DNA of 64,000 nt from an uncultured Dysgonomonas sp. (lineage in GTDB: Bacteria > Bacteroidota > Bacteroidia > Bacteroidales > Dysgonomonadaceae): assembly GCF_900079725.1 (NCBI RefSeq), contig NZ_LT599032.1, positions 370,948 to 434,947 on the forward strand, in the 5' to 3' direction. The translations under genes were made by a program, and so were the position numbers. Within the stretch, counting starts at the first letter, position 1, and every line of letters starts with the position of its first letter. Positions 1 through 64,000 of the stretch are shown piece by piece. Below the pieces are notes generated by a model. That model was given only the letters and a program-made list of their open reading frames with translations, was not told where the DNA came from and did no database searches.

Positions 1-2
1 GT

Positions 3-1994
3 AAAATAGAGCCGCAAATAAAGAAAGCTCGGGAATTGGATATTCGCATTGTTGGAGCCAAATCTAATTTAGAGAGTGTAACAAAGGAGTATCAGCAAAC
101 GATTGAATCGAAGATAAAAATAGAAAAATCTATTCTCGCTACACAATCAGCGATGGAAACGGCAGAAAAAACGATAGAAAAAAATAATCTTTGGTTTGCC
201 GACCATAAAGAATATGTCCATATTGTTCCGAGGGTTGATTTAATTATCAATCTACTCAACGATGTTGAAACTGCTCAAAAACAGGGTACAAATAATTCGA
301 AGACACTAGCAGAGTCCAAAGAGATACTTTATAGAGAAGAACAAAAACTTGTTGGGCTAAAAACGGAAGCTGAAAGATTGAATAACTTACTTCCTGCCGA
401 GATTGCGGTACTGAGAGCAAAGCTACAAGACGGGAATCCTTGTCCTGTATGTGGAAGTCTGCATCACCCGATGGCTGATATTCAGGGTGAAAGTCTGGAA
501 GAGGCGGAGCTAAGCAGAGCGAAAAAGGAGGTAAGCGATAAAATAACATCACTTGCAGATAGTATAGACAAAGGCAAGAGTGAAAATATTCGGCTACAAT
601 CGATGATTGACAGTTATGCCACTCAATCCGCTGAAGCGCTTGCTAAATTAACTGATTGTCTTGGTGGGTTACCTACTTGGCAACAGGAATTTGAACAAGG
701 GCAGTTACAAAATAGACTAAAAAAAATAACAGAACTTTGGAATAAATATATTTCGGAGCAAACAACAACCAATGAGCAGATTGGTAAGTTGAAAACTTCA
801 TTGGAGCATGAACATAAAAATCTAGCAGAAATCAAAGAGGAGGCATTGAGTAAAGAGGCTAAATATAAAAACAGCAAGACTGAGTTAGAAAAACTGCAAG
901 GCAATCGGTCAGAAGTTCTTGATGGAAAATCTGCCGATGCTATTGAAAAAATACTTGGTGATACCACTAACAAAACGGCCGACAGACTCAAAAAGCTAAC
1001 TACATCAAAAGGAGAAATAGCAACCAAAGGCGAAACATTCGCAGGAATTATTAGTCAGATTTTGGCTGACATTTCGAACCTGTCTAAACGTTGCGAAGAT
1101 TTACAAAAAACAATTGATGCTTGGCTTATCCTCCAAAATGGAGAAATTTCGGCAGAGCAATTGACGGAACTGTTATCAAAGGACAGTAGCTGGCTCACAT
1201 CCGAACGAGAAGCTTTAAGCCGATTTCGGGAAAATAAAACATCAGCCCAGGCAACACTTGCTGAACGTAGAAAAAACCTCGAAAAACATTACGAGGCCGA
1301 AATTAAGCTTGCGGATGGAGAGGAGCAAGAAATACTAAAAACTATTTTGGCGGAAAGAAACTCATATATTGAACAAAAGACGAAACGGAATACCGAAATA
1401 GATATGTTAGTCGCTAATCACGAAAGGGGGCAGATTAAGATCAAGGCATTCGAAAAAGAACTTACAGAAAAGAGTACTTTATCTGAGAACTGGAAAAAAT
1501 TGAACGATATGTTTGGCTCAGCTGATGGTGCAAAGTTCAAGGTCTTAGCTCAGGGATATACACTTGAAGCTTTGCTGACTTATGCGAATAAACATCTGCA
1601 AGAGTTATCCAAACGTTATGAATTACAGCGTATTCCCGATACATTAGGTTTGCAAGTTGTAGATTTAGATATGCTAGGCGAGGTGAGAACAGTACATTCT
1701 CTGTCCGGAGGAGAATCATTTCTAATTTCCTTAGCTTTAGCATTGGGCTTATCCTCTTTGTCATCAAATCGTATGAAAGTAGAGTCACTATTTATTGACG
1801 AAGGCTTTGGTTCGCTCGATATAGATACATTGCGTATAGCGATGGATGCACTAGAACAATTACAAACCCAAGGTCGAAAAATCGGGGTAATATCGCACGT
1901 AGCTGAAATGACCGAACGAATCACAACCCAAGTCAGAGTTGTTAAAACCTCAAATGGAAGAAGTAAAGTTGAGGTGAGCGGTGGTTATAAATAG
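3..1994 (+). CDS. sbcC: Exonuclease subunit SbcC, 3' part (5' end outside window)
   Basis: SbcC is the SMC/Rad50-like ATPase of the SbcCD nuclease, which cuts DNA hairpins and double-strand ends. The frame is open to the window edge, so the N-terminal Walker A part is missing. What is visible is a long coiled coil (many E/K/L heptads) interrupted by a zinc-hook CPVC near residue 135 counted from the first in-frame TTG at position 36, and a C-terminal ATPase half with the signature LSGGESF, the Walker B stretch ESLFIDEGFGSLD and the H-loop region GVISHV. The domain order is right for SbcC/Rad50. sbcD is expected just upstream, outside the window. It is the last chromosomal-type gene before the restriction-modification island. 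Seen: motifs and coiled coil. Family knowledge: function. Confidence 0.93.
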   Translation, partial: KIEPQIKKARELDIRIVGAKSNLESVTKEYQQTIESKIKIEKSILATQSAMETAEKTIEKNNLWFADHKEYVHIVPRVDLIINLLNDVETAQKQGTNNSKTLAESKEILYREEQKLVGLKTEAERLNNLLPAEIAVLRAKLQDGNPCPVCGSLHHPMADIQGESLEEAELSRAKKEVSDKITSLADSIDKGKSENIRLQSMIDSYATQSAEALAKLTDCLGGLPTWQQEFEQGQLQNRLKKITELWNKYISEQTTTNEQIGKLKTSLEHEHKNLAEIKEEALSKEAKYKNSKTELEKLQGNRSEVLDGKSADAIEKILGDTTNKTADRLKKLTTSKGEIATKGETFAGIISQILADISNLSKRCEDLQKTIDAWLILQNGEISAEQLTELLSKDSSWLTSEREALSRFRENKTSAQATLAERRKNLEKHYEAEIKLADGEEQEILKTILAERNSYIEQKTKRNTEIDMLVANHERGQIKIKAFEKELTEKSTLSENWKKLNDMFGSADGAKFKVLAQGYTLEALLTYANKHLQELSKRYELQRIPDTLGLQVVDLDMLGEVRTVHSLSGGESFLISLALALGLSSLSSNRMKVESLFIDEGFGSLDIDTLRIAMDALEQLQTQGRKIGVISHVAEMTERITTQVRVVKTSNGRSKVEVSGGYK

Positions 1995-2110
1995 AAACAG
2001 GTAAATTACAAATCAAAAATTGATTTTGCCCGAAAACCTCAAGCCACACTCAAAGAACGGAGGGTATTATATTATCAAACTATAGAATATTATGGAGTTT
2101 TATAAAAATA

Positions 2111-2132
2111 ACGGGAGTTCAAAGGCTCCCGT
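2111..2132 (-). terminator. Terminator of the recombinase gene
   Basis: A 7-bp GC-rich stem (ACGGGAG paired with CTCCCGT, 8-nt loop) lies just after the stop codon of the minus-strand recombinase. Read on the minus strand it is followed by a T-rich tract (TTATTTTT), so it fits an intrinsic terminator. Confidence 0.7.
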
Positions 2133-2140
2133 CTTAAATA

Positions 2141-3067
2141 CTACTTCAAAGTCTTAAACATCTTATCTATACATTTTTTCTTTTGCTCTAAATTGGGGTG
2201 TACATATAGATTCAATGTCGTAGTTATATTAGAATGTCCGAGAAGTACACTTACTGTTTTATAATCGCACTCACTTTCGATGCAACGTGTAGCGAAGCTG
2301 TGCCTCAAGCCGTGAAATTTTAATTCTGGAATACCCAATGCTTTTATAAATTGCTTAAAGTAGCTTCGGTAGGTTCTTGGCTCTGTTGGTTTAGCTTCGT
2401 TTGTCAAGACAAAAAAATCTTTATTAACCACCTTCTTGATGGGTTTCAAAATTCGAGACAATTCGCGAGTCATTGGAATATCCCGAATAGAATTTCGAGT
2501 TTTTGGAGTGTCAAGTATTACTTCGGTATGTCTATTGCCTGCTTCCACAACATATACACGCTGAATTGTCCGCCTAATGCTTATTATCCCCGTATCTGTG
2601 TTGATGTCGTCCCAAGTCAGTGCACAAACTTCCCCAATTCTCATCCCCGCAGCCAGACACACATATATCCCCAAATTTCTAAAAGTAAAATGCGTTTGAA
2701 CATAGTTCATTATTTTCTTCTGATCCGATCTGCTCAACACTTCAATATTCTGTTTTTCTCGCTGTGTAGGGAACTTAATATCAAATGGGTTATAATCAAA
2801 CAAATCACCTTTTGCTCCGAACTTCAAGACCATCTTCAAAACTATTAAAATATCCTTGATAGACTTTTGGCTCAACCCCACTTCTAGTTTCTCAAAAACA
2901 AACGACTGTACCTCGGCTTCTTGTATTTTGTCCATATCCCCAAAAGCAGATAGTATGTGATTCTCGATCAGGAGCATATAAGCCGAGTAGGTCGATTTTT
3001 TCACATATTGCTTTTTGTCTACCGCCCATAAGTCAATGATTTCTTTGACTTTTTTTTTGTTTTCCAT
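2141..3067 (-). CDS. Tyrosine site-specific recombinase (probable hsdS invertase)
   Basis: This 308-residue tyrosine recombinase has an N-terminal SAM-like core-binding domain (about 1-110) and a C-terminal catalytic domain. Catalytic residues visible are R143 (in AGMRIGEV), H252 and R255 (HGLRH), H278 (LLGHSN) and the nucleophile Y288 (LNLYVH). The start is ATG at 3067. It lies 76 bp outside the outer inverted repeat of the hsdS locus and reads away from it, so inversion of the hsdS segment would not disrupt it. Tyrosine recombinases next to hsdS pairs are known in Bacteroidales as the enzymes that shuffle specificity cassettes. No phage or conjugation genes lie nearby, so a prophage or ICE integrase is less likely. 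That it acts on the hsdS repeats is inference from position. Confidence 0.92.
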   Translation of the reverse strand: MENKKKVKEIIDLWAVDKKQYVKKSTYSAYMLLIENHILSAFGDMDKIQEAEVQSFVFEKLEVGLSQKSIKDILIVLKMVLKFGAKGDLFDYNPFDIKFPTQREKQNIEVLSRSDQKKIMNYVQTHFTFRNLGIYVCLAAGMRIGEVCALTWDDINTDTGIISIRRTIQRVYVVEAGNRHTEVILDTPKTRNSIRDIPMTRELSRILKPIKKVVNKDFFVLTNEAKPTEPRTYRSYFKQFIKALGIPELKFHGLRHSFATRCIESECDYKTVSVLLGHSNITTTLNLYVHPNLEQKKKCIDKMFKTLK

Positions 3068-3142
3068 TGTTGTTTTATTCTAAATTAGTTAATACTTGTA
3101 TCAATTAAAAGATACAAAAAATCCTGAAGTTTTATCCTTAAG

Positions 3143-3188
3143 GTTCCAAATTTGAGATTCCCTGAATTTGAGGGCGAGTGGGAAGTGA
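3143..3188 (+). repeat. Outer inverted repeat, left copy (46 bp)
   Basis: These 46 bases are the exact reverse complement of 5381-5426. They encode the start of the conserved HsdS N-terminal segment (VPNLRFPEFEGEWEV). Identity ends sharply on both sides (3142 and 3189), as expected for a recombination or gene-conversion tract. Confidence 0.95.
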
Positions 3189-4309
3189 CATTTCTTGGAA
3201 ATGAGTGCACGGTTAACCCGAAAGTATCTACTCTAGAAAGTGAATTTGTTTACGTCGATTTAGAGTCAGTAGTTAAAGGAGTATTGATAAGTACAAATCA
3301 TATAAATAGGTCGGAAGCTCCGAGCCGAGCTCAAAGAGTTCTTTCGGATAAAGATATATTATTTCAATGTGTACGCCCCTATCAGTTAAACAATTATATT
3401 TATCATAGACAAGGCAGTAAGCAATGGGTAGCTTCCACAGGATATGCACAAATACGGACAAAGCATAATATTGATTTCCTTTATCAATTATTAAATTCTC
3501 CTCAATTCAATCAAGAAGTAATGCTTCGCTGTACGGGTACAAGTTATCCTGCAATATCGGGTACAGATCTTGGAAATATCCCAATATCAATTTGTTCCAA
3601 TGAAGAGCAAAAGAAAATAGGAGGGCTATTATTTCGGATAGACGATCAGATTGCCACCCAAAGCAAAATAATTGAGGGTTTGAAGGAATTAAAAGCTTGG
3701 CTCAGCAAACAACTATTTAGTCGCAAGCTCCGCTTCAAAGATGAGAATGGGAATGATTTTCCAGAGTGGGTGGAAACGAAATTAGGGGAAATAGCAGAAA
3801 CGTATTCAGGCGGAACACCTACTTCGACAAATAATAGCTATTATATTGGGAATATTCCATTTATTAAGTCGGGAGAAATTTCATCTGATAAAACAGAACA
3901 GTTCATCAATGAGGAGGCTTTGAAAAATTCGTCAGCAAAAATGGTATCTAAAGGCGATTTACTACTAGCCTTATATGGTGCGACCAGTGGAGAGGTTGCA
4001 ATATCTCAAATAGCAGGTGCTATAAATCAAGCAGTGTTAGTTATTAAGAGTATGCAAAATACTAATTTCCTTCATCATTTCTTAAGATGTAATAAGGAAA
4101 ATATAATTTCTACATACCTTCAAGGTGGACAAGGTAATTTATCGGCACAAATTGTAAAAAATATAACTATAAATCTTCCATCCCTCACTGAACAGAAAAA
4201 AATAGCCGATTTCCTTTCTGAAATCGACAATAAAGTAGAAGTTGAAACTACAACATTTGACTTGCTGACCAAACAAAAACATTATCTTTTACGACAGATG
4301 TTTATATAA
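3143..4309 (+). CDS. hsdS: Silent hsdS cassette (type I specificity subunit without start)
   Basis: HsdS carries two target-recognition domains (TRDs), each reading one half of the split DNA target. This copy has two TRDs separated by the conserved central helix region (IDDQIATQSKIIEGLKELKAWLSKQLFS) and ends in LLRQMFI. It has no usable start: upstream of 3143 the frame meets a TGA at 3125-3127 with no ATG, and the first possible initiator is a TTG inside the repeat (3152). The active copy supplies 13 extra N-terminal codons. It is therefore a stored cassette, expressed only when inverted behind hsdM. After inversion at the 46-bp repeats it would join in frame and give about 401 residues. It converges on the active hsdS and overlaps it by 8 bp. 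Seen: sequence, frame, repeats. Inference: silent state. Confidence 0.88.
   Translation, partial: VPNLRFPEFEGEWEVTFLGNECTVNPKVSTLESEFVYVDLESVVKGVLISTNHINRSEAPSRAQRVLSDKDILFQCVRPYQLNNYIYHRQGSKQWVASTGYAQIRTKHNIDFLYQLLNSPQFNQEVMLRCTGTSYPAISGTDLGNIPISICSNEEQKKIGGLLFRIDDQIATQSKIIEGLKELKAWLSKQLFSRKLRFKDENGNDFPEWVETKLGEIAETYSGGTPTSTNNSYYIGNIPFIKSGEISSDKTEQFINEEALKNSSAKMVSKGDLLLALYGATSGEVAISQIAGAINQAVLVIKSMQNTNFLHHFLRCNKENIISTYLQGGQGNLSAQIVKNITINLPSLTEQKKIADFLSEIDNKVEVETTTFDLLTKQKHYLLRQMFI
3657..3744 (+). repeat. Inner inverted repeat, left copy (88 bp)
   Basis: These 88 bases are the exact reverse complement of 4882-4969. They encode the central conserved linker between TRD1 and TRD2. Both copies are in the same codon phase (first base is codon position 2), so crossover here swaps TRD2 without a frameshift. 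Confidence 0.95.
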
Positions 4310-4317
4310 ACATCTGT
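4294..4317. repeat. 24-bp perfect palindrome at the hsdS tail-to-tail junction
   Basis: The sequence starts ACAGATGTTTAT and continues with its own reverse complement. It encodes the last codons (Q-M-F-I-stop) of both convergent hsdS genes at once, so both proteins end identically and their stops overlap. It marks the symmetry axis of the invertible locus. It could also form a weak hairpin in either transcript; no T-tract follows. Confidence 0.9.
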
Positions 4318-5465
4318 TTGAGGAGGTATTTTTTCTGAATTTCTAATTGTTGTAATACTTTAGACTCTATTCTGATCTTATAATCATAAGAAGAAAGAAA
4401 ATCAGTTATTTTGCCCTGTTCCTCCATGCAAGGCTGTTCAAATCTAATTTTGGAGAAATTTTCATAAAATAAGTAATCCCTCACACCTCCTTCAACATTC
4501 TTCAAAACTTCTTTGTTAAATGAATTAGTTTTAAAGAAATGAAACAAGAAATTATCGTTTATGGAGTCTTGGGTTTTGAAACAAACATATAATGAGCTAA
4601 TAATTATATTCTCTAAATTGCCACTATACCCGATTGAACCAACGTTTATTCTTGCTGGATTATATGCAAAAGTGTGTTTGTTTATTACTTTATATAGTTT
4701 GATGTCATAACCTCTATCATCACTATCAATTCCTTCAAATTGTTCATTTTGAGGAACAAATCCGTCTTTGTTATTTATTGAATATACTGGAAGTTTTTCA
4801 TTGTTTTTATTTCTTTCACTTACAACCATTGTAACATTTCCTAATAGCTGCGTTTTCCATTCTGGAAAATCTGCCCCATCATCATCTTTGAAGCGGAGCT
4901 TGCGACTAAATAGTTGTTTGCTGAGCCAAGCTTTTAATTCCTTCAAACCCTCAATTATTTTGCTTTGGGCTGCAATACGTTCGTCTATCAGAGATAAAAA
5001 AGAAGCTATTTTTTGTTGCTCAGAAATATCGGGAATAGAAATCTCGATCTGTTCTATTGTACTTTTTGAAAGACTAGGAACACCAGATGCTTCATTATAC
5101 ATTAACCAATTTATCTGTTCAAAAACATTGAATACAAATTTAGGTAGAACGTTCTTGTACGAATAAGTATAAAATAACGTATCCACAGTCCAAAACTTAC
5201 CATTATAATAGAATGGTTTGTTAATTGTACCTTTTCGCCCAATACATACCGACTCCCCATCAAAAAGAAATTCATTCACAGAGGTCATATAGCCTCCAGT
5301 ACCAAAAACAGGAATATTTCCTTCTTTTAGATGTTTATAATCTCTACCACTCCCAACTTTAAGAATCTCTCCCAACTTCTTCACTTCCCACTCGCCCTCA
5401 AATTCAGGGAATCTCAAATTTGGAACGTTGCCCTTATTTTTTCTCTCTTCTTTCATACCAGTCAT
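4302..5465 (-). CDS. hsdS: Type I restriction-modification specificity subunit HsdS (expressed copy)
   Basis: HsdS directs the HsdM2S methylase and the HsdR2M2S nuclease to a bipartite target. The protein has TRD1 (roughly 15-165), the conserved central spacer (SKIIEGLKELKAWLSKQL), TRD2 and a C-terminal helix ending in LLKQMFI. I place the start at ATG 5465 (387 residues), about 40 bp after the hsdM stop. A second ATG at 5456 is possible, and a TTG at 5480 is less likely. It is the last gene of a minus-strand hsdR-X-hsdM-hsdS operon, so this is the copy that is transcribed. Only repeat-encoded segments are shared at the DNA level with the convergent cassette; the TRDs are unrelated by eye. 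Confidence 0.93.
   Translation of the reverse strand: MTGMKEERKNKGNVPNLRFPEFEGEWEVKKLGEILKVGSGRDYKHLKEGNIPVFGTGGYMTSVNEFLFDGESVCIGRKGTINKPFYYNGKFWTVDTLFYTYSYKNVLPKFVFNVFEQINWLMYNEASGVPSLSKSTIEQIEISIPDISEQQKIASFLSLIDERIAAQSKIIEGLKELKAWLSKQLFSRKLRFKDDDGADFPEWKTQLLGNVTMVVSERNKNNEKLPVYSINNKDGFVPQNEQFEGIDSDDRGYDIKLYKVINKHTFAYNPARINVGSIGYSGNLENIIISSLYVCFKTQDSINDNFLFHFFKTNSFNKEVLKNVEGGVRDYLFYENFSKIRFEQPCMEEQGKITDFLSSYDYKIRIESKVLQQLEIQKKYLLKQMFI
4882..4969 (-). repeat. Inner inverted repeat, right copy (88 bp)
   Basis: Exact reverse complement of 3657-3744. It lies in the linker between the two TRDs of the expressed hsdS. Recombination between the two copies inverts 3657-4969 and exchanges only TRD2. 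Confidence 0.95.
5381..5426 (-). repeat. Outer inverted repeat, right copy (46 bp)
   Basis: Exact reverse complement of 3143-3188. It lies 13 codons inside the expressed hsdS. Recombination between the copies inverts 3143-5426, replacing both TRDs while keeping the original start codon and the operon. Confidence 0.95.
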
Positions 5466-5505
5466 TGTAATGCTTTGCAATTTAACATTGAGGATTTATC
5501 CAAAA

Positions 5506-7047
5506 CTAAAAAACCAATCCTAACTCTTTTAGATACACTTCAATTTGGCTATCCAAATCGCTGCGTTTTGCTTCGAGTTCTTTAATTTCACGCATTACGG
5601 CATGAATATCTATTTCCTCTTCTTCTTCGAACGTGTCTACGTACCGAGGAATATTTAGATTAAAATCGTTGTCAATAATCTCTTGTAGTGAAGCGCGATG
5701 AGAATACTTTTCGAGTTCGGCACGAGTAGCGTAAGTATCCACAATCTTGTCTATATGCTCCTCTCTCAACTTATTCTGATTCTTTACTTTCTCAAATGCT
5801 TTTGAGGCATCAATAAACAAAATATTATCGCCATCTTTTCGGCATTTTTTGAAAACTAGTATACATGTAGGAATACTAGTTCCATAAAATAAGTTGGCTG
5901 GCAGTCCAATAATGGCATCAATATAGTTTTTGTTCTCAATCAAATAGCGGCGAATCTTACCCTCGGATGCTCCACGAAACAGCACCCCGTGAGGAGCCAC
6001 GCAAGCCATTGTACCACCATCACTTAAGTGATGTATCATGTGTAGAATAAAGGCATAATCGGCTTTGCTTTTGGGGGCTAATGCTCCGGCACGGCTAAAA
6101 CGATCGTCGGTATTATATTTGCTATCGGCAGTCCAATTAGCTGAAAATGGAGGGTTTGCTACAATGGCATCAAACACTTCATTCTCAAATTGGTCGTCCT
6201 CTAACGTATCACCACTACGTATTTCGAACTTATCGTATCGTTGATTATGCAATAGCATATTCATTCGGGCGAGGTTGTAGGTAGTAGGGTTCTTTTCCTG
6301 CCCATATATAAATTCGGCTCCGCCCTCTTTGGCTACACGTAACAGCAGCGAACCCGAACCGCAGGTGGGGTCATAAACATTACGTAACCGAGAATGATCT
6401 ACCGTAACAATACGTGCGAGAATAGTTGACACTTCCTGCGGAGTATAAAATTCGCCTGCCTTTTGTCCAGCACCGGCAGCAAATTCTCCGATCATATATT
6501 CATAAGCATCTCCTAAAACATCTATTTCGGCATCTTCCAGTCGAAAATCTATTTCGTCGAGAGCTAATAAGAGGCTACTTATTAATTTATTTTTATCGTC
6601 CGCTGTCTTACCTAGTTTGGCAGATGTCAAGTCCACATCATCGAATAAGTTTTGAAAATCATCTTGCGAATCGGCGCTCAATGTACTATCCTCGATGCGC
6701 TTGAATGCTACACCCAAAACCTCAAGTATAAACTTGCCAACCTTGGCATCTGCAATGAGTGTAGAAAACAGAAACTCCGACTCAAGGAAATATCCTATTT
6801 CTTCAATGGCAGCCTCTCTCAGCTCTTGCTTAAATTCCTCGTCCTCGGTAGCCCATGCAATTTGAAAGGTTATTTTGTCGTTTTTAAGTTGTTCATTAAT
6901 GTACAACTCTATTCGCTCAGAGAGGTATTTGTAGAATATCAATCCCAGTCCATAATTCATAAAGTCACTGGCATTCATATTTCCACGCATATCGCACGCC
7001 ATCTTCCAAAGCTGTGCTTTTAGTATTCTTTGTTGTTCTTCGCTCAT
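5506..7047 (-). CDS. hsdM: Type I restriction-modification DNA methyltransferase HsdM
   Basis: HsdM transfers a methyl group from S-adenosylmethionine to N6 of adenine in the host target, and forms the core of the restriction complex. The N-terminal helical HsdM_N domain (LWKMACDMRGNMNASDF) is followed by the N6_Mtase domain with SAM-binding motif I DPTCGSGSLLL (D226) and the catalytic NPPF motif (N298). I chose ATG 7047 (513 residues) rather than the longer TTG start at 7077, because the longer form would overlap the stop of the upstream gene. It lies 10 nt after the DUF5655 gene and about 40 nt before hsdS, in one operon. Length is usual for the family. Confidence 0.96.
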   Translation of the reverse strand: MSEEQQRILKAQLWKMACDMRGNMNASDFMNYGLGLIFYKYLSERIELYINEQLKNDKITFQIAWATEDEEFKQELREAAIEEIGYFLESEFLFSTLIADAKVGKFILEVLGVAFKRIEDSTLSADSQDDFQNLFDDVDLTSAKLGKTADDKNKLISSLLLALDEIDFRLEDAEIDVLGDAYEYMIGEFAAGAGQKAGEFYTPQEVSTILARIVTVDHSRLRNVYDPTCGSGSLLLRVAKEGGAEFIYGQEKNPTTYNLARMNMLLHNQRYDKFEIRSGDTLEDDQFENEVFDAIVANPPFSANWTADSKYNTDDRFSRAGALAPKSKADYAFILHMIHHLSDGGTMACVAPHGVLFRGASEGKIRRYLIENKNYIDAIIGLPANLFYGTSIPTCILVFKKCRKDGDNILFIDASKAFEKVKNQNKLREEHIDKIVDTYATRAELEKYSHRASLQEIIDNDFNLNIPRYVDTFEEEEEIDIHAVMREIKELEAKRSDLDSQIEVYLKELGLVF

Positions 7048-7057
7048 AATATTGTAC

Positions 7058-7963
7058 TTAGATTGCTTGTTTAACAAGACTCATTATATACTCTAGATTT
7101 TTATCATCGGCTACTTTTACTTCATAGTCTCCATTTCCGAGATGCCCGACAGATGAAATATCACGAGTAATATTTTTGGGGTCATCAAGATTACCCCTCT
7201 TAATATTGATAGTTAATTTTAAACCGTTTTTCTGTATCTCAAAATCACAAACGTTATTATTTCCTATTTTGAATGCAATATAAAATTTCTGAGGCCTAAC
7301 TTCTATTCCATCAGCAAGATTGAGAATGGATGATTTAAATTTTTCATATAACTCTATAACCTCCTCGGATTTTCCACGCAGAAGATCCTCCTCTGTATAA
7401 ACCTTTATCTCGTTTGTAACTTCCTTTAGTTCTGTATTGGTTTGAGTTATTGGCTTAATACTCTCAGCCGATTTTGTTTTACGTATAGGCGAAATAGTAA
7501 CCGTTCCATTCTCGAATCTCTTAAACTCCCAGAGTTCGATAGCAAGATCTTTGAAATTAGTTGCTTCTTTTTGATTTTCAGTAAAATCAGTAGAAACAAA
7601 TACAACTCGGGTTTGCGACCAGTCTACACTATCACGTGCCAACGTTTTCTCTAGTCCTTCATTGTACTCTAAAATGAAATCTGCTTTGTTTTGGAGCATC
7701 AAACTTAAATATGTAAACCCTTGATCAACAACACTTGCATTCCGATCTCGTTTGTATTCGATAATAACAAAAGCCTTTGATTGTGGGTCGTAGGCAAGTG
7801 TATCTATACGTTTACTCTTAATGGTAAATTCAGATTTGACTAATTCTAACCCCATAATGAGAGGTAGATTTTGTTCAAACAAATTCTGAATATCTCTTTC
7901 GAGCTTGAAAGGTTTCTCTTTAATCTGCTCCAATTTATCACCTAGGGATTTGTATAGTATCAT
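7058..7963 (-). CDS. DUF5655-type protein with PD-(D/E)XK nuclease-like domain, embedded in the RM operon
   Basis: The N-terminal half has a nuclease-like core: RIDTLAYDPQSKAFVIIEYKR offers the D...ExK triad typical of the PD-(D/E)XK fold, as in DUF91/NucS-like enzymes. The C-terminal part (about 200-300) resembles the DUF5655 domain, which is often found at the end of such proteins. The start is ATG 7963 (301 residues, 14 nt after the hsdR stop); an upstream TTG at 7987 overlaps hsdR and is less likely. It sits between hsdR and hsdM with no gaps, so it is co-transcribed. Its role is not established: it may be an auxiliary nuclease or an RM accessory factor. Domain assignment is from memory of the families, not from a search. 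Confidence 0.7.
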   Translation of the reverse strand: MILYKSLGDKLEQIKEKPFKLERDIQNLFEQNLPLIMGLELVKSEFTIKSKRIDTLAYDPQSKAFVIIEYKRDRNASVVDQGFTYLSLMLQNKADFILEYNEGLEKTLARDSVDWSQTRVVFVSTDFTENQKEATNFKDLAIELWEFKRFENGTVTISPIRKTKSAESIKPITQTNTELKEVTNEIKVYTEEDLLRGKSEEVIELYEKFKSSILNLADGIEVRPQKFYIAFKIGNNNVCDFEIQKNGLKLTINIKRGNLDDPKNITRDISSVGHLGNGDYEVKVADDKNLEYIMSLVKQAI

Positions 7964-7977
7964 AAATTTAATTTGCC

Positions 7978-10746
7978 TTAATTCCAACTAAACAGTTTAA
8001 TAATATCTTGCATTTTTTCAATAATGCTTTTTTTCTTCGCTTGGTTTTCCCTAAATGTTAATATCAGTGGTTCAATCGCCCTTTTGATAATTTCATTCTT
8101 GGGTTTACCAAGATACTCAAATTCTGTGATATATTCATGCAACAATTCTTCGTTGACACCCTCTTCGGCAGCTACTTTTCCAATGGCTTTTGCACGTTCG
8201 GCTATGATATACTTATCTAAATCACTTTCTATATCACTGGGTGTGTCTTTATCCTGTCTACCATCTATATGGATGCGTATAAATTCGTCAATAAGTCTAC
8301 TTTTTGATCTCAAAACAGGATCGCCATTCACTGTGTCGAGCACCGCTTTTCGATCTTTGTTATATGATGCCGACTCTGGGCGCAATTCTTGCAACAAAGC
8401 AAGAATATACATTACATTGATGATGTCACGATGGATAAGCTCCAGCTCAAAATCAATATCCGATAATATGCTTTCGGCATCTGGATTTATTGGTTTAACG
8501 GCAAGTTGATTTGACATATCTAAATATTTGCTCTGAAAGTCAGCAAATAGCTGATCTTTTATCTCTAAAGCATTTCCATTGAATTCATTATATCCTTTCA
8601 TCTGAGTCCGTAGACGGAGCATCGCTCTGAAAAGCATGACGAATGTACGCTTATCTTGTTCCGACTGAAACTCCGATATTGAATCTATTGTGGGGTATTT
8701 TTCTAAAAAACTAATAGCCTGATTATTGAATTCTTCAACTAAGCTTTGGTATGGTTTCATCAAAACTATTTCTGACGAATTGCTATTAGAGTATAGCGAA
8801 ATAGCTGCATCTGTATTCTCTTTCAAATCTCTAAAACAGACTATTTTGCCAAACCGTTTTTTCTCATTCAAAACCCTGTTCGTTCTCGAAAATGCCTGCA
8901 ACAAACCATGATAATTAAGATTCTTGTCTACATAGAGTGTATTTAACCGCTTAGCATCGAATCCTGTGAGAAACATATTTGCTACTAACAAGAGGTCAAT
9001 CTGACGATTTTTCATTCGCTTGTTGATATCATCGTAGTATAGGTTGAAATTATCGGTGTTGAAGTCCGTTCCAAACATCTCGTTATAATCTCGGATATAC
9101 CCCTCCAAAATATCACGTGTGTTGCCATCTGAGACAAAACCCTCGTTCATTCCGGTAAGCTCATCCTCGCTGTCTTCATTTTGAGTATAAGTGAATATTG
9201 TTGCTATTTTTAAATCGTGGTTCCTACTCTTGAATAGATCGTAATATTTTGTAACCATGGGTACGCCCCCAACAGCAAACATCGCATTAAAGTCACGTTC
9301 GTAGGTAGAAGTATTATAGTTGTCCAAGATAAAATCTACAATATCTTCCATACGTTTGTCGCTCATCATTGCCTCTCGCGTATCAATAGATTTGACCTTT
9401 TTGTCATCTTCGTTTCTTTTTTTCCATTTACCATGATATTCCACCAAAAAGCTCAACACATTTTCATCCGCAATAGCATCTTTGATGAGATATTCATGCA
9501 GACGTTCCCCAAAAATATCTTTCGTGGTTCGTCCGTCATTCGCATTTTTAGCAAGAATAGGTGTACCTGTAAATCCAAAATAGCGAATATGATTGAAGAA
9601 ATCTGTTATATTAGTGTGCATATCCCCAAACTGACTCCGATGACACTCATCAAAAATCATCACAATATTTTTTTCTTTCACGTCCTGCAATCCTTTACTA
9701 AACCGTTCTTTTTGAACGGCATTGTTTAGTTTTTGAATTGTGGTAATCATCAACTTTTTGTTTGATTGTAATGCTTTTACAAGGGCTTTGGTGTTATCTG
9801 TACTATCTACAGCTCCAGGTGAAAACGCATCATATTCTTTCTTGGTTTGCGTATCAAGATCATGTCTATCAACAACAAACAGCACCTTATCTATGTCAGG
9901 CATCTCAGAAATTAATTGAGCAGCCTTAAACGATGTTAGTGTCTTTCCCGAACCGGTAGTATGCCAAATATATCCGTTTTTAGTTGAATTGGCAACCTTG
10001 TCAATCAATGCTTCAACAGCATAGTATTGGTACGGACGAAGTATCATAAGACACTTATCTGATTGATGCAATACAACATATTTTGCCAACATTTTACCCA
10101 GTGTGCATTGGTCAAAAAACATCGCTGCAAAAATATCAAGACGGTCTATATGATTGTTTTTGAAATCTGCCCACGGAAATGTGAATTTATATCCCTGATT
10201 AGGATTGTTTGTGAAATATCGGGTATTAACACCATTGGATATTACAAATATCTGAATGTATTTGAATAATCCTTTGAATGCAGTTTTATGATAACGTTGC
10301 ACTTGGCTGTATGCTTGTTTCAGTTCTATACCTCGTTTTTTCAATTCAATCTGAACTAAAGGAAGTCCATTCACTAAAATCGTAACATCATAACGCGACT
10401 TACGGCGTCCTTCGTCTGTGATTTGACTTGATACCTGAAACTCGTTCTTACACCACTCTTGCGTGTTAAGAAATTCGATCCATTTCGTTGTACCATCTTC
10501 ACGAACTAAGGAAAATTTGTCGCGCAACTTGATAGCTTTATCGAATATAGAACCACTTTCGAGATGAATCATTATTCGCCCGAATTCGTCGTCTGAAAGA
10601 ACTATCTTATTGTGATTATCAAGTTGTTTTCGAAAATTGTTAATAAGAGCTTCTTCATCTTCAATTTTTACAGCTTGGTAATTCATCGAAACGAGGGTCT
10701 TTATTAGACCTGATTCTAAAGCTTGTTCGGATTGGGTTGATGTCAT
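7978..10746 (-). CDS. hsdR: Type I restriction enzyme HsdR (endonuclease/translocase subunit)
   Basis: HsdR translocates DNA with an SF2 motor and cuts it far from the recognition site when the target is unmethylated. The N-terminal HSDR_N nuclease has a PD-(D/E)XK-like triad (D120 in SRYDVTI, then E134-L-K136). The motor has Walker A TTGSGKT near residue 265, the DECH box (FDECHRSQFG) near 365, and helicase motif III-like FTGTP. The C-terminal helical region would bind HsdM. Its 922 residues are normal for the family. It starts with ATG at 10746 and is the first gene of the hsdR-DUF5655-hsdM-hsdS operon, divergent from the Fic gene across a 197-bp control region. Confidence 0.96.
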   Translation of the reverse strand: MTSTQSEQALESGLIKTLVSMNYQAVKIEDEEALINNFRKQLDNHNKIVLSDDEFGRIMIHLESGSIFDKAIKLRDKFSLVREDGTTKWIEFLNTQEWCKNEFQVSSQITDEGRRKSRYDVTILVNGLPLVQIELKKRGIELKQAYSQVQRYHKTAFKGLFKYIQIFVISNGVNTRYFTNNPNQGYKFTFPWADFKNNHIDRLDIFAAMFFDQCTLGKMLAKYVVLHQSDKCLMILRPYQYYAVEALIDKVANSTKNGYIWHTTGSGKTLTSFKAAQLISEMPDIDKVLFVVDRHDLDTQTKKEYDAFSPGAVDSTDNTKALVKALQSNKKLMITTIQKLNNAVQKERFSKGLQDVKEKNIVMIFDECHRSQFGDMHTNITDFFNHIRYFGFTGTPILAKNANDGRTTKDIFGERLHEYLIKDAIADENVLSFLVEYHGKWKKRNEDDKKVKSIDTREAMMSDKRMEDIVDFILDNYNTSTYERDFNAMFAVGGVPMVTKYYDLFKSRNHDLKIATIFTYTQNEDSEDELTGMNEGFVSDGNTRDILEGYIRDYNEMFGTDFNTDNFNLYYDDINKRMKNRQIDLLLVANMFLTGFDAKRLNTLYVDKNLNYHGLLQAFSRTNRVLNEKKRFGKIVCFRDLKENTDAAISLYSNSNSSEIVLMKPYQSLVEEFNNQAISFLEKYPTIDSISEFQSEQDKRTFVMLFRAMLRLRTQMKGYNEFNGNALEIKDQLFADFQSKYLDMSNQLAVKPINPDAESILSDIDFELELIHRDIINVMYILALLQELRPESASYNKDRKAVLDTVNGDPVLRSKSRLIDEFIRIHIDGRQDKDTPSDIESDLDKYIIAERAKAIGKVAAEEGVNEELLHEYITEFEYLGKPKNEIIKRAIEPLILTFRENQAKKKSIIEKMQDIIKLFSWN

Positions 10747-10866
10747 TATTTATTATTATTGGCATATTCTTCAAAGGTAAGTATTTGTTGTTAGTTGTCA
10801 AAAACTTTCACTCCTTGAAACCGTTAGTTATTATTAGAGAGAAGAGAGGTATACCCAAACATTTTT

Positions 10867-10928
10867 TGCGGTGAATAAAACTTATATTCTCCGCAAATTT
10901 ACGGAGAATAATTCGTATTTTTACCGCA
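10867..10928. promoter_or_regulatory. Multiple half-site operator candidate between hsdR and fic
   Basis: Within 60 bp upstream of fic there are three clear 9-bp half-sites of one motif: CGGTGAATA (10869-10877, plus), TATTCTCCG (10885-10893, inverted) and CGGAGAATA (10902-10910, plus); the latter two form a perfect 9-bp inverted repeat with an 8-nt spacer. A weaker inverted half-site ends in ACCG at 10926. TGCGGT (10867-10872) also pairs with ACCGCA (10923-10928). The C-terminal winged-helix-like region of the Fic protein is a plausible binder (inference). Confidence 0.55.
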
Positions 10929-10943
10929 TAAATTAATTAAACA

Positions 10944-12050
10944 ATGGCAAAATATATTTACCAATATCCGCAATGGCCTGATTTTAGTTGGGATGACAAA
11001 CAAATTCAACCTATACTTGGAGAGGTTCGTCATCTGCAAGGGAAAATCATCGGTCAAATGAATGTTTTGGGCTTTTCTTTGAAAGAGACAACTTCATTAG
11101 CTACATTAACCGAAGATGTTATTAAGTCATCTGAGATTGAGGGAGAAAGGCTTAATTACGATCAAGTACGTTCTTCGATTGCGCGTCGTTTGGGAATTGA
11201 AACAGCTGGGATGGTAGCTTCGAACAGATATGTGGAAGGTGTTGTTGACATGATGCTTGATGCAACGCAAAACTATCAAAAACCAATTGATAACGAGCGA
11301 CTTTTCGGATGGCATGCAGCATTGTTTCCTACAGGTAGAAGTGGTATGCAAAAAATTGAGGTGGGGCAATATCGCACAGGAGAAATGCAGGTAGTTTCGG
11401 GGGCGATGGGTAAAGAAAAAGTACATTTTGAAGCTCCGCCTGCAGAGAGTGTTCCCAAAGAGATGGATTTGTTTATTACGTGGCTCAATAGTGATACAAA
11501 GTTAGATTCTGTATTAAAATCTGCTATCGCTCACTTTTGGTTCATTATTATACATCCTTTTGATGATGGTAATGGTCGTATTGCTCGAGCAATATCCGAT
11601 CTCTTACTTGCACGTTCTGATAATAGTAACCAGCGGTTTTACAGTTTGTCGAGCCAAATACTTGCACAAAAAAAGAGATATTACGAGATGTTGCAGAAAG
11701 TGCAACACAGCAGTGGAGATATTACTCCTTGGTTTAAGTGGTATCTTGATTGTTTATATGATGCACTCGATGTTACTGCTTTGACTTTAAAAAAAGTTTT
11801 ATCTAAGTCCAATTTTTGGGAGCAATATAAAGATATACAATTCAATCATCGTCAAAACTTGATTCTCAATAAGGTCTTGGATGGCTTTGACGGTAAACTC
11901 ACATCATCGAAGTGGGCAAAGATAGCAAAATGTTCATCTGACACGGCTCTTCGTGACATTCAGGATTTGATTTCGAAAGGTATACTTCGCAAAGAGGCAC
12001 AAGGTGGGCGGAGTACTAATTACGAACTTGGTTTTGATGTTGAAGAATAA
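10944..12050 (+). CDS. Fic family protein, DUF4172 type with C-terminal winged helix
   Basis: Fic enzymes usually transfer AMP from ATP to a hydroxyl side chain of a target protein. The catalytic loop HPFDDGNGR starts at H204 and is intact. An inhibitory helix motif of the form SxxxEG (SSEIEG, near residue 57) lies N-terminal to the Fic core, so this is a class II, self-inhibited enzyme. The first about 80 residues (YIYQYPQWPDFSW) match the DUF4172 lead domain, and the last about 60 (SSKWAKIAKCSSDTALRDIQ) look like a winged helix. It is divergent from the hsdR operon. Fic genes often sit beside type I RM genes, but no functional link is proven. Substrate unknown. Confidence 0.93.
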   Translation: MAKYIYQYPQWPDFSWDDKQIQPILGEVRHLQGKIIGQMNVLGFSLKETTSLATLTEDVIKSSEIEGERLNYDQVRSSIARRLGIETAGMVASNRYVEGVVDMMLDATQNYQKPIDNERLFGWHAALFPTGRSGMQKIEVGQYRTGEMQVVSGAMGKEKVHFEAPPAESVPKEMDLFITWLNSDTKLDSVLKSAIAHFWFIIIHPFDDGNGRIARAISDLLLARSDNSNQRFYSLSSQILAQKKRYYEMLQKVQHSSGDITPWFKWYLDCLYDALDVTALTLKKVLSKSNFWEQYKDIQFNHRQNLILNKVLDGFDGKLTSSKWAKIAKCSSDTALRDIQDLISKGILRKEAQGGRSTNYELGFDVEE

Positions 12051-12085
12051 CTTGGTTTAGTATCTCTGAAATAGACTATTTTGAT

Positions 12086-12093
12086 TATATTTG
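12086..12093 (+). promoter_or_regulatory. Bacteroidetes -7 element without an obvious plus-strand gene
   Basis: TATATTTG followed by CAG matches TAnnTTTG. The next 130 bp hold no plausible coding frame, only AT-rich sequence with two GGAGGA-like strings (about 12158-12174). It may be a relic or a small RNA start; no clear -33 element. Confidence 0.3.
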
Positions 12094-12228
12094 CAGTGAC
12101 AATAAAGCGTTCTTTAATAGTATTGTAACTTGTTGATAATCAACCCACCTATCAAAAGGAGGACTTTTAGGAGGATTTAATTTTCGAGGTGTTATAAATA
12201 CTTGAATATAAGGTGATTGTACGTGAGA

Positions 12229-12957
12229 CTATTTGTCCCGTCCAGCATCATAACGTTGAAGTTCTACGAATTCTTCTGCTGTTTTATTTCCGGCATATTT
12301 ATCAAGAAACGCCTCCTGTGCTCTGATCATTGGCGTAAAATAATGATCTGTCCAGCAAGTTTCGGGTAAGATAAAGGTGGCAACGGGCATATATCCCGCA
12401 GTCTGTATTTGAGCTACTTTATTGGAAATCGTATTCATTTCAGGGAAATGCGGCATACAATAATTTTCAATTTCTGCCGGACGCTTTTCTGTAAACCAGG
12501 CACTTTCAGTTACAGCTATATATCCCCCCGATCTCAGAAACTTACGCCACTCTCTCAGCCCCCGTTCAAAACCGATATTATAAATAGCTCCTTCACACCA
12601 GATCAGGTCTAACTCCTCATTCTGGAAAGGAAGATTATCCATTGAACGTACAATACCTTTCACCCGGCCCTGAAGATTCAAATCTTTGGAATTACAATTG
12701 AGCCGGTCAATGAATTGAGGAAAAAGATCGAAACCTGTAATCTGTCCGGGTATATGCTGAGCCAGCGCCATAGTCTGCCCGCCGGTTCCACAACCGATGT
12801 CAGCAATAAAGGATTTGTCGGTAAGATTATCTATAAAGCTCAATGCTTTCAGGGTTATTTCAGGGCTACCGGGCCCTTGACGTTTCATTTTTAAAAAGAA
12901 TTCACAGATAAAATTAAAATCGAATTCGTGAATAGTGGTAATATTTTCGTTACTCAT
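12229..12957 (-). CDS. Class I SAM-dependent methyltransferase
   Basis: The protein has a Rossmann-type SAM-binding core with motif [12 protein letters not shown] followed by the acidic end of strand 2 (ITGFDLFP), and motif IV-like [16 protein letters not shown] take ATG 12957 ([12 protein letters not shown], 242 residues) as start; the frame extends to 13017 but the extra 20 residues look unrelated. The substrate cannot be told from sequence; the fold is that of small-molecule (methyltransferase type 11) enzymes. It stands alone, with about 180 bp to fic and 470 bp to the next coding remnant. Confidence 0.85.
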
Positions 12958-13427
12958 TGTTGTAATGTATGTAGCATACAAGGAAAGCATAGCAATGCTT
13001 TTGATCACTGTACGCAAGATTAAAAACTATAATTATAAATAATAGAAAATCACTCTCAAAAGGAGTTATCCGAGAGTAAACGAAAGGACAATCTGTATAA
13101 GAAATACAAATTGTTTACTAAACCAAATCCGTTTTAAGTAAATTACGTGTCATGTTGCAAAGGTATGAAAAAATAATTAATGGTGAGAACTTATAATATT
13201 TTCTAACAAATAAACAATCCCGGAGGAAGATCGAGGGCATTAGCTTGCTTCTAGATATTAGACTATATACCTAATTAATAACCTAAATTCAAATCCCCGA
13301 ATAAAAAAGTATAATGGGATTCCTGATTTTCAAGATCATTTATAACTTTTAAAAACTTACTGACACACTGTTGTCAACCTTGTATAATATTTTTGCATCA
13401 ATAATCGAAATCCAAAAACATTAGAAT
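12958..13427. other. Non-coding stretch between methyltransferase and VOC remnant
   Basis: AT-rich sequence with no frame of coding character. It must hold the methyltransferase promoter (minus strand), and it holds the -7 element of the VOC remnant at its right end. Confidence 0.6.
13388..13395 (+). promoter_or_regulatory. -7 promoter element of the truncated VOC gene
   Basis: TATTTTTG followed by C matches TAnnTTTG and lies 33 bp before the ATG at 13428. No -33 element at standard spacing is clear. Confidence 0.45.
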
Positions 13428-13541
13428 ATGAAACTTAAATCTTACTTAGTATTTAATGGTAATACAAAAGAAGTACTAAATTTTTACGCAAAAGTATTTA
13501 ATGGGACGAAAAGCGGCTGGACTTTCGCTGAAATACCTTAA
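13428..13541 (+). pseudogene. Truncated VOC/PhnB-like (glyoxalase superfamily) gene
   Basis: The 37 codons encode MKLKSYLVFNGNTKEVLNFY and a short continuation to AEIP, then TAA. The start is the characteristic first strand-helix of PhnB/3-demethylubiquinone-methyltransferase-like VOC proteins (NTKEVLNFYAKVF), which are normally about 140 residues. The rest is absent, and the stop lies 8 bp from the nadC stop on the other strand. It reads as the 5' relic left by a deletion. The remaining promoter and intact start suggest the loss is recent (inference). Confidence 0.65.
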
Positions 13542-13549
13542 TTAGTTAC

Positions 13550-14410
13550 TTAGAAAGCTTTCAGGCTCAGGTCAATATTCGGAGCAGCATATATTATCGC
13601 TCCCGAAGAGATATAATCCACACCCGTTTCGGCTATTGCATGCACTGATTCTTTCGTGATTCCACCCGACGCCTCTACCTTAACAGCACCATCAATGAGC
13701 TGTACCGCCGCTGCCATTTCAAACAGTGACATGTTATCCAGCATAATCACATCCACTGCATTTGTAGCCAACGCTTCTTTCACTTCGTTAAGATTACGGG
13801 TCTCCACTTCTATTTGCAGATCTTTTCCTATCTCTTTCAGATATTTCACTGTAGCTTCCACAGCTTTGGTTATACTTCCGGCATAATCGTTATGATTATC
13901 TTTCAGCATTATCATATCAAAAAGCCCGTAACGGTGATTCTTTCCCCCGCCGATATACACAGCCCATTTTTCACACATACGGAAGATAGGAGATGTTTTG
14001 CGGGTGTCGAGTATGCGGGTATCGGTATCGGCCAATAACTCCACCATTTCGTGCGTATAAGTAGCTATGCCGCTCATGCGTTGCATACAGTTGAGAACCA
14101 GTCGTTCCATTGTAAGGATAGAACGCGCCGAACCGGATACAATGAAAGCAATATCGCCTTCCTTCACGCTATCCCCATCATTCTTATATACTTCTATCTC
14201 CAGGCTCTTATCATAATAATGAAATATCTCCTGAGCAAGATCTACACCAGCCAGAATACAGTCATGCTTGATTAGCAGTCGTGCTCTCTGTTTCAAACCG
14301 ACAGGGACACTGGCTAAAGTAGAGTGATCACCGTCTCCGATATCTTCTTTTATAGCTTCATCTATAAAATGATATAGTCTTTCATCCGTTACATAAGGTG
14401 GTCTATTCAT
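13550..14410 (-). CDS. nadC: Nicotinate-nucleotide diphosphorylase (quinolinate phosphoribosyltransferase)
   Basis: NadC converts quinolinate and PRPP to nicotinate mononucleotide, CO2 and PPi. The 286-residue protein has the family's key stretches: the N-terminal EDIGDGDHST, the arginine/lysine-rich substrate loop LDTRKTSP, the GGGKNHRYGL motif, MLKDNH, the EVETRN strand and the C-terminal barrel glycine motif EASGGI. Its ATG (14410) overlaps the nadB stop as ATGA, so translation is likely coupled. It is the last gene of a nadA-nadB-nadC operon on the minus strand. Confidence 0.97.
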   Translation of the reverse strand: MNRPPYVTDERLYHFIDEAIKEDIGDGDHSTLASVPVGLKQRARLLIKHDCILAGVDLAQEIFHYYDKSLEIEVYKNDGDSVKEGDIAFIVSGSARSILTMERLVLNCMQRMSGIATYTHEMVELLADTDTRILDTRKTSPIFRMCEKWAVYIGGGKNHRYGLFDMIMLKDNHNDYAGSITKAVEATVKYLKEIGKDLQIEVETRNLNEVKEALATNAVDVIMLDNMSLFEMAAAVQLIDGAVKVEASGGITKESVHAIAETGVDYISSGAIIYAAPNIDLSLKAF

Positions 14411-15987
14411 TTCTTATCCAAATCTTTATTATAAAATGTACCTCTATTTTCTGTTTGTTCCATACTTTGGGTTATTATCAGAAAGGCGACACTTACCAGA
14501 TTACGCAACTCTGATAACTGGGGTGACAAAATGGAAAAGTTATATATTTCTTTCACCGACCTGTATATCTCTTCCTCTTTCTGTTTTGCCAACTTTAGGC
14601 GTCTATTACTACGAACTATACCCACGAGGTCACTCATCAATGTCTGTAATTCTTTGCGCAGATAATTCAGTAATACCATTTCCTCATTTACTTTCATTCC
14701 TTCCTGATCCCATTCCGGAATTTTATGAAGCTGTTCATAGTTAAAGTTGTCCTCACGCAGTCGTTCCAACGTTTTCACAGCTGCACGATGACCGAACACC
14801 AACGCTTCGAGCAAGGAATTCGATGCCAAACGATTTGCGCCGTGCAATCCCGTATTGGAACATTCGCCTACAGCAAACATATTTTTAATTGTGCTTTGTC
14901 CGAACAGGTCTACATCTATACCTCCACACAGATAATGGCTGGCAGGTACAACAGGTATCAAATCCCTGAACATATCCAGTCCGGCATCTTTACACTGCTT
15001 GTAGATATTTGGAAAATGTTCCATGAACTTACCCTGGTTTAGATGGCGACAGTCGAGACATACATAATCGTCTCCTCGCAGCTTCATTTCGCTATCGATA
15101 GCACGGGCCACAATATCACGCGATGCCAACTCTTCCCTGTCATCATATTTATGCATGAATGCTTCTCCCGATGCAGTGCATAGTTTTGCACCAAAACCTC
15201 TTACAGCCTCCGAAATCAATGGCAATTGCCCGGTGGTAAGGCTATAAAATGCAGTAGGATGAAACTGGATGAACTGCATATTACTGATTCTGGCTTTCGC
15301 TCTGTGTGCCAGACCTATACCATCTCCTGTAGCGATTATCGGATTGGTTGTATTCTTATATACATGTCCGCAGCCACCTGTTGCCATAAGTGTTATTTTG
15401 GCGGACATCTTCTTTATGCGTTGCGTCTTCAGATCGAGGACGTAAGCTCCGTAACAGTTCAGATTATATTTATCGAATGATTCACCCGGAATATGATGTT
15501 CCGTAATAAGGTCTATCACATAATGATGATTGAGCAGCTCCACATTAGGTAACCGCTCAATAGCTTTCAACAAAGCTCTTTCTATCTCTGCTCCGGTAAT
15601 ATCTTTATAATGTACTACACGATTTTCTGTATGGCCGCCTTCACGTCCCAAATCATATGCCTGAAACTCATTTTTGTCGAAGTTAGCCCCCCACTCCACT
15701 ATTTCGCGAATACGTTCAGGCCCTTCGGTCACCACTACTTCCACAGCTTCCCTTTTGCATAATCCGTCTCCGGCACGTAGGGTATCTTCGATATGTTTTT
15801 CGAAACTATCTTTTGTAAAATCCGTTACAACAGCTACACCACCCTGGGCATACTTTGTATTCGACTCCTCATCATCCGATTTGGTTATGACTGTAACTTT
15901 AGCATCCGGTTTCTGCTGCGCTATTTTCATCGCATAAGAAAGTCCTGATATGCCTGAGCCGATTACAAGAACATCTGTATAAATCAT
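14407..15987 (-). CDS. nadB: L-aspartate oxidase
   Basis: NadB oxidises L-aspartate to iminoaspartate, the substrate of NadA. The N-terminus carries the FAD dinucleotide fold (VLVIGSGISGLSYA), then the TKYAQGGVAVV motif with the substrate region, HPTAFY, and the C-terminal FAD loop GLHGANRLASNSLLEALVFG. Length (526) is usual. It begins 102 bp after nadA and overlaps nadC by 4 bp, so the three genes form one operon for de novo quinolinate synthesis. Confidence 0.97.
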   Translation of the reverse strand: MIYTDVLVIGSGISGLSYAMKIAQQKPDAKVTVITKSDDEESNTKYAQGGVAVVTDFTKDSFEKHIEDTLRAGDGLCKREAVEVVVTEGPERIREIVEWGANFDKNEFQAYDLGREGGHTENRVVHYKDITGAEIERALLKAIERLPNVELLNHHYVIDLITEHHIPGESFDKYNLNCYGAYVLDLKTQRIKKMSAKITLMATGGCGHVYKNTTNPIIATGDGIGLAHRAKARISNMQFIQFHPTAFYSLTTGQLPLISEAVRGFGAKLCTASGEAFMHKYDDREELASRDIVARAIDSEMKLRGDDYVCLDCRHLNQGKFMEHFPNIYKQCKDAGLDMFRDLIPVVPASHYLCGGIDVDLFGQSTIKNMFAVGECSNTGLHGANRLASNSLLEALVFGHRAAVKTLERLREDNFNYEQLHKIPEWDQEGMKVNEEMVLLNYLRKELQTLMSDLVGIVRSNRRLKLAKQKEEEIYRSVKEIYNFSILSPQLSELRNLVSVAFLIITQSMEQTENRGTFYNKDLDKK

Positions 15988-15992
15988 TCTAT

Positions 15993-16082
15993 AAATTAAA
16001 AAATTATGAATGAAGAATTATGAATTATGAATTACTTAGCGTCTGTGCCATTTTTCATTCTTAATTCTTAATTCTTAATTTC
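15993..16082. repeat. AT-rich imperfect inverted repeat between nadA and nadB
   Basis: Tandem short units (GAATTATGAATTATGAATTA on one side, TTCATTCTTAATTCTTAATT on the other) can fold on each other and enclose the words CTTAGCGTCTGTGCC (16035-16049). Similar strings recur at 21840-21875 and 60306-60327, so this is part of a dispersed intergenic sequence style. Effect on nadB expression unknown. Confidence 0.55.
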
Positions 16083-16089
16083 CTATTAT

Positions 16090-17094
16090 CTACTTAATTG
16101 CTTTCGAAAGTTCCAGCATCTTATTTATCGGACGCAGTGCCTTAATGCGTATTTCTTCATCCATCAGGATTTCAGGAAGTTCGTATTTCATGCATAAATA
16201 CAATTTTTCCATTGTATTCAATTTCATGAAATGACATTCACTGCAATTACATTTATCATCGATAGTAAGTGCCGGAATAAGTTTCTTTCCGGGCGCCCGT
16301 TTACGCATCTCGTGCAATATACCTTCTTCGGTGGCTACAATAAATTCCTCTGCCGCATCATTTACTACATAATTAAGCAGATTTGCAGTAGAACCGATAT
16401 AATGTGCAACCTGTAATACAGGTTTCTGAGCTTCAGGGTGTGCTATTAACTTCGCCTTCGGATGATTCAGCATTTGCTCTGCAATCCTTTCCAATGAAAA
16501 AGCTTCGTGCACAATGCAAGCTCCATCCCAAAGTATCATATCACGACCTGTCACCTGATTGATATATCGTCCCAGATTTTTATCAGGAGCAAATATTATT
16601 TTTTGCTCTTCAGGCAGCGAATTTATAATATGCTCGGCATTGGATGAAGTTACTATGATGTCGCTTTCGGCTTTTACGCCCGAGTCACAGTTGATATAGC
16701 TTACCACAATCGCTCCGGGATGTTTCTTTTTCAACTCTCTCAAACCTTCTCCTGAACAGGAATCTGCTAATGAACACCCGGCCAACAAATCAGGTAATAT
16801 CACTTTCTTGGTCGGATTAAGTATTTTAGCAGTCTCCGCCATAAAGTGAACACCACAGAAAACAATCATGTCTGCATCCGTTTTTTCGGCTGCACGTGCC
16901 AATTGCAGGCTGTCGCCAAGAAAATCAGCTATATCCTGAATGTCTCCTGTCTGATAATAATGAGCGAGAATTATAGCATTCTTCTCTTTCCGCATACGGT
17001 TGATCTCTTCTATCAGGTCTATCCCCTTTGGTATTTCCATATTCAGATAGCCTTTTACTGGTAGTAATTCAACCGCTTTATCGAATGTTGTCAT
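16090..17094 (-). CDS. nadA: Quinolinate synthase
   Basis: NadA condenses iminoaspartate with dihydroxyacetone phosphate to give quinolinate, using a [4Fe-4S] cluster. The three conserved cysteines are visible: C80 (VFCGVHFM), C193 (DGACIVHE) and C287 (CSECHFM). The HYYQTGDIQDIADFLGDS segment and the histidine in HPEAQKP are also typical. Length 334 suits the family. First gene of the nadABC operon; its promoter lies in the region upstream of 17094. No NAD-responsive regulator is adjacent. Confidence 0.97.
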   Translation of the reverse strand: MTTFDKAVELLPVKGYLNMEIPKGIDLIEEINRMRKEKNAIILAHYYQTGDIQDIADFLGDSLQLARAAEKTDADMIVFCGVHFMAETAKILNPTKKVILPDLLAGCSLADSCSGEGLRELKKKHPGAIVVSYINCDSGVKAESDIIVTSSNAEHIINSLPEEQKIIFAPDKNLGRYINQVTGRDMILWDGACIVHEAFSLERIAEQMLNHPKAKLIAHPEAQKPVLQVAHYIGSTANLLNYVVNDAAEEFIVATEEGILHEMRKRAPGKKLIPALTIDDKCNCSECHFMKLNTMEKLYLCMKYELPEILMDEEIRIKALRPINKMLELSKAIK

Positions 17095-17642
17095 ATCTTT
17101 TGTGAAATAGAATTACTCGTTTTTTTAGTAAATAAGTATTGTAAAACATTTATCATTAAGCTCTTCAACTATAGCTGCTTCAAATATGCTTTAGTTTTTA
17201 AGTTTAGCAAACAAAAATACTTATAAAAACTGATTTATCCGAAAATCGGATGTATAAATGAAAGGCTTGTACATTAGCTCCTGTTACTATTATCCGCAAG
17301 AAATAACATCTCAAGTATCCATGCAATTACATTTTAACTAAAAATCAATTGAAACGCTCTTTTAATTAACCTTTATTTTCATTATATAGTTAAAAGGTAA
17401 CAGATGTAACAGTTTTTCCTAACTTTCCTGTTTGTTACTTTCTTCGTTATCAAAACACCACAATAAAATTCCAGCATAATCATTTCAAAGAACCTTCAGC
17501 ATATAATTTCTATGTATAGATAAACAAAAAGAAATATTATAAATCATTCTGCGGTTTATTATAGAGATTAAATAGTTGTATTTAAACGTTGTATTCTTTT
17601 CATAAGTATAAGCATTCTTTGTAAAAACTGTTATCATTCGGA
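17095..17642. other. Non-coding region upstream of nadA
   Basis: About 550 bp of AT-rich sequence without coding frames. It must hold the nadA promoter (minus strand). At 17387-17412 it carries one copy, in minus orientation, of a dispersed doubled motif (reverse complement reads CTGTTACATCTGTTACCTTT) that recurs at 37217, 37315 and 60150. Confidence 0.6.
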
Positions 17643-18060
17643 TCAAGACTGCCGCGTCCTCCCAGGCTTGTCCTCACTTTTGGCATTGCCCAGAAGTAAG
17701 CAAAAAGCTAGCGTTAAGTTCCTCGGCGACCCAAAACCGTTTTGCCGGCTGAAAGTGACAAACGGGCTATCGCCCTGTCCCTTTCCACGCCGTCTGTACC
17801 GTGTGGGTACCCCGCCTGCGTAACTAATGCGCTGAGGCTGACGCGTACAAGTGAGGGGAGCTTTGCCCATATTAGTGCGTCAGCCTGCGCCGTTAGCTTC
17901 ATGGACGGGGTACCCGTAGGATGAAAAGATGAAAAAAACGGAAACGTGTTTGAGCTTATCCACCGATTCGGATTATCCAATTTTTCCAGCGAGTTTTTCC
18001 GTTTCGTCTTTTCATCCGTTACGGGTCGGCCTTTGAAGCGGGGCGTTAAAGCATTTTTGA
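17643..18060. repeat. GC-rich structured intergenic element
   Basis: A block of clearly higher GC lies between AT-rich flanks. It contains nested perfect inverted repeats: 17805-17814 with 17906-17915 (GGGTACCCCG/CGGGGTACCC), inside it 17835-17844 with 17877-17886 (AGGCTGACGC/GCGTCAGCCT), and a third, 17919-17929 with 18007-18017 (GGATGAAAAGA/TCTTTTCATCC). Open frames here (up to 88 codons) are arginine/proline-rich with no start context and look spurious. It could be a non-autonomous mobile element, a REP/ERIC-like dispersed repeat or a structured RNA; family unknown to me. Confidence 0.6.
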
Positions 18061-18197
18061 TTACTTTTTTTGCTTAGGAAAAAAGTAATACAAGCAATCT
18101 GTGATTGCGCGTAGTAAAATTTGCATTAAAGAATCGAACAATTTTATACGACAAGAATAATTTCAGCTACAGATTGAAATGATTACTTATTATAACA

Positions 18198-18228
18198 AAA
18201 GAAGCTGCCCCACCGGGGCAGCTTCTTT
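18198..18228 (-). terminator. Terminator of the aldolase gene
   Basis: A 14-bp perfect stem (core GAAGCTGCCCC / GGGGCAGCTTC, loop ACC) lies 23 bp beyond the aldolase stop. On the minus strand it runs into TTTTGTT. Strong intrinsic terminator. Confidence 0.9.
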
Positions 18229-18250
18229 CTATTATCTAGGCTTATTAGTA

Positions 18251-19246
18251 TTAAGCTTTTCCTGCACTACCAAGCACTGCTTCAATTTTGTGCTTGTATA
18301 GTTTCTTCATGTTATCGCGAGCTGGTCCAAGATATTTACGAGGATCGAATTCACCCGGTTTAGTAGCAAATACTTCACGTACCGCAGCAGTCATAGCCAG
18401 ACGGCTGTCAGAGTCGATATTGATTTTGCATACAGCCGATTTTGCAGCTTTACGAAGTTGTTCTTCAGGAATACCGATTGCATCTTTAAGTGCACCACCG
18501 TATTTGTTAATAGTTTCAACTTCTTCCTGAGGTACAGAAGATGCTCCGTGAAGTACGATAGGGAATCCCGGAAGTTCTTTTTCGCATTCTTCCAATACAT
18601 CGAAACGCAATGGAGGCGGAACTAGATGACCGTTAGCGTCTCTTGTACATTGTTCCGGAGTAAACTTGTTTGCTCCGTGAGAAGTACCAATAGAAATAGC
18701 CAATGAATCACATCCTGTTTTTGTAACGAAGTCTACTACTTCTTCAGGTTTTGTATAAGTGTGGTGTTCTGCAGACACTTCGTCTTCTACACCGGCCAAT
18801 ACACCTAGTTCACCTTCAACAGTCACATCGAACTGATGAGCATATTCCACTACTTTTTTAGTAAGAGCTACGTTCTCATCATATGGAAGATGAGAACCGT
18901 CGATCATCACAGAAGAGAATCCTGAATCGATACAGTCTTTACAAGTTTCGAAAGTATCGCCATGGTCTAAGTGAAGTACGATTTGTGGTTTTTCCCAACC
19001 TAAGCTTTTTGCATATTCTACAGCACCTTGAAGCATATAACGCAACAAGATAGGGTTTGCATATTGACGAGCACCTTTAGATGCCTGTACGATAACCGGT
19101 GACTTTGTTTCAGCAGCAGCCTGAACGATAGCCTGCAACTGCTCCATGTTGTTAACATTGAACGCAGGAATTGCATATCCGCCTTTTACTGCTTTAGCAA
19201 ACATTTCTTTAGTGTTTACTAATCCCAAGTCTTTGTAACTTACCAT
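18251..19246 (-). CDS. fba: Class II fructose-1,6-bisphosphate aldolase
   Basis: The enzyme splits fructose 1,6-bisphosphate into glyceraldehyde 3-phosphate and dihydroxyacetone phosphate in glycolysis, and the reverse in gluconeogenesis. The catalytic Asp and zinc ligands are visible: HLDHGDTFE near residue 83, the glycine-rich phosphate loop SIGTSHGANKF and LHGASSVPQE with the third histidine. Length (331) suits the Bacteroidetes class II form. It stands alone with its own terminator. It could in principle act on other ketose bisphosphates, but a glycolytic role is most likely. Confidence 0.95.
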   Translation of the reverse strand: MVSYKDLGLVNTKEMFAKAVKGGYAIPAFNVNNMEQLQAIVQAAAETKSPVIVQASKGARQYANPILLRYMLQGAVEYAKSLGWEKPQIVLHLDHGDTFETCKDCIDSGFSSVMIDGSHLPYDENVALTKKVVEYAHQFDVTVEGELGVLAGVEDEVSAEHHTYTKPEEVVDFVTKTGCDSLAISIGTSHGANKFTPEQCTRDANGHLVPPPLRFDVLEECEKELPGFPIVLHGASSVPQEEVETINKYGGALKDAIGIPEEQLRKAAKSAVCKINIDSDSRLAMTAAVREVFATKPGEFDPRKYLGPARDNMKKLYKHKIEAVLGSAGKA

Positions 19247-19363
19247 TGTTTTTGAATTTTTATTTATAATAATTGTGAATAAAATAAATCCTTTAATCGT
19301 TACAAAAGTAACAAATTTATACGATATTAAGTGCCTAAAAAAGATAAAATAACCTAATCCGCA

Positions 19364-20269
19364 TTATTTCCACAATGGGCTTGGATACTCTCCTTTTTCT
19401 ACTAGCTTTTGTAATTTCTCCACTACTCCTGCTCTGTCTTCGGCATATGTAACACCAAACCATTTGGAAGGAGTATCTAAAACTTTCACATCAGCAGTCT
19501 TATTTACGATAAGATGGTCCACCATCAGTGGGATAAAGTATTCAGCCTTGTGATTACCTGCATTTTGTTCAAGAAATTTGACAAAATACTTGTCAGAATG
19601 CTCGAAATAATCAGGCGTAAATCCCCACATATTCATCGATACCGGAGCGTTTTCCGGAATTTCGAACCAGTAATTTTCAGCATCTTTATATTGTATCTTT
19701 CCATCTTTGCGTTCGATGTGCGTACGTTCAACCACGCTTTTCAGGAAATGATTGTCATCTGTTTCGCAAACACCTCTGGCTACTGCCCCGCTTTCAGACA
19801 ATGTATTGCTCAAACGATAGCCTACCATACAATAATGGTTTTCGGTACCGTTCATTTTATTTAATTGCTCAGCTAGGATAGCGTAGCTCTCACGGCCGTA
19901 AAAGTCGTCGGCATTGATAACTGCAAATGGTTCTTTGATAACATCTTTCGCCATCATCACGGCATGATTTGTCCCCCATGGCTTTTGTCTGTCGGGATGT
20001 AGTTGAAATCCTTCTGGCAGGTTGTCCAGTTCCTGATAAACTACTTCTACCGGAATATGGTTTTCATATTTGGAAACGATTTTTTCACGAAAGTCCTTGT
20101 CAAATGATTTGCGGATAACGAAAACAACTTTTCCAAATCCGGCTCTAAGGGCGTCATAAATAGAATAGTCCATGATCGTTTCCCCGTTAGGCCCAAGCCC
20201 ATCCATTTGCTTAAGACTGCCATAGCGGCTTCCCATACCGGCAGCTAGTACATACAAAGTAGGTTTCAT
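19364..20269 (-). CDS. Sugar-phosphate nucleotidyltransferase family protein
   Basis: The N-terminus LAAGMGSRYGSLKQMDGLGP is the nucleotide-binding signature of the NTP_transferase family, which activates sugar 1-phosphates to NDP-sugars. The metal-binding acidic pair appears as INADDFYG near residue 108. The protein (301 residues) lacks the C-terminal left-handed beta-helix of GlmU or GlgC types. The spacing of motifs differs from RmlA and GalU, so the substrate is open. It has no sugar-biosynthesis neighbours; it follows in the same direction but far (117 bp) upstream of the aldolase gene. Confidence 0.85.
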   Translation of the reverse strand: MKPTLYVLAAGMGSRYGSLKQMDGLGPNGETIMDYSIYDALRAGFGKVVFVIRKSFDKDFREKIVSKYENHIPVEVVYQELDNLPEGFQLHPDRQKPWGTNHAVMMAKDVIKEPFAVINADDFYGRESYAILAEQLNKMNGTENHYCMVGYRLSNTLSESGAVARGVCETDDNHFLKSVVERTHIERKDGKIQYKDAENYWFEIPENAPVSMNMWGFTPDYFEHSDKYFVKFLEQNAGNHKAEYFIPLMVDHLIVNKTADVKVLDTPSKWFGVTYAEDRAGVVEKLQKLVEKGEYPSPLWK

Positions 20270-20568
20270 AATAAATATTTTTCAGTTAAATTTTTGAAGC
20301 CACAAAGATAAACTTTTAAGGCTTAAATCTGATAAATTTCTATAATTATTGAACTTTCATCTATCAAAAAGGTAAATATTATTCCTATAAAATATTGAAA
20401 AACTGTCTTTCGTGCTTTTTCGGGATAACTACTTTTATTATTTAACAGTTGATCCGCATAAATAAAATAATGACAATAATATAAGCCTGTTTACTTTTCA
20501 ACATCATATCAAATTTTAATATTATTTGATACAAATCTGTCATCTTAAATGCTTTTCTTTGTAATAAG
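20270..20568. promoter_or_regulatory. Divergent promoter region (nucleotidyltransferase / radical SAM gene)
   Basis: About 300 bp of AT-rich, non-coding sequence between two divergent genes. No clear TAnnTTTG element close to the plus-strand ATG (nearest is CTTTG at 20557-20561). Confidence 0.5.
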
Positions 20569-21831
20569 ATGAATGATAATGTACTCGAAAAACTAAAAGT
20601 ATTGGCAGAGTCGGCGAAGTACGATGTTTCCTGCTCTTCCAGTGGTACCGTCCGTAAAAACAAAGCGGGCGGGCTGGGAAATACTGTTGGCGGAATGGGT
20701 ATTTGTCATAGTTTTACAGAAGATGGACGATGTGTTTCCCTGCTTAAAATCATGCTTACAAACTTTTGCATCTATGATTGTGCATACTGCATAAACCGCA
20801 GGACAAACGATATTCGCCGGGCAACATTTACTGTACAGGAACTGGTGGAACTTACCATCGAATTTTACCGTCGCAACTATATAGAGGGACTCTTCCTCAG
20901 TTCGGGTGTCATCAACAACCCCGACTATACAATGGAGCGTATGGTACGGGTAGTCAAAGACCTGCGCACGGTATACCGCTTCAACGGATACATACATATG
21001 AAAAGTATTCCGGGAGCAAGTCAGGAATTGATAAGTGAAGCCGGACTTTATGCAGATCGTATGAGTGTGAATCTGGAAATTCCCACCGAGGCGAACCTGA
21101 AACTGCTGGCTCCGGAAAAAGACCATCGCAGCGTATATAAGCCGATGCGTTATATACAGATAGGTATGCAGCAAAGCATTGAAGACCGTCGCAAATTCCG
21201 TTCTGCACCACGTTTTGTTCCGGCAGGACAAAGCACACAGATGATTGTGGGTGCCACAAATGAAAAGGATAAGGACATCTTGCGCGTGTCGTCCATACTC
21301 TATCAGCAGACGCAAATGCGAAGGGTATATTATTCGGGGTTCATTCCGGTGAATAGTTACGACAATCGCTTGCCTGCACTGAAACAAGCTCCCCTGGTGA
21401 GAGAAAACCGTCTCTATCAGGCCGACTGGCTTATGCGATTTTATCAATACCGTGCCGATGAAATTGTGGACGATGCTTACCCTGACCTCGACTTAGAAAT
21501 AGACCCTAAACTGGCATGGGCGCTCCGGCACCCCGAAGCATTCCCGATAGATATAAATAAGGCGGATTATGCAATGATTCTGCGTGTACCGGGTATCGGC
21601 GTAAAGTCTGCGCAATTTATCGTGATGTCGCGTAGGCATGGCCGGATAAATGCATCGCAACTGAAAAAGATAGGTGTAGTAATGAAGAAGGCGCAATATT
21701 TTATTACATGCAACGAACTGCCAATGTATACTGTCAATGAAGCAACCCCGGAATATGTTCGCAAAATTCTTACAGAACCGAAGAAAAAGAAGATAGACGA
21801 CAAACAGCTATCAATCCTTTTCCCCGATTAG
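20569..21831 (+). CDS. Putative DNA modification/repair radical SAM protein
   Basis: This 420-residue protein has the radical SAM cluster motif CxxxCxxC at C67, C71 and C74 (FCIYDCAYC) and a C-terminal helix-hairpin-helix (VPGIGVKSAQFIVMSRRHGR, near 340), a non-specific DNA-binding element. This pairing matches the TIGR03916 family, named as a putative DNA modification/repair enzyme. The gene is followed after 44 bp by a DUF4130/TIGR03915 gene, its usual partner. The reaction is not known. Seen: both motifs and the pair. Family knowledge: naming. Inference: action on damaged or modified DNA. Confidence 0.9.
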   Translation: MNDNVLEKLKVLAESAKYDVSCSSSGTVRKNKAGGLGNTVGGMGICHSFTEDGRCVSLLKIMLTNFCIYDCAYCINRRTNDIRRATFTVQELVELTIEFYRRNYIEGLFLSSGVINNPDYTMERMVRVVKDLRTVYRFNGYIHMKSIPGASQELISEAGLYADRMSVNLEIPTEANLKLLAPEKDHRSVYKPMRYIQIGMQQSIEDRRKFRSAPRFVPAGQSTQMIVGATNEKDKDILRVSSILYQQTQMRRVYYSGFIPVNSYDNRLPALKQAPLVRENRLYQADWLMRFYQYRADEIVDDAYPDLDLEIDPKLAWALRHPEAFPIDINKADYAMILRVPGIGVKSAQFIVMSRRHGRINASQLKKIGVVMKKAQYFITCNELPMYTVNEATPEYVRKILTEPKKKKIDDKQLSILFPD

Positions 21832-21875
21832 GAGCCTGAATTCTTTATTATCCATTCTTAATTCTTTATTAAAAA

Positions 21876-22637
21876 TTGCTCGTCTTTTTTTACGATAAAA
21901 CATTTGAAGGTTTGCTCACCGCAATCTTCGACGCCTATAGCCGGAAGACTTTCCCCGACAGATTATTAGGCGAAGGAGAAATTGCGCCTATGTTTATGGA
22001 GGATAACCATACTGTGACCACTATGGAGGACAGAGCTACCCGGGTATGGACTTCCCTGCAAAATAAACTGAGTAAGGGTGCACAGAATATGGTCACGTAT
22101 GCTTGGCTGTCGGAAGAAGAAGGCAGTGACGAACTGCTGTTCCGGTTTATAAGGAAATCATTTGACAGTAAAATATCTATCGAGACTAATTTTGGAGATG
22201 AAGATGTGCTTAAGATGCACCAATTGGCAAAAAGAGTTGCACATGAGGAATTGTATATAAAACAATTCGTACGCTTTCAGAAAGCAGCCGATGATATTTT
22301 CTTCTCGACCATATCGCCCCGTCATAATGCATTACCTCTGGCAATAGAACATTTCAGAGACCGTTTTTCGGATCAGAAATGGGTTATTTATGATCTAAAG
22401 CGCAGGTATGGTTTTTACTACGATTTGCACACAGTAGTAGAGATGACTCTCGATAATGACGAACATCTGTTGAGCGGAAAACTGGATGAAAACTTAATGG
22501 CAGAAGATGAGAAGATGTTTCAGGAATTATGGAAAGGATACTTCAAATCGATGACAATAAAAGAACGGATCAACCTGAAACTACAACGCCAGCATATGCC
22601 AAAACGCTTTTGGAAATACCTGACTGAAAAACAATAA
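21876..22637 (+). CDS. DUF4130 (TIGR03915) DNA metabolism protein
   Basis: The protein begins LVFFYDKTFEGLLTAIFDAY, characteristic of the TIGR03915/DUF4130 family that accompanies the radical SAM protein upstream; in other bacteria this domain is fused to a uracil-DNA-glycosylase-like domain, which is absent here. The family N-terminus starts exactly at a TTG codon (21876), an in-frame TAA lies two codons upstream, and the next ATG is about 38 codons inside. TTG is thus probably the real start. Length 253. Enzymatic role unknown; same operon as the radical SAM gene. Confidence 0.88.
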   Translation: MLVFFYDKTFEGLLTAIFDAYSRKTFPDRLLGEGEIAPMFMEDNHTVTTMEDRATRVWTSLQNKLSKGAQNMVTYAWLSEEEGSDELLFRFIRKSFDSKISIETNFGDEDVLKMHQLAKRVAHEELYIKQFVRFQKAADDIFFSTISPRHNALPLAIEHFRDRFSDQKWVIYDLKRRYGFYYDLHTVVEMTLDNDEHLLSGKLDENLMAEDEKMFQELWKGYFKSMTIKERINLKLQRQHMPKRFWKYLTEKQ

Positions 22638-22746
22638 TTATAATAATTAATTAATGTGCCGATTAGCCAATATGCCAATGGCGCTAAGCGTACATCAGGC
22701 ACTGCTTACAGCTCATTGCTCATTACTCACTGTTTACTGCTCATTG
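22638..22746. repeat. Short degenerate direct repeats between convergent genes
   Basis: At 22707-22760 the words GCTCATT, ACTCACTG, TTTACTGCTCATT and GTTAACTGTTAACTG follow each other in a degenerate tandem array. No terminator hairpin with a T-tract is evident. It resembles other intergenic word repeats in this window. Confidence 0.4.
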
Positions 22747-24084
22747 TTAACTGTTAACTGATTTATTGTCCATATACTTCAAAACCTGACCACTGATCTG
22801 CATCAGAGAAATTTCACACAGCTTTGTATTAAATTCAGCTTGCACGAGACGCTCTTCCGCTTCCAATAAACTGTTTTGTGCTTCACGAAGCTCTATACCG
22901 GACAAGTCGCCTAGTTTATAGCGTTCTATTGCTATCTCGTGGTTCTCACGGGCAGTTTCCACATTCTCCTTTTCCAGATTGGTCAATTCTATATTATTGC
23001 GGTAAGCCATCCACATATTGGCCAGATCAGCTTTCAGCGACAGTGTGGTTTGTTCATATTCCAGTTGCCTGTTTTCTATCTCGATCTTGGCATTTCGTTG
23101 TTTTCTCTTGCGGTTGAAACCGCTGAATAAATTAAGCCCTACTGTAAATCCATAATTAAGGCCTAATGTACGCTGATTATCTATGGTTCCGGTATTATAA
23201 ATATTCTTTGTGATGCCATATCCTGCATTGAACTTCAGATAGGGATAATTCTCGCTCTGGGCAGTCTTCAGATCCAATACACTTAGTTTCTTATTTTTGT
23301 CAGATAATAGTAGGAAGGTATTGTTAGAAAGCATACCCTGCATAATATCTCTCTGGTCGAGAAACTCATTGTATATAATGACCGAATCTTTGGTTTCTAT
23401 CATCTGGTCTATTTTTTCCTGAGCCATCAGTTTATTCAGCAATACACGGGATGTATATAATACTTCATATTGCTTGATAAGTTGGGAACTGTCACTGTTG
23501 AAGTCTACACGTGCCTGTTGCATATCCAGCCGTGAACCTGCTCCTATTTCGTAACGGGCTTCTACTATTCGCAAGCGCTCTTTTGACAATTTTACGGCCG
23601 ATTTCAGATTTTTCAGGCGGATGGTTTGCTGTATATAATTATAATATTCGGAAGTAATATCAGCAATAAAGGTCTCGATAGTAAGCTGTGTATCCAGTTT
23701 ACCCATTTGCTGCAACTCTTTCAGGCGATTGTAATTTGTCTGTATATTGAACCCGTCAAAGATAGTCCAGTTAAGATTTATCCCTGCATTAAGGTTTTGA
23801 TTATTTACGCCACTATTCGAATTTGTCTCTCCCGATTCCAACTTCTGCTTTACATTGTTCGATGTACCTGAATAACCACTTGTAAGATCTACTGTAGGTA
23901 AATATCCGGCATTGCCGATAGTCATATTATTATCGGATACCTCCTGATTATTTCTCGATATGCGGATGTCATAGTTATTCATCAGTCCCTCCTGTATACA
24001 TCTGCTCAGGTCATAAATATTTTGAGCTTGAGATACAATAGGCAATATAAGTAACAGTAATATAGCGGATAAATATTTTTTCAT
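22747..24084 (-). CDS. TolC-family outer membrane efflux channel
   Basis: The protein (445 residues) has a signal peptide (MKKYLSAILLLLILPIVSQA) and the TolC/OEP pattern of two repeats of long helices with beta strands (AGYLPTVDLTSGYS; LNWTIFDGFN; LNYGFTVGLNLFSGF). It would form the trimeric outer membrane duct of a tripartite efflux pump. It is the third gene of the adaptor-pump-channel operon, starting 21 bp after the pump gene stop. The exported substrate is unknown. Confidence 0.93.
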   Translation of the reverse strand: MKKYLSAILLLLILPIVSQAQNIYDLSRCIQEGLMNNYDIRISRNNQEVSDNNMTIGNAGYLPTVDLTSGYSGTSNNVKQKLESGETNSNSGVNNQNLNAGINLNWTIFDGFNIQTNYNRLKELQQMGKLDTQLTIETFIADITSEYYNYIQQTIRLKNLKSAVKLSKERLRIVEARYEIGAGSRLDMQQARVDFNSDSSQLIKQYEVLYTSRVLLNKLMAQEKIDQMIETKDSVIIYNEFLDQRDIMQGMLSNNTFLLLSDKNKKLSVLDLKTAQSENYPYLKFNAGYGITKNIYNTGTIDNQRTLGLNYGFTVGLNLFSGFNRKRKQRNAKIEIENRQLEYEQTTLSLKADLANMWMAYRNNIELTNLEKENVETARENHEIAIERYKLGDLSGIELREAQNSLLEAEERLVQAEFNTKLCEISLMQISGQVLKYMDNKSVNS

Positions 24085-24105
24085 ATAATATTGTGATATA
24101 ATACA

Positions 24106-27100
24106 TTAACCATTAACAATAATCGTTGCGTCTTCTTTTTCTTTCTTCTTTCCCCTGTCTGTTGAAATATACAAATACATGGCGGGTACAATGAATATCG
24201 TCAGCAATGTAGATACCATCATTCCCCCGATAACAGCCACTCCCATCGCCATACGTCCGTTTGCCCCTTCAGCGCTGGCGAAGACGAGAGGCAGCAAGCC
24301 TAGTACAGTCGAGAAACTAGTCATGAGAATCGGGCGAAGACGCTGTACAGCGGCTCCCTGTATAGCTTCCAGTTTACTCATTCCTGTTTCCTGCCGCTGA
24401 TTGGCAAACTCAACAATAAGGATACCATTTTTGGCTACCAGCCCTATGAGCATGATAATCCCAATCTGGCTGAATATATTCATCGTTATATCTTTTATAT
24501 ACATGAACAGCAGCGCTCCGGCAATCGCCAACGGAACTGTAAGCATAATCACAAACGGATCTTTGAAGCTCTCGAACTGTGCAGCCAGAATAAGGAAAAT
24601 AAGCAAGACTGCCAGTACAAAGGCAAACATCAGACTGGACGAACTTTCCCTAAAATCTTTCGAATCTCCGGCTAATGCCGTACGGAAGGTATCGTCGAGC
24701 GTTTCTTTCGCTATACGGTCCATCTCGTCTAGTCCAGCACCAATAGTCACACCGGGAGAGAGTCCAGCAGATATTGTAGCCGAATTGAAACGGTTGTAAC
24801 GATAAAGCTGTGGAGGTGCCACACTTTCTTCGAGACGCACCAGATTACCCAATTGGATCATGCTGCCCGTCTGGTTTTTTAGGTAGATTGACTTCAAATC
24901 GAGCGGAGTATTTCGTTGCTGGCGATTTATTTCACCTAGTATCTGATATTGTTTCCCGTTCATATAGAAATAGCCCATACGCTGACCACTGAGCGCATAT
25001 TGGAGTGTTTGCCCTATATCCCTGGTGCTTACACCTAATAAGGCTGCTTTATTACGGTCAATGATAATTCTTGTTTCCGGCTTGGTAAACTTAAGATTCA
25101 CATCAGCCATCTGGAACAATGGGCTTTCCTGCACTTTTTCCATAAATGCGGGGATGAATTCCTCCAGTTTAGCTATATTAGGTGCTTGCAACACATACTG
25201 TACAGGCATACTGGAACGCCTGCCTCCGAATGTGGATTGCTGCTGCACGAATGTACGCGCAGCCGTTTCACCTCTCATAGCGTCAGTTAGTTTGGCTGCT
25301 ATATCCATCTGGCTACGGCTCCTGTTCTTGATGTCGGGCAAGCTCAGATTTATCATACCACCGCCTGTCCACACCCGCATTGTATTTATAAGCCTTTCGG
25401 GTGCAACCGAATCTGCAATGACAGCAATATTCTCAGTATAATTTCTATTATATTCATATGTAGAGCCTTCCGGCCCGCTGGTTCTTATTGTTATTTGCGA
25501 ACGGTCTTCCAGAGGAGCCATTTCGGCAGGGATGACGTTTATCAGATATCCGATTGCTACCAATGTTAGGATAATGATAGGCCATATGATAATCTTAATA
25601 CTTAAGAACTTATGTAATGCATTATGATAACCGTTAGTAAGTCCGTTGAAAAACGGTTCGGTCTTACGATAAAACCAATTGGGTTGATCTGTCTTTTTCA
25701 ACAACTTAGTAGATAGCATCGGTGTAAATGTCAGAGCCACAAATGCTGAAATCAGCACGGCTCCGGCTACAACAATGCTAAACTCACGGAAAAGCCGGCC
25801 TGTCATACCCTCAAGGAATACAATAGGGAAAAATACGGCCACAACAGTAATGGTTGTAGATATAACGGCAAAGAATATTTCTTTCGATCCTTCTATACCA
25901 GCCTCTTTGGGGGTCATCCCTCCCTCTATCTTAAGATATATGTTTTCCGTGACTACAATAGCATCGTCTACCACCAATCCCACTGCAAGCACTACTGCAA
26001 GCATAGATAGCACATTGATAGAAAATCCTGCGACATACATGACAAAAAATGCACCTACAAGTGATACCGGTATGACCACGCATGGCACAAGAGTTACACG
26101 CCAGTCGCGCAGAAAAAGGAAAATAATGATAACGACAAGGGCAAAAGCAATGTATACAGTTTCTTCCACTTCGGCAATCGATGCACGAATAAACTTAGTA
26201 TTATCAAAAGCAACATCAATGAATACATCTTCGGGAAGGTCCTTCTTCAATTGGTCGAGACGTATCATTGCTTCATTCGATATTTCTATCTGGTTTGCTC
26301 CCGGTTGGGGTATGATAACAGTACTCACCGCCGGCACACCGTTGCGCCGCATGATACTGCGGTGATTTTCCGTTCCCAGCTCAGCAGTACCTACATCCTT
26401 GAATCGCACAACATTAAAATTATCTTCCTTGATAATCATATTGTTGAATTCTTCCGGTGTCTGCATTAAACCTAATGTGCGGATAGTAAGTTCCAGTGCG
26501 TCACCTTCTATACTACCCGAAGGCAGCTCCACATTTTCACGGTCAACAGCATCTTTTACATCCATCGGGGTGATACCGTATGAAGCCATTTTCACCGGAT
26601 CGAGCCAAAGACGCATCGAATATCGGTTTTGCCCCCATATTTCCACTGCGCTCACGTTTGGTATTGTCTGCAAACGTTCTTTTACCGTAAGTTCAGCGAT
26701 TTCACTGAGTTCCAACAACGAACGCTTTTCGCTCTGAATACTGATCTGTATAATCGGATTGGCATCAGCATCGGCTTTCGATACGGTAGGCGGATCGCAG
26801 TCGCGGGGCAAATAACGTTGCGCACGTGAAACTTTATCACGAACATCATTAGCCGCCGTTTCCAAATCCACAGTAAGTTCAAACTCCACGGTAATACGAC
26901 ATGAACCTTGGCTACTACTGCTGGTCAGCGACCTGATACCCGGAATACCATTGATATTCTGTTCCAGGGGTTCGGTTATCTGGTTTTCTATAATTTCGGC
27001 ATTTGCACCGGGATAGGTAACGTTAACCGAAATTATGGGGTTGTCTATATTAGGATATTCACGTACACCCAGATACGTATATCCAATCATACCCAAGAGG

Positions 27101-27165
27101 AATATGACCAGTACAAATACTGTAGCCAGTACCGGGCGTTTAATGCTTATTTCGGATATTGTCAT
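24106..27165 (-). CDS. RND efflux pump permease (HAE-1/AcrB type)
   Basis: This 1019-residue inner membrane transporter has the RND layout: TM1 at the N-terminus (ATVFVLVIFLLGMIGY), a large periplasmic loop, TM2-6, a second loop and TM7-12. The TM4 proton-relay motif is visible as GLVVDDAIVVTENI, and the hydrophobic TM12 ends at IVPAMYLYI. It uses the proton gradient to expel drugs or other hydrophobic compounds. It lies between adaptor and channel genes in one minus-strand operon. Drug specificity cannot be read from the sequence. Confidence 0.96.
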   Translation of the reverse strand: MTISEISIKRPVLATVFVLVIFLLGMIGYTYLGVREYPNIDNPIISVNVTYPGANAEIIENQITEPLEQNINGIPGIRSLTSSSSQGSCRITVEFELTVDLETAANDVRDKVSRAQRYLPRDCDPPTVSKADADANPIIQISIQSEKRSLLELSEIAELTVKERLQTIPNVSAVEIWGQNRYSMRLWLDPVKMASYGITPMDVKDAVDRENVELPSGSIEGDALELTIRTLGLMQTPEEFNNMIIKEDNFNVVRFKDVGTAELGTENHRSIMRRNGVPAVSTVIIPQPGANQIEISNEAMIRLDQLKKDLPEDVFIDVAFDNTKFIRASIAEVEETVYIAFALVVIIIFLFLRDWRVTLVPCVVIPVSLVGAFFVMYVAGFSINVLSMLAVVLAVGLVVDDAIVVTENIYLKIEGGMTPKEAGIEGSKEIFFAVISTTITVVAVFFPIVFLEGMTGRLFREFSIVVAGAVLISAFVALTFTPMLSTKLLKKTDQPNWFYRKTEPFFNGLTNGYHNALHKFLSIKIIIWPIIILTLVAIGYLINVIPAEMAPLEDRSQITIRTSGPEGSTYEYNRNYTENIAVIADSVAPERLINTMRVWTGGGMINLSLPDIKNRSRSQMDIAAKLTDAMRGETAARTFVQQQSTFGGRRSSMPVQYVLQAPNIAKLEEFIPAFMEKVQESPLFQMADVNLKFTKPETRIIIDRNKAALLGVSTRDIGQTLQYALSGQRMGYFYMNGKQYQILGEINRQQRNTPLDLKSIYLKNQTGSMIQLGNLVRLEESVAPPQLYRYNRFNSATISAGLSPGVTIGAGLDEMDRIAKETLDDTFRTALAGDSKDFRESSSSLMFAFVLAVLLIFLILAAQFESFKDPFVIMLTVPLAIAGALLFMYIKDITMNIFSQIGIIMLIGLVAKNGILIVEFANQRQETGMSKLEAIQGAAVQRLRPILMTSFSTVLGLLPLVFASAEGANGRMAMGVAVIGGMMVSTLLTIFIVPAMYLYISTDRGKKKEKEDATIIVNG

Positions 27166-27237
27166 CGGTTATTGATTTCACATTTCAAGATTTGCGCAGA
27201 TTATAGAGTCTATAAATCTGAAATTTTGAAATTATAT

Positions 27238-28341
27238 TTAATTATTATCCACAAAATTATCTATTGTCACCGGCAGTCCGTCGCGCAATTGCATAACACC
27301 TGTGACGAGTAACGTATCGCCCACATTCAGCCCATTGAGTATCTGGACCGTAGTTGCTGTACGCATTCCTTTTTTTAATGTCACCTGATGAGCTTTTCCG
27401 TCTTTGTATATATAAGCTATGTCACGTCCCATCTCCGCGATAGTAGACAAACTAGGTACAACAATAGTATTCTTTATTTCCTGCAATCTTATTTCTACGT
27501 TTGTAGACAATCCCGGTTTGAGATGTCCGCCAACATTGGGATATAAAGCACGGGCTTTTAGAGTCAGCGTTACTTTGTCGAGATTCGACTCCACTGCATA
27601 TACTGTGGCACCGTAAGTACTCAGGTCGTTATCGAACGTAAAAGTGATAGGAGTTCCGGCTTTTATATTATTTACATAGGCTTCGCCCACCGAAAACTCG
27701 ACTTTCAGTGGTGATATTTTGGTCAGATGCGTCACAATAGTCGACGGAGAAGCATAAGTACCTTCACTAACCAGACGTAAACCGACAATACCATCGAATG
27801 GAGCTCGTAATTCGGTCTGCGCGATACGCGATTCGGTAAGTTCTATGTCTGCCATCAGCTTATCCAGTTCTGTATTTACGGATTCGTATGCTTCCTGACT
27901 CACTGCATCTTTTGCCAGCAGGGCTTTTTGACGGAATACACGGTCTTGCGCCAAAGGCACTTGCGCTTTCAACTTCTTTAGCTCAGCCTGTAGTGGTTTA
28001 TCGTTTACTTTTGCCAGTAATTGCCCTTTTCGTACATTAGAGCCTTCATTGAAATGTATTTCCGTGATTTTTCCTGAAGTTTCGAACGACAGATCTACTT
28101 CTTCATCAGGTATAAGCAAGCCCTTTTCCCTTATCGTTTCGGTGAGATTATCCGGCTTCAATATCATGGCGTTTACATTCAAGGTATTCCGTACCCTGTT
28201 GCCGCCCGGACTACCATCTTCTATAGTAGGGCTTATTTTTTCTTCAGGCGATACGATTTCCTTTATTTTAGGATAAAATGCCATTCCGGCAATAAGCAGC
28301 ACAATGATAACGATAAGTGCTATTTTCGTTTTTTTATTCAT
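27238..28341 (-). CDS. RND periplasmic adaptor (membrane fusion protein)
   Basis: The protein (367 residues) has an N-terminal membrane anchor (IALIVIIVLLIAGMAFY), a barrel-sandwich hybrid (GKITEIHFNEGSNVRKGQLLAKVND), an alpha hairpin (about 115-175), and a beta-barrel/membrane-proximal end. No lipobox cysteine, so it is anchored by the helix. It bridges the pump and the TolC-like channel. First gene of the efflux operon. No TetR- or MarR-type regulator adjoins. Confidence 0.94.
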   Translation of the reverse strand: MNKKTKIALIVIIVLLIAGMAFYPKIKEIVSPEEKISPTIEDGSPGGNRVRNTLNVNAMILKPDNLTETIREKGLLIPDEEVDLSFETSGKITEIHFNEGSNVRKGQLLAKVNDKPLQAELKKLKAQVPLAQDRVFRQKALLAKDAVSQEAYESVNTELDKLMADIELTESRIAQTELRAPFDGIVGLRLVSEGTYASPSTIVTHLTKISPLKVEFSVGEAYVNNIKAGTPITFTFDNDLSTYGATVYAVESNLDKVTLTLKARALYPNVGGHLKPGLSTNVEIRLQEIKNTIVVPSLSTIAEMGRDIAYIYKDGKAHQVTLKKGMRTATTVQILNGLNVGDTLLVTGVMQLRDGLPVTIDNFVDNN

Positions 28342-28571
28342 AGTAAATATTCAATTTCACAATTTCATCTATCGTTCTTCCACAATGACACAACCAAAAT
28401 AAATTTTTCCTTGCCCATTGCTTAATGAAAGCGCCCTTATTTCGGGCTTCTAAACTCTACTCTCGGAAAATGTGACAGCAAGTAAGTAAAAAGGTTTAAT
28501 TGCTGAATGCAATTTTAGTCTTTATTCACATTACTAAACAGAATTTACACAAAGAAGTTTTATCTGAAAAT

Positions 28572-28607
28572 ATAAAAGCTCAATGAAGTTTTTCATTGAG
28601 CTTTTAT
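28572..28607 (-). terminator. Terminator of the AKR-DUF6599 operon
   Basis: A 16-bp stem (core AAAAGCTCAATGAA / TTCATTGAGCTTTT, four-base loop) lies 29 bp beyond the DUF6599 stop. T-rich sequence borders both ends, so it may also act in the other direction. Confidence 0.85.
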
Positions 28608-28635
28608 TATATGATAGTTAAATGGATTTCATTTT

Positions 28636-29496
28636 TTAAAGTACTTCGGATATTTTTCCCAAGATAATATCCGCTCCGGCTATTTTATCTCCGTTTTCGG
28701 AAAATACACCTATTATGTATTGCCCTTTCCAAATAGCAGGTATATCTCCATTATAGCGGTCTTTTATAATCAGATTTCCCTCTACGAAGTCTAAGGGCTG
28801 TTTTGTAAAGGCAAAATATTTATTCAAAATATCTTTTGCCCCATCTGCTGACTTTGCATCGACAACAAATGCCTGGCATGTTTCGCTATCTATCTTGTAT
28901 TTAGCCGTATATACCATATTAAGAAAAGTATGACCTATATAATTAGCTGTAACATATGCTTCTGTATGCGGAATCATATTTTCTTTTGGGAAAGCGTTTA
29001 CTACAGGGGGATAACCAGCTGTAGCATCTATACTTCCGGCCAAATGTGTTGCTATCGCTCTCATCGTTTCCGACACGTTTTCTTGTGCACTACTCCACAT
29101 TTTTACATATATATTGCCGGCAAAAAAGAAAATACCTGAATTGTCGCCCTGAGCTTCTCCCCCGATAGGAAAAAATTTCAGTTCGGACGAACGTTCCGAA
29201 GCATACATTCCGAACGCATCTTCCGGGCTTGCATGGCGGTATGCCTGTATGGAGATATAGTCATCCCCCCTGGTGTATTCCATCTGTGTCATTTCCCTGA
29301 AATTATTTTCTAAATATAAAGGAGCGGCTCCATTTATCCGATCGAACAAATTGTCCGGTTCAAAAATTTCAATTTTGTCCGAAATTGCCCAACCTTCGAT
29401 TGCTGGCAGCCACGACTTCAACTCGGCAGGTGTCTGAGCCGAAACGGAATATACCGCACAATAAAAGAGAATAATAGTATACTTAAATATTTTCAT
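28636..29496 (-). CDS. Secreted DUF6599 family protein
   Basis: A 286-residue exported protein: signal peptide up to SVSAQ, then a mature part rich in aromatic residues (LYLENNFREMTQMEYTRG, AFGMYASERSS, FFFAGNIYVKMWSS) that I associate with DUF6599, a family of unknown function. No catalytic motif is apparent. It starts 16 bp after the aldo/keto reductase stop, so both are one operon; both are predicted to be exported, suggesting a common periplasmic or surface process (inference). Confidence 0.72.
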   Translation of the reverse strand: MKIFKYTIILFYCAVYSVSAQTPAELKSWLPAIEGWAISDKIEIFEPDNLFDRINGAAPLYLENNFREMTQMEYTRGDDYISIQAYRHASPEDAFGMYASERSSELKFFPIGGEAQGDNSGIFFFAGNIYVKMWSSAQENVSETMRAIATHLAGSIDATAGYPPVVNAFPKENMIPHTEAYVTANYIGHTFLNMVYTAKYKIDSETCQAFVVDAKSADGAKDILNKYFAFTKQPLDFVEGNLIIKDRYNGDIPAIWKGQYIIGVFSENGDKIAGADIILGKISEVL

Positions 29497-29512
29497 ATAT
29501 TGTCTAATGTAA

Positions 29513-30700
29513 TTAGGTTAAGAATTCATTAGGCACATGCATCACAGGGATAATCGCCGCTATCTTTTGCGAGACATTGAATCCCGATGGACAGTCTACA
29601 GTGCATGAGTTACAGCCGGAACAAACATTTTCTTCCAAATTTAACACTGTAAGTGTCTCCTTCGACAGTTGTGAATATTTATATCCGTAGGTGTACATAT
29701 ATGCACGCATAATGTCAGGGATAGGAAGATGTTCGGTACACTGTGCTACACATTTATTACATTGCTGGCAAAACATCATTTCTTTGTTGCACAAAGCTGC
29801 CAGATATTCCTGTTCGCCCGTTGTCAACTGTGGATTTTGTGCTGCAGCTAGACACTCATCGAACTCGTCATAATTGGAGAATCCGGGGATAGCCGTTGTT
29901 ATGTGTTCGTTTTCCCATGCCCATTTCAGGCAAGCCTGAGCATTGATTTTTTTCTTACCATCAGCGTCCTCCACTCCACCTGTCATCGTTTTCATGGCTA
30001 CTATACCAATACCAGCTTCTGATGCACGCTTAATTGCTTCCTGCGTTTCTTTCAGATTATTCAGTTTAAAATTATAACTGATGAGTAATACATCATATAT
30101 CCCCGCCTTTATGGCCGCATCTATCAGCTCCGGTTTATGTGCATGAGTGGAAAAACCTATAAAACGGGCTTTGCCCTCTTCTTTTATTTTACTGAGCGCT
30201 TCAATTATCCTCTGATCCAACACTTCTTCCACATCGCTGTAGGCATGTGCATAGAAGATATCCACATATTCCATTTTGAGGCGCTTGAGGCTTAGTTCCA
30301 GTTTAGTATTCAGGTCTTGCTCAAAATCAGGCTTCAATGGGTAGTCAATTTTAATTTTTGTCCCCAGAAAATAGCTTTCGCGCGGTTTACCTTCGAAGAA
30401 ATTACCCAGCATCTCTTCGTTTCGCCCGTTCTGATAACCATGCGCCGTATCGAAATGGAAAATACCCGAATTATAGGCTGCCCGGACCACATTCGGATTG
30501 TCGGCACGCATGACCCCCATACTCAGAATCGGAAGCTTAACACCTGTACGCCCCAGTGTACGCATAGGTATTTCGTCCATTTTAGCCTTCGTCGTCTTAC
30601 TTAATGTAGATGCTGTGGTTCCCGGAACAATCAGAGCTCCTGCACCCATAGTGGCCGAAAACCGGAGGAAATCTCTTCTGTTAACACCTTTCTTTTTCAT
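29513..30700 (-). CDS. Tat-exported aldo/keto reductase with C-terminal 4Fe-4S ferredoxin domain
   Basis: The N-terminus has a twin-arginine signal (NRRDFLRFSATMGAGALIV). The AKR barrel follows (about 45-320), with catalytic-tetrad candidates D and Y in FDTAHGYQNG, K in GTKIKID and H in YAHAYSD. The C-terminus carries two cysteine clusters, CQQCNKCVAQC and CSGCNSCTVDCP, as in ferredoxin-type AKRs. Export of a redox enzyme with Fe-S clusters via Tat, folded, is consistent. Substrate unknown. First gene of a two-gene operon with the DUF6599 gene. Confidence 0.9.
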   Translation of the reverse strand: MKKKGVNRRDFLRFSATMGAGALIVPGTTASTLSKTTKAKMDEIPMRTLGRTGVKLPILSMGVMRADNPNVVRAAYNSGIFHFDTAHGYQNGRNEEMLGNFFEGKPRESYFLGTKIKIDYPLKPDFEQDLNTKLELSLKRLKMEYVDIFYAHAYSDVEEVLDQRIIEALSKIKEEGKARFIGFSTHAHKPELIDAAIKAGIYDVLLISYNFKLNNLKETQEAIKRASEAGIGIVAMKTMTGGVEDADGKKKINAQACLKWAWENEHITTAIPGFSNYDEFDECLAAAQNPQLTTGEQEYLAALCNKEMMFCQQCNKCVAQCTEHLPIPDIMRAYMYTYGYKYSQLSKETLTVLNLEENVCSGCNSCTVDCPSGFNVSQKIAAIIPVMHVPNEFLT

Positions 30701-30940
30701 ATTAGTAACTGAATATTTTAAGGTTTAGAATATCTGTGTTGGAATATGGGTATCTAGCGATTAATCGGTTTTCACAAATATAGCAATATTTTTTAAATCA
30801 ATACATTACGATATAAAAAATATAGTAATAGATTCCTTTTTTACATAAAAAAGTAGTAAATCCGGTGTTAAATCGTAATAAAAATAGTTATTCATTTGCC
30901 AATATGTTTATATAAATGACCAATATTCAAGATAGATTTA

Positions 30941-30948
30941 TATTTTTG
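30941..30948 (+). promoter_or_regulatory. -7 promoter element of the hexokinase gene
   Basis: TATTTTTG followed by TATG, 42 bp before the hexokinase ATG, matches TAnnTTTG. No well-spaced -33 element. The region 30701-30990 is AT-rich and also must hold the divergent AKR promoter. Confidence 0.55.
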
Positions 30949-30990
30949 TATGACGATTTAATCCGCCTAATTTAACGATAGATATACCCT

Positions 30991-32199
30991 ATGAAGAAAA
31001 ACATCTTTAAACTGAAAACGAAGCAACTGAAAGAAATTGCACAATCGCTCCAAACCAAAGTTGAAAACGGTCTTGGTAAAGACAATACAGAAATACAATG
31101 TATTCCGACTTATATCAATCCCAAAACATCGGGAATAGAAGGTTCGGCACTGGTACTCGACTTAGGAGGAACCAATTATCGTGTTGCCACAATTGATTTT
31201 GTTGACGGAAAGGCATCGATACATCCCGAAAACGGATGGAAAAAAGACCTATCAGTAATGAAAACTCCGGGCTTCACGGAAGCAGACTTGTTCAAAGAGC
31301 AAGCAGATCCAATCGGCGAAATAAAGATGGAAGGAAAGATGCCAATCGGTTATTGCTTCTCATATCCGGCTGAATCTATGCTCAATGGAGATGCTTCCCT
31401 CATCCGTTGGACAAAGGGGGTGGACATAAAAGAAATGCTGGGAAAACCTGTAGGCCAGCCACTTCGTGATTATCTGAACAAAGAAAACGGAGATAAATTT
31501 ACCGAAGTAAAAGTTATAAACGATACTGTAGCCAGTCTTTTTGCAGGACTTACCGATAGCAGCTACGATGCTTATATCGGATTGATAGTGGGTACCGGTA
31601 CAAATATGGCAACATTTATCCGTCCTGATAAAATAAAGAAACTGAATCCTGAATATAAAGGAGAGGGTTTGATTCCTGTAAATCTGGAATCAGGCAATTT
31701 CTATCCGCCGCACCTGACAGTGATAGATGATAAAGTAGATGCCTGTTCGGACAGTAAAGGAGCACAACGCTTCGAAAAGGCTGTATCTGGCATGTATCTG
31801 GGTGAAATTCTGAAATCGGTTTTCCCTTGTGACGAATTTGAAGAAAGATTCGATGCTCAGAAACTAACCAACATCATGAATTATCCTGATATCCATAAGA
31901 AAAGATATGTAGATGTATCGCGCTGGATATATAAACGCTCGGCTCAATTGGTAGCTGCGTCACTTGCAGGGTTGGTGATGGTACTCGTATCACATGACAA
32001 ATCTATAAAGAAAATTCATCTGGTGGCTGAAGGCAGCCTCTTCTGGAGCGAAGACCGCAAAGGAAAGAATTACAAAGACCTGGTATCGGAAGAACTTCGC
32101 AAACTGTTGGTAGAATTTAACCTCAGCGATGTACATGTTCACATCAGTAAGATGAAAAACGCCAATCTGATAGGCTCGGCGATTGCTGCTTTGTCCTGA
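30991..32199 (+). CDS. Hexokinase (eukaryote-type family)
   Basis: The protein (402 residues) phosphorylates hexoses, most likely glucose, with ATP. It has the phosphate-1 motif LVLDLGGTNYRVA (about 50-62), the sugar-binding segment GYCFSYPAES, the catalytic NDTVAS stretch, the second phosphate loop GLIVGTGTNM and the adenosine loop LVAEGSLFWS. This is the large two-lobe hexokinase family common in Bacteroidetes, not the ROK glucokinases. Single-gene unit with its own terminator. Confidence 0.93.
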   Translation: MKKNIFKLKTKQLKEIAQSLQTKVENGLGKDNTEIQCIPTYINPKTSGIEGSALVLDLGGTNYRVATIDFVDGKASIHPENGWKKDLSVMKTPGFTEADLFKEQADPIGEIKMEGKMPIGYCFSYPAESMLNGDASLIRWTKGVDIKEMLGKPVGQPLRDYLNKENGDKFTEVKVINDTVASLFAGLTDSSYDAYIGLIVGTGTNMATFIRPDKIKKLNPEYKGEGLIPVNLESGNFYPPHLTVIDDKVDACSDSKGAQRFEKAVSGMYLGEILKSVFPCDEFEERFDAQKLTNIMNYPDIHKKRYVDVSRWIYKRSAQLVAASLAGLVMVLVSHDKSIKKIHLVAEGSLFWSEDRKGKNYKDLVSEELRKLLVEFNLSDVHVHISKMKNANLIGSAIAALS

Positions 32200-32224
32200 T
32201 TGGATTTAAAGATACAGATATATT

Positions 32225-32255
32225 ACAGGATGCTGATATAATGCCAGCATCCTGT
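32225..32255. terminator. Shared terminator between hexokinase and nadD
   Basis: An 11-bp stem (ACAGGATGCTG / CAGCATCCTGT, 9-nt loop) followed by TTTTTATTT on the plus strand. It lies between two convergent genes, 3 bp from the nadD stop. Confidence 0.88.
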
Positions 32256-32257
32256 TT

Positions 32258-32854
32258 TTATTTAATATAAATCTTATTCTCGATGAGATATTCATATTCT
32301 CCAATAGGCAGAAAACTGCGGATATCTTTATCTTCCTTTATTGCATTTCTTATAAAGGTAGAAGATATTCCAATCAGAGGAGCGCTTACTTTTCGTACAT
32401 TTTCGGGTAGATTGTCACTAGCCTTGCTATCTTTTCTTGGATAAATCAATATAGAAACTTCTTTTCTTATCTGTTCGCTCCGATACCAATAATGAAAGTT
32501 GATCCAATTATCTTCACCTAACAATAATATAAATTCACGCTCGGGATACTGCTCTTTGAGGGCAATTATCGTATTTATCGTATAATAAGGCGGGGATAAC
32601 CTTAGCTCTATATCGCAAGGCCATATATGCTGATACGGGAGACAAAAACGGGTTAAAATATCCAATCGTATTGCGGCAGCTGCCATATCGGCACTCTTAT
32701 CCGAAGGGCAACGTGGAGTAACTACCATCCATACTTCATCCAGATTCTCGAAAGCACATATATAATCGGCGATCATAATATGTCCCATATGTAAAGGGTT
32801 GAATGACCCGCACATGATACCTGTCTGTATTTTTTCACCCGTTTCTTTCTGCAT
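32258..32854 (-). CDS. nadD: Nicotinate-nucleotide adenylyltransferase
   Basis: NadD joins nicotinate mononucleotide and ATP to form deamido-NAD. The nucleotidyltransferase signature GSFNPLHMGH (about 16-25, with HxGH) and the ISSTFIRNAI motif near residue 170 are both intact. Length 198 is normal. It continues the pathway begun by nadABC 15 kb away; no nadE is in the window. A 53-codon ORF lies 75 bp upstream on the same strand. Confidence 0.95.
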   Translation of the reverse strand: MQKETGEKIQTGIMCGSFNPLHMGHIMIADYICAFENLDEVWMVVTPRCPSDKSADMAAAAIRLDILTRFCLPYQHIWPCDIELRLSPPYYTINTIIALKEQYPEREFILLLGEDNWINFHYWYRSEQIRKEVSILIYPRKDSKASDNLPENVRKVSAPLIGISSTFIRNAIKEDKDIRSFLPIGEYEYLIENKIYIK

Positions 32855-32929
32855 AAATAATTACTATTGTAATCGCAACAGAAACAAATGTATAAATCTT
32901 ATAATGAAAATAAGAAAGTGGAAGAGGTT

Positions 32930-33091
32930 TTATGCATCATCTTCTTCAAATTCAAAATCATCGGAACATAGTTCTTCAAGAGCAATAGCTAGTTTTACAT
33001 ATGGGCTGTCTATTTTTTCGGAGGGCTTCGTTTTCAGGCTTTTCTTATTTTCTTGTCTCTTATTGTCTTTTTTATTTTTATCGTCACTCAT
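32930..33091 (-). CDS. Small acidic-tailed hypothetical protein upstream of nadD
   Basis: ATG at 33091 opens a 53-codon frame: a lysine-rich N-terminal half (MSDDKNKKDNKRQENKKS), a middle IDSPYVKLAIALEELC and a strongly acidic end (DDFEFEEDDA). The charge asymmetry and a helix-like central part give it a protein-like look, and it lies in the nadD direction with 75 bp between. I do not recognise a family. It may be a real small protein or a chance frame in AT-rich DNA. Confidence 0.45.
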   Translation of the reverse strand: MSDDKNKKDNKRQENKKSLKTKPSEKIDSPYVKLAIALEELCSDDFEFEEDDA

Positions 33092-33279
33092 CTTCGTATC
33101 GTTTCAAATGTTAAATCACCTATTTATTTAGACGGATGAAACGGAAAAATATTTTAGATACAATGTATTTATTTTTATAATTAATGTAAATACTTTAATA
33201 AATATATAATGACTTCAGAGTAATAATAAATATTTCTCGCGCTATATCTCTCTGTCACTAATTGTTTGTTTCTTTTTCC

Positions 33280-33287
33280 TACCTTTG
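33280..33287 (+). promoter_or_regulatory. -7 promoter element of the ABC-F gene
   Basis: TACCTTTG followed by CAG is a perfect TAnnTTTG, 30 bp before the ATG. TTTG at 33265-33268 is closer than the usual -33 spacing. Confidence 0.65.
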
Positions 33288-33317
33288 CAGCTCTAAAAAA
33301 TAAAAAGGTAAATTTAG

Positions 33318-34934
33318 ATGTTAATTGTAGACAGTTTAAAGGTAGAATTAGGCGACAGGGTATTATTCGATAATATCAGCTATATAATAAACGATAAAGA
33401 TAAAATCGCTTTGGTCGGTAAGAACGGAGCAGGGAAAAGCACTATGCTCAAAATACTGGCCGGAGTGAATACTCATTATAAAGGCTCAGTAACAGGCCCC
33501 GATGGAGTAACGGTAGGTTATTTACCTCAGGTTATGAAAATTACTGATGAGCGTACGGTAAGAGAAGAGGCTTCTCTGGCATTCTCTCACATTTTCGATT
33601 TGCAGGCCAACATAGAAGATATGAACAGGCAATTGGAAACCCGTACCGACTACGAATCTGACGATTATGCCAAACTGATAGACGACTTTACCCATGCGCA
33701 TGAACGTCTGGCAATGGTAGAGGGTATCAGTTTCGAAGGAGAAGTGGAGAAGGCATTGCTCGGACTTGGATTTAAGCGTACCGACCTGGACCGTATGACG
33801 AGTGAATTTAGTGGTGGATGGCGTATGCGCATCGAACTGGCTAAGCTTCTATTACGGAATCCTGATGTAATGTTGCTGGATGAGCCTACCAACCATCTTG
33901 ACATAGAGTCTATCGGGTGGCTCGAAGAGTTTATCACTACTCAGGCCAAAGCTGTTGTACTGATTTCCCACGACAGGGCATTTATTGATGCTGTTACCAC
34001 ACGTACGATAGAACTTACTATGGGACGGATTTATGACTACAAAGTCAACTATTCCAAATATGTGGAACTTCGTCAGGAGCGCCGCCAGCAGCAAATACAT
34101 GCATGGGAATCCCAACAAAAGCAAATTGCCGAAATAGAAGAATTTATAGAACGCTTCCGTGCACAGGCAGCCAAAGCTGTATTGGTGCAGAGCCGTATCC
34201 GCCAATTGGAAAAGATGGAGCGTGTAGAAATAGACGAAGAAGATAAATCTCAGATACGCATCCGTTTTCAGCCGGCGACCCGCTCGGGAAACTATCCACT
34301 GACAGTAGACATGGTGACAAAGAAATACGATGATTATCTGGTATTCGAAAATGCCAACCTGATGATAGAACGAGGCGAAAAAATAGCTCTGGCAGGTAAG
34401 AATGGAGAAGGTAAATCGACATTTGTAAAATGCGTGATGGGAGAAACGCCGTATGAAGGTAACATTATGCTGGGTCACAATGTGGAAATCGGATACTTTG
34501 CTCAGAATCAGGCAGACCTATTGGATGAAGACCTTACCGTTTTTGAAACCATAGACCGTGTCGCCGAGGGGGATATCCGCACACAAATACGCAATATACT
34601 AGGTGCGTTCATGTTCAACAGAGACGATTCCGAGAAAAAAGTCAAGGTACTCTCGGGAGGAGAACGTACACGGTTGGCTATGATAAAATTGTTACTCGAA
34701 CCCGTCAACCTTCTTATTCTGGATGAGCCAACCAACCATCTGGATCTGAAGACTAAAGAGGTTTTGAAAAATGCATTACTGGACTATGACGGTACAGTTA
34801 TACTCGTTTCCCACGACCGTGATTTTCTTGACGGACTGGTGACTAAAGTATTTGAATTTTCGGATAAGAAAGTAAGGGAGCATATCGGAGGTATAAAAGA
34901 TTTTCTGGCGAAGAAAAAGGCTTTAACATCTTAA
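33318..34934 (+). CDS. ABC-F family ATP-binding protein
   Basis: Two ABC domains in one soluble chain of 538 residues, without membrane segments. Domain 1: Walker A VGKNGAGKST near residue 35, signature FSGGWRMR, Walker B LLDEPTNHLD. Domain 2: Walker A AGKNGEGKST, signature LSGGERTR, Walker B ILDEPTNHLD. The linker (about 240-300) is a charged helical pair typical of ABC-F translation factors, which act at the ribosomal E site. Which subgroup (Uup, YbiT, YdiF-like) cannot be settled by eye. Single gene. Confidence 0.93.
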   Translation: MLIVDSLKVELGDRVLFDNISYIINDKDKIALVGKNGAGKSTMLKILAGVNTHYKGSVTGPDGVTVGYLPQVMKITDERTVREEASLAFSHIFDLQANIEDMNRQLETRTDYESDDYAKLIDDFTHAHERLAMVEGISFEGEVEKALLGLGFKRTDLDRMTSEFSGGWRMRIELAKLLLRNPDVMLLDEPTNHLDIESIGWLEEFITTQAKAVVLISHDRAFIDAVTTRTIELTMGRIYDYKVNYSKYVELRQERRQQQIHAWESQQKQIAEIEEFIERFRAQAAKAVLVQSRIRQLEKMERVEIDEEDKSQIRIRFQPATRSGNYPLTVDMVTKKYDDYLVFENANLMIERGEKIALAGKNGEGKSTFVKCVMGETPYEGNIMLGHNVEIGYFAQNQADLLDEDLTVFETIDRVAEGDIRTQIRNILGAFMFNRDDSEKKVKVLSGGERTRLAMIKLLLEPVNLLILDEPTNHLDLKTKEVLKNALLDYDGTVILVSHDRDFLDGLVTKVFEFSDKKVREHIGGIKDFLAKKKALTS

Positions 34935-34938
34935 ACTG

Positions 34939-34968
34939 TTGTTTTTCCGACTATTTTATTTATTTTTG
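34939..34968 (+). promoter_or_regulatory. Promoter of the lipoprotein gene (near-consensus)
   Basis: TTG (34939-34941) is separated by 19 nt from TATTTTTG (34961-34968), fitting the Bacteroidetes housekeeping pattern TTG-N19-TAnnTTTG. It lies 43 bp before the ATG. Confidence 0.75.
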
Positions 34969-35011
34969 CCAAAAGTCAATTTTTTCTAAAACTACTAAAT
35001 TTTAACTTAAC

Positions 35012-35494
35012 ATGAAAAAAATCTTATTTTCTTTACTAACTGTACTGTTCGTTCTGACTTCTTGTGGTCCTGATGCAGTAAAATTCAATGACGCCATTGC
35101 AAAAGCAAATGCGACAATCACAGAGGTAAGTGTTTCCTATGACGGAGACCTGACTAATGCAGTTAACAATGAAGACTTTACTTCCATTGCAGCTAAGACC
35201 GACAGTGCTCTGGCTAAAATAGATGCAGAGATAACAATTGTAAAAGCGTTGGATGTACCTAAAGGTGGTGACAAATTTAAAGAAGCTGCTCTGAAAACAT
35301 ATGAAAGCCTCAGAGGGGTTGTAGAAGCCGGAAAAGGTTTTGCAACTTTGACAAAGGAATCTGCAATCGATGATGTAAATAAATTGCAGGAAACATATCA
35401 GGCAAAAGTGGATGAATATTCAAAATCATTCCAGGAACTAGCTATAGCTCAGGCTCAATACGCAGCAGAAGCTGGTTATCAGGTAAAAAAATAA
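35012..35494 (+). CDS. Hypothetical lipoprotein
   Basis: The N-terminus is a lipoprotein signal with lipobox LTSC (C18), so the mature protein would be tethered to a membrane. The rest (about 140 residues) is mostly helical by appearance, alanine/lysine-rich with regular spacing (DSALAKIDAEITIVKAL, KFKEAALKTYESLRGVVEAG). I do not recognise the family with certainty. Single gene between its own promoter and a strong terminator, implying independent, probably constitutive expression. Confidence 0.75.
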   Translation: MKKILFSLLTVLFVLTSCGPDAVKFNDAIAKANATITEVSVSYDGDLTNAVNNEDFTSIAAKTDSALAKIDAEITIVKALDVPKGGDKFKEAALKTYESLRGVVEAGKGFATLTKESAIDDVNKLQETYQAKVDEYSKSFQELAIAQAQYAAEAGYQVKK

Positions 35495-35507
35495 ATGACT
35501 TATCTAT

Positions 35508-35541
35508 AAAAAAAGGATGCTCAATAGAGCATCCTTTTTTT
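35508..35541. terminator. Bidirectional terminator (lipoprotein / TerB-like gene)
   Basis: GGATGCTC (35515-35522) pairs with GAGCATCC (35527-35534), flanked by runs of A and T on the two sides, so it can end both the plus-strand lipoprotein gene and the minus-strand gene that stops at 35560. Confidence 0.9.
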
Positions 35542-35559
35542 ATAACAACCGAAATCCGG

Positions 35560-36006
35560 TTAACATTTATTTTTAATAATCATCACTTCGATAATCGAAA
35601 TAGCTGTTTTTTCATCTACCGCCAATGCTTCAGCCAATTGATTGATTACATCTTTCTCACTATCCTCTAGTACTCCGTCAGCAAGAGCAATATCTACAGC
35701 ACATGCGAATGCTGTCATTTTCAGATCATCACCTAAGCCATCTTTTGCAGCATCGACCAATGCTCCGGGGCCTTCTTTTTTCAGCTTGGAAAACAATTTG
35801 TCGAATAATTTGTCGAATGCAGGACCCGAAAAATTGTCATAGATACGAAGACGTCTGATGTAAGTTACGATACTGTTCCATTCTTGTGTAGATACCGAGC
35901 CGTCTGCGCCTGCTACTGCTAATGCTACTGCTGCGAAAGACTCTTGTTGTGTAAATTTCTCATCTCCGCTCGGTGCTGATTTAAACACCTTGTCAAATAA
36001 ACCCAT
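35560..36006 (-). CDS. TerB-like protein
   Basis: A 148-residue helical protein with the TerB pattern of two similar halves carrying acidic motifs: VAGADGSVSTQEW and DIALADGVLEDSEKDVI. These resemble the metal-binding DG-V--E loops of the TerB/DjlA-like fold. It is not beside other ter genes, so tellurite resistance should not be assumed; stress or phage-response roles are known only for full ter clusters. Single gene. Confidence 0.8.
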   Translation of the reverse strand: MGLFDKVFKSAPSGDEKFTQQESFAAVALAVAGADGSVSTQEWNSIVTYIRRLRIYDNFSGPAFDKLFDKLFSKLKKEGPGALVDAAKDGLGDDLKMTAFACAVDIALADGVLEDSEKDVINQLAEALAVDEKTAISIIEVMIIKNKC

Positions 36007-36205
36007 AGTTTTTAATTTAGTTTGTTAATAAAGTTTATGTCAGTAAAAATATTACTGAAAAACAAATATAACCCATTTTATGAAGAATGCAACATTTCGC
36101 TCTGATATTTAGACAAATTTTCATTCAGTATAATAACAATACCCTGATATATAATACCCTAATATTGGCTAGTCTTTTTTTAGGTTCATTCTTACATTTA
36201 TTTTA

Positions 36206-36213
36206 TAACTTTG
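36206..36213 (+). promoter_or_regulatory. -7 promoter element of panB
   Basis: TAACTTTG followed by CCC, 32 bp before the panB ATG. -33 element not clear. Confidence 0.6.
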
Positions 36214-36245
36214 CCCTGATTTTTATTAATTAAAAAATAAAAGAT

Positions 36246-37064
36246 ATGTCTACATACACCGAGGATAACCGCAAGGTTACAACACGCCGCCTGATAGAAA
36301 TGAAACAACGTGGTGAAAAGATTTCAATGCTCACAGCTTACGATTATTCTATGGCATCTATTCTGGATCAGGCCGGACTGGATGTTATTCTTGTCGGCGA
36401 CTCAGCATCTAATGTAATGGTGGGTAATATTACCACTTTACCTATGACAATCGATCAGATGATATACCATGGACGATCAGTGATGAACGGCGCAAAACGT
36501 GCTTTGGTTATCGTCGACATGCCTTTCGGTACAGTATCGGGTAATCCGCTTAAATCGCTGGAATATGCTATCCGGATGATGAAAGAGACAGGTGCAGATG
36601 CTTTGAAAATAGAAGGAGGTGAAGAGGTGATACCCGACATAAAGAAGATTATAGATGCAGGTATCCCTGTAATGGGGCACCTCGGTCTGATGCCGCAATC
36701 CATTAATAAATACGGCACATACAATGTACGGGCAAAAGATAATGCAGAAGCCGATAAACTGATAAAAGACGCTCTCTTGCTTCAGGAAGTAGGCTGTTTT
36801 GGTATGGTATTGGAGAAAATACCAGCCGAACTGACTAAAACGGTGAGTTCACAGCTCACAATACCAACTATCGGTATTGGCGCAGGTCCGCATGCAGATG
36901 GACAGGTACTTGTGGTACATGACATGCTGGGCATCAATAAAAATTTCTCACCTAAATTCCTACGCCGTTATGCCGACCTGCATACAGTGATGACAGAGGC
37001 CGTGCAAGGATATATAAAGGATGTGAAATCTACCGATTTCCCTAACGATAACGAAAGTTACTAA
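36246..37064 (+). CDS. panB: 3-methyl-2-oxobutanoate hydroxymethyltransferase
   Basis: PanB makes ketopantoate from 2-ketoisovalerate and methylene-tetrahydrofolate, in pantothenate and CoA synthesis. The metal/substrate motif [12 protein letters not shown], the strand [12 protein letters not shown], the catalytic glutamate in LEKIPAEL and the end motif [14 protein letters not shown] are all present. Length 272 is standard. No panC or panD alongside. Confidence 0.96.
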
Positions 37065-37386
37065 ATTTTATCTATACATCAGCTGGCTGCCTTTGGTCGC
37101 CAGCCGGTAGTTCTTGCATGTATTAAGTTAAAGTAATAAGAGAAAACTGACAAATAGAAATAGTGTAAAAGTGTCAAGTTTGTCAAGTTTTGAAAGAACA
37201 ACAAGTAGAAAAAAAGGTGTTACCTTTGTTACCTTTTAATAAAGGAGGTGCTTCACACTACTTAGCATGACAAAATAATTATTAATCGTTCATTCTTAAT
37301 TATTAATCGTTTTCCGTTACTTCTGTTACTTTTTAACTATACACAGTTAATAAATACTAAAAACCCTTCTTATAACTCTATAAAAC
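37065..37386. repeat. Intergenic region with doubled-motif dispersed repeats
   Basis: Three doubled words lie in tandem: GTGTCAAGTTTGTCAAGTTT (from 37171), a 23-bp sequence at 37217-37239 that is identical to 60150-60172 (TGTTACC twice), and CGTTACTTCTGTTACTTTTT (from 37315). Each is a direct repeat with a 9-10 bp period. The TACCTTTG inside may act as a -7 element, but it is 160 bp from topB. A weak GCTGGC/GCCAGC hairpin at about 37082-37111 may end panB. Confidence 0.6.
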
Positions 37387-39489
37387 ATGAAAGTCTGTAT
37401 AGCCGAAAAACCAAGCGTAGCTCGTGAAATAGCCAATATACTAGGGGCAAATACCCGTAGGGATGGATATTTTGAGGGTAACGGCTATCAGGTGACATGG
37501 ACATTCGGGCATTTCTGCACACTCAAAGAACCGCACGAATATGCACCTCAGTGGAAGCAGTGGTCACTGGACTTATTGCCTATGATTCCGCCCCGCTTCG
37601 GCATCAGGCTTATCGAAAACGAAGGTGTGAAAAAGCAGTTTTCTGTAATAGAAAAACTAATGTCTGAAGCTGATGAAGTGATTAACTGCGGTGATGCCGG
37701 ACAAGAAGGTGAACTTATTCAGCGATGGGTAATGCAGAAAGCGCAAAATAAAGCTCCGGTAAAGCGTTTGTGGATATCTTCACTTACAGAAGACTCTATT
37801 CGTGAAGGATTCAACAATCTGAAAGATCAGACCACATTCGATAAACTTTATGAAGCGGGATTGTCCCGGGCTATCGGCGACTGGCTACTGGGAATGAACG
37901 CAACACGATTGTACACCGTAAAGTACGGACAAAACCGTTCTGTATTATCTATCGGTAGGGTACAAACTCCAACTCTGGCACTGATAGTAAACCGTCAGCT
38001 TGAAATAGAAAACTTCAAACCCGAACCGTATTGGGAACTAAAAACGGTGTACAGAGAAACGACATTTTCGGCAACTAAAGGTCGTTTCACCTCGAAAGAA
38101 GAAGGCGAAAAATTCCTTGAAGAAATAAAGCTGTCTGAATTTGAAGTAACGGGCGTTACCACAAAGAACGGTGAAGAGTTGGCCCCCCGCCTGTTCGACC
38201 TCACTGCATTACAGGTAGAATGTAATAAGAAATTCGCTTTCTCGGCAGAAGATACATTGAAAACGATACAATCCCTATATGAGAAGAAACTAACCACTTA
38301 CCCCCGCGTAGATACCACTTATCTGAGCGACGATATGTATCCGAAGGTACCCGCTATACTAAGAGGCTTAGCGGGGTATGAGGAATTGACCAAGCCGGTA
38401 TTGGCATTGCCTAAAATACCAAAGTCGAAAAAGGTATTCGATAACAGCAAGGTCACCGACCACCATGCCATCATACCTACAGGAGTAAGAGCCAACGCTA
38501 TATCGGCCGAAGAACGTAAAGTGTACGACCTTATTACCCGCCGTTTTATTGCTGCCTTCTACCCTAATTGTAAGATTTCCACTACTACCGTATTGGGCGA
38601 AGCTGCCAAAGTAGAGTTTAAGGTAACAGGTAAGCAAATACTCGAACCCGGATGGCGCGTAGTCTTCGAAAGACCTACGAACAATCCTAACAATCCTAAT
38701 CAGGAAGAAGAGGAAGCAGACAAGGAAGATGATAATATACTCCCTCCATTCGTAAAAGGTGAAAAAGGTCCGCATGAGCCTGCACTGAACGAAAAATGGA
38801 CACAACCACCCAAGTATTATACTGAGGCAACCCTGCTGCGGGCGATGGAAACCGCAGGTAAACTGGTAGAAGACGATGAACTGCGTGATGCCCTGAAAGA
38901 AAACGGTATAGGACGCCCGTCGACACGTGCCGCTATAATAGAAACATTATTTAAACGCAACTATATCCGTAAGGAACGTAAAAACCTCTATGCTACGCAG
39001 ACTGGCGTGGAACTGATAGGCACAATTAAGGAAGAATTGTTGAAATCGGCAGAGCTTACGGGACTATGGGAAAAGAAACTCCGCCAGATAGAGAAGAGTG
39101 AATACGATCCTCGCCAGTTTATCGACGAACTGAAACAGATGCTTACCGAGATTGTAACCAATGTAAAAAGTGACTGGGGCAGCCGGATAACAATAGAAGC
39201 AGCTGTGAAGGAGGAATCAGAAAAGCCAAAACAAAAAGCACCAAAAGAGAAAAAGACTGCATCGGAACGAAAACCGAGAGCAAAAAAGGAAAAAACGGAA
39301 AAAATAGCTCAAACACAATCCGCACAACAGCCTCTTCTCTGTCCTCTATGTAAAAAAGGGACGGTACTGAGAGGAAAAACGGCCTATGGCTGTTCGGAAT
39401 GGAAAGCCGGATGTACATTCAGGCTGACATTCGATGAAGTGGGAGAAAATCTGACAGACGAGGAACTAAAAAAAATATTATATAAATGA
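37387..39489 (+). CDS. topB: DNA topoisomerase III
   Basis: TopB is a type IA topoisomerase that decatenates and relaxes DNA. The N-terminal Toprim domain shows EKPSVA and DAGQEGEL. The catalytic tyrosine is Y305 in TTYPRVDTTYLS, and GRVQTPTLALIV is also typical. After residue about 610 there is a lysine/glutamate-rich linker and one C-terminal zinc finger-like element (CPLCKKGT...YGCSEWKAGC). Length 700 suits Bacteroidetes TopB. Its stop overlaps the start of the next gene (ATGA). Confidence 0.95.
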   Translation: MKVCIAEKPSVAREIANILGANTRRDGYFEGNGYQVTWTFGHFCTLKEPHEYAPQWKQWSLDLLPMIPPRFGIRLIENEGVKKQFSVIEKLMSEADEVINCGDAGQEGELIQRWVMQKAQNKAPVKRLWISSLTEDSIREGFNNLKDQTTFDKLYEAGLSRAIGDWLLGMNATRLYTVKYGQNRSVLSIGRVQTPTLALIVNRQLEIENFKPEPYWELKTVYRETTFSATKGRFTSKEEGEKFLEEIKLSEFEVTGVTTKNGEELAPRLFDLTALQVECNKKFAFSAEDTLKTIQSLYEKKLTTYPRVDTTYLSDDMYPKVPAILRGLAGYEELTKPVLALPKIPKSKKVFDNSKVTDHHAIIPTGVRANAISAEERKVYDLITRRFIAAFYPNCKISTTTVLGEAAKVEFKVTGKQILEPGWRVVFERPTNNPNNPNQEEEEADKEDDNILPPFVKGEKGPHEPALNEKWTQPPKYYTEATLLRAMETAGKLVEDDELRDALKENGIGRPSTRAAIIETLFKRNYIRKERKNLYATQTGVELIGTIKEELLKSAELTGLWEKKLRQIEKSEYDPRQFIDELKQMLTEIVTNVKSDWGSRITIEAAVKEESEKPKQKAPKEKKTASERKPRAKKEKTEKIAQTQSAQQPLLCPLCKKGTVLRGKTAYGCSEWKAGCTFRLTFDEVGENLTDEELKKILYK

Positions 39490-40223
39490 AAAAGGTCTTG
39501 TGTGTGTTTTTGATGAGTATAGCGCTGTCTGTGCATGCACAGACCAATTGTAGTGCTGATGAATGGATAAAGGATTTTGTATTGGAAGCGGAAACCGTTT
39601 CTCCGGAGCCGGGTTTCCTGGACGATCTTGATTTTTCCCCCTTGTGGCTCGATAGCCAGACATGTTATCTCGGATATATAGGAAATGACTATCAACGCTT
39701 GCATATCTATTTTACAGAGATAGAGCGTACCTCGGCAAACAGCTATCGTGTTAAAGGCAATTCGAAAGTAAAAACAAACATTTGCGACTTTGAAGGTACA
39801 ATAAAAATTACAGGTATCAGGGAATACAAAAACATCGATGTGGATGCGGACGAAGAAGTGGAAACGCAACCTGTCAGTCAAGGATATATTATGGCTGATT
39901 TTTCTTTCAGCGAAAATAAGGAGCAAAAAAACAGTGGTATTTTTTTAGGTAAACTGGTTACCTACTGGTATATAGATGAAGATGGAAATCTTTTGTATGA
40001 CGATCTGATGTCCGATGCCGATGGCTATTGCAACAATCAGTTTCTTGGTACATGGGCCAGCTATAATCCTGCCATAAAATCGTCGAAACGTTGTGCATGG
40101 GGGCATTACAGGATTCCTTGTTCTGATGATCTGGATATAGGTGCGGCTGAATTCTCTGTTGATTCCAAGTATATCAAAAATGGATGGGAAACAGTTGTAG
40201 AATACGATTATTGTACAGAATAG
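39486..40223 (+). CDS. Hypothetical secreted protein
   Basis: It starts at the ATGA overlapping the topB stop. A signal peptide (MKKVLCVFLMSIALSVHAQ) precedes about 225 mature residues with many cysteines (CSADEW, QTCYLGY, TNICDFEG, GYCNNQFL, RCAWGHY, IPCSDD, YDYCTE) that could form disulfides in the periplasm. No family recognised. The 4-bp overlap suggests coupling to topB, which is odd for an exported protein; it may simply reflect compact packing. It is followed by a FRG-domain gene 17 bp on. Confidence 0.75.
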   Translation: MKKVLCVFLMSIALSVHAQTNCSADEWIKDFVLEAETVSPEPGFLDDLDFSPLWLDSQTCYLGYIGNDYQRLHIYFTEIERTSANSYRVKGNSKVKTNICDFEGTIKITGIREYKNIDVDADEEVETQPVSQGYIMADFSFSENKEQKNSGIFLGKLVTYWYIDEDGNLLYDDLMSDADGYCNNQFLGTWASYNPAIKSSKRCAWGHYRIPCSDDLDIGAAEFSVDSKYIKNGWETVVEYDYCTE

Positions 40224-40240
40224 AATAATTTACCGGACAG

Positions 40241-41062
40241 ATGAGAAAAATAACACCGACACTGACAGCTGAACTATTCAATCATTTTGGCAATCCCCAA
40301 AAAGAACGTATAGGAGATAAGCCGGCTTATAGAATAGAAACTTTCAGAGAACTGGTAGAGCATGTGGCCGGACTATCATTTAAGAATAAAGATCATCTGT
40401 TGTTTTATCGCGGACAGAATGGCGATTACAGGAACAAGGCAGGATCATCTACATTTTATCCCACAATCTATCGTGGTGATTATCTGCCTCAAAAAGAACT
40501 GACAGAACGTTTCCGAAAATTGAAAGCAGCAGGACGTATATTGTCCGATCTGGCAGAAAAGCAACAGATTGAAGGTTACAGGGAGATAAAGAAAAGAAGA
40601 AATATACAATGGAGTATTCTTCAACATTATGAAGTTTGTCCTACACCTTTTATTGATTTTACACATTCGCTGCGTGTGGCATGTTCATTTGCTACACTAA
40701 ACAATAAAACGGACAGGGCTTATGTTTTCATTTTTGCCCTACCCTATCTTACCAATCGTATAAGTATCAATTCGGAACACGATATTATCAACATACGCCT
40801 CCTCAGCATTTGCCCGCCTCCGGCCTTACGACCGTATTTTCAGGAAGGCTATCTGGTAGGGACAGATGGTATATCGGACAACTACGAAACAAAAGGCGAA
40901 CTGGATTTCAACAACAGGCTCGTGGCAAAATTTGAAATACCGAATAATGCCGCTTTCTGGGGTGCGGATTTCCATGCTATCCCCGAAGCATTACTATATC
41001 CCGAAGCCGATCCGGTACTCGATCTATGCAGGGAAGTGAATATTCTGGTAAATGATCTTTAG
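40241..41062 (+). CDS. FRG domain-containing protein
   Basis: The core YRGQNGDYRNKAGSSTFYPTIYRG is the FRG motif that names this family (about 50-75), followed by a conserved QWSILQHYEVCPTPFIDFTHSLRVACSFA segment in which H, T/DFT and S/A residues recur across FRG proteins. The function is not established; the family is frequent near phage-defence and toxin-like genes. No signal peptide. It ends 4 bp inside the convergent PhzF gene. Confidence 0.85.
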   Translation: MRKITPTLTAELFNHFGNPQKERIGDKPAYRIETFRELVEHVAGLSFKNKDHLLFYRGQNGDYRNKAGSSTFYPTIYRGDYLPQKELTERFRKLKAAGRILSDLAEKQQIEGYREIKKRRNIQWSILQHYEVCPTPFIDFTHSLRVACSFATLNNKTDRAYVFIFALPYLTNRISINSEHDIINIRLLSICPPPALRPYFQEGYLVGTDGISDNYETKGELDFNNRLVAKFEIPNNAAFWGADFHAIPEALLYPEADPVLDLCREVNILVNDL

Positions 41063-41847
41063 TCCAGATGTATTTCTCCAATCATATAGAGTTTGCCCTG
41101 TCCACTGATTTCTACGCGGTCACCCAGATATTTGCATTTAAGATATCCTTTCCGCTTCGATAACTGAATGGCGGTCATTTCGTCTTTTCCAAGCTGCGCA
41201 GCCCAATAAGGAGTTAGTGTGGTATGAGCCGAACCTGTTACAGGATCTTCATTCACACCAACCTGCGGAGCAAAGAACCTGGAAACGAAATCAACTTCAT
41301 CACCCTTTGCCGATACGATTATACCACGGGCCTCTACTTTGGATATTATATCGAAATTGGGGATTATATCTTTTATCTCCGATTCATTCCTGAAGATAAG
41401 GAGATAATCCGTCTTTCCTTTAAATGCTTTTTGGGGCTTTAGGTTGAAGCCATCGGTAAGTTCGCTGGAGAGTTCTGTTTCTACAAAGCTATCGGTAGGA
41501 AAATTCAATGTAAGGAAACCTCCTTCTCTTTTCACAGTCAGTCTTCCGCTCCTGGGAGAATGGAAGTAAATAATATCGTCATTATGTCCCTCAAGATTGA
41601 ATAATGTATATGCAGCAGCCAGAGTGGCATGTCCACACAGATCAACCTCGGTAGCAGGGGTAAACCAACGAAGTTCGTAAAAGCTATCCTTTTTCACATA
41701 GAAAGCTGTCTCTGCCAGATTATTCTCCATTGCTATGCTTTGTAGGATATCATTGCTCAGCCATTCTTTCAGCGGACAAACTGCAGCCGGATTGCCTGTA
41801 AAAACCTTATTAGCAAAGGCATCTATCTGATATATTTTCTGCTTCAT
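41059..41847 (-). CDS. PhzF family isomerase-like protein
   Basis: The N-terminus QIDAFANKVFTGNPAAVCPL is the PhzF signature; the catalytic glutamate is in NNLAETAFYV (about residue 45), and GHATLAAAY and the second-half GSAHTTLTPYW also match. In phenazine makers PhzF isomerises dihydro-3-hydroxyanthranilate, but members in Bacteroidetes lack the rest of that pathway and their substrate is unknown. Length 262 is normal. Tail-to-tail 4-bp overlap with the FRG gene. Confidence 0.92.
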   Translation of the reverse strand: MKQKIYQIDAFANKVFTGNPAAVCPLKEWLSNDILQSIAMENNLAETAFYVKKDSFYELRWFTPATEVDLCGHATLAAAYTLFNLEGHNDDIIYFHSPRSGRLTVKREGGFLTLNFPTDSFVETELSSELTDGFNLKPQKAFKGKTDYLLIFRNESEIKDIIPNFDIISKVEARGIIVSAKGDEVDFVSRFFAPQVGVNEDPVTGSAHTTLTPYWAAQLGKDEMTAIQLSKRKGYLKCKYLGDRVEISGQGKLYMIGEIHLD

Positions 41848-41881
41848 TTCTATAAATATGAATAAATGAGAGGTAAAGATA

Positions 41882-41911
41882 TAAAAAAAGCCTGCAAGTA
41901 TTTTGCAGGCT
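41882..41911 (-). terminator. Terminator of the sigma factor gene
   Basis: AGCCTGCAA (41889-41897) pairs with TTGCAGGCT (41903-41911). On the minus strand it is followed by TTTTTTTAT. It lies 24 bp past the sigma factor stop. Confidence 0.88.
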
Positions 41912-41934
41912 GTATTATCAAAGTAGGAATAATA

Positions 41935-42468
41935 TCATTCTCTGTCCTGGAATTTATAGTCAGCTAATAATTCCTGAAGGCGTTTTCTGGCGAAGAAAAT
42001 ACGGCTCTTTACAGTACCTATAGGCAGGCTTAATTGCTGAGCTATTTCTTCGTATTTAAATCCTGTAACATGCATTGAGAAAGGAACTTTATACTCATCT
42101 GAAAAGCTGTTTATTACTCTGGATATTTCAGATACAGTATACGCACCTTCCGGTGTGTCGAATCCCGAATCCTGAGGCATATTCAGATGATATAAATTCT
42201 CTGTTTGGTCAATCATTGTTTGGCTGCGAACCACACGACGGTAGTTGTTTACAAATATATTATGCATTATAGTAAACACCCAACCTTTAAAATTAACATT
42301 TTCGTAATACTTTTCCCTATTATCCAAAGCTCTCAGAGTTGTTTCCTGCAACAGATCTTTAGCTTCTTCTCTATTTGATGTAAGGGTTAGTGCAAAATTC
42401 ATCATATTGTTTTGTAAGTCTATCAACTTATCTTCAAAACCTTTATTATTTTTATCTAGTGTTGCCAT
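41935..42468 (-). CDS. RNA polymerase sigma factor, ECF type
   Basis: The protein (177 residues) has sigma region 2 (about 15-85, with EEAKDLLQETTLRAL and FKGWVFTIMHNIFVNNYRR) and region 4 (about 120-172, YEEIAQQLSLPIGTVKSRIFFARKRLQELL), and no regions 1 or 3. That is the ECF layout. No anti-sigma factor gene is next to it, unlike many Bacteroidetes ECF genes paired with FecR. It may be one of the free-standing core-like ECF sigmas of Bacteroidetes. Targets unknown. Confidence 0.93.
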   Translation of the reverse strand: MATLDKNNKGFEDKLIDLQNNMMNFALTLTSNREEAKDLLQETTLRALDNREKYYENVNFKGWVFTIMHNIFVNNYRRVVRSQTMIDQTENLYHLNMPQDSGFDTPEGAYTVSEISRVINSFSDEYKVPFSMHVTGFKYEEIAQQLSLPIGTVKSRIFFARKRLQELLADYKFQDRE

Positions 42469-42828
42469 CGTTTATTAAGTATTAAGTTGGCGAAATATTG
42501 TTTAATTTATTTTATAGTTGCAGCAGGTATTTCATATTTCCCTGTTGTTAAAACAAAGGTAAATACTTTTTCTCATTTTAGTTAAAAATTAGTTTATTTG
42601 TTAAATAAAAATGTTAATTATTGAAATCTTTAATTTTAATTCTTTGATAATCAGAAAACTAAAAAACAACCTGAGAGAGTATATGTATTATAAATAATTT
42701 CTATTAACTAAAAATCTATATAAATAATACTTTTAGGCCTCCGACAAAATGTCATTACGAATATATTTGGCACTTATTTTGTCTCCACGTACTACAAAAA
42801 CAAATATACGAATTAAAATATTAATAAC
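42469..42828. promoter_or_regulatory. Divergent promoter region (sigma factor / htpG)
   Basis: 360 bp of AT-rich, non-coding DNA. TATATTTG at 42762-42769 is a -7 candidate for htpG (60 bp before its ATG). No CIRCE-like heat-shock inverted repeat was seen. Confidence 0.5.
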
Positions 42829-44718
42829 ATGCAACAAAATGGTAAAATTGGGGTTACAACTGAGAATATTTTCCCAATTATAAAGAAATTTTTATATAGT
42901 GATCATGAAATTTTTCTTCGTGAACTAGTTTCTAATGCCGTTGATGCCTCCCAAAAGTTAAAAACATACGCTTCTTTAGGAGAATTCAAAGGTGAACTGG
43001 GAAATCTTTCAGTAAAAGTTAAAATAGATAAGGATAACGGCACACTTACAATATCCGACAACGGTATTGGTATGACAAATGAAGAGATAGATAAGTATAT
43101 AAATCAGATTGCATTCTCTTCGGCAAACGAATTCCTTGATAAATATAAGAAAGATGCCAATTCTATAATTGGTCATTTTGGCCTTGGGTTCTATTCGTCC
43201 TTTATGGTGTCCAAGAAAGTGGAAATCATCACCAGATCATTTAAAGAAGGAGCAGAAGCTGTTAAATGGAGCTGTGACGGTTCGCCGAAATATACTATAG
43301 AAGCTGTAGAAAAAGCTGAGCGGGGCACAGACATAATATTATATATAGATGACGAAAACAAGAATTTCCTAGAACAAGGAGAGATTGATAAATTACTAAA
43401 AAAATACTGTCGTTTCCTACCTGTACCAATTGTTTTTGGTAAAAAAACAGAATGGAAAGACGGAAAATCAGTAGAAACAGAAGAAGACAATGTAATAAAT
43501 GATACCAATCCGCTTTGGACACGCAAACCTGCAGATCTGAAAGACGAAGATTATAAAAAATTCTATCAGGAACTTTATCCATTTTCTGACGAGCCCATGT
43601 TCTGGATACACCTGAATGTAGACTACCCGTTCAAACTGACAGGTGTGCTTTATTTTCCGCAAATAAAGAGCAATGTGGACATGAACCGTAACAAGATTCA
43701 GCTTTATAGCAATCAGGTATTCGTTACCGATTCGGTAGAAGGTATTGTTCCGGAATTTCTAACATTGATGCACGGGGTTCTTGATTCTCCGGATATTCCG
43801 CTCAACGTTTCACGTTCTTACCTGCAAAGTGACCAGAATGTGAAGAAAATATCGAATCATATTACTAAAAAAGTAGCTGATCGCCTTGAAGAAATATTCA
43901 AGAATGACCGCTCACGGTTTGAAGAAAAATGGGATAGCCTGAAAATATTTATAGAATATGGCATGCTCACAGATGATAAGTTCTATGAACGTGCACAGAA
44001 AATATGCCTGCTAAAGAATACGGATGCCAAAGCATTTACATTTGAAGAATACAAGACATTGATCTCATCAGATCAAACAGATAAAGACGGTAACCTTATA
44101 TATCTATATGCAAGTAATAAGGACGAACAATATTTTTATATCAATACGGCTAAAGACAAAGGCTACGATGTGATTCTTTTCGATGGGCAACTCGATGTCC
44201 ATATGGCCGGCATGCTGGAACAAAAATTTGAAAAAAGTAAGTTTGTCAGAGTAGATGCCGACACTATCGACAACCTTATTCCGAAAGAAGATAGCAAAGA
44301 AGTTAATCTGACCGATAAGCAGAAAGAAGAGTTGAACGAAGCCTTCACATCCCAACTTCCAAAGATAGAGAAGACTGAATTTATCATAGATTATAAAGCT
44401 TTAGACGAAAAGGCTCAGCCAATCCAGATAACTCAAAACGAATTTATGCGTCGGATGAAAGAAATGTCGGCCATGCAAACCGGTATGGGATTTTATGGAG
44501 AGATGCCTAACAGCTTTAATCTGGTATTAAATATAGAACATCCGCTTATCAAAAAGATTATGGGTGATATTGATAACAAAGACAAGGAAGCTGTAAACTT
44601 GTATGCTACAGAGAATAGAGATATCCGCCAATTGATAGATCTTGCACTCTTATCGAACGGTATGCTGAAAGGGGAAGCATTGAATAACTTTGTAAAAAGA
44701 AATATGGAAAATATCTGA
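42829..44718 (+). CDS. htpG: Molecular chaperone HtpG (Hsp90)
   Basis: A dimeric ATP-driven chaperone. GHKL ATP-site motifs are present: ELVSNAVDA (motif N1 with N), SDNGIGMT (N2) and GHFGLGFYS (lid/G-loop). The middle domain (from about 215) carries the catalytic arginine loop NVSRSYLQSD, and a C-terminal dimer domain follows. Length 629 suits bacterial HtpG. Single-gene unit with terminator. Confidence 0.97.
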   Translation: MQQNGKIGVTTENIFPIIKKFLYSDHEIFLRELVSNAVDASQKLKTYASLGEFKGELGNLSVKVKIDKDNGTLTISDNGIGMTNEEIDKYINQIAFSSANEFLDKYKKDANSIIGHFGLGFYSSFMVSKKVEIITRSFKEGAEAVKWSCDGSPKYTIEAVEKAERGTDIILYIDDENKNFLEQGEIDKLLKKYCRFLPVPIVFGKKTEWKDGKSVETEEDNVINDTNPLWTRKPADLKDEDYKKFYQELYPFSDEPMFWIHLNVDYPFKLTGVLYFPQIKSNVDMNRNKIQLYSNQVFVTDSVEGIVPEFLTLMHGVLDSPDIPLNVSRSYLQSDQNVKKISNHITKKVADRLEEIFKNDRSRFEEKWDSLKIFIEYGMLTDDKFYERAQKICLLKNTDAKAFTFEEYKTLISSDQTDKDGNLIYLYASNKDEQYFYINTAKDKGYDVILFDGQLDVHMAGMLEQKFEKSKFVRVDADTIDNLIPKEDSKEVNLTDKQKEELNEAFTSQLPKIEKTEFIIDYKALDEKAQPIQITQNEFMRRMKEMSAMQTGMGFYGEMPNSFNLVLNIEHPLIKKIMGDIDNKDKEAVNLYATENRDIRQLIDLALLSNGMLKGEALNNFVKRNMENI

Positions 44719-44741
44719 TAAGGCAGATATTATACTGATAT

Positions 44742-44778
44742 AAGAAAGGCTTTGAATGAAACATCCGAAGCCTTTCTT
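44742..44778 (+). terminator. Terminator of htpG
   Basis: AAGAAAGGCTT (44742-44752) pairs with AAGCCTTTCTT (44768-44778), 15-nt loop, followed by CTGTTTG. Lies 23 bp past the htpG stop. Confidence 0.7.
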
Positions 44779-44819
44779 CTGTTTGTAAATAAGTAATTAA
44801 TTGTTCGGCATGAACAACA

Positions 44820-45320
44820 TTAATTTGTAATTCCCAATTTGGCCTTCACTTGAGCATTGGCATCTTTAGCATCGGCTCCTATATGGAGCAAAGTGCCCGA
44901 GTTGAGTATATAAGTATAGCCATTTTCTTCTCCAACATCTTTTATTGCTTTCATCAATTTCTGTTGTAATGGAGCCAGAAGTGTTTGTTGCTCTTTTTCC
45001 AATTCCTGTTGGCTATTATTTGAAAACACACGATATCTTTCCTGAAAATCCATCATTTGTTTTTGTCTGTCTTCAGCAATTGCCTGAGTTATACTATCGG
45101 TAGGGGTTTTCCCATATCTTTCGAGCATCTGATTGTATTCGGTTTGCATAGCAGTCAGGCTCTTTTTTACCGCCTCGTTCTTTGTCGATAGTTTTGTCTC
45201 TACATCTTTTAATTCCGGCATTTTGGAAAAAACTTCGTCAACATTGACATATGCAAGTTTGCTTTGAGCAAAAAAAGTCAAAGGTAAAAGCAGGAACAAT
45301 GTAAGTAATAAAGGTTTCAT
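44820..45320 (-). CDS. OmpH/Skp family periplasmic chaperone
   Basis: Start ATG 45320 gives a clean signal peptide (MKPLLLTLFLLLPLTFFAQ); the frame extends to 45362 but those 14 residues would spoil it. The mature part begins KLAYVNVDEVFSKMPE, the Skp N-terminal strand, followed by a long coiled coil (about 45-115) and a C-terminal strand (YTYILNSGTLLHIG). Skp holds outer membrane proteins in the periplasm. Stands alone, not in the usual bamA-skp operon, so it is probably a second paralog (inference). 166 residues. Confidence 0.9.
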   Translation of the reverse strand: MKPLLLTLFLLLPLTFFAQSKLAYVNVDEVFSKMPELKDVETKLSTKNEAVKKSLTAMQTEYNQMLERYGKTPTDSITQAIAEDRQKQMMDFQERYRVFSNNSQQELEKEQQTLLAPLQQKLMKAIKDVGEENGYTYILNSGTLLHIGADAKDANAQVKAKLGITN

Positions 45321-45562
45321 AGTGGATATTTTAAGTAAATAATGAAATATATATTTCCGCAAATGTAAGATACTTTTCTAAATTAACTTATCAATTTGAA
45401 ATCAATAAATCTAAGTTTACACATTATTAATAATAGTGTTTATTTGTGTGATAATTTAGGGTAATTCCGGTATTTTTATTAAAAATCATTATTTTTCAGG
45501 CACATTTAAAATTCATAAAATCTAATAAGCCCTAAAGAGTTAAACCGCATATCTATTTTTTA

Positions 45563-45570
45563 TATCTTTG
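45563..45570 (+). promoter_or_regulatory. -7 promoter element of the amino-sugar kinase gene
   Basis: TATCTTTG followed by CAG, 23 bp before the GTG start. The short leader supports the GTG start choice. Confidence 0.6.
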
Positions 45571-45593
45571 CAGAAAAATAAATTAACGAACTT

Positions 45594-46439
45594 GTGATCT
45601 TAATCGCAGAAAGTGGCTCTACAAAAACCGAATGGTGTTTGGTAGACAGGGAAGGCATCGCAGCCCATTTCCTGTCGGATGGTATTAATCCCTTTTTTCA
45701 GTCACGGAAAGAGATTAGCCGCCTGATTCGAATACAGCTTCCCCAGATATTTTTCAGGGCAAAGTTTCATACAATTTATTTTTATGGCGCAGGTTGCTCT
45801 TCCCCCGAAAAAAAAGGTATTGTAAAAGCGTCGTTTGAGGCGCAATTCAGAACTCCTGCCGTAATAGAGAGTGACCTTTTAGGATCGGCCAGAGCATTAT
45901 TTCAGGATAAGGCCGGAATAGCCTGTATATTAGGCACCGGATCTAACTCATGTTTTTATGATGGGACTGACATAATAAAAAACATAAAATCGCTTGGATA
46001 TATCCTCGGCGATGAAGGTAGCGGCGCTTCGATGGGAAAAACATTCGTTGCCGATTGCCTGAAAGGTCTTGCTCCTGCAATGCTAGCAGAATTATTCTAC
46101 GAAAAATATAAGATCACCCCCGACGAGATAATAGACTATGTATATACAAAACCCTTCCCGAACAAACTACTATCCGTCATGTCTTATTTCTTATACGATC
46201 ATATGGACGACCCGTATGTAAAAAATCTGGTATATCGCAATCTACGTTCCTTCTTCGAAAGAAATATCCTGCAATACGATTACACGGAGTATCCGGTCAG
46301 AGTAGTAGGCACTATTGCCAATATGTATGCCGATATTATCAGGGAGATAGCCGACGAACTTAATATTCATATAGATATAATAATAGAGAATCCTATCAAA
46401 GGCTTAATTGAATATCATAAGAGCGATAAATATTTGTGA
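45594..46439 (+). CDS. BadF/BadG-type ATPase, probable amino-sugar kinase (MurK-like)
   Basis: The protein (281 residues) starts at GTG with the ASKHA phosphate-1 motif MILIAESGSTKTEW, followed by the second ATP loop ACILGTGSNSCFYDG and LGDEGSGASMGK (about 140-151). This is the BadF/BadG/BcrA/BcrD ATPase family that includes N-acetylglucosamine kinase and the MurNAc/GlcNAc kinase MurK. It opens a same-strand cluster with an AmpG-like permease and a NamZ muramidase, so a role in phosphorylating salvaged MurNAc or GlcNAc is the best guess. Family and motifs are seen or known; substrate is inference. Confidence 0.82.
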   Translation: MILIAESGSTKTEWCLVDREGIAAHFLSDGINPFFQSRKEISRLIRIQLPQIFFRAKFHTIYFYGAGCSSPEKKGIVKASFEAQFRTPAVIESDLLGSARALFQDKAGIACILGTGSNSCFYDGTDIIKNIKSLGYILGDEGSGASMGKTFVADCLKGLAPAMLAELFYEKYKITPDEIIDYVYTKPFPNKLLSVMSYFLYDHMDDPYVKNLVYRNLRSFFERNILQYDYTEYPVRVVGTIANMYADIIREIADELNIHIDIIIENPIKGLIEYHKSDKYL

Positions 46440-46693
46440 AAATATGTATCTAACATATAATAAATATTAATTGAATTATAATTTAACACCTCGCATCATC
46501 TTATTTAGGATATAGAATATAAATTTGTACTAAGTGATTCACGACCTTAAAAGAATGCTGAAAAGGATTTATTAATCTATATACACAACAACCTGTTTAT
46601 CGGTTATATAAAACATTGGTATCACTTGCTTCTAATTTCAACAGATCAAATTATAACTTGTAACTAATATATAACAATAAAACCGGCATAAAA

Positions 46694-48148
46694 ATGAAAA
46701 TCAATTGTTTTATACCTTTCCAAAGCACCGAACAGGCTAAGAATACAGTTATCACCCTGAAACAATCGTCACTGTCCAACAAGATTTATTTGTTAACAGA
46801 CAATGACACCAAAGATATGATAAATGGCTGTGAAACAATCGGCATTGATTCTCTACGTTCAACGGCCACGATAAAAAAGATTGCAGCAAAAGCGGATACT
46901 GATTATACATTGATTTACACCAAATCAGCCGACCTTCGTCTAGGCATGTTTGCCCTCGACCGCATGTTACAGATAATCAAAGATTCAGATGCCGGATTTG
47001 TTTATGCCGACCATTATCAGGTAATTGGCGAAGAAAAGAAAAACAATCCCCTTATCGCTTATCAAAAGGGTAGTTTGAGGGACGATTTCAATTTCGGATC
47101 CCTTATATTATATAAAACAAGCGAATTGAAAAAAGCTGTGGATAGGATGGATAAAGAATACAAATTCGCCGGAATTTACGACTTACGCCTGAAAGTATCC
47201 CAAGCTGCCAACCTGGTTCATATCAATGAATATTTATATACCGAAATAGAGAACGACACGCGCAAAAGCGGTGAGAAGATATTCGATTACGTAGACCCTA
47301 AAAACCGTCAGGTACAGATAGAGATGGAGGAGGCCTGTACAGACCATCTGAAGAAAATTGGCGGCTACCTGGCTCCACAATTCAGGAAAGTTGAATTTAA
47401 TAAATTTGATTTCGAATACGAAGCATCCGTCATTATTCCGGTCCGTAACCGTATACGAACCATCGGAGACGCTATAAAATCGGTTCTGAACCAGAAGACC
47501 AACTTCAAATTTAACCTCATCGTTATCGACAATTACTCTACAGACGGAACAACTGAAGCCATTGATAAATTTGCTTCCGACAACCGTTTGGTACATATTA
47601 TACCCGAAAATAAAGAATTGGGAATAGGCGGCTGCTGGAATGCGGGCGTGCATCACCCTAAATGTGGTAAATTCGCCATACAGCTCGATAGCGATGATGT
47701 ATATTCGGACGAAAATACACTGCAAAAGATAGTGGATGCTTTCTACGAACAGAATTGTGCGATGGTAGTAGGCACATATATGCTCACCGACTTCGATATG
47801 AAGATGATACCACCGGGTATTATCGATCACAAGGAATGGACTCCGGAAAACGGCCGCAATAATGCATTGCGTATCAACGGACTCGGCGCTCCCCGCGCAT
47901 TCTATACTCCTGTACTAAGGGAGATAAAGGTACCGAACACCAGCTACGGAGAAGATTATGCCTTAGGCTTGCATTTTTCACGGGAATACCAGATTGGACG
48001 TATCTATGACGTTCTATATCTGTGCCGCCGCTGGGACGATAATTCAGATGCTTCGCTCGATATAGTAAAGATGAATAACCACAATACCTATAAAGACAGG
48101 ATCCGCACATGGGAACTGGAAGCCCGTATAGCTTTGAATAAAAAATAA
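46694..48148 (+). CDS. Glycosyltransferase with two GT-A-like domains
   Basis: The C-terminal half (about 237-484) is a GT2 family domain: ASVIIPVRNRIRTIGDAIKSVLNQ, the LIVIDNYSTDGT strand and the metal-binding QLDSDDVY. The N-terminal half (about 1-230) looks like a second, degenerate GT-A fold (MKINCFIPFQ..., AGFVYADHYQV, FGSLILYK). No membrane segment, so action is cytoplasmic. It lies between the kinase and DUF4922 genes, 5 bp before the latter. Acceptor and donor unknown. It could build or modify a glycan from the recycled sugars, but this is speculation. Confidence 0.85.
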   Translation: MKINCFIPFQSTEQAKNTVITLKQSSLSNKIYLLTDNDTKDMINGCETIGIDSLRSTATIKKIAAKADTDYTLIYTKSADLRLGMFALDRMLQIIKDSDAGFVYADHYQVIGEEKKNNPLIAYQKGSLRDDFNFGSLILYKTSELKKAVDRMDKEYKFAGIYDLRLKVSQAANLVHINEYLYTEIENDTRKSGEKIFDYVDPKNRQVQIEMEEACTDHLKKIGGYLAPQFRKVEFNKFDFEYEASVIIPVRNRIRTIGDAIKSVLNQKTNFKFNLIVIDNYSTDGTTEAIDKFASDNRLVHIIPENKELGIGGCWNAGVHHPKCGKFAIQLDSDDVYSDENTLQKIVDAFYEQNCAMVVGTYMLTDFDMKMIPPGIIDHKEWTPENGRNNALRINGLGAPRAFYTPVLREIKVPNTSYGEDYALGLHFSREYQIGRIYDVLYLCRRWDDNSDASLDIVKMNNHNTYKDRIRTWELEARIALNKK

Positions 48149-48153
48149 AAAAC

Positions 48154-49092
48154 ATGACTGCATCCTCTCTCAAGATAAGGGAACTGTTCCGTTCGCAACT
48201 CGAAAAATGGGAACTCGCCAGAGTTAATTATAAGGCTCTAGAAAAAGTGAAGTCCAGGGATTTCTCTTTTGGAGACTTCTCTGTAAGGGTACAGTTCAAT
48301 CCCGCACGTATCCTGTCATCTGCCGCAAAAGTAGACGCAAAGTCCATTCAGGAAAGGAAATGCTTTCTTTGCCCGCAGAATCTGCCTGCAGAGCAAGAAG
48401 GCACTCCATTTGGCACAGACTATCAGATACTGGTAAACCCCTATCCTATTTTTCCCGAACACTTCACAATACCGACATACAATCATGTGGACCAACTGAT
48501 AGTGAACAGATATGGAGATATGCTCGATCTTGCTAAATGCCTCAGTGAATATACCTTGTTTTACAATGGCCCTAAATGTGGGGCATCGGCTCCAGACCAT
48601 GCCCATTTTCAGGCAGGAATAAAAGGGTTTCTCCCCATCGAGAAAGACATTTGGAGTATTGCCAAAGAGGAGATATATAAATCGGAAGGCCTAACCGTAT
48701 ATGCTGTAAAGGAATATCTTCGCAATTTCTTTTTGTTGGAGGCCACAAATAAAGACGATGCTGTTATCTTTTTCAAAAAGCTATATGCTTTACTCGATTG
48801 GAACGATGGAGATAAAGAACCTATGATGAACATTCTATGCTGGCACGAAGAAGGTAAGTTTTATAGCTGTATATTCCCTCGTGAAAAACATCGCCCGACG
48901 TGTTTCTTTACCGAAGGGGAAGGTAATTTACTTATTAGTCCGGCAGCTGTAGATTTAGGTGGTGTATTTATCACGCCATTAGAAAAAGATTATGACAAGA
49001 TAACTGCTAAAGACATTGAAGGCATCCTGAAAGAAATATGCATCAGTAATGAGAAGATACAAGCCATTATAAATAAGATCATAAACCTGTAA
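48154..49092 (+). CDS. DUF4922 protein (HIT/GalT-like nucleotidyltransferase or phosphorylase)
   Basis: The histidine-triad-like motif PDHAHFQAG (H149, H151, Q153) matches the HxHxQ active site of GalT and GDP-hexose phosphorylases, whose first histidine becomes nucleotidylated. A CFLC pair (C70, C73) in RKCFLCPQNLP resembles the zinc site of GalT. The family name DUF4922 has no fixed reaction. It is 5 bp after the glycosyltransferase gene and 4 bp before spoIID, so the three are translated together; it may make or break an NDP-sugar used by the glycosyltransferase (inference). Confidence 0.8.
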   Translation: MTASSLKIRELFRSQLEKWELARVNYKALEKVKSRDFSFGDFSVRVQFNPARILSSAAKVDAKSIQERKCFLCPQNLPAEQEGTPFGTDYQILVNPYPIFPEHFTIPTYNHVDQLIVNRYGDMLDLAKCLSEYTLFYNGPKCGASAPDHAHFQAGIKGFLPIEKDIWSIAKEEIYKSEGLTVYAVKEYLRNFFLLEATNKDDAVIFFKKLYALLDWNDGDKEPMMNILCWHEEGKFYSCIFPREKHRPTCFFTEGEGNLLISPAAVDLGGVFITPLEKDYDKITAKDIEGILKEICISNEKIQAIINKIINL

Positions 49093-49096
49093 CAAT

Positions 49097-50395
49097 ATGG
49101 AACCGGAAGTAAGTGTGGGCGTTTTGTGGAACAAGGAAATATCTTTCGTACTCGACAAGCAATATATTTGTCAGAAAAATGAAGTGACAGGCAAGCAATC
49201 CGTATCCTGCAAATACGGACTAATATCCTGGAACAATAGTTTTTATAGAGAATTACTCTTTATTCCTAATGATAACGAAGCATCATTCACGCTAAAAGAG
49301 GTAACTATCGGAATCAATTTTCACTGGGAGCGAAAAGAAGACCAGCGGTTTCAGGGTGCATTGAAACTGATAGTGGAAAACAATGAAATTACAGCCATCA
49401 ATATAATCAAAATAGAAGATTATCTTACCAGCGTCATATCGTCCGAAATGAGTGCGACAGCTTCTTTGGAATTACTAAAAGCCCATGCAGTTATCTCTCG
49501 TAGCTGGCTATTAGCTCAGATAGAGAAGAACAAGGAAATAGTAGCAAATAAAGAAAAATATACTACTTTCACCGAAACCGGGGATGAAATTATTCGCTGG
49601 TACGACCGGGAAGACCACCTCAACTTTGATGTATGCGCGGACGACCATTGCCAGCGCTACCAGGGAATAACCCGTGCTTCTGCAAATATCGACACTGTCC
49701 GTCAGGCTATAAAAGAAACTCGGGGACAAGTATTAATGTCGGAAAATAAGATATGTGATGCCCGTTTCTCGAAATGCTGCGGTGGTGTTGTGGAAGAATT
49801 CCAGAATTGCTGGGAAGATATAAAATATCCTTATCTGGTAAAATTACGGGACAACGAAAACAATACGGATATTCCCGATCTCACCATCGAACAGGAGTCT
49901 GTAAAATGGATAGAATCACGTCCTGCTGCATTTTGTAATACACAGGATAAAAAAATATTAGGACAAGTATTGAATAATTATGACCAGGAAACGACAGACT
50001 TCTATCGTTGGCAAGTCACATATTCACAAGATGAAATATCAACCCTGATTCAGAAACGCTCCGGTATCGACTTCGGCACTATTTACGAACTCATCCCTAT
50101 CGAAAGAGGAACTTCAGGCCGTCTGATAAAGCTGAAGATCGTAGGGTCTAAAAAGACAATGATTATAGGTAAAGAACTGGAGATACGCCGTATTTTGTCT
50201 ACATCACATCTTTACAGTTCGGCTTTTATTGTAGATAAAACGGACAATAGTTTCACCCTCACAGGTGCAGGTTGGGGACATGGTGTAGGACTTTGCCAGA
50301 TAGGAGCAGCGATGATGGGAGAAAAAGGATATTCTTATGATAAAATATTACTGCATTATTATGTGGGTGCAAGAATAGAGAAGAATTATAAATGA
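49097..50395 (+). CDS. SpoIID/LytB domain-containing protein
   Basis: SpoIID proteins are lytic transglycosylases or peptidoglycan-binding regulators acting on stripped glycan strands. The SpoIID core shows IEDYLTSVISSEM (with the conserved E near residue 117), LLKAHAVISRSWLL and, at the C-terminus, GAGWGHGVGLCQIGAAMMGEKGYSYDKIL. No signal peptide is visible at the N-terminus (MEPEVSVGVLWNKEISFVLD), which is odd for an enzyme of the cell wall; it may use another start or another export route, or act on imported fragments. 432 residues. Confidence 0.9.
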   Translation: MEPEVSVGVLWNKEISFVLDKQYICQKNEVTGKQSVSCKYGLISWNNSFYRELLFIPNDNEASFTLKEVTIGINFHWERKEDQRFQGALKLIVENNEITAINIIKIEDYLTSVISSEMSATASLELLKAHAVISRSWLLAQIEKNKEIVANKEKYTTFTETGDEIIRWYDREDHLNFDVCADDHCQRYQGITRASANIDTVRQAIKETRGQVLMSENKICDARFSKCCGGVVEEFQNCWEDIKYPYLVKLRDNENNTDIPDLTIEQESVKWIESRPAAFCNTQDKKILGQVLNNYDQETTDFYRWQVTYSQDEISTLIQKRSGIDFGTIYELIPIERGTSGRLIKLKIVGSKKTMIIGKELEIRRILSTSHLYSSAFIVDKTDNSFTLTGAGWGHGVGLCQIGAAMMGEKGYSYDKILLHYYVGARIEKNYK

Positions 50396-50438
50396 AAAAC
50401 GAAGAGTGAAAAGTGAATAATACTCAAAACTCACCTTT

Positions 50439-52298
50439 ATGAAAAACAACAAAAAATCGCCATGGGCATGGATTCCGACGCTATACTTAGCCGAAGGATT
50501 ACCATATGTTGCAGTGCAAACGATATCCATCATTATGTACAAACGGATGGGGATATCGAATACCGACATAGCTTTATATACCAGCTGGTTATATCTGCCA
50601 TGGGTAATAAAATTTTTGTGGAGTCCGTTTGTAGATTTGCTAAAGACAAAACGCTGGTGGATTGTAGCTATGCAACTGCTCATCGGTGCAGGATTTGCAG
50701 GTATTGCATTTACCATACCCGTTCCCTTCTTCTTTCAGGCTACACTGGCCATCTTTGCTCTGTTAGCGTTTAGTTCCGCGACACATGATATTGCTGCCGA
50801 CGGTTTTTATATGTTGGGACTCGATACGAACCAGCAAGCCAAATATGTAGGTATCAGAAGTACTTTCTACCGTATAGCAACGGTATTCGGACAGGGAATA
50901 CTTATTATACTTGCCGGCTTCCTCGAAAGCAGTACCGGTTGTGAACCCGTAAAGATAAATATAGATGCATCCCCACAGTATACCCAATCTACATTGTATA
51001 TCCCTCAGATTCAGAATATCGCTCCTCAGGATGGCGAAATCCACTTTATTGTCCATAATGACAATCTGCGAATAGGTACACATGGCGTAAACAAAGACAG
51101 CCTGAAAATCTTTCTCGACAGCATATCCACCCTGAATCTGGATAATGGTTTTGTTATAAAAAACGTAGAAACAAAAAAGAATGATGACGGATGGTGGAAA
51201 ACAAATGTCTCCAAACCTCTCGGTGGCTGGATAAAAGACACATTCGGAGAAAAAAGGTATGTAGCCAAATCGGAACATGTGGGTAATGTTGCAGTAGCAA
51301 CTGTCACCTTATCTAAAGAACCGGAACATGGCAAAACGATGGTATTGAATACTACGATGAACAGAGGAGATAAAAGTATTGCACTCATAGAAGGTGACCG
51401 CTTATCTTTCAACGAAAATAACTGGGATAGGCCTGCATATATGGTATTTCAGGTCGACTCTAAGCTGGCAGCAAACAGTTCTGTGGAATATAAGGGATTA
51501 TCGGGTAATATTCCATTTGCATGGTCTATAACATTCCTTGTTTTGGCGGGTCTGTTTGTCTTCTTTGGCTTCTATCATAAAGTAATGTTGCCCAAACCCG
51601 ATTCGGATAAGCCGCACGCTCATGTAACTGCAAAATCAATATTTGAAGAGTTTGGCGTCACATTCGCCACTTTCTTCAAAAAGCCACAGGTATGGACGGC
51701 GATATTCTTCATGCTTACATTCCGCTTCTCGGAAGCACAGGTTATTAAACTTATCAATCCGTTTCTCCTCGACCCTAAAGATGTGGGAGGACTCGGACTT
51801 ACGACTGGCGAAGTCGGATTAGTATACGGTACGGTAGGTATTATAGGGCTTACTCTCGGCGGCATAATCGGAGGATTTATTGCAGCGCGTGGCGGTCTCA
51901 AAAAATGGTTATGGCCTATGACACTAAGCATGCTGCTGACTATAGCAACATTTCTGTATCTTAGTTTCTCACAAACGGACAATCTGCTTGTAATCAATAT
52001 ATGTGTATTTATAGAGCAATTTGGTTACGGATTCGGATTCACCGCGTATATGCTTTATCTGATGTATTTCTCCGAAGGGAAGCATAAAACAGCACACTAT
52101 GCGTTCTGTACAGGACTAATGGCCGCCGGCATGATGCTACCGGGTATGTTTGCGGGATGGCTGCAAGAGCAGTTGGGATACAATCACTTCTTTATCTGGG
52201 TGATGATATGCAGTATAATTCCGATTATCGCGGTATCCCTACTAAAAATAGACCCCGATTACGGAAAAGCTAAAAAAGAAACAGAAGAAACAAACTAA
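50439..52298 (+). CDS. AmpG-like MFS permease with a large inserted periplasmic domain
   Basis: AmpG-type permeases import muropeptides or, in Tannerella, free MurNAc (MurT). TM1-5 lie within residues 11-163, starting with the typical WIPTLYLAEGLPY; the second half (about 359-610) has the remaining helices, including LGLTTGEVGLVYGTVGIIGLTLGG. Between TM5 and TM6 there is an insert of about 195 residues (164-358) that looks beta-rich and soluble (VATVTLSKEPEHGKTMVLNT). By helix count it faces the periplasm. Typical AmpG lacks it. It sits between spoIID and namZ. Confidence 0.88.
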   Translation: MKNNKKSPWAWIPTLYLAEGLPYVAVQTISIIMYKRMGISNTDIALYTSWLYLPWVIKFLWSPFVDLLKTKRWWIVAMQLLIGAGFAGIAFTIPVPFFFQATLAIFALLAFSSATHDIAADGFYMLGLDTNQQAKYVGIRSTFYRIATVFGQGILIILAGFLESSTGCEPVKINIDASPQYTQSTLYIPQIQNIAPQDGEIHFIVHNDNLRIGTHGVNKDSLKIFLDSISTLNLDNGFVIKNVETKKNDDGWWKTNVSKPLGGWIKDTFGEKRYVAKSEHVGNVAVATVTLSKEPEHGKTMVLNTTMNRGDKSIALIEGDRLSFNENNWDRPAYMVFQVDSKLAANSSVEYKGLSGNIPFAWSITFLVLAGLFVFFGFYHKVMLPKPDSDKPHAHVTAKSIFEEFGVTFATFFKKPQVWTAIFFMLTFRFSEAQVIKLINPFLLDPKDVGGLGLTTGEVGLVYGTVGIIGLTLGGIIGGFIAARGGLKKWLWPMTLSMLLTIATFLYLSFSQTDNLLVINICVFIEQFGYGFGFTAYMLYLMYFSEGKHKTAHYAFCTGLMAAGMMLPGMFAGWLQEQLGYNHFFIWVMICSIIPIIAVSLLKIDPDYGKAKKETEETN

Positions 52299-52339
52299 TA
52301 CGAAAACTGGGTTTTCCAAACCCGTGATGGGTGCTTGAC

Positions 52340-52389
52340 AAGTAAAACGGCTTTTGGTGTTCCCTGCTATTTATAGAGCCGTTTTACTT
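52340..52389 (+). terminator. Hairpin between the permease gene and namZ
   Basis: AAGTAAAACGGCT (52340-52352) pairs perfectly with AGCCGTTTTACTT (52377-52389), loop 24 nt, followed by a few T. Just upstream GGGTTT pairs with AAACCC (52311-52325). It is probably a partial terminator or processing site within the cluster. Confidence 0.65.
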
Positions 52390-52428
52390 TTATTCTCCGA
52401 TTAAGTCATTAACTTTCAATTCTCTATT

Positions 52429-53664
52429 ATGAAAAAAGTTATTATTATATTATCCATTCTCATTCTGATACCTATCCTGTCTTTTTCCCAAAAAATAAGG
52501 ATAAAAACTGGCGTTGAAGTTCTGAAAGAGCAAAATTTTAAAATACTGGAAGGGAAACGTGTAGGTCTGATTACAAATCCTACAGGAGTCGATAACAATA
52601 TGAAGTCTGTTATTGATGTACTCTTTGAGGCCCCGAATGTAAATCTGACAGCACTTTTTGCACCCGAACATGGAGTACGTGGCGACAGGCATGCCGGAGA
52701 CTATGTAGAAACCGTCACCGATCCTAAAACCGGGCTTACGGTTTATTCCCTTCATGGTAAAACACGCAAAGCAACGCCTGATATGCTGAAAGATATCGAT
52801 GTCCTTGTATATGACATACAGGATATAGGCAGCCGTTCGTTCACATACATCAGCACAATGGGGCTGGCAATGGAGGCAGCTGCAGAAAACAATATCGAAT
52901 TTATCGTTCTCGACAGGCCAAACCCTCTGGGCGGGCAAAAGGTAGAAGGCTGCCTGGTAGAAGAGGGCTTTATATCATTCGTGAGCCAGTTCAAAATACC
53001 ATATGTATACGGACTAACCTGCGGAGAACTGGCATTGCTGCTCAATGGCGAAAATATGCTAAAAGGCAAGTGCAAGTTACAGGTAGTGAAAATGAAAGGC
53101 TGGAAACGGAAAATGACATACGACCAAACAGGCCTGCAATGGATACCGTCATCGCCACATATACCCCAGCCGGTTTCTGCTATATTTTATCCGGTTTCGG
53201 GCATATTGGGCGAACTGGGATATATGTCTATCGGTGTGGGATATACCATCCCTTTCCAGATGTTTGCCACAGAATGGATCAACGCTGATGATCTGGCCGG
53301 TAACTTGAATCGCTTACGGCTACCCGGCGTACATTTCAGACCTATACACCTGAAACCTTTCTATTCGGTAGGACAAGGCAAGCTGTATCAAGGGGTACAG
53401 GTGCATATAATGGATTACCAAAAGGCAAAATTATCCGAAATCCAGTTCTACGTTATGCAGGAAGTAGCAAGACTGTATCCCGACAAAGCAGTGTTCAACA
53501 ATGCAGACCAAAAACGTTTCAGGATGTTCGACCAGGTTGCGGGAAGTGATTATATCCGGTTGACCTTCGCAAAAAATAACAGTTTTGACGATATTAAAGA
53601 TTTTTGGTATAAAGACACAGAGGTTTTCAAACGGCTATCAAAAAAGTATTATTTATACAAATAA
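52429..53664 (+). CDS. namZ: DUF1343 exo-beta-N-acetylmuramidase (NamZ family, GH171)
   Basis: NamZ releases MurNAc from the non-reducing end of peptidoglycan fragments. A signal peptide (MKKVIIILSILILIPILSFS) precedes the DUF1343 core: KRVGLITNPTGVD, FAPEHGVRGDRHAG with the catalytic glutamate candidate (about residue 82), and DIQDIGSRSFTYIS, LDRPNPLGG. Length 411 is normal. It follows the AmpG-like permease gene, so its product could be taken up directly. The reaction is known from characterised homologues; activity here is inferred. Confidence 0.9.
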   Translation: MKKVIIILSILILIPILSFSQKIRIKTGVEVLKEQNFKILEGKRVGLITNPTGVDNNMKSVIDVLFEAPNVNLTALFAPEHGVRGDRHAGDYVETVTDPKTGLTVYSLHGKTRKATPDMLKDIDVLVYDIQDIGSRSFTYISTMGLAMEAAAENNIEFIVLDRPNPLGGQKVEGCLVEEGFISFVSQFKIPYVYGLTCGELALLLNGENMLKGKCKLQVVKMKGWKRKMTYDQTGLQWIPSSPHIPQPVSAIFYPVSGILGELGYMSIGVGYTIPFQMFATEWINADDLAGNLNRLRLPGVHFRPIHLKPFYSVGQGKLYQGVQVHIMDYQKAKLSEIQFYVMQEVARLYPDKAVFNNADQKRFRMFDQVAGSDYIRLTFAKNNSFDDIKDFWYKDTEVFKRLSKKYYLYK

Positions 53665-53732
53665 AACAGACAGATATCAATATTTACATATCTTATATCG
53701 ACAAACAATCTTTTATTTTATAGCATTTTTAT

Positions 53733-53740
53733 TATCTTTG
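53733..53740 (+). promoter_or_regulatory. -7 promoter element of the DUF1080 gene
   Basis: TATCTTTG, 44 bp before the ATG, matches TAnnTTTG. It suggests that the DUF1080 gene has its own transcript in addition to any read-through from namZ. Confidence 0.6.
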
Positions 53741-53784
53741 TTGAAATAGTTAATTATTTTATTTAATACCAAAGCCCTAATTTA

Positions 53785-55062
53785 ATGAAACCAAAAATCA
53801 AAAACTTTGTTGCATCATGCGCTATCTTGTCCATAGCATTGACTTCCTGCAACAGTGCACAACCCGAGAACACTTTATCGGAAAAGGAAAAAGCCGAAGG
53901 ATGGCAATTGCTATTTGACGGAAAAACAATGGCCGGATGGAAAGATTACAACGGTACAACTCTTACGCAGCCGTGGCACGTCGTAGAAGGTTGTATCCAG
54001 GCCAAAGGCGATGGCAGTGATGCGAGCGGTTATATTGTAACTGATAAGCAATACGAAAACTTCGAACTTTCGTGGGACTGGAAACTATCGAAAGGTGGCA
54101 ATAGCGGTATGCTGTACCATGTGGTAGAACGCCCTCAATATAGTGTACCTTATGTTACAGGCCCCGAATACCAATTGATAGATGCTCCTAATTTTCCCGA
54201 TAAGCTGGAAGACTGGCAAAATATGGGTGCAGACTATGCGATGCATATTCCTGATACCACACTGATGAAAGTAAACCCGCAGGGAGAATGGAACAATTCT
54301 AAAATTGTATTCGATAATGGCCATGTTGAACATTGGCTCAATGGTGTAAAAATACTTGAATTTGAGGCATGGACCGATGACTGGTATGCGCGTAAAAACA
54401 GCGGCAAATGGCATAATGCACCGGAATACGGACTGGCTAAAAAAGGTGTGCTATGCCTGCAGGATCACGGATATCCGGCATCGTTCCGCAATATCAAGAT
54501 AAAAGAGCTTCCCCGCAAGACAAAAGAGGTGACACTATTTAATGGTACAGACCTTACAGGATGGGATGTATACGGAACCGAAAAATGGTATGTAAAAGAT
54601 GGACTACTGGTATGCGAAAGTGGCCCCGACAAACAATACGGCTACTTAGCCACACGCGAATATTATGATGATTTCGACCTGACTGTAGAATTTAAGCAGG
54701 AAGCCGACGGAAACTCCGGTGTATTTATCCGTTCCTTTATAGAAAAGGACGTGAAAGTAAACGGATGGCAGGTGGAAGTAGCACCTAAAGGTCATGGTAC
54801 AGGGGGTATCTATGAATCTTACGGACGCGGATGGATCATAGAAGCTCCAAAAGAAAAAGATAATGTGCTGAAAGTCGGAGACTGGAATACAATGCGCATT
54901 CTGGTTCAGGGAGATAAAGTTACTACCTGGCTCAACGGAGAAGAAATAGTAAATCTCGTGGACGAAAAAATCGGACAGGGACAAGGCCGTATCGCACTCC
55001 AAATACACGATGGTGGAGGAATTAAAGTATTGTGGCGCAATCTGAAGCTGAAAACACTATAA
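53785..55062 (+). CDS. Lipoprotein with two DUF1080 (3-keto-disaccharide hydrolase-like) domains
   Basis: Lipobox LTSC places the acylated cysteine at C22. Two tandem DUF1080 domains follow: one from WQLLFDGKTMAGWKDYNG (about 42-245) and a second from EVTLFNGTDLTGWDVYG (about 250-425). Each has the concanavalin-like jelly-roll pattern, with NSGMLYHV and NSGVFIRS at equal positions. DUF1080 proteins include 3-keto-glycoside hydrolases. Whether it belongs with namZ and the permease is uncertain, because it has its own promoter element. Confidence 0.9.
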   Translation: MKPKIKNFVASCAILSIALTSCNSAQPENTLSEKEKAEGWQLLFDGKTMAGWKDYNGTTLTQPWHVVEGCIQAKGDGSDASGYIVTDKQYENFELSWDWKLSKGGNSGMLYHVVERPQYSVPYVTGPEYQLIDAPNFPDKLEDWQNMGADYAMHIPDTTLMKVNPQGEWNNSKIVFDNGHVEHWLNGVKILEFEAWTDDWYARKNSGKWHNAPEYGLAKKGVLCLQDHGYPASFRNIKIKELPRKTKEVTLFNGTDLTGWDVYGTEKWYVKDGLLVCESGPDKQYGYLATREYYDDFDLTVEFKQEADGNSGVFIRSFIEKDVKVNGWQVEVAPKGHGTGGIYESYGRGWIIEAPKEKDNVLKVGDWNTMRILVQGDKVTTWLNGEEIVNLVDEKIGQGQGRIALQIHDGGGIKVLWRNLKLKTL

Positions 55063-55115
55063 TAAAAAACACTACTTTTTCTGCAATAGCTTCTCATATT
55101 GTACCATATACTAAG

Positions 55116-55142
55116 AAGGGTTACCCGCAACAGGTAACCCTT
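55116..55142 (+). terminator. Terminator of the DUF1080 gene
   Basis: AAGGGTTACC (55116-55125) pairs with GGTAACCCTT (55133-55142), followed by TTTGATTTA. Between convergent genes. Confidence 0.85.
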
Positions 55143-55173
55143 TGATTTACTCATAAGTATGGAATAATATTTA

Positions 55174-55995
55174 TTATTTCTGGCAAGATGGACAATAATA
55201 CACTGTACCACCCATATATGCTTCTTTCACGATTTCTCCTCCACAATTAGGACAAGGTCGCTTATATGTATTTTTGGAGAGAAGGCATTTATAGCCGCCA
55301 AAATTGCCATAGAAGTCCTTTTCGGTATCGCGTCCTCCTTTATCGGTCATGCTTTGCAATGTAACCTTCAGGCAATGAAACAGGTCTCCCCTTTCAAAAT
55401 CGGAAATAGTTGATATTTTTCGCTTCGGATGAAGCCCTGCCTTGAACAGTATATCCTGCAATACGCCATTGCCCAGCCCCGGTATGCGTTGTTCGGTAGC
55501 CAGCAGGGCTTTTACTGATATATCTTTTTTCACGCTGCTGAATATGCTATCGAAATACTGCCTGTCAAACTTATCTGCCAGAGGAGAAATACTATTGAGG
55601 CTGTTGCGATGATAAAAGTTATCCATTTCTCCTTTATATGCATAGATGGCGCCATACATAGACACAGTGAAAGCCATAAAACTTTTATCGTCGAACTCTA
55701 TCAATAACTGATGCTTGACGGGATGACTTTCGATAGAAGGATAGTATTTCAGATTTGTACCATCACCAATAGAAATTTTCACATCTTCGTCGCAAAGTAT
55801 ATCCAAGTAAGCACCGTGCCCCCTTACCACCTCAATCTCTCGTCCGACTAATAAATCGGGATACAAGAGTGGATCACCATTATACCATGTAAATTTATGC
55901 GGACTGGTAGCCTGCACAACCCTTGCGATCCGCTTCCCTGCCAGAATTGTTTCGGCCTGACGGCTGATTGTATTTGATTCGGGTATCTCAATCAT
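55174..55995 (-). CDS. Fpg/Nei-like DNA glycosylase lacking the catalytic N-terminal proline
   Basis: The protein (273 residues) has the Fpg/Nei layout: N-terminal beta-sandwich, the helix-two-turn-helix (LLATEQRIPGLGNGVLQDILFKAGLHP) and a C-terminal zinc finger (CPNCGG...YYCPSCQK). Canonical enzymes start MPEGPE or MPELPE and use Pro2 as the nucleophile. Here the start is MIEIPE, so position 2 is Ile; E3, P5 and E6 are kept. The ATG at 55995 is well supported and no start with Pro2 is available. Related MIELPE-type proteins exist. Base-excision activity is therefore doubtful. Confidence 0.85.
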   Translation of the reverse strand: MIEIPESNTISRQAETILAGKRIARVVQATSPHKFTWYNGDPLLYPDLLVGREIEVVRGHGAYLDILCDEDVKISIGDGTNLKYYPSIESHPVKHQLLIEFDDKSFMAFTVSMYGAIYAYKGEMDNFYHRNSLNSISPLADKFDRQYFDSIFSSVKKDISVKALLATEQRIPGLGNGVLQDILFKAGLHPKRKISTISDFERGDLFHCLKVTLQSMTDKGGRDTEKDFYGNFGGYKCLLSKNTYKRPCPNCGGEIVKEAYMGGTVYYCPSCQK

Positions 55996-56024
55996 GATTT
56001 TTAGAACTTGAAGATTAAAATCCT

Positions 56025-58397
56025 TTATGGTATCAATGGGATTAGATCACCAATGTTTTCTTCAAAAGAATTCAGTTTCTCCTTCTCGCCGGCGAGCCAT
56101 ATGATATCCCCTTCTTCAAACATAAAGTTAGGAGTAAACTGTATAATAGATTCATCATTACGGTCTATACCGATAACCATACATTCGGTTTTCTCACGTA
56201 TAGCAGCATTAGCTATAGTCTTACCTATGAGCGGAGAATCCGGCTCCACAAGGTATTGTGACAAGCTTACATGATGTTGAGCTTCTTCTTCCATTTGCGA
56301 GGCCTGTTCCCGCTTGTCGTGTAGATATTGAGCCAGAGTCTGCATCTCTTCATCGGAACCTGAAACTACAAGCTTATCGAAAGGATAGAGACGCTCATTC
56401 CCATCCGGAATGTTTATCTTTTTACTTCCACGTATTATTGTTACAATATTCACGCCTGTCTTTTGCCTGAAATTAAGCTCACGCAATGTCTTTCCTATAC
56501 TAGGAGACGATTGGGAGATTTCAAATTCCTCGATATGTATACTTTTCGAACGCAGGTCATTCGCTACTGTAGGTAGAAATGCTGCCTTTTTCTCATCGTA
56601 TTTTTGCTTCAGATTCAGATTCTCAAGGAAACGAGCCTCTATTTTTCGCGACTGCTTCTTGAATCCCTGAGAAAATACAATCAATGTAACTACAGCCAGA
56701 GATATTATCACCATCAGTATTGTCAGTCTCGGGAACAATGGGATCAGAACCATCAGTACCAATGCAACACATATAATGATGCGGAAAGCAATAAGAGAAA
56801 TTAATGCACCTCTATTGAAACGGTTGTCTCTCCAAAGATTCTTGAACTCTTCCGAACGGTTTTTCTTCATCATGATAGCACGCAGGAATGGAGCCATCAA
56901 TGTAAGTGTAATCGCCGCCGCCAATATATTTCCCCAGATACTACCCGGTACATATTCAACGATATAAGGATTTATAAAATTCTGGAATACAAGAAGTATT
57001 GCAATAGAAATAGTGGTATAGATAGCAACTAATTTGAGTATGCTTTGGAGTAATTTCTTCCAGTCGTTTTGTTTATTAACGGTATTATAACTTGACATAC
57101 CATATCCCTCTATCAGTTTATCCCATTTCTTAGGGATGCGTTTTTCGAGCCAGTTATAAGCAGGTTCAGCTCCCTTGATACAATACGGGGTTGTAAATGT
57201 AGTTATCACCGATACGGCAACAATGATAGGGTAAAGCGTTTCGGTAATAACCCCCAGTCCCATTCCCAGAGAAGCAATAATGAATGAAAACTCACCGATC
57301 TGAGCCAGACTGAAACCCGATTGCAAGGCCACCTTCAGGCCTTCCCCGGATGCCAATACTCCGACTGTGGCAAAAATAGTACGTCCGATAAGAATAACCA
57401 ATGTCAGTATCAGAATAAGCACGGCATATTCTCCGATTACAGCCGGATCTATCATCATACCTACCGATACAAAGAAAACTGCTCCAAACAGGTTCTTCAG
57501 AGGTTCGATAAGATGTTCTATATGTTTAGACTCAATTGTTTCGGCTAAAATTGATCCCATAATAAATGCACCCAAGGCCGCAGAGAAACCAACACTAGTT
57601 GCAAACAGTACCATGCCCAAACAAAGACCGATAGCAACAATAAGCAATGTTTCGTCATTCAGGTATTTTTTCAGTTTCTTCAGCATTGTAGGTATCATAT
57701 AAATACCCACTACAAACCATATAAGCATAAAGAAGACCAGTTTAACCACACTATTTGCGACTTCACCACTCTCGAAATGCTGGCTGGAAGCAAATGTGGT
57801 AAGCAATACCATCATTACAATAGCTGCAATATCTTCTACAATCAGCATCCCGAATACTATGCCTGCAAATTTTTTCTTTTGCAGCCCCATATCGTTAAAT
57901 GCCTTTATTATAATAGTAGTGGAAGACATGGACAACATACATCCGAGATAAATACTATCCATTGAGGTCCAGTCATCGATAAGGTTGACAATAAATAGCT
58001 CACCTGCCAGATAACCGATTATTATCATCGATCCCAAATTGATGAGCGTAGCTATCGAGGCCTTCCCCCCTACATCTATCAGTTTCTTGAAACTGAATTC
58101 CAACCCAAGTGCAAATAGAAGGAATATAACCCCTATTTCGGCCCAAATGCTAACATTAGCCATATCCGATATTTCCGGCAATACCTTAAACACATCGGCA
58201 ACCTGTCCTTCGGGGATGTCTGTTACTTTTACGACCAGGTCTTCTATGAATTTTTTGAAATGAAGACTCGCAATGAATCCTGCAACAATATACCCGAGCA
58301 CGACGGGTTGTTTCAACCATTTAAATACAATGGTTACAAACCCGGCTGTAATAAGTATTATAGCCAAGTCACTTATAAAATCTGGAAGATGCGCCAT
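56025..58397 (-). CDS. CPA2 cation:proton antiporter with two C-terminal RCK_C (TrkA_C) domains
   Basis: The N-terminal about 420 residues hold the 12-13 TM Na+/H+-exchanger fold of KefB type (PVVLGYIVAGF, FLLFALGLEFSF, ASSQHFESGEV). A second hydrophobic region follows (about 450-585), and then two RCK_C domains: ISQSSPSIGKTLRELNF and VEPDSPLIGKTIANAAI. The Rossmann RCK_N part that KefB/KefC use for glutathione or NAD sensing is not seen between them. Length 790 is long. It probably exchanges K+ or Na+ for H+. Regulated perhaps by a small ligand at RCK_C. Gene ends 29 bp before the glycosylase start. Confidence 0.88.
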   Translation of the reverse strand: MAHLPDFISDLAIILITAGFVTIVFKWLKQPVVLGYIVAGFIASLHFKKFIEDLVVKVTDIPEGQVADVFKVLPEISDMANVSIWAEIGVIFLLFALGLEFSFKKLIDVGGKASIATLINLGSMIIIGYLAGELFIVNLIDDWTSMDSIYLGCMLSMSSTTIIIKAFNDMGLQKKKFAGIVFGMLIVEDIAAIVMMVLLTTFASSQHFESGEVANSVVKLVFFMLIWFVVGIYMIPTMLKKLKKYLNDETLLIVAIGLCLGMVLFATSVGFSAALGAFIMGSILAETIESKHIEHLIEPLKNLFGAVFFVSVGMMIDPAVIGEYAVLILILTLVILIGRTIFATVGVLASGEGLKVALQSGFSLAQIGEFSFIIASLGMGLGVITETLYPIIVAVSVITTFTTPYCIKGAEPAYNWLEKRIPKKWDKLIEGYGMSSYNTVNKQNDWKKLLQSILKLVAIYTTISIAILLVFQNFINPYIVEYVPGSIWGNILAAAITLTLMAPFLRAIMMKKNRSEEFKNLWRDNRFNRGALISLIAFRIIICVALVLMVLIPLFPRLTILMVIISLAVVTLIVFSQGFKKQSRKIEARFLENLNLKQKYDEKKAAFLPTVANDLRSKSIHIEEFEISQSSPSIGKTLRELNFRQKTGVNIVTIIRGSKKINIPDGNERLYPFDKLVVSGSDEEMQTLAQYLHDKREQASQMEEEAQHHVSLSQYLVEPDSPLIGKTIANAAIREKTECMVIGIDRNDESIIQFTPNFMFEEGDIIWLAGEKEKLNSFEENIGDLIPLIP

Positions 58398-58709
58398 ATA
58401 TTTATAATAATCTATTTTTTGTGTATATTTCCTCTGTTCCTAGAAAGGACATTGCCAACAGATGTTTTTGGCATTTAAAAGTAGCAAAAAAAAATGATTT
58501 TAGAAATAAAAAATCAAATTGTCACTAAAATTTATCAATTTGCCTCTTTTTTCAGCATCTTTTCTCTTTGCTGTCAACTAGGCATTTAGCCTATTGATTT
58601 CATATTTATTAATTAACAAATTATTTTGTTAACAATTTATTCTACTTTTGTATTTGAACAATGTGATATTCACATTCGTTTAAATGAGATAGTAACAAAA
58701 TTTTAGAAA
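58398..58709. promoter_or_regulatory. Divergent region with OmpA promoter and inverted repeat
   Basis: TACTTTTG (58643-58650) is the -7 element of the OmpA gene. Just upstream, TTAACAAA (58613-58620) and TTTGTTAA (58625-58632) form a perfect inverted repeat with a four-base spacer, at the right place for an operator. The leader before the ATG is about 60 nt. The antiporter promoter lies at the left end. Confidence 0.6.
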
Positions 58710-59858
58710 ATGAAAAAGGTTCTTTTAACTATCGCAGCAGTTGCTATATCTGCAGCTCCTGCACTGGCACAAGAAAAAGCCATTGTTCCGTCAAAATTTG
58801 GCGATAATTGGTTTCTACAATTACAAGGCGGCGCATCCTACACAATCAGTGAGTATCAAAAAGATGCATCTTTCGGAGATCTTGTAACTCCATATGCGGC
58901 TGTATCCCTTGGTAAATATTTTTCACCTAAAACAGGTGCACGTCTACAAGTTGGCGGATGGGAATCCAAAAACTATTATAAATTGAATAATACAGATGGT
59001 ACATACAAATCGAAGTATTTCCAAATCAATGCTGACGGATTACTTAACCTTACCAATTTGGTACTTCCTTACAAAGAAGACAGGGTGTTTAATCTGATAG
59101 GTTTTGCCGGTCTTGGTTATGTACATGTATTCAAAGATTCTGAAAATGGTATCCATACTGTAAATAGTATTGTACCGCGTGCAGGTTTGCAAGCAGATTT
59201 CCGTGTAAGCGAAATAGCAAGTATCAATCTGGAAGTTGCAGGTAACCTTATGCGTGACGATTTTAACGGTCGTGAGCAAGGTTCACACTACGATGGAACA
59301 GTTAATGCATTACTGGGAGTTTCTTTCAAATTATCGAAAGGCGGCTTCAAAATTGTAGATGCTGCAGACCCTGCAGAACTACAACGTTTGAATAACCAAA
59401 TAAATGATCAGAGAGCTTTACTTGGTAACAAAGATTCTGAAATCAGCAGGCTGAAAACAGAGTTGGCTAACAAGCCTGAACCTCAGGTAATAGTACAGGA
59501 AACTAAAGAAATTAAAGAACAGACTGAAGTATTGATGAATGCTGTTGTGGTATTCCGCATTGGTAGCGCTAAACTTGAGCAAAACCAGGATATCAATATC
59601 TTCAATGCTGCCCGCTATCTGAAAGACAATCCTAATGTGAACGTGGTAGTTACAGGTTATGCTGATAAGAGCACCGGTACAGCTGCAATCAACCAAAGAC
59701 TGTCTGAACAACGTGCTGAAGCAGTCGCTAAAGTACTGATCGACAAATACGATATTGCTCCTAGCCGTATTACAACAAAAGCCAGTGGCGACAAAGAACA
59801 ATTGTTCCCTACCGACCAATGGAATCGCGTAGTCGTGTTTACAGCTGTAACTAAATAA
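58710..59858 (+). CDS. OmpA family outer membrane protein
   Basis: A signal peptide (MKKVLLTIAAVAISAAPALA) precedes an N-terminal beta-barrel-like part (about 30-215, alternating strands such as LQLQGGASYTISEY and LGVSFKLSKGG), a short coiled coil (about 225-265) and a C-terminal OmpA peptidoglycan-binding domain (VVFRIGSAKLEQNQDIN..., VTGYADKSTGTAAINQRLSEQRA, with the diaminopimelate-binding D and R). It would anchor the outer membrane to the wall. Single gene with strong terminator. Confidence 0.95.
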   Translation: MKKVLLTIAAVAISAAPALAQEKAIVPSKFGDNWFLQLQGGASYTISEYQKDASFGDLVTPYAAVSLGKYFSPKTGARLQVGGWESKNYYKLNNTDGTYKSKYFQINADGLLNLTNLVLPYKEDRVFNLIGFAGLGYVHVFKDSENGIHTVNSIVPRAGLQADFRVSEIASINLEVAGNLMRDDFNGREQGSHYDGTVNALLGVSFKLSKGGFKIVDAADPAELQRLNNQINDQRALLGNKDSEISRLKTELANKPEPQVIVQETKEIKEQTEVLMNAVVVFRIGSAKLEQNQDINIFNAARYLKDNPNVNVVVTGYADKSTGTAAINQRLSEQRAEAVAKVLIDKYDIAPSRITTKASGDKEQLFPTDQWNRVVVFTAVTK

Positions 59859-59880
59859 GAATATAATACAGTATTATATG

Positions 59881-59908
59881 AAAAGGATGTCTTTCGAGAC
59901 ATCCTTTT
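59881..59908 (+). terminator. Terminator of the OmpA gene
   Basis: AAAAGGATGTCT (59881-59892) and AGACATCCTTTT (59897-59908) pair around a TTCG tetraloop, followed by TTATTT. 22 bp after the stop. Confidence 0.92.
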
Positions 59909-60411
59909 TTATTTGGTCAGGTCAAGAACTTTAAGAGTATATCTATAAAAATATATCATGAAAGCCGAACAGCATTTAATTTCTTCTGAAAAGTTTATCT
60001 ATGTAATTAGAGCCGATAACCCTTAGCTGTTAGCTTACAGTTCTTTGAAATATTGGAATAAGTGGTAATTTTAAGTATCTGAGATACGAGTAGACAAGAC
60101 ACGAGATACAGGTTGTTAACTTATGGCTGTTCACTGATAACCGGTATATGTGTTACCTTTGTTACCTTTTAACTAGATACTGTTAATTAATGTGAATATT
60201 ACAGGTGAAAAAATAATGAAAAAGTGTCAGAAGTGTCAGGTTTTAACAATCCATAGTTAATAGATATAAATATGGCTGTAAATATAAGTAATGACCTGAA
60301 TTTTGTGCCTTAGCGTCTTTGCGAGAGAATACTGTTAACTGAAACGTGGCCTATTTCGTGAGTTTGCCTTAAAAATGCAATGCATCTATCGGATATAAAG
60401 AAAGAAAAATG
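59909..60411. repeat. Non-coding region with dispersed doubled-motif repeats
   Basis: About 500 bp without coding frames. It holds the exact second copy (60150-60172) of the 23-bp doubled TGTTACC word of 37217-37239, a doubled GTGTCAG word (60224-60239), and the string CTTAGCGTCTTTGCG (60310-60324) that resembles 16035-16049. Degenerate GTTAACT/GTTAGCT words are frequent. No RNA gene recognised. Confidence 0.6.
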
Positions 60412-60419
60412 TATTTTTG
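60412..60419 (+). promoter_or_regulatory. -7 promoter element of pheS
   Basis: TATTTTTG followed by TAC, 32 bp before the pheS ATG. Confidence 0.6.
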
Positions 60420-60451
60420 TACTCGTTTCTTAGAAAATACGAAAACTAGAT

Positions 60452-61471
60452 ATGATTGACAAAATTAACCAGCTGTTGTCTGAAATAGATAACCTGAAAG
60501 CCGCTAAGGCAGAGGAAATAGAAGCTCTGCGCATTAAGTATCTGAGTAAGAAAGGTGAAGTTTCAATGTTGATGAACGATTTTCGCAACGTTGCTGCCGA
60601 GCAGAAACGTGAGGTAGGAATGAGACTCAACGAGCTGAAAGAAAAAGCGCAGGAGAAAATCAACCAGTTGAAAGATTCACTCGAAAACTCACATACAGGC
60701 GATTCTTCTATAGACCTTACCCGGACTGCGGCTCCAATAGCATTGGGTACGCGTCATCCCTTGTCGATTGTTAAGAAAGAAATCTGCGATATATTCCGCC
60801 GTCTCGGATTTTCTATTGCCGAAGGACCGGAAATAGAGGATGACTGGCATGTATTCTCATCGCTCAATTTTGCAGAAGACCATCCGGCACGTGACATGCA
60901 AGACACTTTCTTCATTGCACGCAGCCCCGAAATAGTGCTCCGTACGCATACATCATCCGTACAAACACGTGTGATGGAGAAACAACAACCTCCTATCCGT
61001 ATTATCTGTCCCGGACGTGTATATCGCAACGAGGCTATTTCATACCGCGCACATTGTTTCTTCCATCAGGTAGAAGCTCTTTATATTGACAAAAATGTGT
61101 CATTTGCCGATCTTAAACAAGCATTATTGTTTTTTGCTAAAGAAATGTTCGGCGCAGATACTAAAATTCGCCTGCGTCCGTCTTACTTCCCTTTCACAGA
61201 GCCTAGTGCAGAAATGGATATATCATGTAATATCTGTGGAGGCAAAGGTTGTCCGTTCTGCAAACATACAGGCTGGGTAGAAATATTAGGTTGTGGTATG
61301 GTAGACCCGAATGTATTGGAAAACTGCGGCATTGACAGCAAAGTATATACCGGTTATGCCTTAGGAATGGGTATAGAACGTATTACCAATCTCAAATACA
61401 GGGTAAAAGACCTACGCATGTTCTCTGAAAATGACAAACGTTTCTTAGAACAGTTCGAAAGCGCACATTGA
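60452..61471 (+). CDS. pheS: Phenylalanine-tRNA ligase alpha subunit
   Basis: PheS is the catalytic subunit of the (alpha-beta)2 enzyme charging tRNA-Phe. An N-terminal coiled-coil arm (about 1-85) is followed by the class II synthetase core with motif 2 (ICPGRVYRNEAI...HCFFHQVEALY) and motif 3 (GYALGMGIERI). An inserted CNICGGKGCPFCKHTGW segment (four Cys) is typical of many bacterial PheS. Length 339 is standard. pheT is not adjacent; the next gene is opposite. Confidence 0.97.
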   Translation: MIDKINQLLSEIDNLKAAKAEEIEALRIKYLSKKGEVSMLMNDFRNVAAEQKREVGMRLNELKEKAQEKINQLKDSLENSHTGDSSIDLTRTAAPIALGTRHPLSIVKKEICDIFRRLGFSIAEGPEIEDDWHVFSSLNFAEDHPARDMQDTFFIARSPEIVLRTHTSSVQTRVMEKQQPPIRIICPGRVYRNEAISYRAHCFFHQVEALYIDKNVSFADLKQALLFFAKEMFGADTKIRLRPSYFPFTEPSAEMDISCNICGGKGCPFCKHTGWVEILGCGMVDPNVLENCGIDSKVYTGYALGMGIERITNLKYRVKDLRMFSENDKRFLEQFESAH

Positions 61472-61498
61472 TTATAATTATTCAATCTTCTTAAAATA

Positions 61499-61530
61499 AA
61501 AAGCCATCTCGTTGTATTGAGATGGCTTTT
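61499..61530. terminator. Terminator of pheS
   Basis: AAAAGCCATCTC (61499-61510) pairs with GAGATGGCTTTT (61519-61530), 8-nt loop, with T-rich sequence after it on both strands. It may serve both convergent genes. Confidence 0.92.
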
Positions 61531-61561
61531 CATTTGTAGCATTTCTTTTATAGTTAAGTAA

Positions 61562-63466
61562 TTATTCTATTGTCAGATTTCGGTCTTTGGGATACTTCAC
61601 TTTATATTTAAGTTCCAGTTCTTTTTTTGCTGACGGGTTCAATTCCATTTTCCACTTTATCTCTCCTGTATCGGTATTCAAGTCGCCTCCCGATAGATTT
61701 TCGGCATTAACTTCTATCTCTGTAGTGGTGGATACGGGTATCTGGTCAAGTATAACAAAATTGATGGGCTGGCTCTTGTTATTCCTTACACTAATCTTCC
61801 AAGCCCGTGTATCTTCCTTCTTTGAACCTAAAAATTTCTTCGTGTTAAAATCCTTTACCTTATCGCGGCTGACCAGAATGTTCTTGTCGCGTCCAAGGGA
61901 TATACTTAAAGTATCCGAGACATAACGTGTATCAAGTATCGTTTTACCTATATAGGTATTCTCGAAGAAAATATTGGCTTCACCCTCCAGTAAGTTATAC
62001 TTTTCCCAGTCGGTAATATTTGCAAGAAGGAATGCATCCTTATTAATTTTAGGGATTGCGAAATATTCATAATCGGCAGGCAGTTCATAACGATCTACCT
62101 CTACAATCGTATTTTTATTGTCCGATTTAATTGTATAAGGTATCTTGATTTCGAATTCAACCGCTGTCTGGTTTTCCACCTGAGCAGTCGGCATTGCCAC
62201 ATCTTTTCTTTCAAATGCAGGAGCGGCGGCAGGAGCGGATTTTGATTTCTGAACCTGAACTCCTGCCACAGCACCTGCAAGTTCCTTCTTCACTGTTCCA
62301 TAACCAACGACCACTACCTCCTCCAACATTTTGGAATCTTCCTGCATATATATATGCATACTTGACCCTGTGATAGGTAGCGTCTGCGACACCATGCCTA
62401 CAAATGAGAATACTAATTCTTTGCCATTTTGAGGAATTGCAAGCGAAAAACGTCCGTCAAGATCTGTTACCGTACCTATAGTCGTACCTTTCACTACGAC
62501 AGTTACTCCGACAAGCGGCTCACCCGAATTTTCAAGCACAACACCGCTTACCTGATTATTATCGATCCGAGTATCATAACGCGGAGGAGCTGTATAATAA
62601 TTCAGAAAATATGTTTTAAGCTTAGGCGCTATATTTCCCTGATTCGGATCGGCCGACGATATTTTCAATTTCACATCCTTCCATTCTTCTTGTGTATTCT
62701 GATGTATATTGGCCTTATATATCAGTTGTATCGGTTTATCTATACTGATCGCGCGCACGTCATATGTGGGATACCAGCCAGCATTTTTCACATAATACAT
62801 AAGTTCCAGATTAGCTCTGGTATTTTTTTTGCAATCTACTTCGACCACAACTTCTCCTATAGGTGTACATTTAGTAGTGTTTCCATCTTGTTTACCCTCA
62901 CTGAGAATTGCTCTTTTTTCGGCTTCCAACGCTTTGATGCGATTAGATATTTCAAGGTCTTTTACTTTCAGTGCGGTCATGCGTTCCCTGTAGTAATTTG
63001 CCGTTTCCTTTAATGTCAACAGGCTAATACCTGTATTGGTACCGCCGATTTTCTTATTTTCTTCCAAAAATTTCAGTTCATCCTGAATTACCGTTTTGGA
63101 AATTTGCTCCGAAGCTAGTCTATCGTCTATATCCTTTACCTGCTGATTAGCCGTCTTGGATACAACTGGCTTCTTTAAACTATCGAGAAAGCTCGATTGA
63201 TGATTTACAGATACCACCATCACTTCACCATCCATTTTGACCTGTACGCTTTTAGCGTCAATGTAGGGCGAAAGATTTGTAAACCTTATTTTGGTCTTGC
63301 CGGGCAGTAAGTCGATAGTTTTCTTTCTTGAGACCTGTGCCCCATTTATAAAAACTGTAGCTTCAGATACATCCGTTTTCAGGACTATCTCCTTTTGCTC
63401 TTGTGCAGTAAGGGTTAAAATAGATAAAAGCAGTACCAGGATTAGCAAAAGTAAATGTTTCAGCAT
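61562..63466 (-). CDS. MuiA/DUF4139 family protein with inserted carboxypeptidase-like domain
   Basis: A signal peptide (LLLILVLLLSILTLTAQ) precedes a DUF4140-like N-terminal domain (EATVFINGAQVSRKKTI), a coiled coil (about 105-190) and the DUF4139 domain, of which the last part runs to the C-terminus (KYKVKYPKDRNLTIE). About residues 303-372 form a CarboxypepD_reg-like insert (VSGVVLENSGEPLVGVTVVV) and then LEEVVVVGYGTVKKELAGAV, the plug-start signature of SusC-type TonB receptors. This layout is a mosaic. The family name comes from a mucoidy inhibitor; the true role is unknown. Single gene, 634 residues. Confidence 0.85.
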   Translation of the reverse strand: MLKHLLLLILVLLLSILTLTAQEQKEIVLKTDVSEATVFINGAQVSRKKTIDLLPGKTKIRFTNLSPYIDAKSVQVKMDGEVMVVSVNHQSSFLDSLKKPVVSKTANQQVKDIDDRLASEQISKTVIQDELKFLEENKKIGGTNTGISLLTLKETANYYRERMTALKVKDLEISNRIKALEAEKRAILSEGKQDGNTTKCTPIGEVVVEVDCKKNTRANLELMYYVKNAGWYPTYDVRAISIDKPIQLIYKANIHQNTQEEWKDVKLKISSADPNQGNIAPKLKTYFLNYYTAPPRYDTRIDNNQVSGVVLENSGEPLVGVTVVVKGTTIGTVTDLDGRFSLAIPQNGKELVFSFVGMVSQTLPITGSSMHIYMQEDSKMLEEVVVVGYGTVKKELAGAVAGVQVQKSKSAPAAAPAFERKDVAMPTAQVENQTAVEFEIKIPYTIKSDNKNTIVEVDRYELPADYEYFAIPKINKDAFLLANITDWEKYNLLEGEANIFFENTYIGKTILDTRYVSDTLSISLGRDKNILVSRDKVKDFNTKKFLGSKKEDTRAWKISVRNNKSQPINFVILDQIPVSTTTEIEVNAENLSGGDLNTDTGEIKWKMELNPSAKKELELKYKVKYPKDRNLTIE

Positions 63467-63616
63467 AATATATAGATTTTAGTTAGTAATCTTACATTAA
63501 AGCAAGCGCTAGCGAAAATAGGTAAAGATTAATAAATGCTGAAATTTTTCCTGATTAAAATATATTATTATCCTAATAGAAAAAATAGAACCCTTATTAC
63601 TCAAAAAAAAATGAAG

Positions 63617-63645
63617 CAGGATTCGAACTTACAATCCGAATCCTG
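63617..63645 (-). terminator. Terminator of the TPR gene
   Basis: CAGGATTCG (63617-63625) pairs with CGAATCCTG (63637-63645); on the minus strand it is followed by a run of nine T. 38 bp past the TPR gene stop. Confidence 0.88.
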
Positions 63646-63682
63646 TCTTACTATTGATAACTAATTTAAAAAACTAACCTGA

Positions 63683-64000
63683 TTATTTAATCTGAGCTTC
63701 ATTTTCTATTTTCTTTTCTACTTCTTTTAAATTATATTTTGCGGCTTCTATCCCATCTCCGGCAGCCTTGGTAAACTGAGCTTTTGCCTTATCCAGATCG
63801 CCACTCAAAAGATACAATACACCTATATTATTCACATATTCCGCTGAACTTGCATTCGACTTCCTCAGATACTTCTCTGCATTGGTAAGGTTATTTGCCG
63901 ACAGAGCTGCAGCCGCAGCATTCAGATTAGCAACTTCATCGTTAGGGAACATCCTTACAGCAGTCTCAAATACATCTATGAAATCGTCACTACCTGCCTG
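63683..64000 (-). CDS. TPR-containing C-terminus of a probable DUF3868/OmpA-type outer membrane protein (5' end outside window)
   Basis: The frame is open to the window edge, adding 16 codons (QAGSDDFIDVFETAVR) before the first internal Met. The visible part is two to three TPR-like helices (ANLNAAAAALSANNLTNAEKYLRKS, EYVNNIGVLYLLSGDLDKAKAQF), ending in a charged helix. The phrase ETAVRMFPNDEVANLNAA is what I recall from the C-termini of Bacteroidetes DUF3868 proteins with an OmpA domain. That attribution rests on memory; only TPR is directly seen. Confidence 0.6.
   Translation of the reverse strand, partial: QAGSDDFIDVFETAVRMFPNDEVANLNAAAAALSANNLTNAEKYLRKSNASSAEYVNNIGVLYLLSGDLDKAKAQFTKAAGDGIEAAKYNLKEVEKKIENEAQIK

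What the first reader, a model, noticed from the sequence alone, without database searches (positions are those of the whole stretch)
3143..5426. Four-state hsdS shufflon bounded by two nested pairs of perfect inverted repeats
Two tail-to-tail hsdS genes share exactly two DNA segments: a 46-bp repeat (3143-3188 / 5381-5426) at the N-terminus and an 88-bp repeat (3657-3744 / 4882-4969) between TRD1 and TRD2. Inversion at the outer pair swaps both TRDs, at the inner pair only TRD2, and both together only TRD1. So one operon can express four HsdS proteins with four different DNA targets, changing the methylome and possibly gene expression. Phase-variable type I systems are known in Bacteroidales, but this locus, its TRDs and repeats are specific. 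All four joins keep frame (computed from coordinates: 387, 401, 382 and 406 residues).
Basis: partly seen in the sequence, partly recalled or inferred. Interest (0 to 1): 0.85.

Follow-up and report, generated by a model that had tools for sequence, protein, structure and literature searches.

The report
Four-state invertible hsdS restriction locus
A bacterium of the genus Dysgonomonas carries a DNA-targeting restriction enzyme whose target-reading gene can be re-assembled into four versions by flipping DNA between two pairs of repeats, probably by the recombinase encoded next door; this kind of switch is already known in related bacteria.

Summary
In detail: the 46-bp and 88-bp inverted repeats are exact and all four recombinants stay open at the stated lengths. 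The locus is a complete type I R-M operon with a second, start-less hsdS in opposite orientation. Among relatives of that recombinase, 42 of 45 loci with >4 kb upstream carry hsdS on both strands, 36 of 45 with exact inverted repeats. Where arm identity could be anchored, it converges on two short cores, GTTCCNAATTTGAGATT (outer) and CAAARCAAAATAAT (inner). In four related genomes (five loci) the hsdM-side and recombinase-side contigs stop at the same base of the outer repeat, as a mixed-orientation population would give. No reads or methylation data were available for this strain. The architecture is the published 'four-way' inverting type I system, and the module is that of the B. fragilis hsdS shufflon with adjacent tyrosine integrase. 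It is a new member of a known kind; the shared cores are a modest addition.

The parts
2141..3067 (-). tyrosine recombinase (308 aa), likely invertase; divergent from the silent hsdS
   Evidence: Pfam Phage_integrase 3.8e-29 and SAM-like N-terminal domain; R143, H252, R255, H278, Y288 (catalytic set assigned from my knowledge of the family) invariant in the window's protein and 8 relatives; relatives sit beside hsdS pairs
3143..3188 (+). outer inverted repeat, silent side (46 bp), holds the outer core GTTCCNAATTTGAGATT
   Evidence: exact reverse complement of 5381-5426; core
3152..4309 (+). silent hsdS: frame open, begins inside the outer repeat, no ATG start of its own
   Evidence: Methylase_S 8.7e-34, two stretches; frame preceded by a stop, no ATG before the repeat
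3189..3656 (+). silent first target recognition domain (TRD1b)
   Evidence: between outer and inner repeats; PF01420 match at genome 374237-374632, window 3290-3685
3657..3744 (+). inner inverted repeat, silent side (88 bp), holds the inner core CAAARCAAAATAAT
   Evidence: exact reverse complement of 4882-4969; core
3745..4309 (+). silent second target recognition domain (TRD2b) and C-terminus
   Evidence: PF01420 205-368 of the protein
4294..4317 (.). 24-bp perfect palindrome over both hsdS stop codons
   Evidence: similar palindromes at this junction in relatives
4302..4881 (-). expressed second target recognition domain (TRD2a) and C-terminus
   Evidence: PF01420 match at genome 375288-375770, window 4341-4823
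4302..5480 (-). expressed hsdS (392 aa from TTG, 387 aa from ATG 5465)
   Evidence: Methylase_S 8.2e-35; directly downstream of hsdM
4882..4969 (-). inner inverted repeat, expressed side (88 bp)
4970..5380 (-). expressed first target recognition domain (TRD1a)
   Evidence: PF01420 30-180 of the protein
5381..5426 (-). outer inverted repeat, expressed side (46 bp)
5506..7077 (-). hsdM, type I methyltransferase
   Evidence: N6_Mtase 1.4e-112, HsdM_N; TIGR00497 hsdM above cut-off
7058..7987 (-). DUF5655 protein between hsdM and hsdR, PADLOC candidate PDC-S18
7978..10746 (-). hsdR, restriction subunit
   Evidence: HSDR_N, T1R_D3-like, EcoR124_C; TIGR00348 hsdR above cut-off

Best explanation
This is an inverting ('four-way') type I restriction-modification locus. 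The tyrosine recombinase at 2141-3067 recognises a short core inside the outer repeat pair and another inside the inner pair and inverts the DNA between the arms of a pair. Outer inversion exchanges both TRDs, inner inversion only TRD2, and the two together only TRD1, so the single expressed hsdS behind hsdM takes one of four sequences. Each should direct HsdM and HsdR to a different bipartite target, so that a clonal population is a mixture of four methylation and restriction types, which would protect part of the population from a phage adapted to another type. Shown: repeats, frames, gene content, recombinase linkage, core conservation. Inferred: inversion in this strain, the recombinase as agent, four targets, benefit.
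For: Exact repeats and four open joins. Complete hsdRMS operon. Four PF01420 matches at E <= 0.001 in the 5.22-Mb single-contig genome, all in this locus. Recombinase relatives: of 79 loci (the 80 kept less one identical duplicate), 45 hold >4 kb upstream; of these 42 have hsdS on both strands, 41 hsdM, 36 exact inverted repeats of 20 nt or more between hsdS copies, 20 two or more such pairs. Of 84 loci examined, 30 for each repeat had a shared run of 15 nt or more that could be anchored on the protein motif, and the runs converge on one place (27 and 28 of 30 at the peak; the outer 30 include one duplicate). Outer-core Leu is TTG in 95 of 119 copies against 21% background and inner-core Ile ATA in 65 of 71 against 27%; taking only the copy nearest the recombinase, TTG in 59 of 71 loci read. 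Contig ends cluster 85-280 bp (22 of 80) and 622-735 bp (5 of 80) upstream of the recombinase, where the two repeats lie, against 1 of 80 within 300 bp downstream. In four genomes (five loci) hsdM-side and recombinase-side contigs end at the same base after 20, 26, 30, 41 and 95 shared nt. The 38-bp B. fragilis shufflon repeat printed in PMC3090145 matches the window's two inner arms at 30 and 27 of 38.
Against: No read data or second assembly of this strain; only one arrangement seen. Nothing shows that this recombinase, rather than homologous recombination across 46 and 88 bp, does the work. Assembly breaks can also come from repeats alone; with 20-41 shared nt that is unlikely but k-mer sizes are unknown, and the 95-nt case is compatible with it. 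A sixth flank pair that I tried (Crocinitomicaceae) shares only 1 terminal base, and in G007, G419 and G424 a copy of the outer core lies inside a contig, not at its end. 9 of 45 long loci lack exact repeats of 20 nt or more between hsdS copies, and in 5 of the 22 contigs ending 85-280 bp upstream the outer motif was not read. In HsdS genes without the recombinase in view the Leu codon of P.LRF was also TTG in 4 of 5 copies, so that control is inconclusive. The outer and inner repeats share no 8-mer, so recognition of both by one enzyme is not obvious from sequence.
Confidence: 0.9

Rival explanations
1. The repeats recombine by general homologous recombination (RecA), and the neighbouring recombinase only integrates a mobile element or acts elsewhere.
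For: 46 and 88 bp may be long enough for slow homologous recombination (general knowledge); for pneumococcal spnIII, recombination was reported independent of all known pneumococcal site-specific recombinases (title in search listing).
Against: The linkage of this recombinase lineage to hsdS pairs across many Bacteroidota, and the same short core kept in loci whose longest exact repeats are only 20-30 nt, short for efficient homologous recombination (general knowledge).
Confidence: 0.08
2. A frozen or degenerate locus: repeats are relics, and a single HsdS is expressed.
For: Only one arrangement is known for this strain; the silent hsdS has no ATG start.
Against: Exact 46- and 88-bp identity between divergent flanks, all frames intact, recombinase frame intact with its catalytic residues.
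Confidence: 0.05
3. The second hsdS is expressed in place and the cell makes two specificities at once; inversion is incidental.
For: Its frame is fully open, with a TTG at 3152.
Against: That TTG lies inside the shared repeat, and the frame has no ATG start and no N-terminal extension like that of the expressed copy.
Confidence: 0.04

Closest known systems
Bacteroides fragilis hsdS shufflon BF1839-1842 (NCTC 9343) and BF638R 1146-1149 (PMC3090145, section 15 read; the later analysis by Ben-Assa et al. 2020 is not held, and was seen only in reference lists)
   Different: NCTC 9343 has four repeat sets and eight combinations; the window has two pairs and four
Four-way inverting type I R-M systems, e.g. 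Streptococcus suis SSU1271-1274; also noted ad hoc in Porphyromonas gingivalis and Tannerella forsythia (PMC7394358, passages)
   Same: One repeat pair before the 5' TRD and one between TRDs, two hsdS genes, four alleles
   Different: Another phylum for S. suis; sequences were not compared here
Streptococcus pneumoniae SpnD39III (PMC7394358 passages; PsrA papers seen as search listing with abstract starts)
   Same: Locus-encoded recombinase and hsdS inverted repeats
   Different: Six alleles from three hsdS genes; recombinase sequences were not compared here
Inverton group 145 of a defined human gut community (PMC11892184, passages)
   Same: Invertons overlapping restriction subunit S genes, enriched for tyrosine-type recombinases
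   Different: Group also enriched for mobilization genes; not tested here whether it is the same repeat family

Membership tests
Inverting (phase-variable) type I R-M system | Complete hsdR, hsdM, hsdS operon | tested here: met
Inverting (phase-variable) type I R-M system | Second, distinct hsdS with different TRDs in opposite orientation | tested here: met
Inverting (phase-variable) type I R-M system | Inverted repeats before TRD1 and between TRD1 and TRD2 giving in-frame recombinants | tested here: met
Inverting (phase-variable) type I R-M system | More than one arrangement in a population | not testable with these tools
   no reads of this strain; only indirect evidence from relatives' contig ends
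Inverting (phase-variable) type I R-M system | Different methylation motif per allele | not testable with these tools
   needs SMRT or Nanopore data
Bacteroidota hsdS shufflon with adjacent tyrosine integrase | Tyrosine integrase beside the silent hsdS | tested here: met
Bacteroidota hsdS shufflon with adjacent tyrosine integrase | Inner repeat homologous to the published 38-bp B. fragilis repeat | tested here: met
   30 of 38 and 27 of 38 at the two arms, next best 22 in window 3000-5600
Bacteroidota hsdS shufflon with adjacent tyrosine integrase | Integrase shown to catalyse the inversions | not testable with these tools
   needs deletion and complementation
Phasevarion (global gene regulation by the switch) | Expression of many genes differs between alleles | not testable with these tools
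   needs RNA-seq of locked alleles

The most novel reading that the evidence does not exclude
One recombinase lineage spread over Bacteroidota has turned two conserved protein-coding segments of HsdS into dual-coded recombination sites: the DNA of the N-terminal segment (GTTCCNAATTTGAGATT) and of the central segment (CAAARCAAAATAAT) is held fixed at synonymous positions because the same enzyme cuts there, and the two unlike cores keep outer and inner exchanges apart, so TRDs shuffle only within their class. The palindrome at the tail-to-tail junction may be a third such element.
Probability: 0.4. Interest if true: 0.45.

Novelty: new member of a known kind. Interest (0 to 1): 0.3.

Why it matters
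It adds a clean 2x2 example with a nearby recombinase and candidate core sites, which makes the question of which enzyme flips hsdS, and where exactly it cuts, testable in one short locus. For anyone working with this Dysgonomonas it predicts mixed methylation and variable DNA uptake within a clone. The core motifs could be used to find such switches, or to spot them in short-read assemblies by the contig ends they seem to cause.

Tried and rejected
Searched viral contigs for an exact 43-nt part of the outer repeat: none. Looked for further copies of the cores in the own genome that could be extra recombination partners: the two arms plus one two-mismatch stray for each core, with a reversed-pattern control also giving one hit each, so no distant partner is indicated. 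Looked for a motif common to outer and inner repeats of the window: no shared 8-mer, 10-mer with one, 12-mer with two or 14-mer with three mismatches. Used HsdS genes from a sample of 198 genomes of the order as a control for codon choice: 125 of 198 had a match, but only 30 loci of about 2-3.5 kb were read, 29 of 30 without the recombinase in view (it may lie beyond), and P.LRF was too rare to decide; what there was (TTG in 4 of 5) leaned against me. Two loci of Dysgonomonas sp. 216 (L078, L081) were hoped to be two orientations; they are the same sequence letter for letter. L081 was dropped (palindrome list); still contain it. In one search one of the 71 motif hits (L098) does not look like the HsdS motif by its surroundings; I left it in. 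No structure was predicted: it would not decide between the explanations.

Full report
What was checked. Both repeat pairs are exact at the given coordinates (46 bp, 3143-3188 with 5381-5426; 88 bp, 3657-3744 with 4882-4969). In 2001-7100 the only other exact inverted matches of 14 nt or more are one 14-nt two-arm match and palindromes of 14, 16 and 24 nt.

What is there. On the minus strand: hsdR (7978-10746), a DUF5655 protein (7058-7987, PADLOC candidate PDC-S18), hsdM (5506-7077) and the expressed hsdS (4302-5480). On the plus strand, overlapping tail to tail by 8 nt, the silent hsdS (3152-4309). Divergent from it, a 308-aa tyrosine recombinase (2141-3067, minus). The silent copy starts inside the outer repeat and has no ATG. 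The genome is a single contig of 5.22 Mb with four TRD-domain matches at E <= 0.001, all in this locus, so no distant silent cassette was found. The genus is Dysgonomonas: contigs of same-genus genomes equal named records in length and match place (G007 C37, 6877 bp, with NZ_QVMO01000133, Dysgonomonas sp. 521; G006 C6, 94917 bp, with NZ_DLFW01000020, Dysgonomonas sp. UBA7710).

The recombinase. In a search of 393 genomes of the order, 14 had a relative at E <= 1e-40. I read 18 stretches taken around such hits and around hsdS hits. Of the full-length relatives at 55% identity or more, those whose contig reaches beyond the start of the recombinase show hsdS next to it (L040, L041, L044 to L048, L056; L048 only a 57-residue piece); in L043 and L049 the contig ends 349 and 179 bp away and no hsdS was found. 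Those below 50% (L050 to L053) had no hsdS hit, nor had L054, which holds only a C-terminal fragment of a relative. A scan of named genomes kept the 80 best of 553 confirmed relatives, in Bacteroidia, Flavobacteriia, Cytophagia, Sphingobacteriia and others (class names from my knowledge of the listed genera). After dropping one duplicate, 45 of 79 hold more than 4 kb upstream: 42 of 45 have hsdS on both strands, 41 hsdM, 41 hsdR, 36 exact inverted repeats of 20 nt or more between hsdS copies, 20 at least two such pairs. Of the three exceptions, L065 shows hsdS on one strand only, L126 has hsdM, then a short hsdS-like hit overlapping a shortened recombinase frame, then hsdR, and L090 has a TonB-dependent receptor gene instead.

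The core sites. Exact identity between arms was laid over a protein motif in 84 loci (window, 80, and L040, L041, L045). In 30 rows for the outer repeat (29 distinct loci) and 30 for the inner repeat a shared run of 15 nt or more was found near the motif; the other loci had no such run or lacked one arm. The runs converge: 27 of 30 at offsets -9 to +13 around the LRFPEF codons (GTTCCNAATTTGAGATT and the next few bases), 28 of 30 at offsets 3 to 16 around the QNKII codons (CAAARCAAAATAAT). In L069, L100 and L105 the longest outer run lies to the side of that core. The window has both cores. Codon choice there is far from the background of the same loci: Leu TTG 95 of 119 against 21%, Arg AGA 95 of 119 against 31%, Ile ATA 65 of 71 against 27% (copies within a locus and the duplicate are counted, and the background is all open frames of 250 codons or more). 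Taking only the copy nearest the recombinase, TTG 59 of 71 loci; in 8 of 79 loci no motif was read. LRF or KII elsewhere in the same loci does not show this (TTG 25 of 75, ATA 49 of 180). A control on HsdS genes without the recombinase in view was too small and leaned the other way for Leu (TTG in 4 of 5). Shared descent of the segment is therefore not excluded as part of the cause.

Signs of inversion in relatives. 22 of 80 contigs end 85-280 bp upstream of the recombinase and 5 of 80 end 622-735 bp upstream, at the places of the two repeats; downstream only 1 of 80 ends within 300 bp. In 17 of the 22 the outer motif is read before the end, in several (L066, L092, L094, L102, L140) the end falls within or just after the core; in 4 of the 5 the inner motif (TQN or TQNKII) is read at or near the end. 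A core search in 14 handles (13 distinct genomes, since L094 lies in G005) matched in 11 of 14. Together with the G005 contig seen earlier, both flanks were found as contig ends in four genomes, five loci: Dysgonomonas UBA5412, Flavobacterium rakeshii, Epilithonimonas hungarica and Pedobacter miscanthi (two loci, paired by me according to where they end). In each, the hsdM-side and recombinase-side contigs stop at the same base, after 20, 30, 95, 41 and 26 shared nt. Stops at the last shared base of 20 to 41 nt are what I would expect of an assembler when both orientations are in the reads; the 95-nt case could be a plain repeat collapse. A sixth pair (Crocinitomicaceae; no hsdM hit was seen on the second contig) shares only 1 nt at its ends, and in G007, G419 and G424 a core copy lies inside a contig. 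This evidence is indirect and concerns relatives, not the window.

Mechanism. Site-specific inversion at either pair by the adjacent recombinase is the best reading (0.9 for the switch as a whole; the agent is somewhat less sure). The window's two repeats share no 8-mer, which would keep the two exchanges apart but leaves open how one enzyme reads both.

Comparison with what is known. PMC7394358 (passages) describes the same architecture and calls it a four-way switch, with Streptococcus suis as example, and mentions inverting systems in Porphyromonas gingivalis and Tannerella forsythia. PMC3090145 (passages; section 15 read) describes the B. [quoted passage not shown] PMC5903667 (passages) calls recombination between hsdS genes a well-known phenomenon. 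PMC11892184 (passages) reports an inverton group enriched for restriction S genes and tyrosine-type recombinases. So the kind and even the Bacteroidales version are known. For this genus, the library held one paper with both Dysgonomonas and hsdS, on an unrelated topic by its title, and none with Dysgonomonas and inverton; this covers open-licence PubMed Central papers only.

Verdict. Observation confirmed, interpretation supported, novelty low: a new member of a known kind. The added points are the recombinase, the two cores and the contig-end evidence.

Noticed in passing
window 4294-4317; L067 around 772 and 1983; L069 around 7673; L079 around 7632 and 8735; L063 around 5594; L072 around 8714; L040 9342-9379: The hsdS tail-to-tail junction is a perfect palindrome (24 bp in the window). 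Some relatives have perfect palindromes of 38-48 bp at hsdS ends, one 48-mer identical in L067, L069 and L079. Terminator, third recombination site or by-product of shared C-termini: not resolved.
   Followed up: partly
L090 1806-6557 (Pedobacter sp. ASV28): A close relative of this recombinase sits beside a TonB-dependent receptor (SusC-like by its sequence, my reading) and between inverted repeats of 20-63 nt, one arm overlapping the receptor's 5' end: the same lineage may have been turned to surface-receptor switching.
   Followed up: partly
window 7058-7987: DUF5655 protein with a sub-cut-off NucS-like match lies between hsdM and hsdR and matches the PADLOC candidate defence family PDC-S18 at 1.5e-140; a relative also lies near the recombinase or operon in L055, L078 and L079.
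   Followed up: no
window 10944-12050: Fic-domain protein (DUF4172, SoFic-like, PADLOC 3.3e-48) next to hsdR, on the opposite strand.
   Followed up: no
L040, L041, L055, L078, L079, L134, L138: Some relatives carry more hsdS pieces than the window (extra pieces on either strand), so the 2x2 window locus looks like a small version of a larger TRD library.
   Followed up: partly
L126 8174-10849 (Mucilaginibacter oryzae): hsdM is followed by a short hsdS-like hit (9774-10106) overlapping a shortened recombinase frame, with no hsdS pair: a collapsed or mis-assembled shufflon.
   Followed up: no
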